DNA of 64,000 nt from Streptomyces rhizosphaerihabitans (lineage in GTDB: Bacteria; Actinomycetota; Actinomycetes; Streptomycetales; Streptomycetaceae). Location: assembly GCF_025399795.1 (NCBI RefSeq), contig NZ_JAODTZ010000001.1, positions 62,001 through 126,000 of the forward strand, given 5' to 3'. The notes under the pieces were generated by a model, which did not search any database, was not told where the DNA came from, and saw nothing but the letters and a program-made list of their open reading frames with translations. A program made the position numbers and the translations under genes. Positions 1 to 64,000 of the stretch are shown in pieces (positions within the stretch are counted from its first letter, which is position 1; each line of letters opens with the position of its first letter).

Positions 1-163
1 TGGATGAGCGACGACCGCGACGGGAAGAGTTCTCCGAGTCTTGCACGGTCACCGATCGTACGTTCCCTGTGAAAAACAGTTCATCGACCCCTGCAATTCA
101 CCTCTACGTCACCCGGTGTCGACCGCAGGTCACACAACGGTTTCTCGTGTGGGGGAATCGTGC

Positions 164-1468
164 ATGCCCATGACCGGTAGGCGACGTACTCGCACCACCA
201 CCCCCCTTTCGCCCCGGCCCCGCAAGGCCAAGCTGCTGTACGCGAGCGCGCTGGTCGCGTGCGCGTCGGTCGCCGTCGGATGCGGGGTCATCCCTGGTGC
301 CACGGGGGGCTCCGGGGATGACCCCGTCAGAGTGATGACCTGGGCGCCGGAGAAGACCAACGCAACGAACAAGCCCGGAATGCCGGCGTTGGCGAAGGCC
401 TACGCGCGCTGGGTCAACGCCCACGGCGGCATCAACGGCCGCAAGCTGGAAGTCCTCACCTGCAACGACCAGAACGACTCGGTCGCCGCCGCGCACTGCG
501 CCGAGCGGGCGGCCGACGAGAAGGTCGTCGCGGTCGTGGGTTCCTACAGCCAGCACAGCCGCTCGTTCCTCGCCCCGCTGGAAAGCGCGGGCATCCCCTA
601 CATCGGGGGCTTCGGCGTCACCGACGACGAGTTCACCAGCCCCATCTCCTACCCCATCAACGGCGGCCAGCCCGCGCTGCTGGCGGGCCTCGGCGAGCAG
701 CTCGGCAAGAACTGCGGTCCTGTCTCGCTCATCCGCCCCGACACCATCGCCGGTGACGAGCTGCCGGTGCTGCTCGACGCCGGCCTGAAGGCGCTGGGCC
801 ACCCCCAGGCCGCCGATCAGCGGGCGGCCGAGGACGCCACGGAGTACTCCCAGCCGACGAAGCAGGCGCTTCAGCACGCGACCTCCGGCTCGACCGGGCG
901 AGGGTGCGTGGTCCCCGCGCTCGGTGACCGCACGAACACCTTCATGGACTCCTTCCGGCGCGACAGCGCGGACTACCCGAAGGTGCACACCGGTACCGTC
1001 ATCGGCAGCATCGACCAGTCGCTGATCGACGCCACCGGCGGCAAGTCGGGCCCCTACGAGGGTTCGTACGTCACCGGCTGGTACCCGACGGCGGACGACG
1101 CGCGCTGGAACGCGATGCGCGGTGTGATCAAGGAGCAGGCCTTCGGCGACAACCGGATCGATCCCGCCGACGCCGGGGTGCAGACCACCTGGATCGCCTA
1201 CACCGTGCTGAAGAAGGTCCTCGAGTCCCTCGGCGCAGGCGAGATCTCGTCGCTCACCATCCGGCGCGAGCTCGACAACGGCCTCAAGGTGACCACGGGC
1301 GGGCTCACACCGACGCTCAGCTGGCGCTTCGAGGACCTCATCGGGGCCGGCGACTTCCCGCGACTCGTCAACGCCGATGTCACCTTCCAGGTCATCCGCG
1401 ACGGTCAACTGACCACGCAGCGAGACGGGTTCATCAACATGGCGAAGACGCTGGCGAACGCGGGCTAG
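164..1468 (+). CDS. Receptor-type (Leu/Ile/Val-binding-like) substrate-binding lipoprotein
   Basis: The 434-aa product begins with an Arg-rich segment, a hydrophobic stretch and a lipobox ending VAVGC (Cys near residue 40), so it should be a membrane-anchored lipoprotein. The mature part has the periplasmic-binding-protein type I fold: a KAYARWVNAHGGINGRKLEV segment near the start and a conserved VVGSYSQHSRSF region, as in branched-chain amino acid ABC receptors. No permease or ATPase gene is adjacent, so it is either an orphan receptor or serves a transporter encoded elsewhere. The ATG at 164 was chosen because GGGGGA at 151-156 precedes it. A longer in-frame extension to 41 has no signal-peptide logic. 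A strong hairpin follows the stop. The ligand is unknown. Confidence 0.8.
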   Translation: MPMTGRRRTRTTTPLSPRPRKAKLLYASALVACASVAVGCGVIPGATGGSGDDPVRVMTWAPEKTNATNKPGMPALAKAYARWVNAHGGINGRKLEVLTCNDQNDSVAAAHCAERAADEKVVAVVGSYSQHSRSFLAPLESAGIPYIGGFGVTDDEFTSPISYPINGGQPALLAGLGEQLGKNCGPVSLIRPDTIAGDELPVLLDAGLKALGHPQAADQRAAEDATEYSQPTKQALQHATSGSTGRGCVVPALGDRTNTFMDSFRRDSADYPKVHTGTVIGSIDQSLIDATGGKSGPYEGSYVTGWYPTADDARWNAMRGVIKEQAFGDNRIDPADAGVQTTWIAYTVLKKVLESLGAGEISSLTIRRELDNGLKVTTGGLTPTLSWRFEDLIGAGDFPRLVNADVTFQVIRDGQLTTQRDGFINMAKTLANAG

Positions 1469-1481
1469 CCGGACGGACATC

Positions 1482-1520
1482 GCGGGCGGACCCGCCTGCG
1501 GTCGGGGCGGGTCCGCCCGC
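1482..1520 (+). terminator. Intrinsic terminator-like hairpin after the lipoprotein gene
   Basis: A perfect 15-bp inverted repeat (GCGGGCGGACCCGCC with its complement at 1506-1520) and a 9-nt loop lies 14 nt after the stop codon at 1468. There is no U-tract, which is usual for Streptomyces terminators. Confidence 0.75.
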
Positions 1521-1556
1521 CCCGACCGACCGGAACCGGAACAGCGCCCACAACGA

Positions 1557-1594
1557 AGCCCGGCTCCCTCGCCGTTCAGCGAAGGAGCCGGGCT
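1557..1594. terminator. Second, probably bidirectional, terminator hairpin
   Basis: AGCCCGGCTCC at 1557-1567 pairs perfectly with 1584-1594, and an inner TCGC/GCGA pair extends the stem. It lies between two convergent genes (stops at 1468 on plus and 1655 on minus), so it can serve both. Confidence 0.7.
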
Positions 1595-1600
1595 CTCGTG

Positions 1601-1684
1601 CGGTCACAGCCGACTGCCGGTCACAGTCGACTGCGGGTCACAGCCGACTGCCGGTCACAGCTGAGTGCGGGTCCGCTGTGTCAG
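1601..1684. repeat. 17-bp tandem repeat, four units, overlapping a gene's stop codon
   Basis: Units CGGTCACAGCCGACTGC start at 1601, 1618, 1635 and 1652 in exact 17-nt register with 1-4 mismatches, and a decayed fifth follows at 1669. The stop codon and final residues (RTRTQL) of the minus-strand membrane-protein gene lie inside the fourth and fifth units. The array therefore looks like repeated duplication of the 3' end of that gene. Confidence 0.8.
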
Positions 1685-3277
1685 TCCGTACTTGGACGCG
1701 ATGGAGTTCCAGAGCCTCGCGGCCTTCTCCTTCTGGGCGGAGGCCGTGCCGCTGGCGGCGTCGCCCGCCCGGGTCTGCCCGGTGTTGCGGGCGTGGCCCT
1801 TGTGGCAGCCCTTCTTGTCGTTGCCGATCTGGTCGGCCCAGGCCGCGTAGTGGTTGTCGGCCGCCGCGGAGGCCTTCCAGCCGTTGGTGAGGGCGGCGGC
1901 CAGCTCGTCGTGGTTCGGCAGCTTGTCGACCGCCAGGGAGGAGAGCCGGGTGACCAGCTCGCCGCGCTGCTTGGCCGCGTCCCGCAGATCACCGGCCGCC
2001 TGGCCGAGGTTGTTGCACGCCTTCACGTTCGCCACGGCGCTGATCACCGAGTCACGGCTGCTGGTGCTGTCCGCGAGGACCTTGTCCAGCTCGACGGCCT
2101 GCGCCTTCACCGGGTCGCCGGCGGCCGCCGACGAACCCTGTGTGGCGGGCGAGGTCGCGGCCACCGTCTTGCCGGTGTCGTCGTTGCCACCGCCTCCGCC
2201 GCCACTGAGCAGGGCGCCCGCGCCGACACCGAGCACGATGATGCCGATGCCGACGGCCGCGATCACCGGGACGCGTGAGCGACTGCGGTCACCGCCGCCC
2301 GCTCCGTCGCCGTCGGACGGGCCACCACGCCGTGCCGCGGCCCGGCCACCGGGCGCGCCCGGCGCGGACTGCCCGCCGTACATGTCGCCCGCGCCGTGCG
2401 GGGCCTGTGGTGCGCCCGCGTCGATACGCGGCAGCATCTGCGTCGCCCCGGCCGCTTCCGGCTCACTGCGGAAGAGATTGTCGAACTCCGCCGGGGGCTG
2501 CCGCTCCTCCGGAGCGCCGGCGGGTATCCCGTAGGACCCGGACGGCTGTGCGGGCACGGGCGGGATGTACTGCGTGGCGTCGGCGTCCGAGCCGACGGGC
2601 GGCAGCGATCCGGCGCCGGGACCGCCCTGCGGCGTCTGCCCGAGGTACTGCGTCGCTTCGGGCCGGACCTCCGGCGGCAGCGCGCCCGGTCCCACCGGCG
2701 GTATGAACTGCGTCGCCCCCTCGTCACCACCCGGAGCGGCCGGGATGTACGGAATGTACTGAGTCGCCCCGTCTTCGCCGCCGGACGGCATCGACGCGCC
2801 CTGTCCGGCGTGACCGCCCTGCTGCTCCTGGGCCCCGTAGTTGCTGCCGTAGCCGTCGTATCCGGCGGCCGCGTGCGAGCCGTGCGCCCCCGGCGCATAG
2901 CCGTTCCCGGCGCCGTACGACGAGGGCTGCGCGCTCTCGGGCGGCAGCGGTCCGGAGCCGGATCCCTGCTGGGCGAAGCCCTGCGCCTGCTGTGCGCCGT
3001 GCGGGTCCGACCCCGGCCAGCCCTGGGGCCCGGAGGGCGCGGAGGCCTCCCACGACTGAGGGGCGTTCACCGGCGCACCCCAGCCGTCACCGGGCTGCGG
3101 GGCCGGGGCGGCCGACTGGTCGGGGCCCCACTGTCCGCCCCAGCCGGGAGCACTCACCGGCGCCACACGGTCACCCGCCGTACCCGGCAGCAGCGGCTCG
3201 CTACCGTCGGAGGGCAGCACGATGCCTTCGCGCGCGGGCCGCGCCGAGGGCTCCTCGCCCTGTCCACTCTGCGTCAC
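1655..3277 (-). CDS. Membrane protein with long Gly/Pro/Gln-rich cytoplasmic arm and short extracellular domain
   Basis: The 540-aa protein has about 330 residues of low-complexity sequence rich in Gly, Pro, Gln and Ser. It includes at least five spaced copies of an ATQYIPP-type motif (ATQYIPYIP, ATQFIPPV, ATQYLGQTP, ATQYIPPV, ATQMLPRI). One transmembrane helix follows (VPVIAAVGIGIIVLGVGAGALL), then a Gly tract and a roughly 170-aa C-terminal domain with conserved Cys and Trp that should lie outside the cell. The topology resembles Streptomyces membrane proteins with disordered cytoplasmic N-termini. The repeated ATQ motif could be a phosphothreonine or scaffold motif, but that is speculation. 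The GTG start at 3277 is preceded by AGGAG. The function is unknown. Confidence 0.75.
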   Translation of the reverse strand: MTQSGQGEEPSARPAREGIVLPSDGSEPLLPGTAGDRVAPVSAPGWGGQWGPDQSAAPAPQPGDGWGAPVNAPQSWEASAPSGPQGWPGSDPHGAQQAQGFAQQGSGSGPLPPESAQPSSYGAGNGYAPGAHGSHAAAGYDGYGSNYGAQEQQGGHAGQGASMPSGGEDGATQYIPYIPAAPGGDEGATQFIPPVGPGALPPEVRPEATQYLGQTPQGGPGAGSLPPVGSDADATQYIPPVPAQPSGSYGIPAGAPEERQPPAEFDNLFRSEPEAAGATQMLPRIDAGAPQAPHGAGDMYGGQSAPGAPGGRAAARRGGPSDGDGAGGGDRSRSRVPVIAAVGIGIIVLGVGAGALLSGGGGGGNDDTGKTVAATSPATQGSSAAAGDPVKAQAVELDKVLADSTSSRDSVISAVANVKACNNLGQAAGDLRDAAKQRGELVTRLSSLAVDKLPNHDELAAALTNGWKASAAADNHYAAWADQIGNDKKGCHKGHARNTGQTRAGDAASGTASAQKEKAARLWNSIASKYGLTQRTRTQL

Positions 3278-3739
3278 CGGGACTCCTACGAATGGGGGAC
3301 CTTCGGAATCATCGGCTCACGCTACCGGGTCCCCACAACCCGGTGCTACGCAGCACCGGCAGTGATCCCCGTGCCGTGTGACGCGGGTAACGAAACCGCC
3401 CCCGAATGCGCTGTATTCGACTGCCCTCGCTCACAGCGCCCACGTTTTCCCGGCGTTCACGCCGGTACAGGCCATATGTTCATTCGTGCGGACCCGAAGG
3501 CACGGAAGAGAAATGATCACACCCGCGCCGGAACCCGGGCGATCGCGCCGCCCCTGGACGACTCCCCGGGCCCTCACACCGAACCCTCGCTGCAAACGCT
3601 CACGCCGGAGCGCACGCGCCACGGTGCGCACGGCGTTCGGTTCACATGGGGCGCACGCGGCGTGCGCCCCCAGCAGGACACACGCCGTCCGTCCACGCCG
3701 AGCCGCGCACGACTCAACCCACGTGCCCCACGCGTGCGT
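3278..3739. other. Intergenic stretch of about 460 nt
   Basis: It holds the upstream region of the minus-strand membrane-protein gene at the left and the 3' side of the NsdA-like gene at the right, including the hairpin at 3648-3670. No convincing coding sequence or RNA gene was seen. Confidence 0.5.
3648..3670 (-). terminator. Hairpin downstream of the NsdA-like regulator gene
   Basis: GGGGCGCACGC at 3648-3658 is followed after one base by its exact complement at 3660-3670. It lies about 70 nt beyond the stop (3740) of the minus-strand regulator gene. Confidence 0.5.
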
Positions 3740-5125
3740 TCACGCCGCCGCCTGCAACTCCATGCGCGCCCCGAACTCCCGCACCACGGCCTCGTCCTGG
3801 AACGGCTCCAGGCGCTGCTGCAGGTCCTCCAGGTACTCGGCGCCGCGGTTGGAGCGGAGGGTGCCGAGGAGTTCGACGGCGCGCAGACCGGTGTGGCAGG
3901 CCTGCTCCACCTCGCGCTGCTGGACCTGTGCCGTGGCCAGCAGGACGTAGCCGATGGCCCGGCGGCGGGCACGCGACTCGGGATGGCCGGCCAGGGACTC
4001 CTCGGCGCACCGCGCGGCGGCCTCGGCCTGGCCGAGGTCCCGGTGGCAGTGGGCCAACTCGTCGGCCAGATAGGCCTCGTCGAAGTGCGCGATCCACGTC
4101 GGGTCGTCCCCGGAGGACTCGTCGGCGTTCTCCAGAGCCGTGACGGCCCGCCCCGACGCCACCTGCGCGGCGCGCGCGTCGCCCATCAGCGCGTGCCCGC
4201 GCGCCTCGGCGGCGTGGAACATCGACTCCGCCCGCGGTGTCACCCGCCCGCGTGCCCCCTCCTGGGCCGCGCGCGCCAACTGCGCGATCTCGCGCGGGTT
4301 GCCGAGCTGGGCGGCCAGGTGGCTCATGGACGCGGCCAGGACGTAGCCGCCGTAACCGCGGTCGCCGGCCGCCTGCGCCAGCCGCAGCGCCTGGATGTAG
4401 TAGCGCTGGGCGAGCCCGGGTTGACCGGTGTCGATGGCCATGTAGCCGGCGAGTTCCGTCAACCGGGACACGGCGGCGAACAGTTCGCGTCCGACCGCCT
4501 CCCGGTAGGAACCGGCGAGCAGCCCGGAGACCACGCTGTTCAGGTAGTGCACGACGACCGGGCGCACATGACCGCTGCCGTACTGGTGGTCGAGCTGGAC
4601 GAGGGCCTGGGTCATCGCGCGGACCGCCGCCACGTCCGAGAGCCCGACGCGCGGGCCCGCCGAGCGGGCGACCTGCGAGTCCGGCGACGAGATCAGCCAG
4701 TCACGGCTCGGCTCGACGAGCGCGGAGGCCGCGACGGACGACCCGGACAGGAAGTCCCGTCGCCCCACGTCGCTGCGCCACAGCTCGCAGACCTGCTCGA
4801 TGGCGCCCAGTATGGTCGGCGAGAACTGGAGACCGACGCCGGACGCCAGGTTCTTGCCGTTGGCCATGCCGATCTCGTCGATCGTGACCGTCCTGCCGAG
4901 CTTGCGGCCGAGCGCCTCGGCGATGATCGCCGGAGCCCGGCCCCGCGGCTGCTGACCGCGCAACCAGCGCGCGACGGACGTCTTGTCGTAGCGCAGATCG
5001 AGTCCGTGCTCCGCTCCGCACATGTTGACCCGGCGGGCCAGCCCGGCGTTCGAGCAGCCCGCTTCCTGGATGAGTGCCTGCAGTCGTTCGTTCGGCTGCC
5101 TGGCGATGAGAGGCCTTGCGGCCAT
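3740..5125 (-). CDS. NsdA-like HTH/TPR regulatory protein
   Basis: The 461-aa product has an N-terminal segment (RQPNERLQALIQEAGCSNAG, then ARRVN and a KTSVARWLRGQQPRG helix-turn-helix-like stretch). A helical middle and C-terminal region follow with repeated A/L/Y patterns typical of TPR repeats (for example GQPGLAQRYYIQALRLAQAAG and DLGQAEAAARCAEESL). This architecture matches the Streptomyces NsdA family, whose founder represses antibiotic production and sporulation. Several paralogues exist per genome, so this need not be NsdA itself. The ATG at 5125 is preceded by AGGGGGT with 6-nt spacing, and the upstream in-frame extension lacks family features. It is divergent from the primase-like gene, and I recall that this pair is conserved in Streptomyces. 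Confidence 0.75.
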   Translation of the reverse strand: MAARPLIARQPNERLQALIQEAGCSNAGLARRVNMCGAEHGLDLRYDKTSVARWLRGQQPRGRAPAIIAEALGRKLGRTVTIDEIGMANGKNLASGVGLQFSPTILGAIEQVCELWRSDVGRRDFLSGSSVAASALVEPSRDWLISSPDSQVARSAGPRVGLSDVAAVRAMTQALVQLDHQYGSGHVRPVVVHYLNSVVSGLLAGSYREAVGRELFAAVSRLTELAGYMAIDTGQPGLAQRYYIQALRLAQAAGDRGYGGYVLAASMSHLAAQLGNPREIAQLARAAQEGARGRVTPRAESMFHAAEARGHALMGDARAAQVASGRAVTALENADESSGDDPTWIAHFDEAYLADELAHCHRDLGQAEAAARCAEESLAGHPESRARRRAIGYVLLATAQVQQREVEQACHTGLRAVELLGTLRSNRGAEYLEDLQQRLEPFQDEAVVREFGARMELQAAA

Positions 5126-5429
5126 GGCGTACCCCCTGTGGCTGCGGTGCCTGCCCACGCACCGAGTTGACGTGTCCTCACCGGCCGACCAGCGAAAGAA
5201 GTCGGCCAGGAAGATCAATGCCCCGCAGACATGCCGAAGATGCGGGACATGTGAGGATTGCCGGGGTAAGGGCGGTTGCCCGACCCCATCCCTGATTACC
5301 CACTACCGGCTGCCGTTCCCCCTGCGCGCCCCCACACGTGCATCCATGCGCCCCAGGCGAGGAATCGATGCTCCTCCCCCGCGCGCGTGTCCCCCGTAAC
5401 CCGAGGTGGACGCGGGAGTTGGGATCCAC

Positions 5430-6083
5430 GTGGAAGAGACCATCGCAGGTACCGAGTCCGCGCAGATCCCCCGGCGGCGTGGCGAGTCGCTGCAGGAAAC
5501 CGCCGTGCGCTATGCCGAGGAACGCCACTGGGACGTGGTCCCCGGCACCTGGCTGGAAACGGTCGGCGGGATACAGCTCTGCTCCTGCGGTGAACCCGCC
5601 TGTGCCGCGCCCGGGGCGCATCCGGCGCGGGAGGACTGGGCGACGCAGGCGACGGGCAGCGCGACCGTCGCACGGCGGCTCTGGGCGATACGGCCGACGG
5701 CGTCGATCCTGCTGCCCACGGGCCGTACGTTCGACGCGATCGAGGTGCCCGAGACGGCCGGGTTCCTGGCGCTCGCCCGCATGGAGCGGATGGAACTCAC
5801 CCTCGGGCCGGTGACGTGCACACCGGACCGGCGCATGCACTTCTTCGTGCTTCCCGGCGCCGCGGCGAAGATCCCCGGTCTGGTACGGACGCTGGGCTGG
5901 CCGCCCGCCTCCCTCGACCTGGTCGCGCTCGGCGAGGGGGCCTACGTGGCCGCGCCGCCGACCCGGTTCGGCTCCCGGGGCGCCGTGCAGTGGGCCTGCC
6001 GGCCGACCCCCGCGAACCGCTGGCTGCCGGACGCGGAGGAACTGATCTCGCCGCTGGCCTACGCCTGTGGACGGGACCGGTAG
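5430..6083 (+). CDS. Stand-alone, degenerate primase-polymerase (Prim-Pol) N-terminal domain protein
   Basis: The roughly 217-aa protein has the layout of the bifunctional DNA primase/polymerase N-terminal domain: ETAVRYAEERHWDVVPGTWLE, a Cys pair (CSCGEPAC), PGAHPAREDWATQAT, then SILLPTG and the strand that normally carries the catalytic DxD. Here that strand reads FDAIEV, so the metal-binding acidic pair appears altered. No helicase or C-terminal domain follows. Such short relatives recur in Streptomyces and are unlikely to be active polymerases. Their role is unknown. GTG at 5430 was preferred because GGGAG lies upstream; GTG at 5406 is possible. A 304-nt divergent promoter region (5126-5429) separates it from the NsdA-like gene. 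Confidence 0.65.
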   Translation: MEETIAGTESAQIPRRRGESLQETAVRYAEERHWDVVPGTWLETVGGIQLCSCGEPACAAPGAHPAREDWATQATGSATVARRLWAIRPTASILLPTGRTFDAIEVPETAGFLALARMERMELTLGPVTCTPDRRMHFFVLPGAAAKIPGLVRTLGWPPASLDLVALGEGAYVAAPPTRFGSRGAVQWACRPTPANRWLPDAEELISPLAYACGRDR

Positions 6084-6190
6084 ATCCGCAGCAGTCCACA
6101 GGGGCCGCAGCCGCCCATAAAGATTCGCGGAGATCGACTGAGACCGGTAGGGACGGGGAGCGGGCGGCCGTAGGCGCTTAGGGTGCCTGT

Positions 6191-6988
6191 ATGAGCGAGG
6201 GAGCGAAGGACGGTGGCGTGCCCGCCGTACGTGTGCGGGGGCTCTGGAAGCGGTTCGGGGAGCAGGTCGCCGTGGCCGGGATCGATCTGGAGCTTCCCGC
6301 GGGGCAGTTCATCGGGCTCGTGGGACCGAACGGGGCCGGCAAGACCACCACCCTGTCGATGGTGACCGGGCTGCTCAGGCCCGATCAGGGCACCGTCGAG
6401 GTCGTCGGCCGCGACGTGTGGCGCGACCCGGTGGAGGTGAAGGCACGCATCGGTGTGCTGCCCGAGGGACTACGGCTCTTCGAGCGGCTCTCCGGGCGTG
6501 AACTGCTCGCGTACACCGGCCGGTTGCGGGGCCTGCCCGGCGCCGAGGTCGACAAGCGGGCCGCCCAGCTCCTCGACGTCCTCGACCTCGCGGGCGCGCA
6601 GCACAAACTCGTCGTCGACTACTCGACCGGCATGCGCAAGAAGATCGGTCTGGCCTGCGCCCTCCTCCACAACCCCGAAGTCCTCTTCCTCGACGAGCCG
6701 TTCGAGGGCGTCGACCCGGTCTCCGCGCAGATCATCCGCGGGGTCCTGGAGCGGTACACGGCCTCCGGTGCCACCGTCGTGTTCTCCTCGCACGTGATGG
6801 AGCTGGTCGAGTCGCTGTGCGACTGGGTGGCCGTCATGGCCGCCGGCCGCATCCGCGCGCACGGCCCGCTCGCCGACGTACGGGGCAGCGCGCCCTCGCT
6901 CCAGCAGGCCTTCCTGGAGCTGGTCGGCGCGCACGGCCGGGGCACCGCGGCCGACCTGGACTGGCTGGGCGGCGGGGCTTCCCGGTGA
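6191..6988 (+). CDS. ABC transporter ATP-binding protein
   Basis: This 265-aa ATPase has Walker A GPNGAGKTT (about residues 43-51), a Q-loop region, the signature variant YSTGMRKKIGL, Walker B VLFLDEP and a switch His in FSSHVMELV. The signature and EPFEGVD are typical of ABC-2-type exporter ATPases. It overlaps the next gene by 4 nt (GTGA), so the two should be translationally coupled and form one exporter at the membrane. The substrate is unknown. TAGGGT at 6179-6184 ends 6 nt before the ATG, which suggests a leaderless mRNA. Confidence 0.88.
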   Translation: MSEGAKDGGVPAVRVRGLWKRFGEQVAVAGIDLELPAGQFIGLVGPNGAGKTTTLSMVTGLLRPDQGTVEVVGRDVWRDPVEVKARIGVLPEGLRLFERLSGRELLAYTGRLRGLPGAEVDKRAAQLLDVLDLAGAQHKLVVDYSTGMRKKIGLACALLHNPEVLFLDEPFEGVDPVSAQIIRGVLERYTASGATVVFSSHVMELVESLCDWVAVMAAGRIRAHGPLADVRGSAPSLQQAFLELVGAHGRGTAADLDWLGGGASR

Positions 6989-8598
6989 GCGCCGGCACCG
7001 GCGTCTCCGCCGCGTCGATCACCCCCGTCGTCGTACGCCTGAAGCTGTCGCTCCTGCGCAACGGGCTGCGGCAGTCGGCCGGGCGGCGGGCCGCGTTCAT
7101 CGTGTCCACGGTGCTCGTGCTGCTCTTCGCCGTGCTCCAGCTGCTCGGCCTGATCGCGCTGCGCGGCAACGCGCACGCCACCGCCGTCGGCGTCCTGCTC
7201 GTGGCGATCCTGGCGCTCGGCTGGACCGTGATGCCGCTGTTCTTCCCCAGCGGGGACGAGACGCTCGATCCGACGCGGCTGGTGATGCTGCCACTGCGGC
7301 CGCGGCCGCTCGTCCGGGCACTGCTGGCCGCCTCGCTGGTCGGCGTCGGGCCGCTCTTCACCTTCTGCCTGCTGCTCGGTTCGGTGATCTCGGTCGCGCA
7401 CGGGGCGGCGGCGTACGCGACGGCGGTGCTCGCCCTCGCGCTCGCCCTGCTGGTCTGTGTGGCGCTCGCGCGGGCCGTCGCGGCCGCCAACATCCGGCTG
7501 CTGTCCAGCCGCAAGGGCCGCGATCTGGCGGTGCTCAGCGGACTGGTCGTCGCGGTCGGCGCGCAGCTGGTCAACTTCGGTGCGCAGCGGCTCGGTTCGG
7601 CGGGCGGCCTGTCGAAGCTGGACCCGGTCACGGACATCCTGTCCTGGATACCGCCCGCGTCTGCGATCGGCGCCGTGGACTCGGTGAGCGACGGATCGTA
7701 CGGGGCCGGGATCGCCCGGCTCGCGCTGTGCGCGGCCGCCCTGGCGGGGCTGCTGGCGCTCTGGTCCCGTCATCTGACGCGGCTGATGACCTCGCCCGAC
7801 GGGTCGACGCTCCAGGCCGCGGAGCCCGCCGGCCGCGAGCGCGGCTCGTCGGGGCTCGCGCGGCTGCTCCCGGCGGGGCGCACCGGCACGGTCATGGAGC
7901 GCAGCCTGCGGTACGTGTGGCGCGATCCGAAGACCAAGGCGGCCTGGGTGACCTCGCTGGCCATCGGGCTGATCGTGCCGGTGTTCAACGCGCTCCAGGG
8001 CACCGGCTCGGTCTACTTCGCCTGCTTCGCGGCCGGGATGCTCGGGATCCAGATGTACAACCAGTTCGGGCAGGACACGTCCGCGTTCTGGATGGTGGCA
8101 CTGACGATCTCCTCGACCCGAGACGCCTACGTCGAACTGCGCGGGCGCGCGCTGGCCCTGCTGGTGATCACCCTGCCGTACGCGACGCTCGTGACCGCCC
8201 TGACGACCGGGCTGCTCGGCGCGTGGGAGAAGCTGCCCGAGGTGCTCGGCCTGTCCTTCGCGCTGCTCGGCGCGATGCTGGCGACCGGCGCCTGGTCCTC
8301 GGCCCGCTTCCCCTACTCCATCCCCCAGGAGGGCTACAAGAACGTGGCCCCCGGTCAGGCCGGCCTCGCCTGGATCGCCATCTTCGGCGGCATGGTCTCG
8401 GCCGCACTGCTCGCCTCCCCCGTCATCGCCCTCACGATCTGGCTGAACGTGAGCGCGGACGGGGACCGGTGGAGCTGGCTGCTGCTGCCCGTGGGCGCCG
8501 TCTACGGGGCACTGATCACACTGCTGGGGCTCCGGCTGGCGGCACCCCGGACGGCCCAGCGACTGCCGGAGATCCTGGCGGCGGTCAGCAAGGGGTGA
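6985..8598 (+). CDS. ABC-2-type transporter membrane protein
   Basis: The product is a 537-aa polytopic protein with roughly ten to twelve hydrophobic segments. They include AAFIVSTVLVLLFAVLQLLG, a pair near residues 95-150 and a C-terminal cluster ending with LPVGAVYGALITLLGLRLAA. The GTG start at 6985 overlaps the ATPase stop as GTGA. There is no second permease gene, so the single large subunit probably carries the whole membrane pathway, perhaps as a homodimer. A hairpin (8600-8623) separates it from the convergent hydrolase gene. Confidence 0.8.
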   Translation: MSAGTGVSAASITPVVVRLKLSLLRNGLRQSAGRRAAFIVSTVLVLLFAVLQLLGLIALRGNAHATAVGVLLVAILALGWTVMPLFFPSGDETLDPTRLVMLPLRPRPLVRALLAASLVGVGPLFTFCLLLGSVISVAHGAAAYATAVLALALALLVCVALARAVAAANIRLLSSRKGRDLAVLSGLVVAVGAQLVNFGAQRLGSAGGLSKLDPVTDILSWIPPASAIGAVDSVSDGSYGAGIARLALCAAALAGLLALWSRHLTRLMTSPDGSTLQAAEPAGRERGSSGLARLLPAGRTGTVMERSLRYVWRDPKTKAAWVTSLAIGLIVPVFNALQGTGSVYFACFAAGMLGIQMYNQFGQDTSAFWMVALTISSTRDAYVELRGRALALLVITLPYATLVTALTTGLLGAWEKLPEVLGLSFALLGAMLATGAWSSARFPYSIPQEGYKNVAPGQAGLAWIAIFGGMVSAALLASPVIALTIWLNVSADGDRWSWLLLPVGAVYGALITLLGLRLAAPRTAQRLPEILAAVSKG

Positions 8599-8599
8599 G

Positions 8600-8623
8600 A
8601 GCCGGAGTGCGAGCGCACCGGCT
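8600..8623. terminator. Hairpin between convergent genes
   Basis: AGCCG and CGGCT flank an inner GTGC/GCAC stem around a GAGC loop, with a small bulge on the left arm. It sits exactly between the permease stop (8598) and the hydrolase stop (8624), so it probably ends both transcripts. Confidence 0.6.
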
Positions 8624-9490
8624 TCAGCTGGTGAGCACGCCGTCCAGGAACGGCTCGATCGCGGCGCGCCACGCCTCGGGCTGGTCGTAGTGCACGAGAT
8701 GGCCGGCGTCGGCGACCTCCGCGTACTGGCCGCGCGGCAGGACCCGGACCATCTCCTGGGACTCCGCCCGGCCGAGCTCGCCGTCGAGTCCCCGTACGAC
8801 CAGGGCGGGGCACCGGACCTGGGCGAGCTCCTCCCAGTGGGCGTCGTACACCCATGTCTGGCGGGACTTGAGCATCTGTTCCGGTTCGAAGACCGGGCGC
8901 CAGCCGTCGGAGGACTCGTGCATCACCTCGGCGTAGAACTCGCCGCGGGAGGGATTGCGGCGCTCCACCCAGGGGTCGTCCTCGCCGAACCACTTCCGTA
9001 CGTCGGCGAGCGTGGCGAAGGGGACGGGCCAGGCCTTGAACCAGTCCTCCCACTCGCGCTGCGAGGCGGCACCCAGTGCCGAGGCCCGCATGTCACAGAT
9101 GATCAGGGCGCGGACGAGATCGGGGCGTTTGGCGGCGAGCTGCCAGCCGGTCAGCGCGCCCATCGCGTGGCCGATGAGGACGGCCGGTCCGAGACCGAGC
9201 TGGTCGAGGGCGGCTTCGGCGTCCTCGACGTAGGCCTCACGGGTGTACTCGGCCTCCGGGGCCTTGTCGCTCTGGCCGTGTCCTCGCTGGTCGAGGGCGA
9301 TGGCGCGGTGCCGCTCGGAGAGCCAGCGGGCGGTGGACGCCCAGTGCGAGGCGCGGCCCATCAGGCCGTGCAGTAACAGCACGCCGGGCGCCTCGGAGGC
9401 CCTCGGCAGGTCGCTCTTGGGGGGATCGGCGAACTCCCAGGCGGCTAGGCGTACACCGCCCGCTCCCGTCACGTCGATGCGCCGCACCAT
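8624..9490 (-). CDS. Alpha/beta-hydrolase-fold protein lacking the nucleophile serine
   Basis: The 288-aa protein has the alpha/beta hydrolase fold: an oxyanion-side HGLMGRASHW, DQRGHGQSDK, then the nucleophile elbow. The elbow reads GHAMGALTG (codon GCG at 9164-9166) where the family normally has GHSMGG. The remaining triad partners are recognisable: Asp in VVRGLDGELG and His in DAGHLVHYDQP. With Ala at the nucleophile it should not act as a normal serine esterase; it may bind ligand, act by another route or have lost activity. The ATG at 9490 has AGGGGGG about 11 nt upstream. An alternative GTG 12 nt upstream would put a TTA codon into the gene. Confidence 0.75.
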   Translation of the reverse strand: MVRRIDVTGAGGVRLAAWEFADPPKSDLPRASEAPGVLLLHGLMGRASHWASTARWLSERHRAIALDQRGHGQSDKAPEAEYTREAYVEDAEAALDQLGLGPAVLIGHAMGALTGWQLAAKRPDLVRALIICDMRASALGAASQREWEDWFKAWPVPFATLADVRKWFGEDDPWVERRNPSRGEFYAEVMHESSDGWRPVFEPEQMLKSRQTWVYDAHWEELAQVRCPALVVRGLDGELGRAESQEMVRVLPRGQYAEVADAGHLVHYDQPEAWRAAIEPFLDGVLTS

Positions 9491-9811
9491 CGGTAATGGC
9501 ACCCCCCTAGCTCGCTCGGACCGGCTCGCTCCCGCTCTTCCCAGCCGGTCCACTCGTACCGCTTCCTGCTGCTGCTCCTGCTGTGCTGCCCGGTGTCCCT
9601 ATGTGTACTCCCGCCACATCGCCACGTTATCGAATGGGGTTTCGAAGCTGGCCTTTCCGGCCGCAACACCCCTCGTTCGAGTGACCGCCCGCAAGGATTG
9701 ACCGCCGTCGCCGCGGGGAGATCTTCTGCGGGAGGCGGACCGCTCGGGGAAAACGGTCCGAAGGGAATGACCCTGAGAGCTCGGGGCTCCGGGTCAGCAC
9801 AGGGGAGGACA

Positions 9812-9839
9812 GGCCCCGGCGCCAGATGGCGCCGGGGCC
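9812..9839. terminator. Perfect 12-bp hairpin in intergenic DNA
   Basis: GGCCCCGGCGCC, loop AGAT, then the exact complement. No annotated gene ends nearby, so the RNA it would terminate is not accounted for by the protein genes. Confidence 0.55.
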
Positions 9840-10165
9840 CTCTCCACATCTGCGGCACATCCTTACGCCCCCTCCCCGACCGCGCACCATCGCTCTCGGA
9901 CACGGTCAAGAGCCCTCAGGTCATATGCCTCACGCGACAGCCTCGCACGCAAACGGTCCGGGCGCTGCGATTCCGCACACTGAATCTTCGTATCGACCAG
10001 GTCGCGAAAGCATCACAACTGCCTCTGCTGTCACAGCAGTTGACACGCCTGGGGTGCGGCGGACCGGGTGCGCCCCACGGTGTCCGGCGAGCGCCCGGAC
10101 GCCGACGTGGAGGTCAGCGACCGCTGACCCCTCGGCCGGCGCCCGGGAGCTGCCCCTCGCGGGCA

Positions 10166-10316
10166 CCGGAAGCACGGACGGAGAAAAAGCCGCGATCCGG
10201 AAGCACGGCTACCGGACGTGCACCTTCCGGAAGTGCGGCTACCGGCGCTACGGCCAACGGAAGCACAACTACCGGAAGCTCGGCCACCGGAAGCGCCGTT
10301 ACCGGACGCGCGCCCC
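10166..10316. repeat. 30-bp degenerate tandem array
   Basis: Copies of CCGGAAGCACGGCTACCGGA and relatives start at 10197, 10227, 10257 and 10287 in exact 30-nt register, with a diverged copy at 10166 (31 nt earlier). The array lies just beyond the 3' end of the iron-repressor gene. The period is a multiple of 3, so any frame gives 10-residue repeats, but no RBS or codon-bias signal supports translation. Confidence 0.75.
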
Positions 10317-10329
10317 CGGAGACGGGGTC

Positions 10330-10350
10330 ACCGGTGGCACGGCCACCGGT
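10330..10350 (-). terminator. Terminator hairpin of the iron-repressor gene
   Basis: ACCGGTGGC, loop ACG, then GCCACCGGT is a perfect 9-bp stem 16 nt downstream of the dmdR1 stop at 10367. Confidence 0.6.
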
Positions 10351-10366
10351 ACGCCCGCCGACGGGG

Positions 10367-11059
10367 TCAGCGCTTGGCGACGAACACATGGGAGGCAACG
10401 TCCGCCTCCAGCTCCGCGGCCTCGCCGCCGCTGCCCACGAGGACCCCGCCGGCCGACTCGGTCACGCTGACCACGGAGCCGGGCTGCACGCCCGCCCGCC
10501 GCAGCGTGTACATCAGCTGCGCGTCCGTCTGGATCGGCTCACCGATCCGCCGTACGACCACGGTCTTGCCGTCCAGACCCGGGTCCAGCTCGGCCAGCGA
10601 CACCATGCCCTCGTCCAGGAACGGGTCCGCGCCGTCCTTCTCGCCCAGCTCCTCCAGGCCCGGGATCGGGTTTCCGTACGGCGACTCGGTCGGGTGGCGC
10701 AGCAGCTCCAGCACGCGCCGCTCCACCGCCTCGCTCATCACGTGCTCCCAGCGGCAGGCCTCCGCGTGCACCTGCTCCCACTCCAGGCCGATCACGTCGA
10801 CGAGCAGACACTCTGCGAGGCGGTGCTTGCGCATGACGCGCGTGGCCAGCCGCCGGCCCTCGTCGGTGAGCTCCAGATGCCGGTCGCTTGCCACCGCCAC
10901 CAGACCGTCGCGCTCCATCCTCGCCACCGTCTGACTCACCGTCGGGCCGCTCTGGTCGAGCCGCTCCGCGATCCGGGCGCGCATGGGGACAACGCCTTCC
11001 TCCTCCAGCTCGAGGATGGTGCGGAGATACATCTCCGTGGTGTCGATCAGTCCGGACAT
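10367..11059 (-). CDS. dmdR1: DtxR/IdeR-family iron-dependent repressor
   Basis: This 230-aa protein has the DtxR family layout. The N-terminal winged helix (DTTEMYLRTILELEEEGVVP, QSGPTVSQTVARMERDGLV) is followed by the dimerisation and metal-binding domain (RKHRLAECLLVDVIGLEW, CRWEHVMSEAVERRVLELL), which keeps the Cys, Glu and His ligands, and a C-terminal SH3-like domain (VVRRIGEPIQTDAQLMYTLRRAGV). With Fe2+ bound it should repress siderophore and iron-uptake genes. In S. coelicolor the orthologue is known as DmdR1 (also DesR). The ATG at 11059 follows GAGGGGC. It is divergent from the SIS-domain gene. Confidence 0.9.
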   Translation of the reverse strand: MSGLIDTTEMYLRTILELEEEGVVPMRARIAERLDQSGPTVSQTVARMERDGLVAVASDRHLELTDEGRRLATRVMRKHRLAECLLVDVIGLEWEQVHAEACRWEHVMSEAVERRVLELLRHPTESPYGNPIPGLEELGEKDGADPFLDEGMVSLAELDPGLDGKTVVVRRIGEPIQTDAQLMYTLRRAGVQPGSVVSVTESAGGVLVGSGGEAAELEADVASHVFVAKR

Positions 11060-11122
11060 TCGTGCCCCTCGATTAGCTCTGCCGGAGACTCGATGGCCCA
11101 CCGGCGTGTGCGCTGGCCCTGA
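10388..11122 (+). other. Long antisense ORF opposite the iron-repressor gene (adm-like)
   Basis: The plus strand stays open through the whole of dmdR1: a frame open from about 9593 to 11122 contains an ATG at 10388 that would give a roughly 244-aa His/Arg/Leu-rich product. In S. coelicolor an antiparallel gene overlapping dmdR1 has been reported (adm). Against it being coding here, the composition is what a mirror frame of a GC-biased gene gives. It is kept only as a documented possibility. Confidence 0.25.
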
Positions 11123-11269
11123 ACTCAATTCTGACGCATAGCACTGACAACCGTGCCTCGCCGTTGAAACCGCTTGGTGTCGATTGCCCTGGAATCCGTG
11201 CGGGAAGGGGACCCCGTCCTCAGGCACGCCCCCCGGCCGCCGCGCTCGGCGGAACCCCCGAAGGCCGTA

Positions 11270-11299
11270 TTGACAGGGAAGTGGTCCAGACCGCAACGT
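11270..11299 (+). promoter_or_regulatory. Promoter with DasR-like operator (dre) upstream of the SIS-domain gene
   Basis: A consensus -35 TTGACA lies at 11270-11275 and a -10 candidate CAACGT at 11294-11299. Between them, 11280-11295 reads AGTGGTCCAGACCGCA, matching 13 of 16 positions of the dre consensus ACTGGTCTAGACCAGT when C/G choices are allowed. DasR is the GlcNAc-responsive GntR regulator of Streptomyces. An operator between -35 and -10 implies repression. The distance to the gene start (11421) leaves a 5' UTR of about 115 nt. Confidence 0.6.
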
Positions 11300-11420
11300 G
11301 ATCCGCGACACGACGGAGTACGGCCGCACCGGGGCGACCGGTTCAGCCGCCCACCCGCCCTGGGCCGACCCGACGCCGACGAGACGTCCAAGCCGACGAG
11401 ACTTCTAAGGGGCTTCGCCG

Positions 11421-12176
11421 ATGAGCGACAGCAAGCTGGCCGGGCAGTTCTTCGACGCCGCGATCGGCCTGCTGCGGCGGGTACGGGACGAGGACGCCGG
11501 GGAGATCGAGGCGGCCGGGACCCTGATCGCCGACACCGTCGTCGACGGCGGCCGGCTCTTCGCCTTCGGCGCCGGGCACTCCTCGCTCGCCGCGCAGGAC
11601 ATCGTCTACCGCGCGGGCGGCCTCGCCCTGATGAACCTGCTCGCCGTGCCGGGAGTGGTGGGCGTCGATGTCATGCCCGCGACGCTGGGCTCCGCCCTGG
11701 AGCGGGTCGACGGTCTGGCGAGCGCGGTCCTCGACTCCAGTCCGCTGCGTTCCGGTGATCTGCTGGTGATCATCTCGCTCTCCGGCCGCAACGCGCTCCC
11801 GGTGGAGATGGCCATGAACGCCCGCGCCCTGGGGATCAAGGTCATCGGCGTCACCTCCGTCGCCTATGCCACCGAGACGACGTCCCGGCATGTGTCGGGC
11901 ACCTACCTCAAGGACCACTGCGACCTCGTCCTCGACTCGCGGATCCCGGTCGGCGACGCGGAGCTCGCCGTGGACTCCATCGAGGCGCCCTTCGCCCCCG
12001 CCTCGACCGTCGTCACCTCGGCCCTGCTGCAGGCCGTGATGGCCACCGCCGCCGGCGCCCTCGCGGACCGCGGCATCGAACCGCCCCTGCTCCGCTCGGG
12101 CAATGTCGACGGCGGCCACGAGTGGAACGGACGGGTCATGACGGAGTACGGGGACCGGATCTTCTACCGGCGCTGA
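11421..12176 (+). CDS. SIS-domain sugar-phosphate enzyme (phosphoheptose isomerase-like)
   Basis: The 251-aa protein has one SIS (sugar isomerase) domain: VDGGRLFAFGAGHSSLAAQ near residues 42-60, then SGDLLVIISLSGRNALPVEM with the Ser-rich phosphosugar loop. The C-terminal part has RSGNVDGGHEWN. The DasR-like operator upstream links it to amino-sugar metabolism. It appears to be the orthologue of S. coelicolor SCO4393, which I recall being described as an amino-sugar-6-phosphate enzyme (NagS) connected with GlcNAc sensitivity; that identification is from memory. It is divergent from dmdR1 by 361 nt. The stop codon region is the first unit of a 22-bp tandem repeat. Confidence 0.8.
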   Translation: MSDSKLAGQFFDAAIGLLRRVRDEDAGEIEAAGTLIADTVVDGGRLFAFGAGHSSLAAQDIVYRAGGLALMNLLAVPGVVGVDVMPATLGSALERVDGLASAVLDSSPLRSGDLLVIISLSGRNALPVEMAMNARALGIKVIGVTSVAYATETTSRHVSGTYLKDHCDLVLDSRIPVGDAELAVDSIEAPFAPASTVVTSALLQAVMATAAGALADRGIEPPLLRSGNVDGGHEWNGRVMTEYGDRIFYRR

Positions 12177-12262
12177 CCGGACGCTCCACCGGCGCCGACC
12201 GGACGCTTCACCGCGCTGACGAATGCCTTCACCGGCGCTGACCGGATGTCCTACCGCGCCCA
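12167..12262. repeat. 22-bp tandem array starting in the last codons of the SIS-domain gene
   Basis: Units CCGGCGCTGACCGGACGCTCCA start at 12167, 12189, 12211 (21 nt) and 12232, and a partial unit follows at 12254. The first unit carries the final Arg codons and the TGA stop of the SIS-domain gene, so the gene's 3' end appears to have been duplicated repeatedly into the convergent intergenic space. Confidence 0.75.
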
Positions 12263-12352
12263 GAGGCACGCAGCGCCCCGGGGACGGAGCACTGACGGAC
12301 ACACGGACCCGAGCGGCTCCGCAGGCGTCCTCGGGCCGGTTCCAAAAGTGCC

Positions 12353-13735
12353 TCAGGCCTTCCCCGCCAGCTCCTCCAGGTCCAGGGCCATCGCGATCCG
12401 TACGGCCACGTCCTCCGCGTACATCGCGTCCGCGCGCTCGAACCGGTTGCGGCCGGCGCTCCGCAGGAACGTCACGACTCCCAGCGTCCGCCCGCGGCTG
12501 CGCAGCACCGCGCACAGGGCGTGCACGGAGTCCCTCGGCCACTGCCGGGCGAGCGCCCACTCGCGCGCCTGCTCGGCGGCGGCGGCAGCCGCGTCGGCCC
12601 GTACCGACCCGGCGCGCTCCACGCACTGGAGCGCGGGGTGCCCCTCCCCGTAACGCAGGGGCAGTCCGGCCTTCCCGGTGATGAGGCTCGGTCCGGGCGA
12701 CCCGGCGGGCGTGGCAACGGTCCGGACGAGCCGCACGGGTCCCTCCCCGTCCGCGAGCCGGCCCCCGGCCACCCGGTCGACCAGAGCGTGGTCGGCGAAG
12801 CCCGCGAGGGCGAAGTCGAGGTGGACGGCGGCGGCCTCGCCCGGATCCTCGCACTCGGCCGCGGCCCGCGCGGCGCGATGCAGCTGGTTGGCGCGGAAGC
12901 GCAGCAGCGCCGCCTCCTGCTCGGTCTGCTTGGCCTCGGTCACGTCCTGGAAGAGCCAGCCGACGCCGAGCGGTACGGGTTCCTCGGCGAGCGGCGAGGC
13001 GAGCCGCAGGAAGCCGCTGAGCCAGCAGCGCCGCTTCTCGCCCTCCGCCGTGCGCACGCTCACCCACATCTCCGCGGGTGCCGGCGGAGCGCCTTCGGAC
13101 AGGACGTGGGTGAGGGCGCTCTCCAGTTCCTCGACGCCCTGGGAGAGCAGTTCGCCCAGGGGCCGGCCGAGAACGGAGGTGCGACCGGTCCCGAGGGCCT
13201 GTGCGGCGTGCGCGTTGACCACGGCGGGCCGCAGGTCCGCGTCGACCAGGACCACGCCCCAGCTGGCGTCCTCGAAGAGCGCCTCGCTCAGGGCGATGGA
13301 CCGTTCCAGGTCGATCTGTGTGTGCACCTCGCTGAAGGCGCAGTACACCCCGGCGGGCTTGCCGTCGGGGCCGCGGACTGCGGCGGACTGGGTGCGGACG
13401 AGCACCCGGCCGCCGTCCTTGGTGAGGAGCGCGAACTCGTGCACCTGGCGGCCGGGGGCCTCCATGGCGGACATCAGCCGGGCCTCGACCTCCTCGGCGT
13501 CCGCGGTCCGCACGGCCCAGCCGGCGAATCCGCGCCGCCCCACGGCCTCGGCCGCCGTCCACCCGAGAATGCGCTCGGCCTCGCGGTTCCAGTGCGTGAG
13601 GACGCCGTCGGCGTCGAAGGCGCACAGAGCCGCGTCCATGCCGTCCAGGAGCGCGGCAAGCAGATCCGAGCCGTCCCGCTCGGGCTCGTCCGGCCCCAGC
13701 TCGTCGGTGGTCCCACTACGCCGGGAAGCACTCAC
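12353..13735 (-). CDS. PAS/PAS/GAF signalling protein without output domain
   Basis: The 460-aa protein starts with a PAS domain (ALLDGMDAALCAFDADGVLTHW, then ERILGWTAAEAVG), followed by a second PAS with PAC tail (SEALFEDASWGVVLVDADLRP, GWLFQDVTEAKQTE). The C-terminal GAF-like domain (about residues 290-455) ends with LGVVTFLRSAGRNRFERADAMYAEDVA. No kinase, phosphatase or DNA-binding domain was found, so it probably senses a small molecule or redox state and acts through a partner; related Streptomyces proteins have a PP2C/RsbU phosphatase at this position. The GTG at 13735 sits behind AGGGGG with good spacing and is preferred over an in-frame start at 13786. A convergent 22-bp array separates it from the SIS-domain gene. 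Confidence 0.7.
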   Translation of the reverse strand: MSASRRSGTTDELGPDEPERDGSDLLAALLDGMDAALCAFDADGVLTHWNREAERILGWTAAEAVGRRGFAGWAVRTADAEEVEARLMSAMEAPGRQVHEFALLTKDGGRVLVRTQSAAVRGPDGKPAGVYCAFSEVHTQIDLERSIALSEALFEDASWGVVLVDADLRPAVVNAHAAQALGTGRTSVLGRPLGELLSQGVEELESALTHVLSEGAPPAPAEMWVSVRTAEGEKRRCWLSGFLRLASPLAEEPVPLGVGWLFQDVTEAKQTEQEAALLRFRANQLHRAARAAAECEDPGEAAAVHLDFALAGFADHALVDRVAGGRLADGEGPVRLVRTVATPAGSPGPSLITGKAGLPLRYGEGHPALQCVERAGSVRADAAAAAAEQAREWALARQWPRDSVHALCAVLRSRGRTLGVVTFLRSAGRNRFERADAMYAEDVAVRIAMALDLEELAGKA

Positions 13736-13916
13736 CTGGACCCCCTGCAGGCTGTGTCCGCGTATACGACGCGACAGTTCACTCACTCGTCACCATTCAA
13801 CTCGAACGTGACCCAGCCCACACCTCGTTCCCCGAAGATGGGAGGAAATCGCTGTACGACGGAATCGCGCCCCGCCCGCCCCAGGAGCCTCCGTCCGGAA
13901 CTTCTCCATAAATCAC

Positions 13917-13945
13917 TTGAGGCTCCTCGGATGTCTTCCTAGAGT
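13917..13945 (+). promoter_or_regulatory. Strong housekeeping promoter before a 12-codon ORF
   Basis: TTGAGG (13917-13922), a 17-nt spacer and TAGAGT (13940-13945) match the HrdB/sigma-70 consensus. Transcription should start near 13952 and run into AGGAGAGGAGGTGG and the small ORF at 13979. No annotated protein gene follows closely. Confidence 0.6.
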
Positions 13946-13978
13946 GCTGCCCACGTAGGAGAGGAGGTGGTTCGGCTC

Positions 13979-14017
13979 ATGACGGAAACCCGGACATACG
14001 AGGTGACTGCGGGCTAG
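13979..14017 (+). CDS. 12-codon ORF with very strong Shine-Dalgarno (possible leader peptide)
   Basis: The ORF MTETRTYEVTAG runs from ATG at 13979 to TAG at 14015-14017, preceded by AGGAGAGGAGGTGG 9-11 nt upstream and by a consensus promoter. The stop codon lies inside a possible hairpin (CGGGC-TAGCG-GCCCG). A long GC-rich leader and a 17-bp array follow before the next gene. It may be a leader peptide or a mini-gene marking a regulatory RNA. I have a vague memory of similar sequence in other Streptomyces but cannot confirm conservation. Confidence 0.35.
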   Translation: MTETRTYEVTAG

Positions 14018-14178
14018 CGGCCCGTTGTCGGACTCGGTTCGGCGCCGGACCAGCATGTGTGATGTGCATGCAGCCGGCCCAATCCAACGCAGTCACCCGA
14101 CCCGCGAGCTCGCCGGTGCGTCCGGCCGGCCCCATCGCCGCCAGGCGGAGGGACCCGAGCTCGCGGGTCGTCTGCGTT

Positions 14179-14355
14179 CGGCCCGGGTGAGCGTCCGGCC
14201 CGGATGAAGAGAGTGTTCGACCGGGACACGAACTCGACCCGGATGAGCGTTCGACCGAGAAGGAAGCTCGGCCCCGGCGAGCATTGGGCCGGGGCACGGA
14301 CTCGGCCCGGGCGGCACTTCGGCCGAGGCGAGGGTTCAGCCGGGTCGAGCGACTT
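14179..14355. repeat. 17-bp tandem array, ten units
   Basis: Degenerate units of consensus CGGCCCGGRYGARCRTT begin at 14179, 14196 (22 nt), then every 17 nt at 14218, 14235, 14252, 14269, 14286, 14303 and 14320, with a last 19-nt unit at 14337. Because 17 is not a multiple of 3, it cannot encode a regular peptide repeat. It lies between the 12-codon ORF and the Cys-type leader peptide. Confidence 0.85.
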
Positions 14356-14408
14356 CCGGAGTGATCCAGGCCACAGGCGGATCACGGGGGCGGCAGTACG
14401 CTGTGCCC

Positions 14409-14486
14409 ATGCTTCCGATGCTCGTTCGACGCCGCCACGTGGACTACGTGCGCGTCACGAGCATGGGCTGTCGGCGCTCCGCCTGA
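14409..14486 (+). CDS. Putative Cys-type leader peptide upstream of the oxygenase gene
   Basis: This 25-codon ORF encodes a peptide containing RRRHVDYVRVTSMGCRR. That matches the R-H-V-D-x-x-R-V-x-S-x-x-C-R pattern of small 'putative leader peptides' annotated in Streptomyces, several of which precede sulfur- or cysteine-related genes and are thought to sense cysteine supply. TACGCT at 14397-14402 ends 6 nt before the ATG and there is no close RBS, so the mRNA may be leaderless. The next gene (14589) begins 102 nt after the stop, with room for an attenuator-like structure. The link to oxygenase expression is inferred from position only. Confidence 0.6.
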   Translation: MLPMLVRRRHVDYVRVTSMGCRRSA

Positions 14487-14588
14487 CCCAGCCCCCTTCG
14501 CACCGCTCCTCCCTTCACCCGGCACCCGTGGTCCCCGCCCCACCCCTGGCGGCCGCCCGGGCACCCGTAGACCCCGCGGACGCATCTC

Positions 14589-15644
14589 ATGACGACGAAC
14601 ACGTCTTTCACGCCTGCCCCGAACGGGCGGCACATCCCCTCGTACCAGCAGCTCCCGATCATCGATCTCTCCGCGGCCGACCGCGGCCCGCAGGCACGGG
14701 CGCTGCTGCACGCGCAGTTGCACAGCGCCGCCCACGACGTGGGGTTCTTCCAGCTCATCGGGCACGGGGTGAGCGAGGCCGAGACCGGCGCGCTGCTGCG
14801 GGCCATGCACCGGTTCTTCGCGCTCCCCGAGGCCGACCGGCTGGCCATCGACAACATCGGCTCGCCGCACTTCCGCGGGTACACACGGACGGGCGACGAG
14901 CGGACCGGCGGCAGCCGGGACTGGCGGGACCAGCTCGACATAGGGGCCGAGCGGCCCGCGCGGACACCCGGGCCCGGTGAGCCCGCGTACTGGTGGCTGG
15001 AGGGGCCGAACCAGTGGCCGGCCGCACTGCCGGAGCTGCGCACGGCGACGCTGGCCTGGATCGAACGGCTGAGCGCGGTGGCAGCGCGGCTGCTGCGTGA
15101 ACTGCTGACCGCCATCGGGGCGCCCGCCGGCTTCTACGACCCGGTCTTCGGCGAGCGGGCGCATCCGCATCTGAAGCTGGTGCGGTATCCGGGGAGCGCG
15201 GGCGACGGCGCCGACCAGGGCGTCGGCGCGCACAAGGACTACGGGTTCCTGACGCTGCTGCTCCAGGATCAGGTCGGCGGCCTTCAGGTACAACGCGAGG
15301 ACGGCCGCTTCCACGACGTACCGCCGCTGCCGGGCGCCTTCGTGGTGAACCTGGGAGAGCTCCTGGAGGTCGCGACCAACGGGTATCTCGTGGCGACCAA
15401 CCACCGGGTGGTGAGCCCGGCCGGGGCCACCGAGCGGTTCTCGGTGCCGTTCTTCTACAACCCGCGCCTGGACGCCCGGATCGAGCCGCTGCCCTTCCCG
15501 CACGCCTCGGCCGCGCCCGGCGTCACCGACGATCCCTCGAACCCGCTCTTCGCCGAGTACGGTTTCAACGAACTGAAGGGCAAGCTGCGGGCGCACCCGC
15601 TCGTCGCCGCCCGCCACCACACGGAGCTGCTCACTCCCGCGTGA
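14589..15644 (+). CDS. Isopenicillin-N-synthase-like 2-oxoglutarate/Fe(II) oxygenase
   Basis: The 351-aa protein combines the DIOX_N domain (SYQQLPIIDLSAADRG, LHSAAHDVGFFQLIGHGVSE) with a 2OG-Fe(II) oxygenase domain. The metal-binding triad is visible as HKD in GVGAHKDYGFLTLL and His in LVATNHRVVSP, and the co-substrate Arg lies in TERFSVPFFYNP. Members hydroxylate or oxidise small molecules, and this stand-alone gene has no biosynthetic cluster around it. The leader peptide upstream suggests control by cysteine or sulfur status. It ends 33 nt from the convergent citrate synthase stop. Confidence 0.85.
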   Translation: MTTNTSFTPAPNGRHIPSYQQLPIIDLSAADRGPQARALLHAQLHSAAHDVGFFQLIGHGVSEAETGALLRAMHRFFALPEADRLAIDNIGSPHFRGYTRTGDERTGGSRDWRDQLDIGAERPARTPGPGEPAYWWLEGPNQWPAALPELRTATLAWIERLSAVAARLLRELLTAIGAPAGFYDPVFGERAHPHLKLVRYPGSAGDGADQGVGAHKDYGFLTLLLQDQVGGLQVQREDGRFHDVPPLPGAFVVNLGELLEVATNGYLVATNHRVVSPAGATERFSVPFFYNPRLDARIEPLPFPHASAAPGVTDDPSNPLFAEYGFNELKGKLRAHPLVAARHHTELLTPA

Positions 15645-15677
15645 TGACCGGCGGCGGACGCGGGTCGGTGCGCGGGA

Positions 15678-16778
15678 TCAGCGCGCGATGTCCCCGTATC
15701 CCTCGATCTCCTGGGGGCCCCTCGTGCCGGGGCCCACGTAGTGCGCGGACGGGCGCACCAGACGGCCCGTGCGCTTCTGCTCCAGGATGTGCGCCGACCA
15801 GCCCGCGGTACGGGCGCACGTGAACATGGACGTGAACATGTGCGCCGGGACCTCGGCGAAGTCGAGGACGATGGCCGCCCAGAACTCGACGTTCGTCGCG
15901 AGGACACGGTCCGGGCGGCGGGCGTGGAGCTCGGCGAGGGCGGCCTTCTCCAGGGCCTCGGCGATCTCGAAGCGGGGGGCGCCCAGCTCACGCGCGGTGC
16001 GGCGCAGCACCCGCGCGCGCGGGTCCTCGGCGCGGTACACGCGGTGGCCGAAGCCCATCAGGCGTTCGCCCTTGTCGAGGGCGTGCCGGACGTAGGCGTC
16101 GGCGTCCCCGGTGCGCTCGATCTCCTCGATCATGCCGAGGACGCGGGAGGGGGCGCCGCCGTGCAGCGGACCCGACATGGCCCCCACGGCGCCGGAGAGC
16201 GCGGCGGCGACGTCCGCGCCCGTCGAGGCGATCACGCGCGCGGTGAAGGTGGAGGCGTTCATGCCGTGCTCGGCGGCCGAGGTCCAGTAGGCGTCGACGG
16301 CGGCGACGTGCTTGGGGTCGGGCTCGCCGCGCCAGCGGATCATGAACCGTTCGACGACGGAGTGGGCCTTGTCGATCTCGTTCTGCGGGACCATCGCGAG
16401 GCCCTGGCCGCGGGCGGACTGGGCGACGTACGACAGGGCCATGACGGCGGCGCGGGCGAGATCCTCGCGGGCCTGCTTCTCGTCGATGTCGAGGAGGGGT
16501 TTGAGGCCCCAGACGGGGGCGAGCATGGCGAGCGCGGACTGCACGTCGACACGGATGTCGCCGGAGTGGACGGGGATCGGGAACGGCTCGGCGGGCGGCA
16601 GACCGGGGTTGAAGGCGCCGTCGACGAGGAGTCCCCAGACGTTGCCGAAGGAGACATGGCCGACGAGGTCCTCGATGTCGACGCCCCGGTACCGGAGAGC
16701 GCCGCCCTCCTTATCCGGTTCGGCGATCTCCGTCTCGAACGCGACGACTCCTTCGAGTCCGGGTACGAAGTCGGACAT
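15678..16778 (-). CDS. Citrate synthase homologue with Asp-to-Glu change at the catalytic base
   Basis: The 366-aa protein has the citrate synthase fold: His in [12 protein letters not shown], His in [25 protein letters not shown] and the C-terminal [13 protein letters not shown]. Where most family members read NVDF with the catalytic Asp, this one reads NVEF, so the base is Glu. The protein is about 366 aa, shorter than full-length TCA-cycle citrate synthases (about 430 aa). It is usually annotated as a second citrate synthase in Streptomyces; (methyl)citrate formation or another Claisen condensation is possible. The ATG at 16778 follows GAGGAG. It is divergent from pdxH. Confidence 0.8.
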
Positions 16779-17118
16779 CAGGCGGCTCCTCGTGATGTGT
16801 ACGACGGATGGTGTTGTGGGGGGGGGTGTGCCTGCCCCTGTGCCCTTGTCCGGGCGACGGTCGGCGATGTGCGGTCCGCGCACCGGCCGCACGGTCGTAT
16901 ACGAAGACTCCCGAATGCTCCTCGAACAGTCTCCGCCGACTCGCGGTCCGAAAGCGGTCACCCCGGTGATGCCCCGTACGGCTGGTCCTCCAACCGGAAC
17001 GGCACCAGCACGATATCTCCGAGTGCCACCTTTGGGGAGAGTGCGCGGCACTGAGTGCCACTGCGTGATGAAGCACACCCACCTCCGTGAGCGGGCCCGG
17101 ATACGGCAGGATGACCGC
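16779..17118. other. Divergent promoter region between the citrate synthase homologue and pdxH
   Basis: These 340 nt hold the two divergent upstream regions. A run of G residues near 16816-16826 is notable. CAGGAT at 17107-17112 ends 6 nt before the pdxH GTG, consistent with a leaderless pdxH mRNA. No coding sequence was seen. Confidence 0.45.
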
Positions 17119-17862
17119 GTGAACGATCGTTTCCCGGACGAATCCACGACCGAGCCCCTCATCCAGCGCGCGGCCGAGGCCGCCGAGGCCGCGGACGAGG
17201 AGATCGCCGCCGACCCTGCCGCCATGCGGGCGCACTACCGCGCCGAGGGCCTCGACGAGGGCGGTCTCGCCGCGCACCCCATGGAGCAGTTCTCCCGCTG
17301 GTTCAAGCAGGCGGCGCAGGCCGCGGTGCACGGATTCGTGCACGAGCCGAACGCGATGGTCGTCTCCACGGCGGACGCCGAGGGCCGGCCCAGCTCCCGC
17401 ACGGTACTGCTCAAGCAGTACGACGAGCAGGGCTTCGTCTTCTACACCAACTACGACTCGCGCAAGGCCGACGAGCTGGCCCGGAACCCGTACATCTCGC
17501 TGCTCTTCCCGTGGCACCCGATGGCCCGCCAGGTGATCGTCACCGGGACGGCGCGGCGCACCGGACGGGACGAGACCGCCGCGTACTTCCGCACCCGCCC
17601 GCACGGCTCCCAGCTGGGCGCCTGGGCGAGCACGCAGTCCACGGTCATCTCCTCGCGCACGGAGCTGGACGTCTCGTACGCCGAGCTGAGCGCCCGCTAC
17701 CCGGAGGGCGAGCAGGTGCCGGTGCCGCCGCACTGGGGCGGTTTCCGGATCGCCCCGCAGACGGTCGAGTTCTGGCAGGGCCGCGAGAACCGGCTCCACG
17801 ACCGGCTCCGCTACGCGGCCGAGCCCGACGGCAGCTGGCGGATCGAACGCCTCAGCCCCTGA
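17119..17862 (+). CDS. pdxH: Pyridoxamine 5'-phosphate oxidase
   Basis: FMN-dependent enzyme making pyridoxal 5'-phosphate from PNP/PMP. The 247-aa protein has [19 protein letters not shown], then FMN- and substrate-binding motifs [20 protein letters not shown] and [31 protein letters not shown], and the C-terminal [24 protein letters not shown] that binds PLP. The N-terminus is about 30 residues longer than in E. coli. GTG at 17119 is preferred because a -10-like CAGGAT lies 6 nt upstream; a later ATG at 17224 would also keep the whole fold. PLP supply would serve enzymes such as SerC in this window. Confidence 0.9.
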
Positions 17863-17966
17863 CCGGCGGGCGGGAGCGGTACCGGCCGCCGAACCCCTGA
17901 CCTGCGGGCGAGCGGTACCGCCAGCCGCTCAGCCCCTGGCCTGCGGGAAGGCCGTACCGGCCGTCG
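17851..17966. repeat. 38-39-bp tandem triplication beginning with the last codons of pdxH
   Basis: Three units start at 17851, 17890 and 17928, each opening with a copy of CTCAGCCCCTGACC, the final Leu-Ser-Pro-stop of pdxH, and continuing with GCGGGCG...GCGGTACCG. Each copy retains ACCCCTGA- or GCCCCTGG-like remnants of the stop region. The pattern is another 3'-end-seeded array in convergent space. Confidence 0.75.
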
Positions 17967-18123
17967 TTCGCCACCGGCCGCCATCACCGCTCGGGCGCGC
18001 CGGCCCCGGGCGGTCCGCCGCCTCAGCGCTCTCGCCTCCGGGCGTTCTGCCCCTCGGCGCGCTCACCTGCGCGCATTGAGCGCCCGGGCGCGCTGCCCCT
18101 GGACATCCGCCCCCTCGGCACGC

Positions 18124-18732
18124 TCAGCCCAACGCCTCCTCCACGATCGCGCCCCATTGCTCGACGACCCGCTCGCGGCGCGCGGCGTCGTCGGTGAGCA
18201 GGTTCGCGAGGCCGAGGCCGCGCGCCATGTCGAGCAGGCCCTGCACCGTCTCGCGCACCCCGGGCCGGGATTCGTCCGCGCCCAGCAGGTCCACCGCGAT
18301 GCGGTGGCTCTCGCGGCCTACGCGGGCTTCCAGTTCGGTCACCCGGGACCGGAGCTGGTCCTCGTTGGAGGCCGCGACCCACAGGTGCAGGGCGGCCCGG
18401 AACAACGGCCCGGTGTAGAGGCCGACGAGGGCCGCGACGACGACACGCCGGTCGGCGGGGCCGTCCGGGAACAGGGCGCGCAGGGCGGTGGAGCGTTCCT
18501 CGGCGACGTACTCGACCGCAGCCGTGAAGAGGTCCTCACGGGTCGGGAAGTGGTGCTGGGCCGCGCCCCGGGACACCCCGGCGCGCTCGGCGACGACGGA
18601 GACCGTGGAGCCCGCCCAGCCGTGCTCGGCAAGGCAGGCCACGGCGGCGGCCAGGAGCCGCTGCCGGGTGGCCCGGCTGCGGTCCTGTTTGGGGACGTGC
18701 GGAGTACGTGCCGCGTGTTCCGTCGTGCTCAC
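18124..18732 (-). CDS. TetR-family repressor at the end of the CoA-ester operon
   Basis: This 202-aa regulator has the TetR helix-turn-helix (ATRQRLLAAAVACLAEHGWA, AGVSRGAAQHHFPTREDLF) and a helical ligand-binding C-terminus. GTG at 18732 overlaps the preceding enoyl-CoA hydratase stop as GTGA, so it is made as the last product of the eight-gene operon. It should repress its own operon, most likely at the CAAGC-GT-GCTTG palindrome upstream of the first gene (28441-28452), with an acyl-CoA intermediate as inducer by analogy with AtuR-type regulators; these last points are inference. Confidence 0.85.
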   Translation of the reverse strand: MSTTEHAARTPHVPKQDRSRATRQRLLAAAVACLAEHGWAGSTVSVVAERAGVSRGAAQHHFPTREDLFTAAVEYVAEERSTALRALFPDGPADRRVVVAALVGLYTGPLFRAALHLWVAASNEDQLRSRVTELEARVGRESHRIAVDLLGADESRPGVRETVQGLLDMARGLGLANLLTDDAARRERVVEQWGAIVEEALG

Positions 18733-19463
18733 ACCACCCATGCGGGATCCCGTCGTTCGAGGAAGGCCGTCATCCCCTCGCGGGCCTGCGCGGAGGAGAA
18801 CAGCCGGGCCGAGAGCGCGGTCAGGTCCGCCGCGTCCCGGTCGAAAGCCTCCAGCACCTTAGCCGTGAGCAGCGCCTTCGTCTCGGCGAGGGCTTCGGGG
18901 GCCGCTCTGCGCAGTCCGTCCAGAACGGGCGCGAGTACGGCGTCCACGTCGTCGCCGGCCGCCGTCAGGAGCCCGGTGCGGACCGCCTCGGCGGCGTCGA
19001 AGCGCTCGCCGGTGAGGTAGTAGCGGGCGAGTGCGCGCGGGTCGGCGCGGGGCAGCAGCGGGAGCGAGATCACGGCGGGGGCGACCCCGATGCGTACCTC
19101 GGTGAAGGCGAAGCTCGCCTCCGGGCCGGCCACCGCGAGGTCGCAGGCCCCGAGCAGGCCGAGGCCGCCCGCCCGGACGTGTCCGCTCACCCGGGCCAGG
19201 ACGGGCTTGCGCAGTTCGACGATCTGCCGCAGGAGGCCGACGAAGGCCTCCGGGGGCGGGGGGTCGCGCAGGTCGGCGCCCGCGCAGAAGGTGTTCCCGG
19301 TGTGGGTCAGGACGACCGCGCGTAGGTCGTCGTCCTTGCCGCAGCGGGTGAGGGCGTCGGCGAGCTCGCCCACGAGGACGGCCGACAGGGCGTTGCGGGT
19401 GTCCGGCGAGTCCAGGGTGAGGGTGGTGACGCCGCGCTCGTGCGCCGCGTGGACGACGGTCAT
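18729..19463 (-). CDS. Enoyl-CoA hydratase, LiuC/AtuE-like
   Basis: The 244-aa crotonase-fold protein has NTFCAGADLRD (oxyanion and CoA region), SGHVRAGGLGLLGACDLAVA and FAFTEVRIGVAPAVIS. The first catalytic Glu of ordinary enoyl-CoA hydratases (GGxxEL) is Gly here, while the second (TEV) is kept. This combination with VRIGxAPAVIS is what I associate with 3-methylglutaconyl-CoA and isohexenylglutaconyl-CoA hydratases. It would hydrate the product of the carboxylase in this operon. The start ATG at 19463 overlaps the ligase stop as ATGA. Confidence 0.75.
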   Translation of the reverse strand: MTVVHAAHERGVTTLTLDSPDTRNALSAVLVGELADALTRCGKDDDLRAVVLTHTGNTFCAGADLRDPPPPEAFVGLLRQIVELRKPVLARVSGHVRAGGLGLLGACDLAVAGPEASFAFTEVRIGVAPAVISLPLLPRADPRALARYYLTGERFDAAEAVRTGLLTAAGDDVDAVLAPVLDGLRRAAPEALAETKALLTAKVLEAFDRDAADLTALSARLFSSAQAREGMTAFLERRDPAWVV

Positions 19464-21025
19464 GACAGGCCTCGCAGTTCGCGGCGCAGGATCTTTCCGG
19501 AGACCGCCCTCGGGACCGTGTCGATGAAGGTGACGAGACGGACCCGCTTGTACGGGGCGACGCGCTCGGCGACGTGCATCATCACCTCTCCCTCGGTGAG
19601 GTCGGCGGCGGAGGGCTGGCGCACCACGAAGGCGTGCGGGACCTCGTTGTTGTCCTCGTTGTAGGCGCCGATGACAGCGGCGTCGGCGATGCCGGGGTGG
19701 GTGAGCAGCAGTGCTTCCAGTTCGGCGGGGGCGACCTGGAAGCCCTTGTACTTGATGAGTTCCTTGACGCGGTCCACGACGAACAGCCAGCCGTCCGCGT
19801 CCACATGGCCGACGTCGCCGGTGTGCAGCCAGCCGTCCGGGTCGATCATCGCGGCGGTCGCGTCGGGGCGGCCCAGATAGCCCTTCATGACCTGGGGACC
19901 CCGGACCACGATCTCGCCGGCCTCTCCGACACCGAGGTCCTTGTCCGGGTCGTCGAGGGAGACGATGCGCATCTCGGTGCCCGCGACGAGCTTGCCGACC
20001 GTCCCCGGGGGCGGGTTCTCGGCGTCCAGCGGTACGACGTGCGTGCCGGGCGACAGCTCCGTCATGCCGTACGCCTGGCCCACCGGCGGCAGCCCCAGCC
20101 GGGCCGAACAGGCGGCCGCCAGCGCGGCGTCCAGGGGAGCGGCCGAGCAGACGATGTACTTCAGGGACGACAGGTCGTACTCCGCGACCGCCGGGTGCTT
20201 GGCGAGCGCCAGGACGATCGGCGGCGCCACGTACAGACCGGTGATGCGGTGCTTCTGGATCGCGCCCAGGAAGGTGTCGAGTTCGAAGCGGGGCAGCACC
20301 ACGACGGTGGCGCCCTGTCGCAGGGGCGCGTTCATCAGGGCCGTCAGCCCGTAGATGTGGAAGAACGGCAGCACGGCGAGGATGCGGTCGCCGGGGTTCA
20401 TCGGCATGGCCGGCGAGAGCTGGGCGAGGTTGGTGGCTATGGAGCGGTGGGTGAGCATCACGCCCTTGGGGACGCCGGTGGTGCCCGAGGAGTACGGGAG
20501 CGCCGCCACGTCCTCCACCGGGTCGATGTCGACCTGCGGTTCGGGAGCGGTGCTGCCCAGCAGGTCGGCCAGCGAGCGGTGCCCCGGCGCCTGGTCGCAC
20601 ACGAAGATCTCCCGTACGCCGCCCGCGAGTTCGGCGGCCTGCCGGGCCGCCTCCAGCAGCGGCGAGACGGTCACGATCCAGCGGGCCGAGGAGTCTTTCA
20701 GCTGTTTGGCGAACTCCTCGGGCGTGGCGAGCGGGTGCACGGTCGTGACCGACGCCCCCGCGCGCGTGGCCCCGTAGAAGACCGTCGGGAAGGCGATGGT
20801 GTTGGGGCTGTGCAGGGCGAGCACATCGCCCTTGCGCAGTCCCGCGTCGGCGAACGCGGCGGCCAGCCGCCGGTGGTACTGGTCGAGTTGGCCGTAGGTG
20901 AGCGTGGTGCCGTCGACGCCGTCGACGAGCGCGGGCGTCTCGCCGCGCTCGGCGGCGTGGCCCAGGACGGCGTCGTGGATGGGTTCCTCGACGGCCGGTA
21001 CATCTGCGTACTCGCTGCGGAACAC
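19460..21025 (-). CDS. AMP-forming acyl/aryl-CoA ligase (4-coumarate:CoA ligase-like)
   Basis: The 521-aa protein has the ANL superfamily motifs: P-loop YSSGTTGVPKG, YGMTELSPGTH, GWLHTGDVGHVD, VKELIKYKGFQVAPAELE, and the catalytic Lys in RAVSGKILRREL. It should activate a free acid to its CoA ester for this operon. The usual annotation is 4-coumarate:CoA ligase, but the context (carboxylase plus AtuA-like protein) favours a branched or terpenoid acid. The GTG start at 21025 follows a perfect AGGAGG, 17 nt after the preceding stop. Confidence 0.8.
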   Translation of the reverse strand: MFRSEYADVPAVEEPIHDAVLGHAAERGETPALVDGVDGTTLTYGQLDQYHRRLAAAFADAGLRKGDVLALHSPNTIAFPTVFYGATRAGASVTTVHPLATPEEFAKQLKDSSARWIVTVSPLLEAARQAAELAGGVREIFVCDQAPGHRSLADLLGSTAPEPQVDIDPVEDVAALPYSSGTTGVPKGVMLTHRSIATNLAQLSPAMPMNPGDRILAVLPFFHIYGLTALMNAPLRQGATVVVLPRFELDTFLGAIQKHRITGLYVAPPIVLALAKHPAVAEYDLSSLKYIVCSAAPLDAALAAACSARLGLPPVGQAYGMTELSPGTHVVPLDAENPPPGTVGKLVAGTEMRIVSLDDPDKDLGVGEAGEIVVRGPQVMKGYLGRPDATAAMIDPDGWLHTGDVGHVDADGWLFVVDRVKELIKYKGFQVAPAELEALLLTHPGIADAAVIGAYNEDNNEVPHAFVVRQPSAADLTEGEVMMHVAERVAPYKRVRLVTFIDTVPRAVSGKILRRELRGLS

Positions 21026-21042
21026 GGTTCCTCCTAGAGCGC

Positions 21043-22233
21043 TCAGTACGACTTGGGCAGGCCCAGGGTCTGGTGGGAGACGTAGTTGAGAATCATCTCC
21101 CTGCTGACGGGTGCGATACGAGACACGCGCGCCGCGGTAATCAGGGAGGCGAGGCCGAACTCCCGGGTGAGGCCGTTGCCGCCGAGGGTGTGCACCGCCT
21201 GGTCGACGGCCCGCACACAGGCCTCCCCCGCCGCGTACTTGGCCATGTTGGCGGCCTCCCCCGCCGCGATGTCGTCCCCGGAGTCGTACAGGAACGCGGC
21301 CTTCTGCATCATCAGACGGGCGAGTTCGAGCTCGATGTGGGCCTGTGCGAGCGGGTGGGCGATGGCCTGGTGGGCGCCGATCGGAGCCTTCCAGACCGTG
21401 CGGTCGCGGGCGTACTCGACGGCCCTGGCGAGCGCGAAACGGCCCATGCCGATCGCGAACGCGGCCGTCATCACCCGCTCCGGGTTGAGCCCGGCGAACA
21501 GTTGCAGCAGCCCTGCGTCCTCTCCCCCACTGCCGAAAGCGTGGGAGGGGCCCCCACCGACCAGCGCGTCGGCCGGCAGCCGCACCTCGTCCAGGGTGAG
21601 CTCGAACTGCTTCTCGGCACTGGCCAGTTCCATGTCGATCTGCCGCCGCCCGAATCCCTCGGTGTCGCGCGGGACGATGAACAGGCAGGGCTTGAGACTG
21701 CCGGTGCGGGCGTCCTCCGTGCGGCCCACGATGAGCGTCGCGTCGGCGATGTCGACGCCGGAGATGAACACCTTGCGGCCGTTCAGGACCCAGTCGGTGC
21801 CGTCGCGGCGGGCCGTCGTGGTGATCCGGTGCGAGTTGGACCCGGCGTCGGGCTCGGTGATGCCGAACGCCATGGTGCGGGTGCCGTCCGAAAGGCCCGG
21901 CAGCCACTGCCGCTTCTGCTCCTCGGTGCCGAAGCGGGCGATGACCGTGCCGCAGATGGCGGGCGAGACGACGAGCATCAGCAGCGGGCAGCCCGCCGCG
22001 CCCAACTCCTCCAGCACGATGGACAGTTCCGCGATGCCGCCGCCTCCGCCGCCGTACTCCTCCGGGAGGTTCACCCCGAGGTAGCCGAGCTTGCCCGCCT
22101 CGGACCAGAGCTCGTCGGGGTGGCCGCCCTCGGCGACGACCTTGGTCATGTACTCACGGCCGTAGCGCTTGCCGAGAGCGGCGACCGCGGAACGGAGCGC
22201 CTTGTGTTCATCGGTCTCTGTGACAGGGCTCAT
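21043..22233 (-). CDS. Acyl-CoA dehydrogenase (isovaleryl/citronellyl-CoA dehydrogenase-like)
   Basis: This 396-aa FAD enzyme has GITEPDAGSNSHRITTTARRD (FAD and substrate loop), VLNGRKVFISGVD, and HTLGGNGLTREFGLASLITAARV. The Glu normally found as YEGT near the C-terminus is absent (RIAPVSREM), whereas a Glu is present in GLNPERVM, the position used as base in isovaleryl-CoA dehydrogenase. Residues around GGGPSHAFGSGGEDAG (about 226-241) come from a copy of a palindromic Streptomyces element inserted in frame (21521-21560). The start ATG at 22233 follows GAGGAG. A 119-nt gap from the biotin carboxylase stop is the largest in the operon. Confidence 0.82.
   Translation of the reverse strand: MSPVTETDEHKALRSAVAALGKRYGREYMTKVVAEGGHPDELWSEAGKLGYLGVNLPEEYGGGGGGIAELSIVLEELGAAGCPLLMLVVSPAICGTVIARFGTEEQKRQWLPGLSDGTRTMAFGITEPDAGSNSHRITTTARRDGTDWVLNGRKVFISGVDIADATLIVGRTEDARTGSLKPCLFIVPRDTEGFGRRQIDMELASAEKQFELTLDEVRLPADALVGGGPSHAFGSGGEDAGLLQLFAGLNPERVMTAAFAIGMGRFALARAVEYARDRTVWKAPIGAHQAIAHPLAQAHIELELARLMMQKAAFLYDSGDDIAAGEAANMAKYAAGEACVRAVDQAVHTLGGNGLTREFGLASLITAARVSRIAPVSREMILNYVSHQTLGLPKSY
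21521..21560. repeat. Palindromic GC-rich element inserted in frame within a coding sequence
   Basis: The stretch TCTCCCCCAC-TGCCGAAAGC-GTGGGAGGGG-CCCCCACC resembles intergenic elements at about 31018 and 60513 in this window (CTCCCCCAA...GGGGG types). Here it adds about eleven residues to the acyl-CoA dehydrogenase between LPADALVG and EDAGLLQLF without breaking the frame. Confidence 0.6.
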
Positions 22234-22352
22234 GACGGCTCCTCGGTACGGAGGTTCGGTACGGAAATTGCTGCCTGTACGTAGCTGTTCGCGCCCGCGC
22301 GGCGGACACCCGCGCGGTGGTGCGGTCGGCGCCCCGGTGACGGGGCGCGCTC

Positions 22353-24263
22353 TCACCGGGTGTCGCCCCCGGCTGCCGGTTCCTGCGCTGCCGGTTCCTG
22401 CGCGACCCCGTCCTGCGCCGTCTCCTCCCGCACGACGGCCAGCAGCGCGCCCACCTCCACCTGCTGTCCGACCACGGCGTGCAGGGCGGTGAGCGTGCCC
22501 GCCGCCGGCGCCGAGATCCTGTGCTCCATCTTCATCGCCTCCAGCCACAGCAGCGGTTCCCCCGCCCGCACGGCCGCGCCCTCGGCGAGCCCCTCGGCCA
22601 CCCGGACCACGGTGCCCGGCATCGGCGCGAGCAGCGAACCCGGAGCCCGGTCCGCGGCCGGATCGGGGAAGCGGGGGAGCTCGGTCAACGCGGTGGCGTT
22701 CACGAAGACCTGGCCGTCCGCGTACCGCGTGACCTCGAACGTCCGCCGCACACCGGCCACTTCGAGGACGACGCGGCCCGCGTCGGCGTGCACCACGCGC
22801 ACCCCGTCGGCCGCGAGTCCCTCGCGCGTGTGCCGGTAGGCGGCCTCGTGCTCGGCGCCGTGCATCCGGTAGCGCTTGGTATGCGGCTGCGACGCCAGGT
22901 TCCGCCAGCCGCCGAACCTGGACCGGCCGTGCCCGTCGGCCAGGGCGGCGGCCAGCGGGGCGTACGGATCGGGGGCCGGCACGGTCAGCGCGGCGAGGTG
23001 ACGGTCGTAGAACCCCGTGTCCATCCGGGCCCCGGCGAACTCCTCGTGCCGCAGCGACCGTACGAGCAGATCCCGGTTGGTGACCGGGCCGTGGACCGTG
23101 GACCGCTCCAGGGCGCCGGCCAGTTTCCGCACGGCCTCGGCGCGGGTGCCGGCGTGCGCGACGACCTTCGCGAGCATCGGGTCGTAGTGGACGGAGACCG
23201 AGTCCCCGTCGGTGAACCCGGTGTCCAGCCGGACGCCGTCCGGGACGGCGATCCGGTGCAGGTTGCCCGTCTGCGGCGCCCACGCGCCCGCCGGGTCCTC
23301 CGCGTACAGCCGGGCTTCCACGGCGTGGCCGCGTGCGGGCGGGGGCTCGCTCTCCAGCCGCTCCCCCTCCGCGACCCGCAGTTGCAGGGCCACCAGATCG
23401 ACCCCGAACACTGCCTCCGTCACCGGGTGTTCGACCTGGAGGCGGGTGTTCATCTCCAGGAAGTGCGCGGTGCCGTCGGCCACCAGGAACTCGACCGTGC
23501 CGGCGCCGACGTAGTCCACGGCGCGGGCGGCGCGTACCGACAACTCGTAGAGCGTGTGCGTGAGTTCGTCTCCGAGCCCGGGAGCGGGCGCCTCCTCGAT
23601 CACCTTCTGGTGGCGCCGCTGGAGGGAGCAGTCCCGTGTGCCGAGCGGCCAGACCGTGCCGTGCGTGTCGGCCAGGATCTGCACCTCGACGTGCCGGCCG
23701 CCCTCCACGTACGGCTCGACGAACACCTCGCCGTCCCCGAAGGCGCTCAGCGCCTCCGCGCGGGCCGCCTCCAACTCGGTTTCCAGATCCGCCAGTTCGC
23801 GGACGATCCGCATCCCGCGCCCGCCGCCGCCCGCGGCGGCCTTGACCAGCACCGGCAGGTCCCCGGCGGTGACGCGCTCCAGGGGCGCGAGCCCCATCAG
23901 CTTCTTCGCCCGGGTCTTGGAGGCCATCGCCTCGATCGCCTCCGGCGACGGACCGACCCACACCAGCCCCGCGTCGATCACCGCCCGCGCGAACCCGGCG
24001 TTCTCCGACAGGAACCCGTACCCCGGGTGCACGGCGTCGGCGCCCGCGTCCAGCGCGGCCCGCACGATCAGATCACCCCGCAGATACGTCTCCGCGGGCG
24101 TGTTGCCCGGCAACCGCACCGCCGCGTCCGCCACCCGCGCGTGCAGGGCGTTCTCGTCGGCGTCCGAATACACCGCGACGGTGCGCACCCCCGCCTCGCG
24201 GCAGGTACGGAAGACCCGGCAGGCGATCTCGCCCCGGTTGGCGACCAGCAGACTCGAAATCAC
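22353..24263 (-). CDS. Acyl-CoA carboxylase alpha subunit (biotin carboxylase + BCCP)
   Basis: The 636-aa protein begins SSLLVANRGEIACRVFRTCR (biotin carboxylase N-domain). It continues with the ATP-grasp domain (VKAAAGGGGRGMRIV, HVEVQILADTHG, EMNTRLQVEHPVTE) and ends with a biotinyl domain whose biotin Lys lies in WLEAMKMEHRIS. It carboxylates biotin for the neighbouring beta subunit and resembles MccA/LiuD/AtuF in layout. GTG at 24263 lies 8 nt beyond the beta-subunit stop with GAGGGA upstream. The extreme C-terminus contains a small 15-nt duplication that encodes QEPAAQEPAA. Confidence 0.9.
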   Translation of the reverse strand: MISSLLVANRGEIACRVFRTCREAGVRTVAVYSDADENALHARVADAAVRLPGNTPAETYLRGDLIVRAALDAGADAVHPGYGFLSENAGFARAVIDAGLVWVGPSPEAIEAMASKTRAKKLMGLAPLERVTAGDLPVLVKAAAGGGGRGMRIVRELADLETELEAARAEALSAFGDGEVFVEPYVEGGRHVEVQILADTHGTVWPLGTRDCSLQRRHQKVIEEAPAPGLGDELTHTLYELSVRAARAVDYVGAGTVEFLVADGTAHFLEMNTRLQVEHPVTEAVFGVDLVALQLRVAEGERLESEPPPARGHAVEARLYAEDPAGAWAPQTGNLHRIAVPDGVRLDTGFTDGDSVSVHYDPMLAKVVAHAGTRAEAVRKLAGALERSTVHGPVTNRDLLVRSLRHEEFAGARMDTGFYDRHLAALTVPAPDPYAPLAAALADGHGRSRFGGWRNLASQPHTKRYRMHGAEHEAAYRHTREGLAADGVRVVHADAGRVVLEVAGVRRTFEVTRYADGQVFVNATALTELPRFPDPAADRAPGSLLAPMPGTVVRVAEGLAEGAAVRAGEPLLWLEAMKMEHRISAPAAGTLTALHAVVGQQVEVGALLAVVREETAQDGVAQEPAAQEPAAGGDTR

Positions 24264-24271
24264 GAGATCCC

Positions 24272-25870
24272 TCACATCCGGAAGACGCCGAAGCCACCGC
24301 GCGCGCCCTCGAAGGGCGCGGTGTGGATCGCGGACAGGCACAGGCCGAGGACGGTGCGGGTGTCGCGCGGGTCGATGACCCCGTCGTCGTACAGCCGCCC
24401 GGACAGGAACATCGGCAGCGACTCGGACTCGATCTGCTGCTCCACCATGGCGCGCAGCGCCGCGTCGGCGTCGTCGTCGTACGGATGCCCCTTCGCGGCG
24501 GCCGACTGCCGGGCGACGATCGACAGGACGCCCGCGAGCTGCTGCGGGCCCATCACCGCCGACTTGGCGCTGGGCCACGCGAACAGGAACCGCGGGTCGT
24601 AGGCGCGCCCGCACATCCCGTAGTGGCCGGCTCCGTAGGAGGCTCCCATCAGCACCGACAGATGCGGGACCCGCGAGTTGCTCACCGCGTTGATCATCAT
24701 CGCGCCGTGCTTGATGATGCCGCCCTGCTCGTACTCCTTGCCGACCATGTAGCCGGTGGTGTTGTGCAGGAAGAGCAGCGGGATGTCGCGCTGGTTGGCC
24801 AGCTGGATGAACTGGGCGGCCTTCTGGGACTCGGCGCTGAACAGCACGCCCTGGGCGTTGGCGAGAATGCCGACCGGATAGCCGTGCAGGCTCGCCCAGC
24901 CGGTGGTCAGACTCGTCCCGTACAGCGGCTTGAACTCGTCGAAGTCCGAGCCGTCGACGATCCGGGCGATCACCTCGCGCGGGTCGAACGGATGCTTGAG
25001 ATCCCCCGGGACGATCCCCAGGAGCTCGTCCTCGTCGTGCTTCGGGGGCGCCGCAGGAGCCGGATCGCCGTACGCCTTGCGGTGGTTCAGGCGGGCAACG
25101 ACCCGGCGGGCCTGGCGGAGCGCGTCCTGCTCGTCGACGGCGAAGTAGTCCGCGAGGCCCGACACGCGCGCGTGCATCTCGGCACCGCCCAGCGACTCGT
25201 CGTCGCTCTCCTCGCCCGTGGCCATCTTCACCAGGGGCGGCCCGCCGAGGAAGACCTTCGCCTTCTCCTTGACCATGATCACGTGGTCGGACATTCCGGG
25301 GACGTACGCGCCTCCGGCCGTCGAGTTCCCGAAGACCACCGCCACCGTGGGGATTCCGGCCGCGGACAACCGCGTGAGGTCGCGGAAGATCGCGCCCCCG
25401 GGGATGAAGATCTCCTTCTGCGAGGGCAGATCCGCACCGCCCGACTCGACCAGGCTGATGCAGGGCAGCCGGTTCGCGAGGGCGATGTCGTTCGCCCGCA
25501 GCGCCTTCTTCAGGCTCCAGGGGTTGCTGGCGCCGCCGCGCACGGTCGGGTCGTTCGCGGTGATCAGGCACTCGACCCCCTCGACCACGCCGATGCCGGT
25601 GACGAGCGAGGCGCCCACCGCGTAGTCACTGCCCCAGGCCGCGAGCGGCGACAGCTCCAGGAAGGGCGTGTCGGGGTCGAGCAGCAGCTCGATCCGCTCC
25701 CGGGCCAGGAGCTTGCCGCGCTTCCGGTGCCGGGCGACGTACTTCTCGCCGCCGCCCGCCAGCGCCTTGGCGTGCTCGGTCTCCAGGTCCGCGAGCTTGC
25801 CGAGCATGGTCGCGCGGTGGGCCGCGTACTCGGGGCTCCTGGTGTCGAGCGCGGAGGAAAGCACGGTCAC
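24272..25870 (-). CDS. Acyl-CoA carboxylase beta subunit (carboxyltransferase)
   Basis: The 532-aa carboxyltransferase has RIELLLDPDTPFLELSPLAAW, the acyl-CoA site SGGADLPSQKEIF and the biotin-side loop GASYGAGHYGMCGRAYDPRF, characteristic of methylcrotonyl-CoA and geranyl-CoA carboxylases rather than acetyl/propionyl-CoA enzymes. The acyl chain it accepts cannot be decided by eye. GTG at 25870 overlaps the AtuA-like stop as GTGA and has GGAGG upstream. Confidence 0.88.
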   Translation of the reverse strand: MTVLSSALDTRSPEYAAHRATMLGKLADLETEHAKALAGGGEKYVARHRKRGKLLARERIELLLDPDTPFLELSPLAAWGSDYAVGASLVTGIGVVEGVECLITANDPTVRGGASNPWSLKKALRANDIALANRLPCISLVESGGADLPSQKEIFIPGGAIFRDLTRLSAAGIPTVAVVFGNSTAGGAYVPGMSDHVIMVKEKAKVFLGGPPLVKMATGEESDDESLGGAEMHARVSGLADYFAVDEQDALRQARRVVARLNHRKAYGDPAPAAPPKHDEDELLGIVPGDLKHPFDPREVIARIVDGSDFDEFKPLYGTSLTTGWASLHGYPVGILANAQGVLFSAESQKAAQFIQLANQRDIPLLFLHNTTGYMVGKEYEQGGIIKHGAMMINAVSNSRVPHLSVLMGASYGAGHYGMCGRAYDPRFLFAWPSAKSAVMGPQQLAGVLSIVARQSAAAKGHPYDDDADAALRAMVEQQIESESLPMFLSGRLYDDGVIDPRDTRTVLGLCLSAIHTAPFEGARGGFGVFRM

Positions 25871-27576
25871 AGAAGGACCTCCGGAATATCCAGGTGACGG
25901 GAGCGGAGCCATTCGCCGAGGGCCTTGGCCTGGGGGTCGAAACGGGCCTGGGAGGCGACGCCTTCGCCGAGGATCCCCTCGACCACGAAGTTCAGGGCGC
26001 GCAGATTGGGCAGGACGTGCCGGACGATCTTCAGATCACGGCTCTCCGGGATCAGACTCCGGAACCTGTCCGTCGTCAGGTGATGGGCCAGCCACCGCCA
26101 GGCGTCGTCCGTGCGCGCCCAGACGCCGACGTTCGCGTTCCCGCCCTTGTCCCCGCTGCGTGCCCCCGCGACCAGTCCGAGCGGCTCCCGCCGGGTCGGC
26201 CCCGCCGGCAACGGCTCGGGCAGGGACGGTTCTTCGAGGGGCTCCAGTACGAGTGTGTCGTGGGCCGGGGGCACGGCGATCCGGCGCCCGTCGTGGAGGA
26301 CCGCCATATGGTCCACGGTGCCATGGGGGACGTACACATCCTCGAAGACCCCATAGGGCGAGCCCGCTCCAGGTGGCGCCATCACATGGAATCCGGGGTA
26401 GCTGGCCAGCGCCAGTTCCACGGCGGCTCCGCTCAGGGCCCGGCCGACCGCCGTCTGGTCCCGGTCGCGCACGACGAGGCGGAGCAGGGCGCTCGCGGTC
26501 TCCTCGGTCGGGGCGTCGGGGTGATCGGTGCGGGAGAGGTCCCAGCGGACCTCCGCCGGGCGGGACTTCGCCGCGTCGAAGGCGGCCTCCAGCTGGGCCT
26601 TTACGAGCTCCGCCTTGCGTTCGATGTCGAGGCCGGTCAGCACGAAGGCGACCTCGTTGCGGAAGCCGCCGAGCTTGTTGAGGCCGACCTTGAGGGTGGG
26701 CGGCGGGGCCTCGCCGCGCACACCGTCGATCCGGACGCGGTCCGGGCCCACCTGGGTGAGTACGGCCGTGTCGAGGCGGGCGGTGACGTCGGGTCCCGCG
26801 TACCGGGCGCCCTGCGTCTCGTAGAGGAGCTGCGCGGTGACCGTGCCGACGTCGACGAGGCCGCCGGTGCCGTCGTGCTTGGTGATGACGCTCGACCCGT
26901 CCTCGTGGAGCTCGGCGAGCGGGAAGCCGGGGTGGCGCAGCCGCGCGGGGTCGTGGTCGGCGAAGAAGGCGTAGTTGCCGCCGGTGGCCTGCGTGCCGCA
27001 CTCCAGGACGTGCCCGGTGACGACCGCGCCCGCGAGCCGGTCGTAGTCGCCCGGCCCCCAGCCGAAGTGGGCGACGGCGGGCCCGGTGACGAGCGCCGCG
27101 TCGGTGACACGTCCGGTGACGACGATGTCGGCGCCCTCGCGCAGACAGGCGGCGATGCCGGCACCGCCCAGGTAGGCGTGCGCGGCGAGGCTGCCGGGGT
27201 ATCGGTGCGTGAGGTCGTCGCCCTCGACGTGGGCGACGACGACCGGGATGCCGAGCCGGCCGGCCAACTCCCGCACGGCGTCGGCGAGTCCGGCCGGGTT
27301 CAGACCGCCCGCGTTGGTGACGAGGCGGACGCCGCGCTCGTGGGCGAGGCCGAGGCACTCCTCCAGCTGGCGCAGGAAGGTCTTGGCGTAGCCGCGTCCG
27401 GAGTCCTTCAGCCGGTCGCGGCCGAGGATGAGCATGGTCAGTTCGGCGAGGTAGTCGCCGGTGAGGACGTCGAGCGGGCCGCCGGTGAGCATCTCGCGCA
27501 GCGCGTCGAAGCGGTCGCCGTAGAAGCCGGAGGCGTTGCCGATGCGCAGCGGGCTCCTCCCGGCTCCCGGGGTCAC
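25867..27576 (-). CDS. AtuA-like (DUF1446) acyclic terpene utilisation family protein
   Basis: This 569-aa protein begins [20 protein letters not shown], the hallmark of the DUF1446/AtuA family, and has the conserved [29 protein letters not shown] and [11 protein letters not shown] motifs. A C-terminal domain of about 110 aa ([20 protein letters not shown]) is fused. AtuA is required for growth of pseudomonads on citronellol and geraniol, but its reaction is not established. Its presence is the main argument that this operon handles terpenoid or related branched acids. GTG at 27576 overlaps the upstream gene as GTGA. Confidence 0.85.
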
Positions 27577-28376
27577 TGGTCGGTCTCCTTGGGCTCGCGC
27601 CCGGCACCCGGCGGGCCGGCGAAGGCCTGGGCGATGTCCAGCCAGCGGTCGGCGTCCGGGCCCTCCGCCCGTACGGCGAGGTCGGCGCGGTGCGCCCGCT
27701 GGGTCACCAGCAGGCAGAAGTCGAGGGCGGGGCCGGTGACGCGCTGCGGGGCGTCGGCCGGACCGTAGGCCCACACCTCGCCGGAGGGGCCCTCGAGCTC
27801 GACGCGGAACTCCTCGGCGGGTGCGGCGAGGCCGTGCACCGCGAAGGCGAAGTCACGGGCGCGCACCCCGATGCGGACCACATGCCTCAGCCGGTCGGTG
27901 GGTTCGCGCACCACACCCAGCGCGTCGGCCACGTCCTGTCCGTGGGCCCAGGTCTCCATCAGGCGCCCGGTGGCCATGGAGGCGACCGACATGGGCGGGC
28001 CGTACCAGGGGAACCGGGTTCCGGTGGGTGCCGCGCGCAGGGCCGTCTCCAGGGCGGTCCGCCCTTCACGCCAGCCGGTGAGCAGCAGGGCGGGCGGCTG
28101 GGCGGCGCCCGTCTCCGCGCCCTCGTCCACGAAGCCGTCGGGAGAGGCGAGCGCCTTCTCGACCTCCTTCGCGAAGGCGTCGGCGTCGGTGACGGCGAGC
28201 AGGGCCGACCGGTCGGTCCAGGCGAGATGCGCGATCTGGTGGGCGACGCTCCAGCCCCCGGCGGGCGTATCGAGCGCCCACTGCTTCTCGCTCAACTCCC
28301 CCACCAAACGGTCGAGTTCCTCACTCTCCCGGTGCAGATCGTCGATCACGGAGACCACGGACGACGCGTCGGACAC
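27573..28376 (-). CDS. TIGR03084/MDMPI-like metal-binding protein, first gene of the operon
   Basis: The 267-aa protein has the DinB/mycothiol maleylpyruvate isomerase N-terminal fold. His residues in [11 protein letters not shown] and [14 protein letters not shown] should form the metal site, and a C-terminal SCP2-like part ([11 protein letters not shown]) follows. It fits the TIGR03084 family. In mycothiol-producing actinobacteria such proteins use or modify thiols; the role here is unknown, but leading the operon suggests a direct part in the pathway. The GTG at 28376 has GAGGGGAG upstream. Confidence 0.75.
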
Positions 28377-28880
28377 GATGCGCTCCCCTCGGGACACGAC
28401 GGTGTGTGGCACGGAGCATGACAGCGACCCAAGAAACAATCAAGCGTGCTTGCATTAAATGCGTCGCCCACTCGCCGTCCCACCGGACGGCGGTCCGGCG
28501 CATCAAACCCTCAGGGCACCGCATCCGGGCCAGGCTCCAGCGCCCCTGCCACCGGGCGCGAGCCGCCGCGGCGCCGGATCTCGCGGCGACGGCATCGGTC
28601 CTGAACTCGTCCGAGTGGCCCTTCATCGCTATCGGCGGACTTTCTCGCTCTCTCCGGAACAAGCAGTTCCGGTATCAGCGCGTCCACCAATCAGATTGAG
28701 AACACAACCATTTGAAGTTCTCGGGCATCTAAGCCTCCGTACTCAACGAACCCTTTCGCATACGTCACCCCGAAGCGGCTGCGCCCAGAAGCCCGGCACA
28801 GCCGGAAACTGGGCATCGGACGGCGGCACCGCCCGGGTGGCAACGAGTACGGCCACCGTCGCCGAGTTCCAAGGGAAACA
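28377..28880. other. Divergent intergenic region, operon promoter at left, glycosyltransferase promoter at right
   Basis: The left end carries the promoter and palindrome described at 28415-28452. From about 28640 the DNA becomes less GC-rich, with a GAGAAC-N13-GTTCTC inverted repeat around 28699-28723, and leads to the glycosyltransferase gene. No coding sequence was recognised. Confidence 0.5.
28415..28452 (-). promoter_or_regulatory. Promoter and probable TetR operator of the CoA-ester operon
   Basis: On the minus strand TTGATT (28438-28443), a 17-nt spacer and CATGCT (28415-28420) form a sigma-70-like promoter about 40 nt upstream of the first start codon (28376). The palindrome CAAGC-GT-GCTTG (28441-28452) overlaps the -35 box, a typical position for a repressor site; the operon's own TetR is the obvious candidate. 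Confidence 0.5.
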
Positions 28881-30875
28881 ATGCACCAACTCCGAGTCAG
28901 CGTGATCGTCCCCGCCTACAACGCCATGCCCGAGCTCACCGACTGCATCACTTCGGCGATGGAGCAGACCATCGGCCCGGACCGGCTCGAGATCATCGCT
29001 GTGAACGACGGATCGACCGACGGCACCGGCAAAGAGCTCGACCGGCTCGCCGCTCTGCACCCCTCACTGCGCGTCATCCACCAGGAGAACTCGGGCACCG
29101 CGGCCATCCCGCGCAACGTCGCCCTCGACGTCGCCCGCGGTGACTACGTCTTCTTCCTCGACTCCGACGACTACCTGGGCCCCGACGCGCTGCGCCGCAT
29201 GGTGGCCATGGCCGACGAGAACAACACCGACATCGTGCTGGGCAAAATGGTCTCGGTGGGCGGCCGGGCCGTGCCCACCGCGGTCTTCAAGAACTCCCAG
29301 CCGCGTACGGACATATTCTCCTCGGCCGCATACTCGACCCTCGGCTGCTGGAAGCTCTTCCGCCGTTCGCTGCTGGAACGGCTGAACCTGCGCTTCCCGC
29401 CGTTCCGCAACACCGAGGACAAGCCGTTCACCGCCGCCGCGTACCTCAACGCGAATGGTGTATCCGTTGTCGCGGACTACGACTGCTATTACCACCGCGA
29501 CCGCGCGAACGGAAACAACCTCACCCTCACCGCGCAGAACCTGAGCCACCGAATACAGGGCACCCGGCTGTGCTTCGAGACGGTGGCCCGCTATCTGGAG
29601 CCGGGGCCGCGGCGCGACCAGATCATGCGTCGGCATGTCGAATGGGAACTGTGCGGCCCGCTGTGGTGGCTGCTGCTCCGGGAGAGCGACGAGGAGATCC
29701 GCGAGCGCATCTACCCGGAGATCCGCGACTGGGTGGAGAACTGGGTCACCGACCCGATCATCGAGAAGCTCGAGCCGCGCGACCGGCTGCTGCTGCACCT
29801 GCTGCGGGCCGACCGGTTCGAGGAAGTGATGACGGTCATCCGCAACGCCAAGGAGGACGCCGAGCGCGGTCACGTCATCGACGGGGGCCGGGTCTACTGG
29901 GAACATCCGCTCTTCCGCGACACGGCGGCGGGGGTGCCGGACAGCGCGTTCGACGTCACCGGCCGACTGCCGGTGCGCCACCGGATCGAGTCGGCGGACA
30001 GGCAGGAGGACGGCGTGCTGCGACTGACCGGCCACGCCTACATCGAGAACGTCGCCTCCTTGGACGCGGCCACCGAGCTGGTGCTGCGCTGCCACGACGC
30101 GAACCACCCGGAGGTCCGCATCCCCGCGCAGGTGCACGCCGTCGCCGGGCTCCCGGACGACGAGCGCTACGCGAACGCGGGCTTCGTCGCGGACATCGCC
30201 CTGTCCACGGCGGCGGCCGGCGCCCCGCTGGGCCGGGGCCGGTGGAACCTCTTCCTCGACGTACGGGCACAGGGGGTCGGTCGTACGGTCCGGCTGAAGA
30301 GACCCGAGACCGAGCGGACACCTCAGCAGTGGATCATGACGACGGCCTCGGGCAATCCCACCACCATCACCCCGTACATGACGAAATGGGGCAACTTCTC
30401 TCTTGATGTCGGCCAAGAGGTGCCGCGCGACGACACCCCCTGCCAGGTGACCGAGACGTCGTGGCACAGGTCGCGAAAGGGCACGCTGGTGGTGGCCGGC
30501 ACGCTGGCCGGTGAGGATGCGCAGGACATCGGGGCGCTGCGTTTACGCGTGGAGAACGCCACGGGCGACCGCCGCGAGGTCCCGGCGTCGCTCGACCGGG
30601 CCGCCGGGAGGTTCACGGCGGAGCTCCCGGTCAAGGGCCTGCGCCCGGGCCGCTGGACGGTGACCCTGCCCGGCCCCTCCCCCTTCCCTGTCGCCGCCGT
30701 CCCCCACCTCACGGGCCTGGGCCGCACCCGCTGGTTCCACATCGCCCGCCCCTACGCCGCCCGTCCGGTGAAAGAGGCGTCGGAGACAACGCTGGTGATG
30801 GAGATCCACGCGGTGGACGTGCCGAGGGTTGTACTGCGGAAGCTGCGGGGGGTTGCGCGGAGGGGGCGGGGCTAG
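28881..30875 (+). CDS. GT2-family surface glycosyltransferase with C-terminal extension; contains a TTA codon
   Basis: The first roughly 220 residues of this 664-aa protein form a GT-A domain: VSVIVPAYNAMPELTDCITS, VNDGSTDGTG, RGDYVFFLDSDDYLG (DxD), and FRNTEDKPFTAAAYL. The long C-terminal part has helical linker sequence and beta-rich segments, resembling TarP/TarS-type wall-teichoic-acid glycosyltransferases. It may decorate a cell-wall polymer; the acceptor is unknown. ATG at 28881 follows AAGGGA. Codon 555 (30543-30545) is TTA, the only TTA I found in a confident gene here, so translation may depend on bldA tRNA. The gene stands alone. Confidence 0.78.
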   Translation: MHQLRVSVIVPAYNAMPELTDCITSAMEQTIGPDRLEIIAVNDGSTDGTGKELDRLAALHPSLRVIHQENSGTAAIPRNVALDVARGDYVFFLDSDDYLGPDALRRMVAMADENNTDIVLGKMVSVGGRAVPTAVFKNSQPRTDIFSSAAYSTLGCWKLFRRSLLERLNLRFPPFRNTEDKPFTAAAYLNANGVSVVADYDCYYHRDRANGNNLTLTAQNLSHRIQGTRLCFETVARYLEPGPRRDQIMRRHVEWELCGPLWWLLLRESDEEIRERIYPEIRDWVENWVTDPIIEKLEPRDRLLLHLLRADRFEEVMTVIRNAKEDAERGHVIDGGRVYWEHPLFRDTAAGVPDSAFDVTGRLPVRHRIESADRQEDGVLRLTGHAYIENVASLDAATELVLRCHDANHPEVRIPAQVHAVAGLPDDERYANAGFVADIALSTAAAGAPLGRGRWNLFLDVRAQGVGRTVRLKRPETERTPQQWIMTTASGNPTTITPYMTKWGNFSLDVGQEVPRDDTPCQVTETSWHRSRKGTLVVAGTLAGEDAQDIGALRLRVENATGDRREVPASLDRAAGRFTAELPVKGLRPGRWTVTLPGPSPFPVAAVPHLTGLGRTRWFHIARPYAARPVKEASETTLVMEIHAVDVPRVVLRKLRGVARRGRG

Positions 30876-31017
30876 CGCCGGTGCCGGAAAAGCCTGCCGG
30901 AAGCTCGCGGCGTCCGATGCCGGGGGCACCTCCGACGCCTTTCAGGCCGTGGGGGCGCATCGCAAGGCGGAGCATCATGCGTGTACTGGACGTACTCGGG
31001 TGATGCGACAACGCGGC

Positions 31018-31055
31018 GTGGGGGTCCCCCTGCTCGAAGAGCTTGGGGGAGTGCC
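31018..31055. repeat. Streptomyces palindromic intergenic element
   Basis: GTGGGGGTCCCCCTGC-TCGAAGAGC-TTGGGGGAG is of a type I have often seen in Streptomyces intergenic DNA. It lies between the glycosyltransferase and EamA genes, and relatives are at 21521 and 60513. Confidence 0.6.
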
Positions 31056-31174
31056 GTTCCGGGCGTCGCGAGCCGGTGAACCTTTCCGGTCGCAGCCCTG
31101 GCGAGCGCGCCCGTCGGCCGGCCGACGGCGGGCCATCGCCGGCATCACCGTTTCCGGTGTGCCCGGGCGTCGGG

Positions 31175-32149
31175 TCAAGACGTCCGGTCGGCCTCCAGAC
31201 CCTTCCCTCTTCCCCGCCCCACCTGGGTGCGCACCGCGCCCATGCTCGCCGCGACGACCAGGGTGATGGCGAGGGACTGGACAAGGGAGAGCGTCTGGTC
31301 GAGGACGAGGAATCCGGCGGTGGCGGCCACGGCCGGTTCCAGGCTCATGAGGATGGCGAAGGTGGAGGCCGGGAGGCGGCGCAGGGCGACGAGTTCGAGG
31401 GTGTAGGGCAGCACCGAGGAGAGCACGGCCACCGCCGCGCCCAGGGCGACCGTCGTCGGAACGAGGAGCTTCGAGCCCGACTCGACGATCCCGAGCGGCA
31501 GGAACGCCACCGCCGCGACCGCCATGGCCAGGGCGAGCCCGTCGGCCTGGGGGAAGCGTCTGCCCGTACGCGCACTGAAGATGATGTACGCCGCCCACAT
31601 GGCCCCCGCGCCCAGGGCAAAGGCGACACCCGCGGGGTCGAGGCTGCTGAAGCCTCCGCCGCCGAGCAGGAAGACCCCGCCGAGGGCAAGGGCCGCCCAG
31701 ACCGCGTTGAGGGCGCGGCGGGAGGCGAGGACGGAGAGGGCGAGCGGGCCGAGCACTTCGAGCGTGACGGCCGGGCCGAGCGGGATGCGGGCGACCGACT
31801 GGTAGAAGAGGCCGTTCATCGCGGCCATGGCGAGGCCGAAGGCGACCACCGTGTTCCAGTCGGCGCGCGAGTGCCCGCGCACCTTGGGCCGACAGACCAC
31901 CAGCAGCACGATCGCGGCCACCAGCAGGCGCAGCGTCACCACGCCGAGGGCGCCCGCTCTGGGCATCAGGCTCACCGCGAGAGCCCCGCCGAACTGCACC
32001 GAGACGCCTCCGGCGAGAACCAGGCCCACGGACCCGAGGGCGCCGCGCCGACCGGGGCCGCCCGCGGTGGGCACGCCGGCCGCGGGCACGGGTGCCAGGG
32101 CGGGAGCAGCCGGGGCCGGAGAGGACGGGGCGACGCTGGGGGAGTTCAC
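31175..32149 (-). CDS. EamA/DMT-family exporter (RhtA-like)
   Basis: The 324-aa protein has a Pro/Ala-rich N-terminus and ten predicted transmembrane helices in two EamA repeats (VGLVLAGGVSVQFGGALAVSL ... ALGVVTLRLLVAAIVLLVV; AGVAFALGAGAMWAAYIIFSARTG ... SSVLPYTLELVALRRLPAST). The RRLPASTFAILMSLEPAVAA segment is typical of RhtA-like amino acid exporters. GTG at 32149 was preferred (AGG 5 nt upstream); a start at 32194 is possible. The operator-like repeats upstream suggest a MocR/GntR-type regulator, but no such gene is present on the other side. Confidence 0.8.
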   Translation of the reverse strand: MNSPSVAPSSPAPAAPALAPVPAAGVPTAGGPGRRGALGSVGLVLAGGVSVQFGGALAVSLMPRAGALGVVTLRLLVAAIVLLVVCRPKVRGHSRADWNTVVAFGLAMAAMNGLFYQSVARIPLGPAVTLEVLGPLALSVLASRRALNAVWAALALGGVFLLGGGGFSSLDPAGVAFALGAGAMWAAYIIFSARTGRRFPQADGLALAMAVAAVAFLPLGIVESGSKLLVPTTVALGAAVAVLSSVLPYTLELVALRRLPASTFAILMSLEPAVAATAGFLVLDQTLSLVQSLAITLVVAASMGAVRTQVGRGRGKGLEADRTS

Positions 32150-32201
32150 GGGGCCTACCAGAGGATCGACTCGAATTCGTCCATCGTACTGCACTCGTCA
32201 G

Positions 32202-32224
32202 TCCAGAGTAATGGACTTGTCCAG
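32202..32224. promoter_or_regulatory. Triple GTCCA/TGGAC half-sites upstream of the EamA gene
   Basis: GTCCA (32202), TGGAC (32213) and GTCCA (32220) form two overlapping inverted repeats with 6- and 2-nt centres. This resembles the intergenic operators I recall between EamA exporters and divergent MocR-type regulators. The plus strand beyond it carries no recognisable regulator. Confidence 0.4.
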
Positions 32225-32421
32225 GTGCGTAAAGCCCTTACGGTGCTGTCCATGGAGGTGGGTATCCGTCGGGGAGTGCGCGGCCGGAACGAGCGCCGGG
32301 GCGCCGGGGAGGCGGTCGAGGAGTGGCACCCCCTGCGGCTCCGGCCGGCGGCTGAAACCGGCCCGGCCCCTCCGCACGTGCACGGGGAGCTGCGGGCCGG
32401 CGGCGGGTCAGCGGTCAGCGG

Positions 32422-33546
32422 TCAGCGACGGCTCATGTACAGGTCGAGTGCCTTGTGCAGCAGGCGGTTGATGGGGAAGTCCCACTCTCCGAGGTACTCC
32501 GCGGCCTCGCCGCCCGCGCCCGCCTTGAAGCGGAGCAGGCCGACGAGGTGGTCGGTCTCGTCGAGGGTGTCGGTGATACCGCGGAAGTCGTAGACGGCGG
32601 CGCCCAGTGCGTGGGCGTCGGTCATCATGCGCCACTGGATGGCGTTGTTGGGCTGGACCTCGCGCTTGCGGCTGGTGGAGGCGCCGTAGGAGTACCAGAC
32701 GTGGGTGCCGACGGTCAGCATGGTGGCCGCCGCGAGGACGTCGCCCTCGTGGTGGGCGAGATAGAGCCGCATGCGGTCGGGGTCCTCGGCCGTCAGCGAG
32801 GTCCACATCCGCTGGAAGTAGGGCAGCGGGCGCGGGATGAAACGGTCGCGCTCCGCCGTCTCCGCGTACAGCTCGTAGAAGGCGGGCAGGTCGTCGTAGC
32901 CGCCCCGGACCACCTGGACTCCTGCTTTGTCGGCCTTCTTGATGTTGCGCCGCCACTGCTGGTTGAGGCCCTTGTGAATCTCCTCCAGGGACCGTCCGGC
33001 GAAGGGGACCTGGAAGACGTAGCGGGGCTGACCCGCCGCGAAGCCGTCCTCGCCGCCCGGCTCGGTCCGCTGCCAGCCCATGCCCCGCAGCCGCTCCGCG
33101 ATCTCGGCGGCACCCGGCTCCCGCGAGGTCGGCGTCACGTCGCCCAGCCGCCGCGCCGCCGGATCGGCGATGGCCGTCTTGACCGCGTCCGCGCTCCAGC
33201 GGCGCGCGACCACGGGCGGGCCCATCTTCACGGTGAACGCGCCGCGCGACTTGAGATGCGCCAGCATCGGCCGGAGCCAGCGTTCGGCGAGGTCCGGGTC
33301 GTGCCAGTCGATGACGGGGCCCTCGGGCAGATACGCGAGGTACCGCTTGACCTTCGGCAGGGGGCGCAGCAGCACGAGCGCGGCCCCGTGGAGCCGGCCG
33401 TCCCCGTCGAACCAGCCGAGGCTCTCCGCACGCCAGTCCGGCTTCACGTCGCCCCACGACGGCACCTGCATATGGCTGGCCGAGGGCCGCGAGCGGACGA
33501 ACGCCAGGTGTTCGTCGCGGGTGATCGCCTGCAGGCGGAGGGCCAT
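32422..33546 (-). CDS. FemX-like peptidoglycan branch peptidyltransferase
   Basis: The 374-aa protein has the FemABX/GNAT-like double fold: SHMQVPSWGDVKPDWRAES, LVLLRPLPKVKRYLAYLPEG, KGLNQQWRRNIKKADKAGV, and the C-terminal YDFRGITDTLDETDHLVGL and FKAGAGGEAAEYLGEWDFPI. Family members transfer aminoacyl residues from tRNA to lipid II; Streptomyces uses one Gly on LL-DAP. A paralogue elsewhere in the genome is likely, so the exact residue transferred is uncertain. ATG at 33546 has GAGGAG upstream. It follows the oxidoreductase gene after 47 nt and may share its transcript. Confidence 0.85.
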   Translation of the reverse strand: MALRLQAITRDEHLAFVRSRPSASHMQVPSWGDVKPDWRAESLGWFDGDGRLHGAALVLLRPLPKVKRYLAYLPEGPVIDWHDPDLAERWLRPMLAHLKSRGAFTVKMGPPVVARRWSADAVKTAIADPAARRLGDVTPTSREPGAAEIAERLRGMGWQRTEPGGEDGFAAGQPRYVFQVPFAGRSLEEIHKGLNQQWRRNIKKADKAGVQVVRGGYDDLPAFYELYAETAERDRFIPRPLPYFQRMWTSLTAEDPDRMRLYLAHHEGDVLAAATMLTVGTHVWYSYGASTSRKREVQPNNAIQWRMMTDAHALGAAVYDFRGITDTLDETDHLVGLLRFKAGAGGEAAEYLGEWDFPINRLLHKALDLYMSRR

Positions 33547-33593
33547 GCGCGTTGCTCCTCGAAGTCCTCGTACCGGTGGAATCGCCAGCGTAC

Positions 33594-36500
33594 TTACCCG
33601 GGTCCCGCGGACCTGCCGCCCTGCGGGCCGTTCTCCAGCGCCTCGGCCAGTACCTCCGCCAGGTGGCGGCCCCGCCGGTCGGTCAGCTGGGCCAGCTGGG
33701 TGCGGCAGGAGAAGCCGTCGGCGAGGATCACCGCGGTGTCGTCGGCCGCCCGTACCGCCGGGAGAAGCTGTTCCTCCGCGCAGGCCCTCGACACCTCCTC
33801 GTGGCCCTTCTCGAAGCCGAAGTTGCCCGCGAGGCCGCAGCAGCCGCCGACGAGGGCGCCGGTCAGGCCCGCCGCGTCGCGCAGCCTGCGTTCGGCGGCG
33901 TCACCGAGGACCGCGTGCTGGTGGCAGTGCGTCTGGCCGACGGCCGGGCGGTCGAGGCGAGGTGGCGTCCAGGTCGGCGCGTGCCGTTCCAGGGCCTCGG
34001 CGAAGGTCATCACCGCCGCCGCCAGCCGCGCCGCGCGCGGGTCGTCGTGCAGCAGCTCGGGGAGGTCCGTGCGCAGCGCGGCGGCGCAGCTCGGTTCCAG
34101 GACGACGACCGGGATGTCGTCCATGGCGAGGTAGGGCTCCATGAGGTCGAGGGTGCGGCGGAGCACGGTGCGGGCTCGGTCGAGCTGGCCGGTCGAGACG
34201 TACGTCAGCCCGCAGCAGACGCGGTGGCGGCGGCGCGGCAGCAGTGTGGTGAGGCGGAGCGGTCCCCGGGTGACGCCGTCGCCGATGGGCCCGTGCCGCA
34301 TCACCGTCCTCGGTGGCAGCAGTACGGCCAGTCCCGCGGCCTCCAGGACCCTCACGGCCGCGCGTCCGACGGAGGGTTCCAGGTGTTCGGTGAAGGTGTC
34401 CGGCCAGAGGAGGACCGTCTTCCCGCCGAAGCCCGGGAACAGTGGGCCCGCGAGCCGCCTCTCCCCGTTCCCCTCGCTCCCTCCCCGGCCCGGACCGCCC
34501 CGAACGTCCTCCTCGCTCCGGCGCCGCTCGCGCACGTACGCCCGCACCCGGTCCCGGAACCGGGTCGACCACCACCGGCTGAACGTCTCCGGTGCCAGCC
34601 GCGGGATCTCCCGTTCGGGCGCGATACCGGCCAGGCGCTTGGCGAGGGCGGCCAGCGGACGCATGGACGCGAGGGAGTTGACGAGCCGTGCCGAGCGGGT
34701 GCGGGTCACCGCGGCGAGCCAGAAGGGGAGCCGGCCCAGGGCGTAGTGCGCGGCGGGGCGGCGGCGGCCTGCGTAGTGGTGGTGGAGGAACTCCGCCTTG
34801 TACGTGGCCATGTCGACGCCGACCGGGCAGTCGGACCTGCATCCCTTGCACGACAGACACAGGTCCAGCGCGTCGCGGACCTCCGTCGAGCGCCATCCGT
34901 CGGTGACGATCTCGCCGGCGAGCATCTCGTGCAGCAGCCGGGCGCGCCCGCGCGTGGAGTGCTCCTCCTCGCCGGTCGCCCGGAAGGAGGGGCACATGAC
35001 GTCGGCGCCGCCCGGCCCCGACGCCGTACGGCACTTGGCGACGCCCACGCAGCGGCGCACCGCCGCCGAGAAGTCGCCGCCGTCCGCCGGGTAGCCGAAC
35101 TCCACGTCCACCGGGCGGTGCGGCAGGACCGCGAACCGCAGGTTCTCGTCCAGCCGGTGCGGGCGGACGAGCATGCCGGGGTTGAGCAGGCCGTCCGGGT
35201 CCCAGAGGTCCTTCGCCTTCTCGAAGAGGCCGACCATCTCGGCGCCGTACATCGCCGGCAGCAGTTCCGCGCGCGCCTGCCCGTCCCCGTGCTCCCCGGA
35301 CAGCGAGCCGCCGTGGGAGACGACGAGGTGGGCGGCCTCCTCCGAGAAGCGCCGGAATCGGGCGACGCCCGCCGCGGAGATCAGGTCGAAGTCGATGCGG
35401 ACGTGGATGCAGCCGTCGCCGAAGTGCCCGTACGGCGTTCCGTGCAGGCCGTGGGCCGCGAGCAGGGCCCGGAAGTCCCGCAGGTAGGCGCCGAGCCGGG
35501 CGGGCGGCACCGCGCAGTCCTCCCAGCCGGGCCAGGCCTCACCGCCGAGCCCTCGGCCCCCACCGGGCAGCAGGGAGTCGCCCCCGGCGTACGGCATACG
35601 GGTCGCGGTGCCGCTCGCGTCCTCCCGCAGCCGCCACAGCGCCCGCTGCCCCGCCGGGTCGGTGACCACCAGGGCGCCTCGTACGTCCGCCGCCCGCACG
35701 ATCGTGTCGGCGTGCGCGCGTGCCTCCGCCGGCGATCCGCCGCCCGTCTCCACGAACAGCCAGGCTCCGCCGCGCGGCAGCCCCGCGTCGGCGGGTACGA
35801 GATCGGCGGCCATCCCCTCCACGGTCAGCGGCCCCAGTGGCAGCAGACCGGCGGCGGCGTCCGCCGCGGCGCTCTCGTCGGGGTAGGCGAGGACGGCCAG
35901 CGCCCGCGCGCGGGGGGCCTCGACCAGTCGCAGGACCGCCTCGGTGAGGAGGCCCCAGGTGCCCTCGGAGCCGCAGAAGGCGCGGGCCACGTCCGCGCCC
36001 CGCTCGGGCAGCAGCGCGTCGAGGGCGTACCCGGAGATCCGCCGTGGGAGGTCCGGGAAGCCGGTCCTGAGCAGTGCCAACTGACCCTCGACCAGGGCTC
36101 GCAGGCCGTCCGGGGCACCCTTCCAGTCCCGGCCGAGGCGGCGGGTGTCCCCGCCCGCGCCGACGACCGACAGCTCCCGCACGCTGTCCGCCGTGGTGCC
36201 CCAGGCGACCGAGTGGGAGCCGCAGGAGTTGTTGCCGATCATTCCGCCGAGGGTGCAGCGGCTGTGGGTGGAGGGGTCGGGGCCGAAGCGCAGTCCGTGC
36301 GGGGCGGCGGCTTCCTGGAGGCGGTCGAGGACGGCACCCGGCTGGACGACGGCGGTACGGGCGTCCGGGTCGAGCGCGACGATCCGGTTCATGTGGCGGG
36401 TGAAGTCCAGGACGACGCCGGTGCCGGTGGCCTGTCCGGCGATCGAGGTGCCGCCGCCGCGCGCCACGACGGGCACCGCGTGGGCGCGGCACACGGCGAG

Positions 36501-36965
36501 GGCCGCGGCCACGTCGTCGGCGTCGCGCGGGGCCACGACACCGAGCGGTACGCGCCGGTAGTTGGAGGCGTCCATGGTGGTCAGCGCCCGCGCCGTCGCG
36601 TCGAAGGAGACCTCTCCGCGCACGGCTTTCGCCAACTCGGACCGCAGTTCCTCGGCGCGCCCTCTCGCCGCCCTCCCGGGAAGCCCCTCCGGCACGTCCC
36701 CGGGTGGTCCGCCGAACCGTCCGCCCGGCCGTCCGCCGGTTCGTCCCCGGGCTCGCCCCTCGGCTCGGACCTCGGCTCGCCCCTCGGACTGCTCTTCGGA
36801 CTGCTCTTCGGACTGTTCTTCGGATCGTCCCCCGGGCCGCTTTTCAGCGCGTCTCTCCGGCCGTCCTCCCGGCCGTCCTCCCGGCTGTCCCTCCGGCCGT
36901 CCCTCCGGCCGTCCTCCCGGCCGTCCCTCCGGCTGTTCCTCCGGCCGTCCACCCAGATCCGTCAT
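33594..36965 (-). CDS. Large FAD-linked oxidase / Fe-S (GlcD-GlpC fusion) oxidoreductase with repeat-encoded N-terminus
   Basis: The 1123-aa product has, in order: a roughly 95-residue low-complexity N-terminus of GRPE/GRPG/EEQS tetrapeptides; an FAD-binding PCMH domain (VPVVARGGGTSIAGQATGTG, GGMIGNNSCGSHSVAWGTTA); a GlcD-type FAD oxidase C-terminal domain; then CLSCKGCRSDCPVGVD with four iron-sulfur Cys and a CCG domain (GGCCGLAGNFGFEKGH). It should oxidise a 2-hydroxy acid (D-lactate, glycolate or similar) and pass electrons to the respiratory chain. The GRPE arm is encoded by a 12-bp array and is probably not part of the ancestral enzyme, whose family sequence starts near EELRSELAKAVRGEVSFDA. 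ATG at 36965 is used. Confidence 0.8.
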   Translation of the reverse strand: MTDLGGRPEEQPEGRPGGRPEGRPEGQPGGRPGGRPERRAEKRPGGRSEEQSEEQSEEQSEGRAEVRAEGRARGRTGGRPGGRFGGPPGDVPEGLPGRAARGRAEELRSELAKAVRGEVSFDATARALTTMDASNYRRVPLGVVAPRDADDVAAALAVCRAHAVPVVARGGGTSIAGQATGTGVVLDFTRHMNRIVALDPDARTAVVQPGAVLDRLQEAAAPHGLRFGPDPSTHSRCTLGGMIGNNSCGSHSVAWGTTADSVRELSVVGAGGDTRRLGRDWKGAPDGLRALVEGQLALLRTGFPDLPRRISGYALDALLPERGADVARAFCGSEGTWGLLTEAVLRLVEAPRARALAVLAYPDESAAADAAAGLLPLGPLTVEGMAADLVPADAGLPRGGAWLFVETGGGSPAEARAHADTIVRAADVRGALVVTDPAGQRALWRLREDASGTATRMPYAGGDSLLPGGGRGLGGEAWPGWEDCAVPPARLGAYLRDFRALLAAHGLHGTPYGHFGDGCIHVRIDFDLISAAGVARFRRFSEEAAHLVVSHGGSLSGEHGDGQARAELLPAMYGAEMVGLFEKAKDLWDPDGLLNPGMLVRPHRLDENLRFAVLPHRPVDVEFGYPADGGDFSAAVRRCVGVAKCRTASGPGGADVMCPSFRATGEEEHSTRGRARLLHEMLAGEIVTDGWRSTEVRDALDLCLSCKGCRSDCPVGVDMATYKAEFLHHHYAGRRRPAAHYALGRLPFWLAAVTRTRSARLVNSLASMRPLAALAKRLAGIAPEREIPRLAPETFSRWWSTRFRDRVRAYVRERRRSEEDVRGGPGRGGSEGNGERRLAGPLFPGFGGKTVLLWPDTFTEHLEPSVGRAAVRVLEAAGLAVLLPPRTVMRHGPIGDGVTRGPLRLTTLLPRRRHRVCCGLTYVSTGQLDRARTVLRRTLDLMEPYLAMDDIPVVVLEPSCAAALRTDLPELLHDDPRAARLAAAVMTFAEALERHAPTWTPPRLDRPAVGQTHCHQHAVLGDAAERRLRDAAGLTGALVGGCCGLAGNFGFEKGHEEVSRACAEEQLLPAVRAADDTAVILADGFSCRTQLAQLTDRRGRHLAEVLAEALENGPQGGRSAGPG
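36721..36948. repeat. 12-bp minisatellite in coding sequence, 19 units
   Basis: Nineteen 12-nt units in exact register (for example CCCTCCGGCCGT, CCTCCCGGCCGT, TCTTCGGACTGC, CCCTCGGCTCGC) run from 36721 to 36948 on the plus strand and encode GRPE-, GRPG- and EEQS-type tetrapeptides on the minus strand. At least three sub-families sit in blocks, a sign of local expansions. Length should vary between strains. Confidence 0.85.
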
Positions 36966-37087
36966 GTCTCCAGGATGCCGCCGGGCACCGGCTCCGGCCG
37001 CCCGACCGCGCACCCGAAAGGCCCCGATATGCCGAGGCGATCATGAAACCGCTTCCCGAAGCCTCCCAATCGGATCACGAACTCTCA

Positions 37088-37093
37088 TATAGT
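37088..37093 (+). promoter_or_regulatory. Candidate -10 element of the conservon
   Basis: TATAGT at 37088-37093 is the most AT-rich hexamer in the 229-nt divergent region before cvnA. No clear -35 is seen. Two direct copies of GACCGAGGACAC (37136, 37148) and a third partial copy at 37178 that supplies the cvnA RBS follow downstream. Confidence 0.3.
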
Positions 37094-37194
37094 GACCGCG
37101 AGTTGAGCATCAGGTGTCGCTTCTCGCCCAGGACCGACCGAGGACACGACCGAGGACACGTTCTCCCCCCAAGAACACGACCGAGGACCGATTG

Positions 37195-39123
37195 ATGACC
37201 CCGCCCCTGCCCTCCGGCGATCGACCCACCCTGCGCGCCACGGCGCAAGCCGCGCTGGCCGCCGCCGTCCCGGCCGCGGTCGCGGTGGTGGCCGCCGTCC
37301 TGCTGGCACCCGAACCGGCCCGCGTACCCCTCGCCTGGGGCACCGGCGCCGCCGCGGTGCTGCTGTGCGCGGCCGTCACGGTGGCCACCCGCGCCGTACA
37401 GACCAAGCGACTGATACTCCGTCGCCTCGACAACGTGACCAAGGACGTCGGCCGGCTCCTGCAGGAACGCGCCCGGCTGGCCGAGGAGTTCAGCCAGGAA
37501 CGCGCCCGGCTGGCCGACGAGGCCGCCCGCGACCGCGCCCGCGCGACCGAGGCCGCGACCCAGGAGCGGATCCGCCTGACCGAGACCGCCGCACGCGAAC
37601 GAGCCCGCCTCACCGAAGAGTTCACCGAGGAGCGGGAGCTGCTCATCGGCGACCGCGCCCGGCTCACCGAGCGCAACGCCGAACTCTCCGAGCTCGCCCG
37701 GAAGGCCGACAGCAACCGGACCGCCGCGGTCTCGGCGACCGCCAACGCGGCCGCACGCATGCAGGCGCTGTCCACCGGCATGCTCGCCGACCTGCGGGCC
37801 ATGGAGGAGAGACACTCCGACGAGGACGTCCTCGCCGACCTCCTCCACCTCGACCACCGCACCGCGCAGGCGGGCCGCCTCGCCGACTCCGTCGCCGTCC
37901 TGACGAGTGCGCGCTCGGGACGCCGCTGGGCCCGCCCGATCGTCATGGAGTCGATCCTGCGCGGCGCCATGGGCCGCATCGGCGGCTACCAGCGCGTGCG
38001 CGTCCACTCCACCAGCGGGGCCGCCGTCGCCGGACACGCCGCCGAGGGCGTCATGCACGCGCTCGCCGAACTCCTCGACAACGCCGCCAACTTCTCGCCG
38101 CCCACCGCCGAAGTGCATGTGTACGTCGAGGAGGTCCCGGCGGGTGTCATCGTCTCCGTCGAGGACAGCGGACTGGTGATGGGCGACGTCCAGCTGCGGC
38201 GCGCCGAACGCGCCGTCTCCGGGGGCATCGTGAACGCGTCCGATCTCGGCGGACTCACCGGCACCCGCCTCGGCCTCGCGGTGGTCGGCCGGCTGGCCGG
38301 CAAGTACGGCCTGAAGGTCTCCTTCCGGCCCTCCGCCCGCGGCGGCACCGGCGTTCTCGTCCTGATCCCGCAGGACCTCCTGACGCCGGCGAACGCCCCG
38401 CACGGCACAACCCCGCTGTCGGCCGGGCCCGAGCCCGTCGTGTCCGCCCCGGCGGCCGTCGAGGGCCGCACCTCCGCGTCACGGTCCCGGGCCGACCAGG
38501 AGCCGCCGGAGCCCCAGAGGCCACACGGCTCGCAGGGCTCGCAGGAGTCCCGGTCGCCCCAGGAATCCTCCGCGTCCCCCGTGTCGTACGCCGCCGCCCG
38601 CTCGGCCGACGACCTCGACCCGGACCCCGTCCCGACCCATGACTCGCCCCGGCACGAGCAGGGTCCCGCGTCCACCGGCGGCCTTCCCAAGCGCCGTCGC
38701 GGACGCACCCTCGCCCACGCCGAGCGCAGCCGCTCGCACGCCTCGCCCCCGGCCACCCCTGAACCCCGTACCGGCGACGACCCCAAGTCCCGGTCGGCCG
38801 CCCGCTTCGGCACCTTCCGCCAGGCGGTACGCGGCACGGCGCCGGGCGCACCCGAACCCGTGGCGGTCGAGGATCCCCCACCGGCCGAAGGCCGTGCGCG
38901 GCCCGAGGACCTCGCACGACGCGAGGACCGCGTACAGGCCGAGGACCGCCCGCGTCCCGAAGACCGTGTACGAGCCGAGGACCGTGTCCCGGACGCGCAT
39001 CCCGTACGGGCCGCGGACGACGCCCGCGACGAAGCCGCCGTACAGGGCGCCGCGCCCGCCGCTTCCACCACCTCCACCACCCCCACCGCGCACGCGCTCC
39101 CGGAAGGCGACACCACCCCATGA
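37195..39123 (+). CDS. cvnA: Conservon histidine-kinase-like membrane protein CvnA
   Basis: The 642-aa protein has two N-terminal transmembrane helices (AALAAAVPAAVAVVAAVLLA; GTGAAAVLLCAAVTVAT). A charged coiled coil of repeated ERARLAE/ERARLTE heptads (about residues 85-190) follows, then a kinase core with the HATPase N-box (ALAELLDNAANFSPPT) and G-boxes (VEDSGLVM, GTRLGLAVVG). A roughly 230-aa disordered, acidic/Pro-rich tail completes it. A phosphoacceptor His box is not evident, as is usual in conservon kinases. It should control the CvnB-D Ras-like switch at the membrane. ATG at 37195 follows GAGGACC; the stop overlaps cvnB as ATGA. Confidence 0.88.
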   Translation: MTPPLPSGDRPTLRATAQAALAAAVPAAVAVVAAVLLAPEPARVPLAWGTGAAAVLLCAAVTVATRAVQTKRLILRRLDNVTKDVGRLLQERARLAEEFSQERARLADEAARDRARATEAATQERIRLTETAARERARLTEEFTEERELLIGDRARLTERNAELSELARKADSNRTAAVSATANAAARMQALSTGMLADLRAMEERHSDEDVLADLLHLDHRTAQAGRLADSVAVLTSARSGRRWARPIVMESILRGAMGRIGGYQRVRVHSTSGAAVAGHAAEGVMHALAELLDNAANFSPPTAEVHVYVEEVPAGVIVSVEDSGLVMGDVQLRRAERAVSGGIVNASDLGGLTGTRLGLAVVGRLAGKYGLKVSFRPSARGGTGVLVLIPQDLLTPANAPHGTTPLSAGPEPVVSAPAAVEGRTSASRSRADQEPPEPQRPHGSQGSQESRSPQESSASPVSYAAARSADDLDPDPVPTHDSPRHEQGPASTGGLPKRRRGRTLAHAERSRSHASPPATPEPRTGDDPKSRSAARFGTFRQAVRGTAPGAPEPVAVEDPPPAEGRARPEDLARREDRVQAEDRPRPEDRVRAEDRVPDAHPVRAADDARDEAAVQGAAPAASTTSTTPTAHALPEGDTTP

Positions 39124-39527
39124 CCGGCACCATCACCGCCGACGAGAAGCTCACCTGGCTCATCGAGGGCCTCCTTGAGCGCACCCCGGGCGCCCGGCAC
39201 GCGCTCGTGCTCTCCCGCGACGGCCTGAAGCTGTGCCGCACTCCGGAGCTGTCGGTCGACCAGGCCGACCAGCTCGCCGCCATCGCCGCCGGCATCCAGT
39301 CGCTGTCCCACGGGGCGTCCGTGGAGTTCGGCGACGGCAGCGGGGGTGTGCGCTCGGCGATGGCCGAGTTCTACGGAGGGGTGCTCTTCATCGTGGAGGC
39401 CGGCGACGGCGCGCATCTCGCCGTCGTCACCGCCGAGGACGCCGACGCCGGACTGGTCGGGCACAACATGAGCGAACTCGTGGAACAACTCGGCGAGCAC
39501 CTGACCTCGCCGCCCCGGTCGTCATGA
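39120..39527 (+). CDS. cvnB: Conservon roadblock/LC7-family protein CvnB
   Basis: The 135-aa protein has the roadblock/LC7 fold: LTWLIEGLLERTPGARHALV, SRDGLKLCRTPELS, a central SVEFGDGSGGVRSAM and FIVEAGDGAHLAVVTAEDADAGLVGHNM. Roadblock proteins dimerise and act as activators or scaffolds for Ras-like GTPases such as MglA and CvnD. Overlaps of 4 nt on both sides (cvnA and cvnC) imply coupled translation and defined stoichiometry. Confidence 0.9.
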   Translation: MTGTITADEKLTWLIEGLLERTPGARHALVLSRDGLKLCRTPELSVDQADQLAAIAAGIQSLSHGASVEFGDGSGGVRSAMAEFYGGVLFIVEAGDGAHLAVVTAEDADAGLVGHNMSELVEQLGEHLTSPPRSS

Positions 39528-39880
39528 GCCGTCCTGGCAGGGACGACGCGCCCGACCGGCTGTACACCCTCACCCAGGGGCGCACCCGGTCCGGGCCCGA
39601 CACCCCCTTCGACCTGGTGACGCTGGTGGTCGCCGAGTGCGATCCGGTGGCGGGCATGCAGTCCGAGCACGCCGCGATCCTGCGGATGTGCGAGCGGCCG
39701 ACGGCGGTCGTGGAGATAGCGGCGGAGCTGAAGCTGCCGGTGTCGATCACCCGCATCCTGCTCTCCGACCTGCTCTCCACGGGCCGCGTCAGCGCCCGTC
39801 ACCCGCACACCACTGTTCCTTCCGGTCTTCCCGATCCCGACATCCTGGAGCAGGTGCTCGTTGGACTCCGTAACCTCTGA
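39524..39880 (+). CDS. cvnC: Conservon DUF742 protein CvnC
   Basis: The 118-aa DUF742 protein has YTLTQGRTRSGPDTPFDLVTLVV, a winged-helix-like centre (MCERPTAVVEIAAELKLPVS, RILLSDLLSTGRV) and the C-terminal DILEQVLVGLRNL. It probably links CvnB to CvnD or binds nucleic acid weakly through its winged-helix part; the latter is inference from the fold. The start ATG overlaps the cvnB stop, and its last 20 nt overlap cvnD. Confidence 0.88.
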   Translation: MSRPGRDDAPDRLYTLTQGRTRSGPDTPFDLVTLVVAECDPVAGMQSEHAAILRMCERPTAVVEIAAELKLPVSITRILLSDLLSTGRVSARHPHTTVPSGLPDPDILEQVLVGLRNL

Positions 39881-40499
39881 CGCTCGTGCGCCCCTGTCCG
39901 CGTCGGCCGACAACGGCCTCAAGATCGTGATCGTGGGTGGCTTCGGTGTCGGCAAGACGACCCTGGTCCGCTCGGTCAGCGAGATACGTCCCCTCAACAC
40001 CGAGGAGACGATGACGCAGGCCGGCGAGGCCGTCGACGACACCAGCGAGGTGCGCGGCAAGTCCGCGACCACCGTCGCCTTCGACTTCGGGCGCATCACG
40101 CTGGACACGCACAACATCCTGTACCTCTTCGGCGCACCCGGGCAGGAGCGGTTCTGGTTCCTGTGGGACCGGCTGTTCTCCGGAACGCTCGGGGCGATCG
40201 TCCTGGTCGACACCCGTCGTATCGACGAGTCCTGGTACGCCATCGACCGGCTGGAGCACCACGGCACGCCGTTCATCGTGGCCTGCAACGACTTCGGCGG
40301 GCCCCCGCACACCCCCGCGCAGATCCGCGAGGCCCTCGACCTCGACCCGCACGTGCCGCTGCTCGACTGCGACGCCCGCTCCCGGGAGTCCAGCAAGCGG
40401 GTGCTGATCACGCTGGTGGAGCACCTCCAGTCCCGCTACGCCCTCCACGGCGCCGCAGCCGCGGAAGGCGCCCTTCAATCACCGGAGTTGGCGCTGTGA
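39861..40499 (+). CDS. cvnD: Conservon Ras-like GTPase CvnD
   Basis: The 212-aa GTPase has a P-loop GGFGVGKTT, switch II variant LFGAPGQERFWFLWD and a base-recognition region ACNDFGGPP (NKxD altered to CNDF). The start codon is TTG at 39861 with GGAG about 10 nt upstream, and it overlaps cvnC by 20 nt. No ATG or GTG lies before the P-loop strand in frame. GTP-bound CvnD should act on the P450s or on other targets; in S. coelicolor conservons affect development and antibiotic production. Confidence 0.9.
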   Translation: MDSVTSDARAPLSASADNGLKIVIVGGFGVGKTTLVRSVSEIRPLNTEETMTQAGEAVDDTSEVRGKSATTVAFDFGRITLDTHNILYLFGAPGQERFWFLWDRLFSGTLGAIVLVDTRRIDESWYAIDRLEHHGTPFIVACNDFGGPPHTPAQIREALDLDPHVPLLDCDARSRESSKRVLITLVEHLQSRYALHGAAAAEGALQSPELAL

Positions 40500-41716
40500 C
40501 CCCCACCACCGCATCCGCGCCCGTCCCCCTCGGCGGGCCGCGGTTCCAGACCGAACCCGCCGAGCTGTACCGGGAGATGCGGCGCGACCACGGTTCCGTC
40601 GTGCCGGTCGTCCTCGACGGCGACATCCCGGCCTGGCTGGTGCTGGGCTACCGCGAACTGCACCAAGTGACGGGCGATCCCCAGCTGTTCAGCCGGGACT
40701 CGGACCTGTGGAGCCAGTGGGACCGCATCCCCGACGACTGGCCGCTGCTGCCGATGATCGGCCGCAAGCAGCCCTCCATCCTGTACACCGTCGGCGAGCG
40801 CCACCGTGAGCGGGCCGCGATGATCAGCGACGCCCTCGAAGCCGTCGACCCCTTCGAACTGCGCTCCCAGGCCGAGAAGTTCGCCGACGAACTGATCGAC
40901 GCGGTCTGCCCCAAGGGCGAGACGGACCTCATCGGCGACTACGCGGCCCTGCTGCCCGTACGGGTCCTCGCGACGCTCTACGGCTTCGCCGACGAGCAGG
41001 GTCCGGGCCTGGTGACCGCCCTGAACGACATGATCAACGGGCGCGAGGGCGCACTGGCCGGGCAGCAGCATCTCGCCGGCTCCATGGCCAAGTTGATCGC
41101 CGACCGCAAGGAGAGCCCGGCCAACGACGTGGTCTCCCGGATGCTCGCGAACACCGCAGGCTTCACCGAAGAGGAGATCGTCCAGGACCTGATGGTCATG
41201 ATGGCCGCCGGCCACCAGCCGACCGCGGACTGGATCGGCAACTCGTTGCGCCTGATGCTCACCGACGAGCGGTTCGCGGCCTCGCTGTTCGGCGGCCGGC
41301 ACAGTGTCGCCGAGGCCATGAACGAGGTGCTGTGGGAGGACACCCCCACCCAGAACGTGGCCGGGCGCTGGGCCTCCCGCGACACCCAGCTCGGCGGCCG
41401 CCGGGTCCGCTCCGGCGACCTGCTGCTGCTCGGCCTCCAGGGCGCCAACTCCGACCCCCAGGTCCGCACCGACAGTTCCGCGCTCACCGGGGGCAACAAC
41501 GCCCACTTCTCCTTCGGTCACGGGGAGCACCGCTGCCCGTTCCCGGCGCAGGAGGTCGCGGAGGTCATCGCGCGCACCGGGATCGAGGTCGTGCTGGACC
41601 GGCTCCCGGACATCGACCTGACCGTGCCGGCCGAGTCGCTGGCCCGGCGCCCCTCCCCGTGGCTGCGGGGCCTGAGCGAACTGCCCGTACGGTTCACGCC
41701 CGTACCCGTCCTCTGA
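40496..41716 (+). CDS. CYP157-type cytochrome P450 lacking the ExxR motif
   Basis: The 406-aa P450 has an I-helix segment MVMMAAGHQPTADWIGN and heme loop FSFGHGEHRCPFPAQE with the Cys ligand. In the K-helix, where nearly all P450s have ExxR, it reads NEVLWEDTP, so Arg is replaced by Trp. Loss of ExxR is known for the CYP157 family of Streptomyces conservons. It may not catalyse ordinary mono-oxygenation and could instead act as a sensor or partner. The GTG at 40496 overlaps the cvnD stop as GTGA. Confidence 0.85.
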   Translation: MTPTTASAPVPLGGPRFQTEPAELYREMRRDHGSVVPVVLDGDIPAWLVLGYRELHQVTGDPQLFSRDSDLWSQWDRIPDDWPLLPMIGRKQPSILYTVGERHRERAAMISDALEAVDPFELRSQAEKFADELIDAVCPKGETDLIGDYAALLPVRVLATLYGFADEQGPGLVTALNDMINGREGALAGQQHLAGSMAKLIADRKESPANDVVSRMLANTAGFTEEEIVQDLMVMMAAGHQPTADWIGNSLRLMLTDERFAASLFGGRHSVAEAMNEVLWEDTPTQNVAGRWASRDTQLGGRRVRSGDLLLLGLQGANSDPQVRTDSSALTGGNNAHFSFGHGEHRCPFPAQEVAEVIARTGIEVVLDRLPDIDLTVPAESLARRPSPWLRGLSELPVRFTPVPVL

Positions 41717-41822
41717 GACGCCGTCGCGCCCGGCCGACGCGCTGTCCGGCCGGGGCCCGGGGCTGTCCCCTGCCCCCGGGAAGCCGCAGTACTCCCACCC
41801 CAGCCCTTGGAGGCATCCCCGC

Positions 41823-43046
41823 ATGACCACCGGTACCGAAGAGACCCGCATAGTCCTGGACCCCTTCGTCACCGACCTCGACGGCGAGAGCGCCGCGCTG
41901 CGCGCAGCGGGGCCGCTCGCCGCCGTCGAACTGCCCGGCGGTGTGCCGGTGTGGGCGGTCACCCACCACGCCGAGGCGCGCGCCCTGCTCACGGACCCCC
42001 GTCTGGTGAAGGACATCAACGTCTGGGGCGCCTGGCAGCGCGGCGAGATCGCCGCCGACTGGCCGCTGATCGGACTCGCCAACCCCGGCCGCTCCATGCT
42101 CACCGTGGACGGCGCGGACCACCGGCGGATGCGCACCCTGGTGGCGCAGGCGCTGACACCGCGCCGGGTGGAGCAGATGCGGGAGCGGATCTCGAAGCTG
42201 ACGGAGAGTCTGCTCGACGACCTCACCGGGGATGTCGTCGACCTGAAGGCCGACTTCGCCTACCCCCTGCCCATGTACGTCATCGCCGACCTCATGGGCA
42301 TCGAGGAGTCCCGCCTGCCGCGTCTGAAGGAGCTGTTCGAGAAGTTCTTCTCGACGCAGACCCCGCCCGCGGAGGTCATCGCGACCCTCACCGAACTGGC
42401 CGGGATCATGGCGGAGACGGTGGAGGCGAAGCGGGCCGAGCCGGGCGACGACCTGACCAGCGCACTGCTCCTGGCCTCCGAGGACGGCGACCACCTCACC
42501 GACGCGGAGATCGTCTCCACCCTCCAGCTGATGGTCGCGGCGGGCCACGAGACGACGATCTCCCTGATCGTGAACGCGGTCGTCAACCTCTCCGCCCACC
42601 CCGACCAGCGCGCCCTCGTCCTGTCCGGCGAGGCCGACTGGTCCGCGGTCGTCGAGGAGACCCTGCGCCACTCCACCCCGACCTCCCACGTCCTCATCCG
42701 CTTCGCCACGGAGGACGTCCCGGTCGGCGACAAGGTGATCCCGGCGGGCGACGCGCTGATCGTGTCGTACGGCGCGATCGGCCGCGACGAGAACGCCCAC
42801 GGCCCCACGGCGGGCGAGTTCGACGTCAGCCGCACCAGCCGGAACCGGCACATCTCCTTCGGCCACGGACCCCACGTCTGCCCCGGCGCGGCCCTGTCCC
42901 GCCTGGAAGCGGCCGTCGCCCTGCCGGCCCTGTACGAGCGCTTCCCGTCCCTGGACCTGGCCGTCCCGGTGTCGGAGCTCCGCAACAAGCCGGTGGTGAC
43001 GCAGAACGACCTGTTCGAGCTGCCGGTCCGGCTGACCGCCGAATGA
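41823..43046 (+). CDS. CYP154-type cytochrome P450 of the conservon
   Basis: This 407-aa P450 has complete canonical motifs: I-helix LMVAAGHETTISLIVN, K-helix EETLRHSTPT (ExxR) and heme loop ISFGHGPHVCPGAALSRLE. It follows the CYP157 gene by 106 nt, with GGAGG upstream of the ATG. CYP157/CYP154 pairs recur behind cvnD in Streptomyces. CYP154 enzymes oxidise steroids and other hydrophobic small molecules in vitro, but natural substrates are unclear. A terminator-like hairpin at 43125-43156 closes the cluster. Confidence 0.85.
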   Translation: MTTGTEETRIVLDPFVTDLDGESAALRAAGPLAAVELPGGVPVWAVTHHAEARALLTDPRLVKDINVWGAWQRGEIAADWPLIGLANPGRSMLTVDGADHRRMRTLVAQALTPRRVEQMRERISKLTESLLDDLTGDVVDLKADFAYPLPMYVIADLMGIEESRLPRLKELFEKFFSTQTPPAEVIATLTELAGIMAETVEAKRAEPGDDLTSALLLASEDGDHLTDAEIVSTLQLMVAAGHETTISLIVNAVVNLSAHPDQRALVLSGEADWSAVVEETLRHSTPTSHVLIRFATEDVPVGDKVIPAGDALIVSYGAIGRDENAHGPTAGEFDVSRTSRNRHISFGHGPHVCPGAALSRLEAAVALPALYERFPSLDLAVPVSELRNKPVVTQNDLFELPVRLTAE

Positions 43047-43124
43047 GGTGAACCGCTCGCCGGCCACCCGTGAGCCACCCGTGCGGCTGATCGCCGAGCG
43101 AGGCGAGCTGACGGAGCGGCAGCT

Positions 43125-43156
43125 CGCCGGAGGGGCCCGTCACGGCCCCTCCGGCG
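43125..43156 (+). terminator. Terminator hairpin of the conservon-P450 operon
   Basis: CGCCGGAGGGGCC, a 6-nt loop and its exact complement form a 13-bp stem between the CYP154 stop (43046) and serC (43245). Confidence 0.7.
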
Positions 43157-43235
43157 ACGGCGGCCGCCGGCCCGCGTCAACTCGCCCGTCTCAGCCGACG
43201 GACGACGTTTCGCCGAGGTTTCCCCGAACGGCTAG

Positions 43236-44363
<1,128 letters not shown>

Positions 44364-44373
44364 CCGTTCTGTT

Positions 44374-44429
44374 CCTACGACTGAGGGGTGTCCGGCACGC
44401 GAGCGTGCCGGACACCCCTCAGTCGTAGG
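44374..44429. terminator. 27-bp perfect hairpin after serC
   Basis: The left arm at 44374-44400 and right arm at 44403-44429 are exact complements with a 2-nt centre (26 bp with a GAGC-type loop if the tip is open). It begins 11 nt after the serC stop and should terminate convergent transcription efficiently. Confidence 0.85.
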
Positions 44430-44503
44430 TGCGTGCGCCCCTCAACTCGTAGGTGTGCCCCTCAGCCGTAAGGGGGCTCCCCTCAGCCGGAGTTGGGCCC
44501 CGG
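44414..44503. repeat. Degenerate 20-22-bp repeats derived from the serC terminator arm
   Basis: Copies of CCCCTCAGTCGTAGGTG-like sequence recur at about 44415, 44438, 44458 and 44479. The first is the right arm of the serC terminator, so the array looks like serial duplication of that arm towards the convergent gene's 3' end. Confidence 0.6.
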
Positions 44504-44521
44504 CTTTCACAGTGGTGCGGG

Positions 44522-45523
44522 TCAGTCGCGGCGCAGCAGCCGCTTGAAGCCGAAGACCACGGCGAAGAGGGCCGCGACCGCGACGGCGCCGATCTTCAGC
44601 CCACCGCTCATTCCGCCGCCGCTTCCGTCCCCGGCCGCGGAACCGCCGCCCTTGGAGGGCGACTTGGAGTCGGAACCGCCGGTACCGGGCGCGTCCTCCG
44701 GCTGCACGGGGCTGTCCGCGCCCTCGCTGCCGTACATGAGCTTCGATCCGTCGGGGGTGTACGTGATGGACTCGCCCTGGCTCTGGAGAGGCACGTCCAG
44801 GCGGCCCGTCTTCTTGATCCGGCCGTCGTTCCAGGAGTAGGCGATGCCGCCGAAATAGCCGCGTACGGCGAGCTGCCGGCCGTCGGGGGAGAAGGCGCCG
44901 TCGGTGACCCAGAGGTCGATGGTCGCGACGGGCTCGAAGATGTTGGTGCCGGTGGCGGAGAGCCGGGCGGGGCCTGCGTAGAGGTGGCCGCCGTCCTCGT
45001 CCTTGTCGGCGATGTAGACGCGCCCCGTCTTGGGGTGGACCATCAGCGCCTCCGCGTTGCGGGGGCCGTCGGAGTACTTCACGACGTACTGCGTGGCACG
45101 GATCGTCTGGTCCTTGAGCACCTTGGGCTCGGGGAGCTTGTAGATCCACACGTGGTCCCACTTGCCGCCGAGGTTGTCGCCGATGTCGCCGGCGTAGAGG
45201 TCGCCGTCGGGGCCGATGGAGATCGCCTCGACGTCCCGGGGCGCGCCGACCCCGCTCATCGTGATCGTGGCGAGGGTCCGGCCGGTCCTGCTGTCGACGG
45301 CGTACAGATAGGGCCCGTCGTCGCTGTCGTTGTGGGTCCAGTAGACGCCCGGATGGATGCGCGAGGCGGCGAGGCCGCTCGACTCCTTGATCCGGGGATC
45401 CTTGATGGTGAATCCCCCGTCCCCGCCGTCGGCGAGAGCGGGCGTCGCCAGGGCGACGGCGAGGGCGGCTCCGGCAAGGGCTCCGGCGGCGGCTCCGGAC
45501 ACGAACAAGGGCGATCGGCGCAT
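44522..45523 (-). CDS. Secreted or membrane-anchored beta-propeller-like protein
   Basis: The 333-aa protein has an N-terminal signal peptide (MRRSPLFVSGAAAGALAG, cleavage after ATPALA), then propeller-type repeats with Asp/Gly turns (RTLATITMSGVGAPRDVEAI, DGDLYAGDIGDNLGG, DGRQLAVRGYFGG). A Gly/Ser/Pro-rich stalk and a C-terminal hydrophobic helix with RLLRRD tail follow, which should anchor it to the membrane without an LPxTG motif. It may bind cell-wall or extracellular ligands; no catalytic motif was recognised. The ATG at 45523 has only a weak RBS. The gene is convergent with serC. Confidence 0.65.
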   Translation of the reverse strand: MRRSPLFVSGAAAGALAGAALAVALATPALADGGDGGFTIKDPRIKESSGLAASRIHPGVYWTHNDSDDGPYLYAVDSRTGRTLATITMSGVGAPRDVEAISIGPDGDLYAGDIGDNLGGKWDHVWIYKLPEPKVLKDQTIRATQYVVKYSDGPRNAEALMVHPKTGRVYIADKDEDGGHLYAGPARLSATGTNIFEPVATIDLWVTDGAFSPDGRQLAVRGYFGGIAYSWNDGRIKKTGRLDVPLQSQGESITYTPDGSKLMYGSEGADSPVQPEDAPGTGGSDSKSPSKGGGSAAGDGSGGGMSGGLKIGAVAVAALFAVVFGFKRLLRRD

Positions 45524-45840
45524 GACCCCAAGCCTGCCATCCCACCGGCCCGTCGACGTCGGCCCCACCCACCCGAACGCGCGCCGCCGGTCCCCATGCC
45601 CGGGACCGCCAGGCCCGAACCCCCGCCGCCGGGTCCCACGCCCGGGACCACCAGGCCCGCCGACCACCACATCCGCCCGGACCCGCACCCCCGGCTCGCC
45701 CCGCCCGCCCGCCGGACCCGCCCCTCCCCGCGCTTCGGACCCACCCGGTCCCCCATGTGCCCCACCGGCCCCGCGAAGGCGTGTCCAGCCTCACACCGTC
45801 ACGGCTCATGGCACCCGGACCGATCGTCCATGATGATCGG
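45524..45840. other. Divergent intergenic region of 317 nt
   Basis: It separates the secreted propeller gene and the SGNH hydrolase gene. It contains two degenerate copies of a roughly 41-nt GCCCGGGACCRCCAGGCCCG unit (from about 45594 and 45640). CATGAT at 45829-45834 lies 6 nt before the SGNH ATG. No coding sequence was seen. Confidence 0.45.
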
Positions 45841-46524
45841 ATGCTCAGGTTCATGCCCGTCGGCGACTCCATGACGATCGGTAGCGCGGGCGAACACACA
45901 TGGCGTTACCGGATGTGGCAGCACCTGCGCGCGACGTACCGGGGCCCGTTCAAGATCGTCGGCCCGCGCGAGACGCTCTACGACAAGGCGACGGAGTGCC
46001 CCGACTCGTACGAGTACGCGGACCCGGAGTTCCCCCGCGCCCACCTGGCCGGCTGGGGCGAGGGCTGGCTGCACATGGCCCCGCTGATCCGTGAGGCGGT
46101 CCGCGCGCAGCGCGCCGACGTCCTGCTGGTCTCCCTCGGCCTCATCGACCTCGGCTTCTACACGAACGCCGTCCAGACCGCCGACAACGCCCGCGCCTTC
46201 GTCGAGGAGGCCCGCGCCGCGAACCCGCGCGTCCGCATGGTCCTGCTCCCGGTGATACCGAACGTCCGCGCCGAGACCGACGCCCCCTTCGCCGTCCAGG
46301 TCACCGCCTTCAACGAGCTGCTCGCCAAGGCGGTCGCCGACCTCGACGAGCCGCGCTCCCCGCTGCTGCTCGCGTCCCCGCCGCCCTCGTACGACGTCAC
46401 CTTCGACACGTACGACGGCACCCACCCGAACGCGAGCGGCGAGCACAAGATCGCGGAGGGTTTCGCGGAGGCGATGTACCAGGCCTGGGACCTGGGCGAG
46501 CCGTACACGGCCCAACAGGCCTGA
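45841..46524 (+). CDS. SGNH/GDSL-type hydrolase
   Basis: The 227-aa protein starts MLRFMPVGDSMTIGSAGEHT with the block I Ser in GDSMT, block III-like region VLLVSLGLIDLGF and catalytic D-x-x-H in YDGTHPNASGEHKIAEG. No signal peptide is present with this start, so a cytoplasmic esterase, lipase-like or deacetylase role is likely. ATG at 45841 follows -10-like CATGAT by 6 nt (leaderless); upstream in-frame ATG at 45808 is an alternative. Confidence 0.78.
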   Translation: MLRFMPVGDSMTIGSAGEHTWRYRMWQHLRATYRGPFKIVGPRETLYDKATECPDSYEYADPEFPRAHLAGWGEGWLHMAPLIREAVRAQRADVLLVSLGLIDLGFYTNAVQTADNARAFVEEARAANPRVRMVLLPVIPNVRAETDAPFAVQVTAFNELLAKAVADLDEPRSPLLLASPPPSYDVTFDTYDGTHPNASGEHKIAEGFAEAMYQAWDLGEPYTAQQA

Positions 46525-46659
46525 CGGAAAAGGGCGTTGCCCGGTCACCGCGCGGGTGCGCCCGCGCCCGGGCATCGTTGCGGGAGTGCGTCCGGCCTCC
46601 GTGCCGTCACCCGGCCTGCTCTTGCCTAGAGCGCACTCCACGACGTTGGCTGGTGAGTC

Positions 46660-47652
46660 ATGGAGTACACACAGCTCGGACGTACGGGGCTCAAGGTCAG
46701 TCGGCTCGTCCTCGGCACCATGAACTTCGGACCGCAGACCGACGAGGCCGACAGCCACGCCATCATGGACGCGGCGCTGGACGCGGGAATCAACTATTTC
46801 GACACGGCGAACGTGTACGGCTGGGGCGAGAACAAGGGCCGTACCGAATCGATCATCGGGAACTGGTTCGCGAAGGGCGGCGACCGGCGTGAACGGACGG
46901 TCCTCGCCACCAAGGTGTACGGAAACATGGGCGCCGAGGGCGCTCCGTGGCCCAACCAGGACAAGCTCTCCGCCCTCAACATCCGGCGGGCGGTCGACGC
47001 GAGCCTGAAGCGCCTGCAGACCGACCACATCGACATCTACCAGTTCCACCACGTCGACCGTTCGACGCCGTTCGACGAGATCTGGCAGGCGATCGACGTC
47101 CTGGTGCGGCAGGGGAAGATCCTCTACGTGGGGTCCAGCAACTTCCCCGGCTACAAGATCGCCCAGGCCAACGAGATCGCCGCCCGCCGCGGCGGCACCA
47201 TCGGCCTGGTCAGCGAGCAGTGCCTCTACAACCTCGCCGAGCGCCGCGCCGAGATGGAGGTCATCCCGGCCGCCCAGGAGTACGGGCTCGGCGTCATCCC
47301 CTGGTCGCCGCTGCACGGCGGACTGCTGGGCGGTGTGATCAAGAAGGAGGTCGAGGGCGGCCGACGGGCGAGCGGCCGGTCCGCCGACGCCCTCGCCAAC
47401 ACGGCCGTACGGGCCCAGATCCAGTCGTACGAGGATCTGCTGGAGAAGCACGGTCTGGAGCCCGGAGAGGCCGCGCTGGCCTGGCTGCTGACCCGTCCCG
47501 GTGTCACCGGCCCCATCGTGGGACCGCGCACCGCGGAGCAACTCGAGTCGGCGCTGCGCGCCGTGGAGCTGGAGCTGTCGGAGGAGGTCCTGGAGGCTCT
47601 CGACGAGATCTTCCCGGGACCGGGGCCGTCCCCCGAGGCGTTCGCCTGGTAG
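46660..47652 (+). CDS. Aldo/keto reductase
   Basis: The 330-aa NADP(H)-dependent oxidoreductase has MEYTQLGRTGLKVSRLVLGT, catalytic Asp and Tyr in NYFDTANVYGWG, Lys in VLATKVYG and His in YQFHHVDRSTP, and C-terminal NADP-binding GPIVGPRTAEQLESAL. It belongs to the Kvbeta/YajO-like branch. ATG at 46660 has GGTGAG upstream. GAGCGCACTCCACG-type sequence near 46628 could be a MerR-family operator, as occurs before similar genes, but no regulator is adjacent. Confidence 0.85.
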   Translation: MEYTQLGRTGLKVSRLVLGTMNFGPQTDEADSHAIMDAALDAGINYFDTANVYGWGENKGRTESIIGNWFAKGGDRRERTVLATKVYGNMGAEGAPWPNQDKLSALNIRRAVDASLKRLQTDHIDIYQFHHVDRSTPFDEIWQAIDVLVRQGKILYVGSSNFPGYKIAQANEIAARRGGTIGLVSEQCLYNLAERRAEMEVIPAAQEYGLGVIPWSPLHGGLLGGVIKKEVEGGRRASGRSADALANTAVRAQIQSYEDLLEKHGLEPGEAALAWLLTRPGVTGPIVGPRTAEQLESALRAVELELSEEVLEALDEIFPGPGPSPEAFAW

Positions 47653-47662
47653 ACGGGCCACG

Positions 47663-47785
47663 CGCCCGGCGGTGGCGGTGGCAGTCGCTGTCCGACCGCC
47701 GACGGCATCCGGCGGTGGCCGTCGCCGTTCGGCCGCCACCAGGCATCCGGCGGTGGCGGTCGTTATCTGACCGCCGCCGCCATGG
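47663..47785. repeat. 38-43-bp repeats, each a potential hairpin, downstream of the aldo/keto reductase
   Basis: Three copies start at 47663, 47706 and 47744, sharing CATCCGGCGGTGGCSGTCG. Each contains a GGCGGTGG/CCGCC-type stem; the last (about 47750-47783, one mismatch) is terminator-like and overlaps the 3' end of the small minus-strand ORF. Confidence 0.7.
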
Positions 47786-47849
47786 CCACGACGAAGAACA
47801 TCAGCACGAGCACACTGGCCATGATCCGGTTACGGGTCTTCGGGTTCAC
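47763..47849 (-). CDS. 28-aa single-helix membrane peptide
   Basis: This short ORF begins VNPKTRNRIMASVLVLMF and continues with a hydrophobic run to AAAVR and a TAA stop, giving one transmembrane helix with a basic N-terminal flank. It starts (GTG, 47849) 10 nt after the thpR stop, so it could be co-translated, but no RBS is clear. The last five codons overlap a hairpin-forming repeat. I think similar peptides occur in other Streptomyces but cannot confirm it. Confidence 0.45.
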   Translation of the reverse strand: MNPKTRNRIMASVLVLMFFVVAMAAAVR

Positions 47850-47859
47850 GTCGTCGAGG

Positions 47860-48450
47860 TTAACCGGCCGCCCGGCCGGTCCCGTCGCCCGCCCCCAGCG
47901 GCCGGCTCACCACCGTTTCGTATCGGGGCTGCTCACCGGGCACTCCCGACGTCGGCAGGTTGCTGCGGACGAGACACAGCTCACCCACCGTCCAGGGCTT
48001 CCCGGCGAAGGTGTCCAGGGCGGCGACGTACGGCTTGAAGTCGGCGGAGTCGCGGCTGCGGGCCACCGTCAGATGAGGCCGGTAACGGCGGTGCTCCTCC
48101 ATCTCGACGCCCGCCTTGCGGCCCGCGGCCTCCGCCCGGTCGGCCAGCAGTCGCATGGTCTCGACGTCTCCCGCCGCCCCCACCCACAGAGCACGCCCGC
48201 CGAAGTGCCCGCCACCGCGCAGGGACAGCGGGAACGGGTCGGTGCGCCGGGCGGCCCGCAGCAGCCGCTCCGCGAGGTCCGGGACGGTGTCCTCGGCCAC
48301 CTCTCCGTAGAACGCGAGGGTGAAGTGCCAGCCGGGGCGGCCCGTCCAGCGCAACGAGTCCGCACCCGGCATCCGCTGCAACGTGTCCATTTCCGGGGCG
48401 AGTTCACGCACCACATCGGCAGGGGGCAGTACCGCCGCGAAGAGTCTCAT
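47860..48450 (-). CDS. thpR: RNA 2',3'-cyclic phosphodiesterase (2'-5' RNA ligase family)
   Basis: The 196-aa 2H phosphoesterase has both signature motifs HFTLAFYG and HLTVARS (HxTxx pattern) spaced about 85 residues apart, and begins MRLFAAVLPPADVVRELA. It opens 2',3'-cyclic phosphates on RNA or ligates tRNA halves in vitro. ATG at 48450 follows GGAAGG. About 270 nt of repeat-rich DNA separate it from the MFS gene upstream. Confidence 0.85.
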   Translation of the reverse strand: MRLFAAVLPPADVVRELAPEMDTLQRMPGADSLRWTGRPGWHFTLAFYGEVAEDTVPDLAERLLRAARRTDPFPLSLRGGGHFGGRALWVGAAGDVETMRLLADRAEAAGRKAGVEMEEHRRYRPHLTVARSRDSADFKPYVAALDTFAGKPWTVGELCLVRSNLPTSGVPGEQPRYETVVSRPLGAGDGTGRAAG

Positions 48451-48722
48451 GGGGCCAGCCTTCCAGGGAACGGCGATCAGCACACGGGAGCGGGCGAGGC
48501 GGCCGGCTCCGTCGAAGGCTCCCGAAGCCGGGCCGGCCGGCTCCCTGGAACGCTCCCGAACGTGTGGGCCGCGCCGTACGGGCAAGGTGCCGGCCGGACT
48601 CCCCCGACCGCTCGGCCCCGTACGCGTGAGGCGGCGGACCGCTCCGCCCGCTTCCGTACGTACGCACATACGCGTGAGGCGGCCGGCCGCGTGAGCGGAC
48701 CGACCGCCTCCGAGGCGCCTGG

Positions 48723-50087
48723 TCACACCGCGGCGGCCGGCTGCTCCTCGCTCCGCACGCGCGGGACGAAGCGGATCCGGGGGTGTCCGTGGTGCCAGCC
48801 GAGGGAGACACGCAGGCCGCCCAGGCGGGCCAGGACCAGGCCGATCGTCGTCGCCGCGGCCATCGAGACCAGCCCGCCGAGCGCGAAGCCCAGCCGGGGG
48901 CCGTAGACGTCGGTGACCCAGCCGATCAGCGGCGCGCCCAGCGGTGTGCCGCCCACGAAGACCATCATGAACAGCGCCATGACGCGGCCGCGCATGGCCG
49001 GGTCGGTGGCCATCTGGACCGAGGTGTTCGCGGTGACGTTCACCGTCAGTCCGAAGATGCCGATCGGGACCATCAGGAGCGAGAACAGCCAGAGCGTGGG
49101 GGCCGCCGCCGCCACCACCTCCAGCGCGCCGAAGGCCACCGCCGCCGCGATCAGTACGCGCAGCCGGGCCGTGCCGCGCCGGGCGGCGAGGAGCGCACCG
49201 GCCAGCGAGCCGATCGCCATCAGCGTGTTGAAGAGGCTGTACGCCCCCGCGCCCGAGTGGAAGATGTCGTCCGCGTACGCCGACAGCCAGACGGGGAAGT
49301 TGAAGCCGAAAGTGCCGATGAAGCCGACGAGAACGATCGGCCAGATCAGTTCGGGGCGGCCCGCGACGTAGTGGAGGCCTTCGCGGAGCTGGCCCTTGGC
49401 GCGCGGTGCCCGCTCGACGACGTGCAGTTCACGGGCGCGCATCAGCAGCAGGCCCGCCATGGGGGCCACGAACGACAGGCCGTTCAGGAGGAAGGCCCAG
49501 CCGGTGCCGACGCCGGTGATCAGCAGGCCCGCGACGGCGGGGCCGACCAGCCGCGCGGACTGGAAGTTGGCCGAGTTGAGGCTGACCGCGTTCTGCAACT
49601 GGCCGGGGCCGACCATCTCGGAGACGAAGGACTGGCGTGCCGGGTTGTCGACGACGGTGGCCATACCGACGGCGAAGGCGGCGAGATAGACGTGCCAGAC
49701 CTGGACGTGGCCGGAGAGGGTGAGGAGGGCGAGCGCGAGGCCGGTGAGGGCCATCGCCGTCTGGGTCACCAGCAGCGTCGGGCGCTTGGGGAGACGGTCG
49801 ACGAGGACACCGCCGTACAGCCCGAAGAGCAGCATCGGCAGGAACTGGAGCGCGGTGGTGATGCCGACCGCGGCGGAGGAGCCGGTCAGGCTGAGCACCA
49901 GCCAGTCCTGGGCGATGCGCTGCATCCAGGTGCCGGTGTTGGAGACGACCTGGCCCAGGAAGAACAGACGGTAGTTCCGGATCTTCAGCGAGCTGAACAT
50001 CGAGGCGGAACGGGGGGAGTCGCGGGTGGCTGTGGAGTCGTGGGTGGCTGGTGCGGGGGCGGAGAATGCTCCGGGTCCCGTACTCAA
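48723..50087 (-). CDS. MFS transporter (MFS_3, EntS-like exporter family)
   Basis: The 454-aa protein has twelve predicted helices with KIRNYRLFFLGQVVSNTGTWMQ at helix 1, RIAQDWLVLSLTGSS, the A-motif region GGVLVDRLPKRP and DNPARQSFVSEMVGP, all typical of MFS_3 exporters. TTG at 50087 (GAGGCGAG upstream) gives a Thr/Ala-rich leader; the ATG at 50000, starting MFSSLK, may be the true start. It is downstream of and on the same strand as the marR gene, so it is probably its regulated target and may export a drug or a siderophore. Confidence 0.82.
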   Translation of the reverse strand: MSTGPGAFSAPAPATHDSTATRDSPRSASMFSSLKIRNYRLFFLGQVVSNTGTWMQRIAQDWLVLSLTGSSAAVGITTALQFLPMLLFGLYGGVLVDRLPKRPTLLVTQTAMALTGLALALLTLSGHVQVWHVYLAAFAVGMATVVDNPARQSFVSEMVGPGQLQNAVSLNSANFQSARLVGPAVAGLLITGVGTGWAFLLNGLSFVAPMAGLLLMRARELHVVERAPRAKGQLREGLHYVAGRPELIWPIVLVGFIGTFGFNFPVWLSAYADDIFHSGAGAYSLFNTLMAIGSLAGALLAARRGTARLRVLIAAAVAFGALEVVAAAAPTLWLFSLLMVPIGIFGLTVNVTANTSVQMATDPAMRGRVMALFMMVFVGGTPLGAPLIGWVTDVYGPRLGFALGGLVSMAAATTIGLVLARLGGLRVSLGWHHGHPRIRFVPRVRSEEQPAAAV

Positions 50088-50173
50088 AAGGGCTCGCCTC
50101 CAGGGCAGTCGTGGACGTCGGCGTCATGGGGGGGGCGTCGGCGCTTGCGGGGAAGGGCAGACCCTCCGTTGCT

Positions 50174-50342
50174 CCGAGACCGGTGATCCGAACCGAGATC
50201 AGTGATCTGGACCGAGATCGGCGATCCCGGCCGAGACCGGTGATCCGGACCGAGATCAGTGATCGGGGCCGTGACCGGCGATCCGGACCGAGATCAGCGA
50301 TCCGAGTCGTGACCGGTGATCCGGACCGGGATCGGGGAGCGA
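50174..50342. repeat. 19-bp tandem array, eight and a half units
   Basis: Units such as CCGAGACCGGTGATCCGGA and CCGAGATCAGTGATCTGGA start every 19 nt from 50174 to 50307, with a partial unit to 50342. Odd and even units differ (ACCGG versus ATCAG), which suggests that a 38-bp pair was duplicated in part. It fills most of the gap between the marR and MFS genes, which are on the same strand. Confidence 0.85.
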
Positions 50343-50359
50343 AAGAGGGCCGCCGGCGG

Positions 50360-50797
50360 TCAGATGTGCGCGAGCTTCTCCAGAACGGGGGCGGCTTCGC
50401 GGAGCTTGGCCCATTCGTCCTCGCCGAGGGCCTCGACGAGTCCGGCCAGGAACGCGTTCCGCTTGCGGCGGCTCTCTTCGAGCATCGCCTCCGCCTTGTC
50501 GGTCTGCGTCACGACCTTCTGGCGCCGGTCATCGGGGTGCGGCTCCAGCCTGACGAGCCCCTTGGCTTCGAGCAGCGCGACGATACGGGTCATCGACGGC
50601 GGCTGCACATGTTCCTTGCGGGCGAGCTCGCCGGGCGTGGCGCTGCCGCAGCGGGCGAGGGTGCCGAGCACCGACATCTCGGTGGGGCTCAGCGACTCGT
50701 CGACCCGCTGGTGCTTGAGTCGACGCGACAACCGCATCACTGCGGAGCGCAAGGCGTTCACGGCGGCCTCGTCGTCGCCATGGGTGAGGTCAGGCAT
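50360..50797 (-). CDS. MarR-family repressor
   Basis: This 145-aa winged-helix regulator has SLSPTEMSVLGTLARCG, ATPGELARKEHVQPPSMTRI (recognition helix), and the wing VRLEPHPDDRRQKVVTQT. The ATG at 50797 directly abuts a perfect inverted repeat (50798-50833), so the gene probably represses itself and the MFS exporter from the leaderless promoter there. No RBS is present. Confidence 0.85.
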   Translation of the reverse strand: MPDLTHGDDEAAVNALRSAVMRLSRRLKHQRVDESLSPTEMSVLGTLARCGSATPGELARKEHVQPPSMTRIVALLEAKGLVRLEPHPDDRRQKVVTQTDKAEAMLEESRRKRNAFLAGLVEALGEDEWAKLREAAPVLEKLAHI

Positions 50798-50833
50798 GTT
50801 CTTTAGCGTAACTCATTACCCTCGCTAAAGAAC
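50798..50833 (-). promoter_or_regulatory. MarR operator/promoter, 11-bp perfect inverted repeat next to the start codon
   Basis: GTTCTTTAGCG (50798-50808), a 14-nt spacer and CGCTAAAGAAC (50823-50833). On the minus strand TACGCT (50805-50810) ends 7 nt before the ATG at 50797, so the transcript should begin at the start codon and the operator covers the whole core promoter. Confidence 0.75.
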
Positions 50834-50942
50834 AATGGGGTGCCCGTGACCCGCGCCATCCGGGCTGAGAGATCACTCATATGAGTGAGATCGCTCCGGA
50901 AAATGACCCGAATCCGGTCGGGAAGCGGCGACCCTCGACCCC

Positions 50943-51125
50943 ATGGGGACCAGTGTGCTCAGCCTGCGTATGGACGGGGAGCTGCTCGACCGGCTCCGAC
51001 AACATGCCGCGAAACGCGGAATGAGCGTCCAGGACTATGTGGTCCGGACGCTCATTCGCGACGACTTCGACGAGCGGTTCCAGACCGCCGTCGAGGAGAC
51101 GGAGAAATTCTACGGGGTCACCTGA
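50943..51125 (+). CDS. Ribbon-helix-helix protein (CopG-like)
   Basis: The 60-aa protein has a short beta strand VLSLRMDGELLDRLR followed by two helices (RQHAAKRGMSVQDYVVRTLI), the ribbon-helix-helix pattern. No toxin gene is adjacent, so it is more likely a small transcription factor than an antitoxin. GACCCT lies 7 nt upstream of the ATG. It is convergent with the purine permease gene, 22 nt away. Confidence 0.7.
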   Translation: MGTSVLSLRMDGELLDRLRQHAAKRGMSVQDYVVRTLIRDDFDERFQTAVEETEKFYGVT

Positions 51126-51147
51126 GACCCCGTACTGCTGATGCCGC

Positions 51148-52599
51148 TCAGGTCAGGCCGAGGGCCGGCATGAGGTAGTAGAAGGTGAACACCGCCGACA
51201 CCACGTACATGGCGACCGGGATGTCACGGCCGCGGCCCGCCGCAAGGCGCAGCACGACGAAGGTGATGAAGCCCATCCCGATGCCGTTGGTGATCGAGTA
51301 GGTGAACGGCATCATCATCATCGTCACGAAGGCCGGGATGGCGATCGTGTAGTCCGCCCAGTCGATCTCCTTGACCGAGTGGGACATGATCAGGAAGCCG
51401 ACCGCGATCAGCGCGGGGGTGGCTGCCTGGGACGGGACCATCGTGGCGACGGGGGTCAGGAACAGGGCGACGGCGAAGAGCCCGCCGGTGACCACGTTCG
51501 CGAAGCCCGTGCGGGCACCCTCGCCGACGCCGGCCGTGGACTCCACGAAGCACGTGGTGGCCGAGGAGGAGGTGGCGCCGCCCGCGGCGACGGCGATGCC
51601 GTCGACGAAGAGGACCTTGTTGATGCCGGGCATGTTGCCCTGCGCGTCCGTCAGCTTGGCCTCGTCGCTGATGCCCATGATCGTGCCCATCGCGTCGAAG
51701 AAGCACGACAGCAGCACGGTGAAGACGAAGAGGATGCCGGTCAGCACGCCGACCTTGCCGAAGCCGCCGAAGAGGCTGAACTGGCCGACGAGCCCGAAGT
51801 CCGGGCTGGCGACCGGGTTGCCGGGCCACTTCGGGGTGGTCAGACCCCAGGACGGGACGGTGGTGACGGCGTTGATGATCACCGAGGCGACCGTCATGGT
51901 GACGATCGAGATGAGGATGGCGCCGGGCACCTTGCGCACGATCAGCGCGAGGGTGAGCAGGGTGCCGAGGACGAAGACCAGGACGGGCCAGCCGTGCAGG
52001 TGACCGTCGGTGCCGAGCTGGAGCGGGACCGTCGTCTGGGCGATGTCCGGGATGCGGGTGACGAAGCCGGAGTCCACCAGGCCGATCAGCATGATGAACA
52101 GGCCGATCCCGATCGCGATGCCCTTGCGCAGACCGAGCGGCACCGCGTTCATGACGCGCTCGCGCAGACCGGTGGCGACCAGGAGCATCACGATGAAGCC
52201 CGCGAGGACCACCATGCCCATGGCGTCCGGCCAGGACATCCGGGGCGCGAGCTGGAGGGCGACCACCGTGTTCACGCCGAGGCCCGCCGCCAGCGCGATC
52301 GGCACGTTGCCGATGACGCCCATGAGGAGCGTGGTGAAGGCCGCGGTCAGCGCGGTCGCGGTGACCAGCTGTCCGTTGTCGAGGTGGTTCCCGTACATGT
52401 CCTTCGCGCTGCCCAGGATGATCGGGTTCAGCACGATGATGTACGCCATCGCGAAGAAGGTGGCGAAGCCGCCGCGGATCTCGCGCGGGAGGCTGGAGCC
52501 CCGCTCGGAGATCTTGAAGTAGCGGTCGAGGGCGCTCTGCGCGGGCCGGGACTCCGGCTCGTGCGGGGCGGGGGCCTTGGTGGCGGCCGAGGTGGACAT
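51148..52599 (-). CDS. NCS2/AzgA-type purine permease
   Basis: The 483-aa protein has 12-14 helices with the AzgA-subfamily signatures FATFFAMAYIIVLNP, ALTAAFTTLLMGVIGNVPIALA and a C-terminal SITNGIGMGFITFVVLR. It should import hypoxanthine, guanine or xanthine by proton symport. ATG at 52599 has TTGAGGAC upstream. A hyphenated inverted repeat at 52658-52689 and a TATAAA at 52691 mark the promoter. Confidence 0.85.
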   Translation of the reverse strand: MSTSAATKAPAPHEPESRPAQSALDRYFKISERGSSLPREIRGGFATFFAMAYIIVLNPIILGSAKDMYGNHLDNGQLVTATALTAAFTTLLMGVIGNVPIALAAGLGVNTVVALQLAPRMSWPDAMGMVVLAGFIVMLLVATGLRERVMNAVPLGLRKGIAIGIGLFIMLIGLVDSGFVTRIPDIAQTTVPLQLGTDGHLHGWPVLVFVLGTLLTLALIVRKVPGAILISIVTMTVASVIINAVTTVPSWGLTTPKWPGNPVASPDFGLVGQFSLFGGFGKVGVLTGILFVFTVLLSCFFDAMGTIMGISDEAKLTDAQGNMPGINKVLFVDGIAVAAGGATSSSATTCFVESTAGVGEGARTGFANVVTGGLFAVALFLTPVATMVPSQAATPALIAVGFLIMSHSVKEIDWADYTIAIPAFVTMMMMPFTYSITNGIGMGFITFVVLRLAAGRGRDIPVAMYVVSAVFTFYYLMPALGLT

Positions 52600-52657
52600 G
52601 CGGGTCCTCAAACGTGCAGGGGGACGGGGACGTGATCGAGCCTGGTCAGTGGTCGCT

Positions 52658-52696
52658 CACCAACAGGTTCCCCCAGGCCTCTGTTGGTGTTTTATA
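52658..52696 (-). promoter_or_regulatory. Operator-like inverted repeat at the purine permease promoter
   Basis: CACCAACAG-N14-CTGTTGGTG is a perfect 9-bp inverted repeat. On the minus strand TATAAA (52691-52696) precedes it, so the start site falls inside the repeat. A repressor responding to purine supply is a plausible binder; no regulator is adjacent. Confidence 0.5.
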
Positions 52697-52836
52697 CGAA
52701 TACAACTGGCCAGACTCGGACGGTTTCAGTATGAACATATGAGTCAGAAATCGCTATCTCCGCGCGTAGACCCTTGTCGCACAAGGGAAGACCAGGCGCG
52801 AACGCGACCGGTCTCCGACCCTCGTAAGCTGTGCAC

Positions 52837-53112
52837 ATGGCGAAGTGGACCCCCAAGCACGAGGCGCCGGAGCCCCTGGAGGGCCCCGTCGTCGCCACCA
52901 TCACGGGCGGCACGATCCTCTGGTTCGTCCTCTTCCTGGTGCAGCTGCCGTTCTACGGCTGGTTCGACGACCACGGACACCTGTGGTGGCTGTGGACCTG
53001 CCTGGCCGGCGCGGGCCTCGGACTGATCGGCATCTGGTACGTCCGCAAGCGTGACGCCGCGATCAAGCGCGCGCACGCCGCCGGCTCCCCCGGCGCCCCC
53101 GTGACGGAGTAA
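52837..53112 (+). CDS. DUF2530 small membrane protein
   Basis: The 91-aa protein has two hydrophobic helices (TITGGTILWFVLFLVQLPFY; LWTCLAGAGLGLIGIWYV) joined by GWFDDHGHLWW, and a charged C-terminus, matching DUF2530. The function is unknown. TAAGCT at 52825-52830 ends 6 nt before the ATG, suggesting a leaderless mRNA. Confidence 0.75.
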   Translation: MAKWTPKHEAPEPLEGPVVATITGGTILWFVLFLVQLPFYGWFDDHGHLWWLWTCLAGAGLGLIGIWYVRKRDAAIKRAHAAGSPGAPVTE

Positions 53113-53226
53113 CGGGGCTTCTCCTCCACCCACGGCAGCATTCCCCGCCGCGCCCCGTCCTCCCCAGGTCGGAACTTTGGCGCACTCGGCGGGTGAAGCC
53201 GCATATCCGCACGTACCGTCGAATGC

Positions 53227-55626
53227 ATGACCCACATCGACGCGGGCGCCGAACTCGATCCCGTTCACCCCGTGCCCATACCCGCCTCCCGGCGGGCCGA
53301 GGGGTTGTCGGCCGCCGAGGTGGCCGAGCGGGTCGCGCGCGGCGAGGTGAACGACGTCCCGGTGCGCAGCAGCCGCTCCGTGGGCGAGATCGTCCGGGCG
53401 AACGTCTTCACCCGCTTCAACGCGATCATCGGCGTGCTCTGGCTGATCATGCTGTTCGTGGCGCCGTTCCAGGACAGCCTGTTCGGTTACGTGATCATCG
53501 CCAACACCGGGATCGGCATCATCCAGGAGTGGCGGGCCAAGAAGACCCTGGACTCGCTCGCGGTCATCGGCGAGGTGAAGCCGACCGTCCGCAGGGACGG
53601 GGTCGCCGCCGAGGTCCGCGCGTCGGAGATCGTGCTCGGGGACCTCATCGAGATCGGGCCGGGCGACAAGGTCGCCGTCGACGGCAGTTGCGCGGAGGCC
53701 GACGGACTGGAGATCGACGAGTCGCTGCTCACCGGGGAGGCCGACCCCGTGGTCAAGCACGCCGGCGACCCGGTGATGTCGGGCAGCTTCGTGGTCGCGG
53801 GCAGCGGCGCCTTCACCACGACGAAGGTGGGCCGGGAGGCGTACGCGGCACAGCTGGCGGAGGAGGCCTCACGGTTCACGCTGGTCCACTCCGAGCTGCG
53901 CAGCGGTATCTCCACGATCCTCAAGTACGTGACGTGGATGATGATCCCGACCGCCATCGGCCTCGTCATCAGCCAGCTCGTCGTCAAACAGCACGGCTTC
54001 AAGGACTCCATCGCGCGAACCGTCGGCGGGATCGTGCCGATGGTCCCCGAGGGGCTGGTCCTGCTCACCTCCGTCGCCTTCGCGATCGGCGTCATCCGTC
54101 TTGGCCGGAAACAGTGCCTCGTTCAGGAACTCCCCGCCATCGAGGGCCTCGCCCGCATCGACACCGTCTGCCTCGACAAGACCGGAACCCTCACCGAGGG
54201 CGGCATGGACGTCACCGAGCTACGGCCGCTGCAGGGCGCCGACGAGTCGTATCTGCGCAGGGTCCTCGGCGCGCTCGGCGAGGCGGATCCCCGGCCGAAC
54301 GCCTCCCTCCGGGCGATCATCGCCGCCTACCCGGACAGCGAGGAGTGGCGCTGCACCCAGGCACTGCCCTTTTCCTCCGCCCGCAAGTACAGCGGCGCCG
54401 GGTTCAGCGAGGGCAACGGCGAGTCCAGCACCTGGCTGCTCGGCGCTCCCGACGTGCTGCTGCCCGCCGGGGACGCGGCGCTCGCCGAGACCGAGCGGCT
54501 GAACGAGGCGGGGCTGCGGGTGCTGCTGCTCGCGAAGACCACCAAGGACCTCGACGACCCCGAAGTGGCGGAGGCCGCGCGGCCCGCCGCGCTGGTCGTG
54601 CTGGAGCAGCGGCTGCGCCCGGACGCGGCCGTCACCCTGCGCTACTTCGCCGACCAGGACGTCAAGGCCAAGGTCATCTCCGGCGACAACGCGGTGTCGG
54701 TGGGCGCGGTGGCCGGCAAGCTCGGGCTCACCGGCGAGGTCGTGGACGCGCGCCGGCTGCCCACCGAGCCTCAGGAGATGGCCGAGTCCCTGGAGAAGGG
54801 CACGGTCTTCGGGCGGGTCACCCCGCAGCAGAAGCGGGACATGGTCGGCGCCCTGCAGTCCCGCGGGCACACGGTGGCGATGACCGGCGACGGCGTGAAC
54901 GACGTCCTGGCCCTGAAGGACGCCGACATCGGGGTGAGCATGGGCTCGGGGTCCGAGGCCACCCGCGCGGTGGCCCAGATCGTGCTGCTCAACAACAGCT
55001 TCTCGACACTGCCCTCGGTGGTCGGGGAGGGCCGCCGGGTCATCGGGAACATCACCCGGGTCGCGACGCTCTTCCTGGTGAAGACGGTCTACTCGGTCCT
55101 GCTGGCCGTCCTCGTGGTCTGCTGGCAGGTCGAATATCCCTTCCTGCCACGCCACTTGACCCTGCTGTCCACCCTGACGATCGGCATTCCGGCGTTCTTC
55201 CTCGCCCTCGCCCCCAACAAGGAGCGTGCCCAGCCCCACTTCGTACGGCGGGTGATGCGGTACTCGATCCCGGGCGGGGTCGTCGCGGGCGTGGCCACCT
55301 TCGTGATGTATCTGATCGCGCGCCACTACTACACAGGAGACGGCTCGCTGGAGGCGGAGACGAGCGCCGCGACGCTGACGCTCTTCCTGGTCTCGATGTG
55401 GGTGCTCGCGATCATCGCCCGGCCCTACACCTGGTGGCGGATCTGCCTCGTCGCCTCGATGGGCGGGGCGTTCCTGCTGGTGCTCGTGGTGCCGAAGCTG
55501 CAGCACTTCTTCGCGCTGAAACTGGTCGGCACGACGATGCCGTGGGTCGCGGTGCTGATCTCGGTGGTGGCGGCGACCGTCCTGGAGTTCCTGTGGAGGT
55601 GGGTCGACCGCCGCGTTCCCGCGTAG
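53227..55626 (+). CDS. P-type ATPase, CtpE-like (probable Ca2+/cation transporter)
   Basis: This 799-aa P-type ATPase has actuator motif SLLTGEADPVV (TGE), transmembrane M4 motif MVPEGLVLLTSV, phosphorylation site CLDKTGTLTEGG and hinge MTGDGVNDVLALKDADIGV. PEG in M4 and the short N-terminus match mycobacterial CtpE, reported as a calcium-uptake ATPase, better than heavy-metal or P2 calcium pumps. TACCGT ends 7 nt before the ATG at 53227. Confidence 0.85.
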   Translation: MTHIDAGAELDPVHPVPIPASRRAEGLSAAEVAERVARGEVNDVPVRSSRSVGEIVRANVFTRFNAIIGVLWLIMLFVAPFQDSLFGYVIIANTGIGIIQEWRAKKTLDSLAVIGEVKPTVRRDGVAAEVRASEIVLGDLIEIGPGDKVAVDGSCAEADGLEIDESLLTGEADPVVKHAGDPVMSGSFVVAGSGAFTTTKVGREAYAAQLAEEASRFTLVHSELRSGISTILKYVTWMMIPTAIGLVISQLVVKQHGFKDSIARTVGGIVPMVPEGLVLLTSVAFAIGVIRLGRKQCLVQELPAIEGLARIDTVCLDKTGTLTEGGMDVTELRPLQGADESYLRRVLGALGEADPRPNASLRAIIAAYPDSEEWRCTQALPFSSARKYSGAGFSEGNGESSTWLLGAPDVLLPAGDAALAETERLNEAGLRVLLLAKTTKDLDDPEVAEAARPAALVVLEQRLRPDAAVTLRYFADQDVKAKVISGDNAVSVGAVAGKLGLTGEVVDARRLPTEPQEMAESLEKGTVFGRVTPQQKRDMVGALQSRGHTVAMTGDGVNDVLALKDADIGVSMGSGSEATRAVAQIVLLNNSFSTLPSVVGEGRRVIGNITRVATLFLVKTVYSVLLAVLVVCWQVEYPFLPRHLTLLSTLTIGIPAFFLALAPNKERAQPHFVRRVMRYSIPGGVVAGVATFVMYLIARHYYTGDGSLEAETSAATLTLFLVSMWVLAIIARPYTWWRICLVASMGGAFLLVLVVPKLQHFFALKLVGTTMPWVAVLISVVAATVLEFLWRWVDRRVPA

Positions 55627-55638
55627 GGGCTGCTTCAG

Positions 55639-55724
55639 CCAGTGGAGAAGGGGCCCCTGAGGTGGTCGTTCCCTACGGCTCGTCTTCACACGGGGCCCAA
55701 GTGATGGTGGAGTCTGCCGACTCG
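55639..55724 (-). repeat. Copy A of a duplicated promoter-like segment
   Basis: It matches 56687-56775 at most positions (shared GGTGGTCGTTCC, ACGGCTCGTC, CCCAAGTGAT) and contains GAGTC-TGCC-GACTC. No gene start follows it on the minus strand; it lies between the CtpE-like gene's stop and the terminator of the secreted-protein gene. Confidence 0.75.
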
Positions 55725-55816
55725 AAAAAAGATCACCTGGGCCTACGGAAAAGTTGCAGGAGAGACGGATTCCTTGGTCGCCCCTTACCGGCGTCGCGGC
55801 GGGGTGGGGACAGACA

Positions 55817-55846
55817 AAGATCCCCGGCCGCCGGGCCGGGGATCTT
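55817..55846 (-). terminator. Terminator of the secreted-protein gene
   Basis: AAGATCCCCGGCC, loop GCCG and the exact 13-nt complement lie 21 nt beyond the stop at 55867. Confidence 0.75.
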
Positions 55847-55866
55847 CGGTCAACTCAACTCATGGG

Positions 55867-56676
55867 TCACTGCACGTCGACGTAGTCACCCGTGGCACTG
55901 ACGGCCGAGGTGGTCGAGGTGCCCGCGAAGCTGTAGCGGAAGGTGCCGTCGACGGTGGCCGTCGTGGTCGTCTTCAGGTTGCCGGAGCTGTCCGTCTTGA
56001 CCGTCTTGAGGGTGGTGTAGGTGCTGCTGCCCGCCTTGCGGAACTGCAGATTCACCGACTGGGTGCCGTAGCCGTAGTACTTGGCGGCGTCCCAGCTCGC
56101 GCGGGTCAGCGCGCCGGTGACCGTGATGGTCTTGCCCTTCTTGACCGGCTCCGGGGCGGCGTTGACCGTCAGCTTGGAGTAGCGCTGGAGGTTCTTGGTG
56201 CCCAGGTCGCCCTGCCACTTGACGTTGTTGGTGTTGCCGGTGGCGTCGACGGCGACCGCGCCGACCTTCCAGGCGCCGGCCTCGGCGGAGGTCAGGTCGT
56301 CGTAGTCGGCGCCGGGGACCGGACGGAACTGGATCTCGGCCGTGCACTTGAACTCGGTCGAGGTGGAGACGGTGCAGGTGCCGCCCTCGTCGCCGCCGAG
56401 GATGTCGGTCGGCGAGGTGATCGAGGTACCGCGGTAGAGCACCGGGCCCGTCTCGATGGAGCTCGGGTTGAGGCCCGACGGGTGCGTCACCGTGTAGGTC
56501 GCGCTGACCGTGACCTGCGCCGAGGCACCGACCACGATGTTCTTGCCACTGTTGATCACGACGTTGGAGAAGGTGACGCCGGACACCGGGTTGCCTGCGG
56601 CCTGCGCGGCCGGCACGGCGAGAGCGGAGAGGGCCAGGGCGCCGGTGACGGCGGCCACGGTGGCTCGTATGCGCAT
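55867..56676 (-). CDS. Secreted Ig/calcium-binding-like protein of unknown function
   Basis: The 269-aa protein has a Sec signal peptide (MRIRATVAAVTGALALSA, cleavage after AAQA) and a beta-rich mature part with Thr/Ser/Asn-rich strands (VTVSATYTVTHPSG, TTATVDGTFRYSFAG) that looks like two Ig-like domains. Two Cys residues (GGTCTVSTSTEFKC) may form a disulfide. The composition is less GC-extreme than that of neighbours, as is common for abundant secreted proteins. ATG at 56676 is used. The upstream segment is duplicated at 55639-55724. Confidence 0.65.
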   Translation of the reverse strand: MRIRATVAAVTGALALSALAVPAAQAAGNPVSGVTFSNVVINSGKNIVVGASAQVTVSATYTVTHPSGLNPSSIETGPVLYRGTSITSPTDILGGDEGGTCTVSTSTEFKCTAEIQFRPVPGADYDDLTSAEAGAWKVGAVAVDATGNTNNVKWQGDLGTKNLQRYSKLTVNAAPEPVKKGKTITVTGALTRASWDAAKYYGYGTQSVNLQFRKAGSSTYTTLKTVKTDSSGNLKTTTTATVDGTFRYSFAGTSTTSAVSATGDYVDVQ

Positions 56677-56686
56677 GTGGGGTTCC

Positions 56687-56775
56687 CCAAGTGGGAAAGG
56701 GGGTCCCGGCGGTGGTCGTTCCTCACGGCTCGTCGTCAGCACGGGACCCAAGTGATCAGTGAGTCTGTTGACTCA
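56687..56775 (-). promoter_or_regulatory. Copy B of the duplicated segment: 5' region of the secreted-protein gene with palindrome
   Basis: This is the immediate upstream region of the secreted-protein gene. TGAGTC-TGTT-GACTCA (56760-56775) is a perfect palindrome whose core is kept in copy A. The position fits an operator or sigma-factor target for the gene. Confidence 0.6.
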
Positions 56776-56909
56776 TGGGTGAGATTAGTGAGAGGTGCGA
56801 CTGGTTGTACGGGTGGGGTGTGGGAATCGCAGTTTTTAGGTGGGCATTGCTCGCCGATGACGAAGCACGGAGGAACGCCCGGTCCGGGCATTACCGAAGC
56901 CCTGGCTCA

Positions 56910-57008
56910 CCCGGCCCAGGGTGAGCCCGGCCCAGGGTGTTCCCGGGACCGGGTGAGCCCGGAACCGAGCGCTCCCGGCCACCGGCGTTCCCGGGGCCGG
57001 GCAGTGCT
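56910..57008. repeat. 16-bp tandem array, about six units
   Basis: Units CCCGGCCCAGGGTGAG, CCCGGCCCAGGGTGTT, CCCGGGACCGGGTGAG, CCCGGAACCGAGCGCT and CCCGGCCACCGGCGTT follow in exact 16-nt register from 56910 to 56989, with a last longer unit. It lies in the 405-nt gap before the GHKL ATPase gene's 3' end; the remaining gap sequence shows nothing recognisable. Confidence 0.8.
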
Positions 57009-57081
57009 CCTCACGGCGTTGCCCGCGTCACCTGCATGCCGGTCCTGGCCTTCGCGGTTCGCGCCGCTCGGATCGGCGTGA

Positions 57082-60000
57082 TCAGTCGAACCAGCGGTCC
57101 CGGGCCAGTTCCTCGGTGCGGGACGGGTCCTCCAGCAGCGCCGCGACCTCGAAGCGGCGCGGCCACTGGCCCGCCGACCAGGCGAGGCCGGCGGCGACGC
57201 CCTCCACGGTGGCGGCGTGCAGCACCCCGTCCCGGGTGCGGCGCCAGTCGAGTTCGGTGCCGTCGACCACGAGCTCCTCGTGCTCGACGTACGAGGCGGG
57301 GGTCCCGGGGCCCAGCAGGACCCGTACGGACTCCGGTACGTCGTGCTCGGTGCCCTCGGAGGTCACCTCGCCGGTGACGGACTCGCTGAGCCGCCGCACC
57401 TGGAACAGCTCGGCGAGCTCGGCGGCCCGTGACGGCGGCACCGGCAGCAGCGGCACCCCGTCGGTGAACGCCAGCAGATCCGGTGAGTCCACGACCATCG
57501 CGTCGGCCGCGTCCACGACCCGCACCTCACCGTCCACGACGGCCCGCAGCTCGTCCGGCAACGTCACCCGCTCGGGGTCGAGGTCGGCCAACGCGCCGTA
57601 GAGGGCGTGCAGTTGGGTTCCGAAGACCTCGCGGTCCGGGTCGGCGAGCCGGTCGAGCAGTTCGGCGGCGCCGCCGGGCTCGTCGAGCAGGGCGGCCACG
57701 GACGTACGGACACCGAGCGCCCGCAGCACCTGTTCGTCGTCGAAGCCGGTCGCGTCGGCCTCGTCGTACAGGCCGCGCAGCAGCGGATCGCCGCCGGCCG
57801 CGCGCAGACCGGCCGGGCGGCGCCCGTCGAGCACCGGATGCCCGCGCAGCCACCAGGCCGTGTAGGGCCGGACGATCTCGTGCGTGCCGTCCGGCAGCAG
57901 GATGCGCACCTGCTGGGTGATCGCGTCCCGCAGCGGCGGCTGGGCGAGCAGGGCGAGGGCCTCGGGCCACCGCTCGTCGTCCACCAGGTCCAGATCCCGT
58001 ACGGCGACGATCTCGGTCGCGACGGGCGGCACCGGCGAATCGGGCAGCCGGTCCAGAACGTCCTCGCACCACACGTCCACCGCGTCCAGCAGACCGGCGT
58101 CGTCGGGCTCGGCGAAGTCCGCGTCGCGCGGCTCCAGTTCGTCCGGATCGAGCACGATGTCGGTGGCGCGCACCAGGGCGAAGCCGGCGAGGACGCCGCA
58201 GGCGGCGAGCGGCTGCTCACCCCAGCGGTCGGCCAACTCGGAGTCGACGAAGGCGAGTTCGTCCTCGCGCATGATCCGGGCGAACGGGCTGCCGGGCAGC
58301 ACGAGTTCACCGGCGGGCACGAGCTCCCCCTCGTCGTCCGGCAGGGCGAGAGCGCCGAGCCAGGGCTCGTCGCCGGGTTCGAGGGCGGCGTCACGGACCA
58401 GCGCGAGGACGGTGTCCGCGAGCTCCTCCGCGTCCGGGGTGTCCTCGTCCCACGCCCCGCCCTCGTCGTCGAGCGAGGCGGCCACCGCGGCCCGCACCTG
58501 CGGGGTGGTGAGCACCGCGCGGGGCGAGGCCGGAAGAGCGCCCAGTTTCTCCAGGAGCGGGTGGGCGGCGTCCGGGTGCGCGACCTTGAGGCCGAGGCGG
58601 GCGAGCGTGTCGGGGGCCACCAGGGTCCCCTCGGCGGTGGGCAGCAGGATCTGGCGGGGCCCGATGGTCGTACGGCCGTCGGCCAGCGGCACCGGCAGTC
58701 CGGACAGCCGGTCCGGGTCGACCCCGGCCAGGCTGTCGTACAGGCGGTGCCACCAGCCCGGGTCCTTCTCCAGACCGGCCAGCCGGTCCACGGCCTCGGT
58801 GAGCGGAACCCGGGCGACGCCCAGCGTGCGCAGTTCCACCCGCCGCTCCAGCCCGGCGGGCAGCAGGCTGGGCAGCACCTCGGCGAGCACCCGGACGGTC
58901 TCGGCGCCCGCACCCTCCACCACCTCGGCGTCGCGCGGCCGCAGCGTGGTGGGATTCTCGGCGGGGCTGCTCTCGGGCCAGTCGTCCGGGGTGTCTGCGG
59001 CCGGCATCCGGTCCGGCAGGGCCGCGGGCGGCAGGAACGCGGTGCGCGGCAGCCGGTCCAGGATCGCCTGGCGCAGCGCGCCGTCCAGCTCGCCCTTGCC
59101 GAGCGGACCGGGCACCAGGTCGATGATCCCGGTGTCCACCGGCCGCCAGGAGGCGAGGAGTTCGGCGTAGGCGTCCGCCGCGCGCTCCACCAGGAAGTCG
59201 GTCAGCGGGCCGGGGGCGGCGTGCCGCCGGGTGGTGTCGAGCGGGAGGGAGGCGATCAGGAGCGCGGGCACGCCGAGGGCTTCGTCGCTCGGCGTCGGCG
59301 CGTGCACGACGGGGCTGGTCCGCGGGCGGGCCGGGGCTCCCTCGGCGTCGACCGGGACGGCCCAGGTCACGGACCAGTGCGGACGCAGCCGCTCCTCGAC
59401 CGGACGGTCGGCGAGCAGGGCGGGGTCGAGGGGGCCGTGCCGGTCGACGGTGCGGTAGCGGGTCGCGCCGTCGCGGGAGTCGTCGATGACGGCCCCGTGC
59501 TCGGCGCTGCCGCGGCGCAGGGTGCGGACCTCCGCGTCGCCGATCTCGACGACCACTTCCTCCAGGCCCGGAAGGGCGAGCAGGAGGGCGTCGTCGATGT
59601 TCCGCAGGAGGCGCTCGGCGAGATCCTCGGCCGCGGTGTCGCGCAGCGGCAGGATCACGGCGGTGTCGTACGGGTCCGGGGCGGTGCCCTCGGCCGCGAA
59701 CGGCAGCCGCAGCAGGGGCACATGGCCGTCCCGGCGGCGGATCTCGTCACCGAGGCCGGGACTGTTCCCGGCGGTACCGGCGGCCAGATCGCGTGCCTCG
59801 GCGAGCGCCCAGCGGACGCCGCCCTGGCGCCCGACGACGGCGGGCTCGTCGGTGACGGCGAGGACCGCGGCGAAGCCGACACCGAAACGGCCCACGGCCG
59901 TGTCGGCCGCGTCCCGCTTCGCGGAGGCGCGGAGGGTGGCGAGCGACTCGACGCCGGCCGCGTCGAGGGGGGCGCCGGTGTTGGCGGCCACCAGGACGCC

Positions 60001-60243
60001 GTCGCGGAGGGTGAGGCGCAGACGGCCCGGGATACCGGCGCGGGCCGACGCGTCGGCGGCGTTCTGGGCGAGCTCCACGACGAGCCGGTCGCGGTAGCCG
60101 CCGAGGACGAGGTCCTCCTCGGCGTTGGCGTCCTCACGGAACCGGGCCGGGCTGGTCGCCCAGGCGTCCAGTACACCGCGGCGCAGGCGCGCCGTGCCGA
60201 ACGGGTCCGCACCCTCGGCAGCCGGCCGCACGAACTTACTCAC
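57082..60243 (-). CDS. Giant GHKL-fold (sacsin/Hsp90-like) ATPase domain protein
   Basis: The 1053-aa protein begins SKFVRPAAEGADPFG and has a GHKL ATP-binding domain: N-box VVELAQNAADASARAG, G1 VLVAANTGAPLD and G2 VGRFGVGFAAVLAV (residues about 60-140), as in sacsin-type repeats. The remaining roughly 800 residues lack a recognised enzymatic domain and look like long helical/beta modules. Such proteins are annotated as Hsp90-like ATP-binding proteins in Streptomyces. A chaperone or scaffold role is inferred. GTG at 60243 follows GAGAGGGAGA. Confidence 0.75.
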   Translation of the reverse strand: MSKFVRPAAEGADPFGTARLRRGVLDAWATSPARFREDANAEEDLVLGGYRDRLVVELAQNAADASARAGIPGRLRLTLRDGVLVAANTGAPLDAAGVESLATLRASAKRDAADTAVGRFGVGFAAVLAVTDEPAVVGRQGGVRWALAEARDLAAGTAGNSPGLGDEIRRRDGHVPLLRLPFAAEGTAPDPYDTAVILPLRDTAAEDLAERLLRNIDDALLLALPGLEEVVVEIGDAEVRTLRRGSAEHGAVIDDSRDGATRYRTVDRHGPLDPALLADRPVEERLRPHWSVTWAVPVDAEGAPARPRTSPVVHAPTPSDEALGVPALLIASLPLDTTRRHAAPGPLTDFLVERAADAYAELLASWRPVDTGIIDLVPGPLGKGELDGALRQAILDRLPRTAFLPPAALPDRMPAADTPDDWPESSPAENPTTLRPRDAEVVEGAGAETVRVLAEVLPSLLPAGLERRVELRTLGVARVPLTEAVDRLAGLEKDPGWWHRLYDSLAGVDPDRLSGLPVPLADGRTTIGPRQILLPTAEGTLVAPDTLARLGLKVAHPDAAHPLLEKLGALPASPRAVLTTPQVRAAVAASLDDEGGAWDEDTPDAEELADTVLALVRDAALEPGDEPWLGALALPDDEGELVPAGELVLPGSPFARIMREDELAFVDSELADRWGEQPLAACGVLAGFALVRATDIVLDPDELEPRDADFAEPDDAGLLDAVDVWCEDVLDRLPDSPVPPVATEIVAVRDLDLVDDERWPEALALLAQPPLRDAITQQVRILLPDGTHEIVRPYTAWWLRGHPVLDGRRPAGLRAAGGDPLLRGLYDEADATGFDDEQVLRALGVRTSVAALLDEPGGAAELLDRLADPDREVFGTQLHALYGALADLDPERVTLPDELRAVVDGEVRVVDAADAMVVDSPDLLAFTDGVPLLPVPPSRAAELAELFQVRRLSESVTGEVTSEGTEHDVPESVRVLLGPGTPASYVEHEELVVDGTELDWRRTRDGVLHAATVEGVAAGLAWSAGQWPRRFEVAALLEDPSRTEELARDRWFD

Positions 60244-60678
60244 GGGTTCACTCTCCCTCTCGCCTGGCGCGACCGCGAATGCTGCGCCGGGTCGCGGCAT
60301 GAAGGTACCGCGCGCTCTCCCCGGCTTCCGCCGCCGCCGGCCGCGGTGAGTGCGTGGCCCCCTCCGCCGGAAGACCCCTGCGGGTGCATCGCGGCTGAGC
60401 TGCAACCGCTCACGGTCCTACGGCCCCGCCCCGCCCCCTTAGGCCACGGGGGCAGGATTCAGCCCCTCCGGCGTTTGAGGAGCGGGGTCCGGGGCGGAGC
60501 CCCAGGGGTGATGGGGGTCCCCCTGGCCGAGCGAAGCCGAGACCTTGGGGGAGGGCAGGGGCGGCGGGGGCGAAAGAAGCTTGTGGCTGTGCCGAGGCGA
60601 GGTGAGACGGGTGCCCCCGGGAGAGGTAAGCCCCAGGGCGGGGAGGCCGCCAGGCAGGGACGGCCGCCGCCTCGGGGG
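60244..60678. other. Intergenic region of about 435 nt carrying Streptomyces repeat elements
   Basis: It holds a CTCCGGCGTTTGAGGAGCGG element (about 60465-60508) and a GGGGGTCCCCCTGG...TTGGGGGAGG element (60513-60557), both of types common in Streptomyces intergenic DNA. It contains the upstream region of the GHKL ATPase gene. No coding sequence was seen. Confidence 0.5.
60465..60557. repeat. Two adjacent Streptomyces intergenic repeat elements
   Basis: The first element (60465-60508) contains CTCCGGCGTTTGAGGAGCGG and GGGGCGGAGCCCC; the second (60513-60557) is a palindrome with GGGGGTCCCCC and TTGGGGGAGG arms around CCGAGCGAAGCCGAGA. The second is related to those at 21521 and 31018. Confidence 0.6.
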
Positions 60679-61605
60679 CTACGAGTGGCCGAGCTCCGCC
60701 GTGGACTCGTCGGCGGTCGCGGGTACGGAGCCCGAGTCGGGGGACGGACGCAGCGGGAACGGATCCACCTGGGTCTCGTCGATCACCGGAAGCGGCGGCC
60801 GCGGAGGCTTCGGCATGACCGCGGCCTCGGAGTGCCCACCACACCCGTACGCGAGGGACACCACACGCCCGTCCGCCGGCGAGAACTCATTCGCACAGAC
60901 ACCGAACGCCTGTCCGAGCGAGCCCCCGATGCGATTCAGGAAGCCACAGCTGACGCACGACGCGGGCGCTGCCTGCGCCATCACCGTCTTGGGTCCGTAC
61001 GACTCCTCCCAGCGGTCGGCCGCGACATGCAGCCCGTACCGGGAGAGCACCCGGGCCCGGCGGAGCCCCAGTTCCTCGGCCACGGCGGCGATCGAGCCCC
61101 GGCGCGGGGCCATCGGCAGGTTCGCGGGCGTACCCGCGGTCAACTCCGCGTCCTCCGCCTCCACCAGCTCGGCCATGTCCTCGGAGACCGCGGAGTTCGG
61201 CGCGGGCTCGTCCTCGCCGGAGTAGCCCGGCTCCAGCCGGAGATCCTCGGCGTCCGTGGGCAGCAGGTCCCCGGGACCCATGTCGCCCGGGCGCAGCCGC
61301 TCGCTCCACGGCACCCACTCCGGGGCCAGCAGCGCGTCCGTGCCGGGCAGCAGCACCGTCTCGTCGAGGGTGACGTTCTTCGCCCGGGAGGCGCGGGCCA
61401 CGGTCGACGCCCAGCGCCAGCCGCGGTACCCGGGTTCCTTGCACTCGAAGTAGTGCGTGACAACGCGGTCCCCCTCGGAGACCAGCCCGAGGTGCTCGCC
61501 GACGATGCCCGGGTGGGCGGCTTCCTCTGCTGCCGCGCGGGCGAGGTCGACCGCCTCGGCGCACAGACGGTCCGGGGTGCGGCTTCGCGTTGTCGCTGCG
61601 CTCAC
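60679..61605 (-). CDS. DUF3027 protein with zinc-ribbon-like Cys motif
   Basis: The 308-aa protein has HYFECKEPGYRGWRWASTVA in its first third, as in DUF3027, then an acidic segment, then a helix-rich region (APRRGSIAAVAEELGLRRAR) and a Cys cluster (CVSCGFLNRIGGSLGQ ... CANEF ... YGCGGHSE) that should bind zinc. The function is unknown. GTG at 61605 follows GAGAAGCG. It is divergent from the MFS gene. Confidence 0.75.
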   Translation of the reverse strand: MSAATTRSRTPDRLCAEAVDLARAAAEEAAHPGIVGEHLGLVSEGDRVVTHYFECKEPGYRGWRWASTVARASRAKNVTLDETVLLPGTDALLAPEWVPWSERLRPGDMGPGDLLPTDAEDLRLEPGYSGEDEPAPNSAVSEDMAELVEAEDAELTAGTPANLPMAPRRGSIAAVAEELGLRRARVLSRYGLHVAADRWEESYGPKTVMAQAAPASCVSCGFLNRIGGSLGQAFGVCANEFSPADGRVVSLAYGCGGHSEAAVMPKPPRPPLPVIDETQVDPFPLRPSPDSGSVPATADESTAELGHS

Positions 61606-62190
61606 AGGTATCGCTTCTCTCCTACGCCGTCTCACGGGTGCGCCATTCCTCCGGCGGGGGTGCGGACGGAGCGGACCGGTGGGCCGCGTCGACGTCCGCG
61701 CCCGATCGCACTCGGGCGCACCTACGCCATCCATTCTGCGGGATGACCGAGAGGCGCGCGGCCGAGAACAATCGCCGCAGGCGCGTTACGCACGCTACCT
61801 TCTCCTGGCCCCTGGGCCCACACCGGCGGGCGTCTTCGGCTCTCCGCGCCGGGATCTTTGCCGCTCCGCGGGCCGTTCCCCCGCCGCTCCGCGGCGATAT
61901 CCCCGGCGCTCCGCGCCGAAAGTTTCCCACCCACACCCCGTCTCACTCCGCCGAAAAGTCCTCCACCCCGAACCCGACCCGTCTCGCTCCGCCGAAAAGT
62001 CCTCCGCCCCGGGTCGTCCAGGGCCGGCCCATCTCGTTCGCCGAGAAAGTGCACGCCAGGGGCCGACCCGGATCGCACCGCCGAAAAGGGGGCCGGCCGG
62101 GGCCCCCGATCGTCCTCACACGCCCCCCACTCGGCCCCCATACGCGCGGTAACCGCACTACGCACCCCGAACTCGGGGCACTATGACGGA
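61606..62190. other. Divergent intergenic region of 585 nt
   Basis: It carries the DUF3027 upstream region at the left and a 40-50-bp degenerate array (61905-62096) at the right. CACTAT lies 6 nt before the MFS GTG at 62191. No coding sequence was seen. Confidence 0.45.
61905..62096. repeat. Degenerate 40-50-bp array (CTCCGCCGAAAAGTCCTCC-type units)
   Basis: Units start at about 61905, 61940, 61981, 62031 and 62071, each with GCTCCGCCGAAAAGT-like sequence followed by Cys/Pro-codon-rich filler. Unit length varies (about 36-50 nt) and no frame is favoured. Confidence 0.6.
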
Positions 62191-63615
62191 GTGGCATCCG
62201 CAAGGTCGCCCCAGGGAGCAACCGGTATCGGTGGCGCCAAGGGGAGCAATCGGAACGGCGGATCGGGCCGGGTGACCGGGTCCGTCCGTGCGGTGGGACG
62301 TGCCCTGCACTTCCCGGTCACCCGGACGGCGCGCGGCATCCGCAAGGCGACCCACGCGCACGGAGCGGGCGAGTCGGGCCTCGGAAAACTGATCGAACTG
62401 CACGCGGTGAACGGCGCGGGCGACGTCATGATCACCGTGGCACTGGCGTCCACCGTGTTCTTCTCCGTGCCGACCGACGAGGCCCGCGGCCGGGTCGCCC
62501 TCTACCTGGGCATCACGATGGCGCCCTTCGCCCTCCTCGCCCCCGTGATCGGCCCGCTGCTCGACCGTCTGCCGCACGGCCGGCGGGCCGCGATGGCGGG
62601 CTCGATGCTCGCGCGGGCGATGCTGGCGCTGATGCTGGCGGGGGCCGTCGTCAGCGGAACCTTCGAGCTGTATCCCGCCGCGCTCGGCGTACTGGTCGCC
62701 TCCAAGGCGTACGGCGTGGTGCGCAGCGCCGTCGTCCCCCGGCTCCTGCCACCCACGTTCTCCCTGGTCAAGGCCAACTCCCGGGTCACTCTGGGCGGGC
62801 TCCTGGCCACCGGTGTGGCCGGGCCGATCGCCGCCGTGCTCCAGTCGCTGGGGGCGCGCTATCCGCTCTACGGCGCCTTCGTGATCTTCATCGCGGGCAC
62901 GTTCCTGTCGTTCTCGCTGCCGCCCAAGGTCGACTCGGCCAAGGGCGAGGACAAGGCGCTGCTCGCCGCCGACCCGGAGCATCTGCACGGCCCGCATCTG
63001 AAGAAACCCCCGCGCCCCGGACTGCGGACGGTGGGGACGGCCGTCACCCACGCGCTCGGGGCCAACGCCTCGCTGCGCTGCCTGTCCGGCTTCCTGATCT
63101 TCTTCCTCGCCTTCCTGCTGCGCCAGCAGCCGCTCAGCGGCAAGAGCGCGGCGGTCTCGCTGGGCCTGGTGGTCGTCTCGGCGGGCGTGGGCAACGCGCT
63201 CGGCACGGCCGTCGGAGCTTGGCTGAAACAGCGCGCTCCGGAGATCATCATCGTGACAGTGGTGGCGTTCGTGCTGGCCGTCGCGATCGCGGCGGCGCTC
63301 TTCTACGGCACTCTGTTCGTGGCCTGTCTCGCCGCGGTCGCCGGGTTCGCGCAGGCGCTCGCCAAGCTGTCCCTGGACGCGCTGATCCAGCGCGACGTCC
63401 CCGAACTCGTCCGGAGTTCGGCCTTCGCCCGCTCCGAGACGCTGCTCCAGATGGCCTGGGTCCTCGGTGGAGCCATCGGCATCGCGATGCCGCTCAACGG
63501 CTCGCTCGGCCTCGCCGTGGCCGCCGGGATCGTCGCCGTCGGGTGGCTGACGACCGTGCGGGGACTGCTCTCCGCGGCACGGCGCGGCGGATCGGTCCGG
63601 CAGCGCGTCTCCTGA
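62191..63615 (+). CDS. MFS-type membrane protein
   Basis: The 474-aa protein has an N-terminal Gly/Arg-rich cytoplasmic stretch and about twelve hydrophobic helices (LGITMAPFALLAPVIGPLLD, GTFLSFSLPPKVDS loop, FLIFFLAFLLRQQPLSGK, VSLGLVVVSAGVGNALGTA). The annotation usual in Streptomyces is MFS transporter. The substrate is unknown. The GTG at 62191 is preceded by CACTAT with 6-nt spacing, so the mRNA may be leaderless. A lipoprotein gene follows 74 nt downstream. Confidence 0.75.
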   Translation: MASARSPQGATGIGGAKGSNRNGGSGRVTGSVRAVGRALHFPVTRTARGIRKATHAHGAGESGLGKLIELHAVNGAGDVMITVALASTVFFSVPTDEARGRVALYLGITMAPFALLAPVIGPLLDRLPHGRRAAMAGSMLARAMLALMLAGAVVSGTFELYPAALGVLVASKAYGVVRSAVVPRLLPPTFSLVKANSRVTLGGLLATGVAGPIAAVLQSLGARYPLYGAFVIFIAGTFLSFSLPPKVDSAKGEDKALLAADPEHLHGPHLKKPPRPGLRTVGTAVTHALGANASLRCLSGFLIFFLAFLLRQQPLSGKSAAVSLGLVVVSAGVGNALGTAVGAWLKQRAPEIIIVTVVAFVLAVAIAAALFYGTLFVACLAAVAGFAQALAKLSLDALIQRDVPELVRSSAFARSETLLQMAWVLGGAIGIAMPLNGSLGLAVAAGIVAVGWLTTVRGLLSAARRGGSVRQRVS

Positions 63616-63689
63616 GCCGCGCGGGGGCCACACACGGCACGCCGCACCCCACGTGGGGGCACGGGTGGGCGCGCCCGATAACCTTCGGC

Positions 63690-64000
63690 CATGACCTCCC
63701 TGCCCCGCGGCAGAGCCGCTAATGGACAACGCGCTGCGCGCCGTCGCCGCGCCGTCGCCACGGTCGGCGCCGTTTCCGCCGGACTCCTCGCCCTGTCCGC
63801 CTGTGACAAGCCGACACCGATGGCCACCGTCACGGTCGGCGACCACTCGGTGAGCTCCGAGGCCGACTGCTACAACGACGGCAACGCCGTGAAGACCGCG
63901 GACCTGACGAGCTGCCTGCGGTCCAAGGACATCAAGTCCATCGGCGTCGACCCCGACGCGACCGTCCGGTTCGGCGTGGACCCGAAGATCGCCGACAAGG
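63690..64000 (+). CDS. Lipoprotein, DUF2771-like, truncated by the window end
   Basis: The first 103 residues are visible: a basic N-terminus, a hydrophobic stretch and lipobox LLALSAC, then MATVTVGDHSVSSEADCYND, which resembles DUF2771 lipoproteins found beside such MFS genes. ATG at 63690 lies 6 nt after TAACCT (63678-63683), a leaderless arrangement. The stop codon is beyond 64000. Confidence 0.7.

Follow-up and report, generated by a model that had tools for sequence, protein, structure and literature searches.

Gene loss in a tandem array of Streptomyces secreted-protein genes, seen through a surviving promoter and structured mRNA leader

Introduction

In the window, that is, the whole stretch of 64,000 nucleotides of the Streptomyces rhizosphaerihabitans genome analyzed here, a segment of about 85-90 bp occurs twice, once upstream of a gene for a secreted protein and once about 1 kb downstream. 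So what is this segment, and how could its second copy (copy B) come to stand where there is no gene? The first-pass annotation of this DNA took the repeat for a promoter segment and offered two origins for the orphan copy, a lost tandem paralogue or a mobile regulatory unit. Comparison with related genomes leads us to conclude that the locus records the loss of a gene from a tandem array, seen via the surviving promoter-leader, and that the repeated segment is a promoter together with a structured mRNA leader. The features discussed below are collected in Table 1.

Table 1. Features of the array locus, in coordinates of the window
Feature	Position	Strand	Remarks
P-type ATPase gene	53227..55626	+	convergent; conserved flank beside the lost gene
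Deletion scar	55630..55638	.	about 9 bases (CTGCTTCAG) matched to neither side, from the ATPase 3' end to truncated leader B
Orphan copy B	55639-55758	-	promoter remnant (GCAAC-N20-TC), P1, P2, 5' half of P3
P2 hairpin, copy B	55651..55698	-	GGGCCCC...GGGGCCC; compensatory to copy A
P1 hairpin, copy B	55710..55723	-	GAGUC-GGCA-GACUC
Terminator-like hairpin 3' of the secreted-protein gene	55818..55846	-	GATCCCCGGCC...GGCCGGGGATC; common to relatives
Secreted-protein gene	55867..56676	-	269 aa; signal peptide MRIRATVAAVTGALALSALAVPAAQA; two predicted Ig-like beta-sandwich domains
Copy A of the repeat	~56683-56810	-	promoter and leader, 5' of the secreted-protein gene
P3 hairpin, copy A	56683..56698	-	UUUCCC-ACUU-GGGGAA; covers the Shine-Dalgarno sequence GGGGA
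P2 hairpin, copy A	56701..56749	-	GGGUCCCG...CGGGACCC; apical CGAGCC-GUGA-GGAACG
P1 hairpin, copy A	56761..56774	-	GAGUC-AACA-GACUC; the palindrome of the first-pass annotation
Promoter, copy A	56782..56810	-	GTACAAC ... TAATCT (AAC-N19-TC)
Sacsin/HSP90-like protein gene	57082..60405	-	conserved flank at the opposite end of the array; start codon provisional

A repeat with and without a gene

The two direct copies are present in the same orientation as described, with their starts 1050-1051 bp apart. They align in two blocks, 55644-55688 with 56694-56738 (82% identical) and 55689-55723 with 56740-56774 (80%), and the homology extends some 35 bp upstream of the limits originally drawn, to ~56810 and ~55758, its upstream start being the CGTACAAC/CCTGCAAC element. 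A search of the whole 10.2 Mb genome with copy A gave two matches above chance level: copy B, at E 4e-13 (80% identity over 81 bp), and, at E 1e-16, a third copy located on contig 95. The GAGTC-N4-GACTC palindrome reported for both copies is indeed there and, within the window, at these two places only: GAGTCNNNNGACTC is found twice (55710-55723 and 56761-56774) against an expectation of 0.14, a count of at least two being reached in 2 of 100 shuffles. That copy B drives no gene is likewise borne out: it starts 13 bp past the stop of the ATPase gene, faces the 3' end of this convergent gene, has no gene of its own downstream on its strand and no ribosome-binding site, and is not followed by a strong terminator.

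The secreted protein encoded after copy A has a typical signal peptide, no match in Pfam or NCBIfam and no sequence match in the PDB. Its predicted structure (mean pLDDT 83) consists of two Ig-like beta-sandwich domains, and a fold search with it returned generic Ig-like domains, without an informative homologue. In alignments of the paralogues, the signal peptide (MRIRATVAAVSGALALSALAVPAAQA) is much better conserved than the adjoining mature sequence, perhaps as a result of gene conversion or of a constraint on the 5' part of the mRNA. The region between the sacsin-like gene and the promoter of copy A (56878-57002) is densely filled with GC-rich nested inverted and direct repeats (CCCGG..CAGGGTGAGCCCGG).

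An unstable array and a deleted paralogue

Between the sacsin-like and ATPase genes lies a tandem array, small and unstable, whose paralogous members encode secreted proteins with two Ig-like domains; most of its units have their own promoter and structured mRNA leader. In a first set of 20 members of the genus, the array lies beside the same ATPase gene in every case and the sacsin-like gene is present in 19, with one to three tandem paralogues per array and a leader before most of them; the 79 named Streptomyces loci show the same arrangement. Among the 92 loci with both flanks visible, the window included, 23 carry one family gene, 46 two, 22 three and one four, with the provisos that the single four-gene locus is perhaps a split match and that three pairs of loci come from the same record. 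All 91 relatives in this set have at least one family gene and about three quarters have at least two, so that none is empty. At the level of the family, the protein family is found in 74 of 150 genomes and the full leader model, under strict filters, in 17 of the 150. Orthologues of the secreted-protein gene of the window occupy either end of the array, depending on the species, from which we infer that members of the array are often gained and lost.

The gene in the window and gene 1 of Streptomyces aureus NRRL B-1941 and of another relative, G220, are orthologues (support 0.96), and it is the comparison with G220, whose ATPase is 95% identical, that accounts for copy B. The window tracks G220 through the terminator after gene 1 and then through the promoter and leader of gene 2, after which there is a gap of ~1 kb in the window over exactly the coding sequence of gene 2, and the homology resumes at the ATPase stop. 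The second paralogous gene that the first-pass annotation had proposed to seek in related genomes is found exactly after the equivalent of copy B, lying in close relatives between this leader and the ATPase stop, and has been cleanly deleted here; the opposite outcome, a segment that is single-copy in all relatives, did not materialize, tandem units of leader plus gene being common. Thus, the locus shows both marks of a tandem array that has lost a member, namely, a second or third paralogue at the equivalent site in relatives, directly before the ATPase gene, and homology on both sides of the deletion.

In the window, the sequence across the junction is ...GCGTAGGGG-CTGCTTCAG-CCAGTGGAGAAGGGGCCCC...; its left part, GCGTAGGGG, corresponds to the ATPase end in both G220 and S. 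aureus NRRL B-1941, and CCAGTGGAGAAGGGGCCCC, on the right, is the 5' half of the third hairpin of the leader. One breakpoint lies in this hairpin, just before the Shine-Dalgarno sequence, and the other a few bases past the ATPase stop. Judging by this comparison, the ATPase-proximal unit has lost its entire coding sequence by deletion, and copy B is the remainder. End joining is a plausible cause of the deletion; the lost gene may already have been other than intact just before it, and the apparent deletion may itself be an assembly error at the junction.

A dispersed member of the family outside the array, on contig 8 (L191, 239054-239105), shares the CGTACAAC promoter element and also has a hairpin like P1. 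We considered the contig-8 member, the closest other one in this genome, as the lost gene in a new location; it is ~55% identical to the second gene of a relative and has a different leader of its own, so that its identity with the lost gene is not clear.

A promoter with sigma-E-like spacing

The description of the repeat as a promoter segment is correct in that a promoter is present, and too narrow in that the larger part of the repeat belongs to a structured RNA leader. The sequence RCAAC-N19-TC precedes the first hairpin in 160 of 165 hairpin-bearing leaders, and the variant with N20 does so in one of the 165 (RCAAC-N19-20-TC has a frequency of 1.5% in shuffles); the consensus of the leader promoters is CGTACAACC...GTCRCGRATCTGATC, and in copy B the spacing is, by inspection, N20. 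In the published table of Streptomyces coelicolor sigma-E promoters, the criterion is the presence of AAC and TC, with N19 in 30 of the 35 AAC-containing entries counted and N20 in the other five (PMC6767563), and nearly all of the promoters analyzed here have AAC ... TC at 19 or 20 nt. The likeness to the sigma-E targets lies in AAC and TC being 19 nt apart and in the cell-surface or secreted products, and the difference in the -10 element, which is usually RATCTG in these leaders as opposed to CGTC (PMC6767563): CGTC is absent, copy A having AATC (AATCTC) and the family mostly RATC, and some relatives from other genera of the family (L194, L197) have GTCTG, which is nearer to CGTC. Because the -10 element is not CGTC, we term the promoter sigma-E-like and do not call it a sigma-E target; the assignment of the copy A promoter to sigma-E, made by spacing, is no more than a lead.

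One entry of that table, sco4289, annotated as 'secreted protein' (PMC6767563), was considered as an orthologue and, when located in genomes by its promoter, turned out to be unrelated. Of the five genomes matched by this promoter, three are without the family and two have it at another site; in the S. coelicolor-like genomes tested, the gene is absent or represented by a distant member only.

A structured 5' leader

The repeat is a promoter followed by a structured 5' mRNA leader with three hairpins, P1, P2 and P3. In a plain MAFFT alignment of 27 leaders that was not fitted to structure, standard pairs make up 92.5%, compared to 90.9% in shuffles and 26-59% when the pairing is slid, and double-sided changes number 12, compared to 2.5 in shuffles. 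In the alignment of 138 distinct sequences fitted to the model, 21 of the 23 pairs show double-sided, compensatory change (119 cells vs 25 shuffled), 94% of the cells are paired, compared to 54-58% after a shift of one column (0 of 500 shuffles), and the covariation score is 0.151, compared to 0.089 for shuffles and no more than 0.052 for slid pairings, it being understood that such an alignment leans to the structure and inflates the pairing. Copy A folds better than its shuffles (z -2.25), and copy B taken alone does not (z -0.46). RNAalifold, applied to a MAFFT alignment of 70 diverse leaders, recovered P1 and a short 3' hairpin only, missing P2 because this hairpin is too variable for sequence alignment.

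The fourth pair of P1 varies among the units: 104 have U-A, 41 C-G, 10 U-G and three more G-G. The palindrome that forms P1 could instead be an operator, bound as DNA by a dimeric regulator: the dyad is perfect, it lies immediately 3' of the -10 region, and its flanks (TGATCA...GATCA) are often symmetric as well. We regard this as unlikely. A symmetric DNA operator should yield G.U and A.C equally, whereas in P1 units selected on the three invariant pairs only, the one-sided changes at the other two pairs are 15 G.U and no A.C (P 6e-5, with relatedness ignored); furthermore, the palindrome belongs to a larger covarying RNA structure, and its loop, AACA, is conserved yet asymmetric. In an earlier version of this count, with P1 taken at a fixed offset from the promoter, there were 45 G.U and 34 A.C, units with shifted spacing being out of register. 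Thus, an RNA stem-loop is the best interpretation of the palindrome.

P2 is facultative: of the 165 hairpin-bearing units, 59 have a short leader of P1 and a 3' segment only. In two loci (L082:5910-6002 and L137:4726-4823), P2 is swapped for a long stem of unrelated sequence in the same place, so that the stem is kept and the sequence is not. In short leaders without P2 (L062:3814-3867; L069, upstream of 3044-3949), the gap has at its two ends the CACTT(GGG) repeat that flanks P2, which suggests loss by recombination between short repeats. In P3, the Shine-Dalgarno sequence GGGGA is paired with UUCUCC, and the changes are mostly one-sided.

How the leader might work

We propose that, in the intact unit, an ECF sigma factor of the sigma-E (cell-envelope stress) type would start transcription at or beside P1, as the spacing indicates. 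Given this start site, the stem-loop would lie at the very 5' end of the mRNA, where it could shield that end; P2 would be a dispensable long stem, absent from some units, and P3, by pairing the Shine-Dalgarno sequence, would tune or gate translation. Both putative functions, stabilization by the 5' stem-loop and gated translation, are read from the anatomy of the leader.

Several known systems offer themselves for comparison. Translational riboswitches, thermosensors and autoregulatory leaders are structured 5' leaders that hide the ribosome-binding site; here, too, the Shine-Dalgarno sequence is in a conserved helix beside the start codon, whereas there is no known aptamer or Rfam family and the central hairpin is facultative and variable in sequence. 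The 5' stem-loops of the ompA type are mRNA stabilizers. These leaders resemble them in that the mRNA of an exported protein is predicted to have a hairpin at its 5' end or close to it, and differ in that the sequence is unrelated. ANTAR-target RNAs consist of two adjacent hairpins with conserved hexaloops. The likeness to these RNAs lies in the tandem hairpins in actinobacterial leaders (PMC8164766); they differ in that P1 has the tetraloop AACA and P2 is a long stem, and the leaders contain no pair of short hexaloop hairpins.

Could the leader then be a riboswitch-like element that senses a ligand or a protein and controls translation via P3? The conserved apical motif of P2, GACGAGCC-N4-GGAACGACC, would suit this possibility, as would the placement of the Shine-Dalgarno sequence within a helix and the cytosines in the 3' arm of P2 that could compete for it. 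However, a hairpin that is missing from so many units, or replaced by unrelated stems, does not resemble a ligand pocket, and the leader matches no Rfam class, the Rfam covariance models having given, at the gathering score, two chance-level matches, neither of them on leaders. We therefore consider sensing of this kind improbable.

Orphan and dispersed copies

A covariance model of the leader yields 143 matches in 83 sources, 141 of which directly precede a family gene: in 137, a long open reading frame comes directly after, and four more, the 3' ends of which were placed beyond the start codon, precede family genes by tblastn. The two orphans are copy B and the copy on contig 95, both in this genome; the other 141 matches being in front of family genes, the orphan state is, in our sample, particular to this genome. 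The contig-95 copy (L021:2853-2957) leads into what is left of the signal-peptide codons, the start codon being absent, and then into pseudogene-like sequence. No intact gene follows and, because the copy runs on into these codons, it is a dead gene fragment. Transposase-like reading frames lie ~2.7-3.7 kb off (L021:5607-6594). A search of the genome with a pattern of promoter plus P1 found copy A, the contig-95 remnant, one family member on contig 8 and ten other places that seem unrelated, about as many as the backward-read control gives; copy B departs from the pattern at the first base. Were copy B transcribed, its RNA, a short stretch of leader, would extend antisense into the 3' end of the ATPase gene.

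Retention of copy B as a stand-alone small RNA or as an antisense regulator of the ATPase is very unlikely. P1, P2 and the promoter-like GCAAC-N20-TC are still present; but the orphan, being unique to this genome in the sample, is not conserved as an RNA gene, its promoter has drifted, the end of the segment offers no strong terminator, and a recent deletion accounts for its persistence. The same low odds attach to a joint reading in which the leader is an undescribed family-specific RNA that couples envelope stress to translation of the secreted array, and the orphan acts as a free-standing RNA, either a decoy or an antisense to the ATPase mRNA; if true, it would cover Streptomyces and some relatives, the decoy being one for a leader-binding factor. 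The suggestion that the repeat is a mobile regulatory unit, inserted beside the ATPase gene and never associated with a gene there, can draw on the geneless state of copy B and on a third copy on another contig near transposase-like reading frames, but is contradicted by the alignment with G220 and is highly improbable: copy B sits where relatives have the leader of the second paralogue, in the same orientation, homology with the relatives continues upstream of the leader into the intergenic terminator, the contig-95 copy is a gene fragment, 141 of the 143 leaders stay before family genes, and no terminal inverted repeats or target-site duplications bound the copies, the borders of homology being those of genes.

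Discussion

The explanation that accommodates these findings best, comprising the array, the loss of the paralogue and the working model of the leader of an intact unit, has in our estimate a probability of about 0.8. Overall, the finding is a modest one, a gene loss that has left behind an undescribed leader RNA. It defines an RNA leader that is well supported by covariation and not in Rfam, and that fronts a family of Streptomyces secreted proteins for which there is no Pfam or NCBIfam model. It also illustrates that a regulatory leader can outlive its own gene, whereby the loss of that gene becomes visible.
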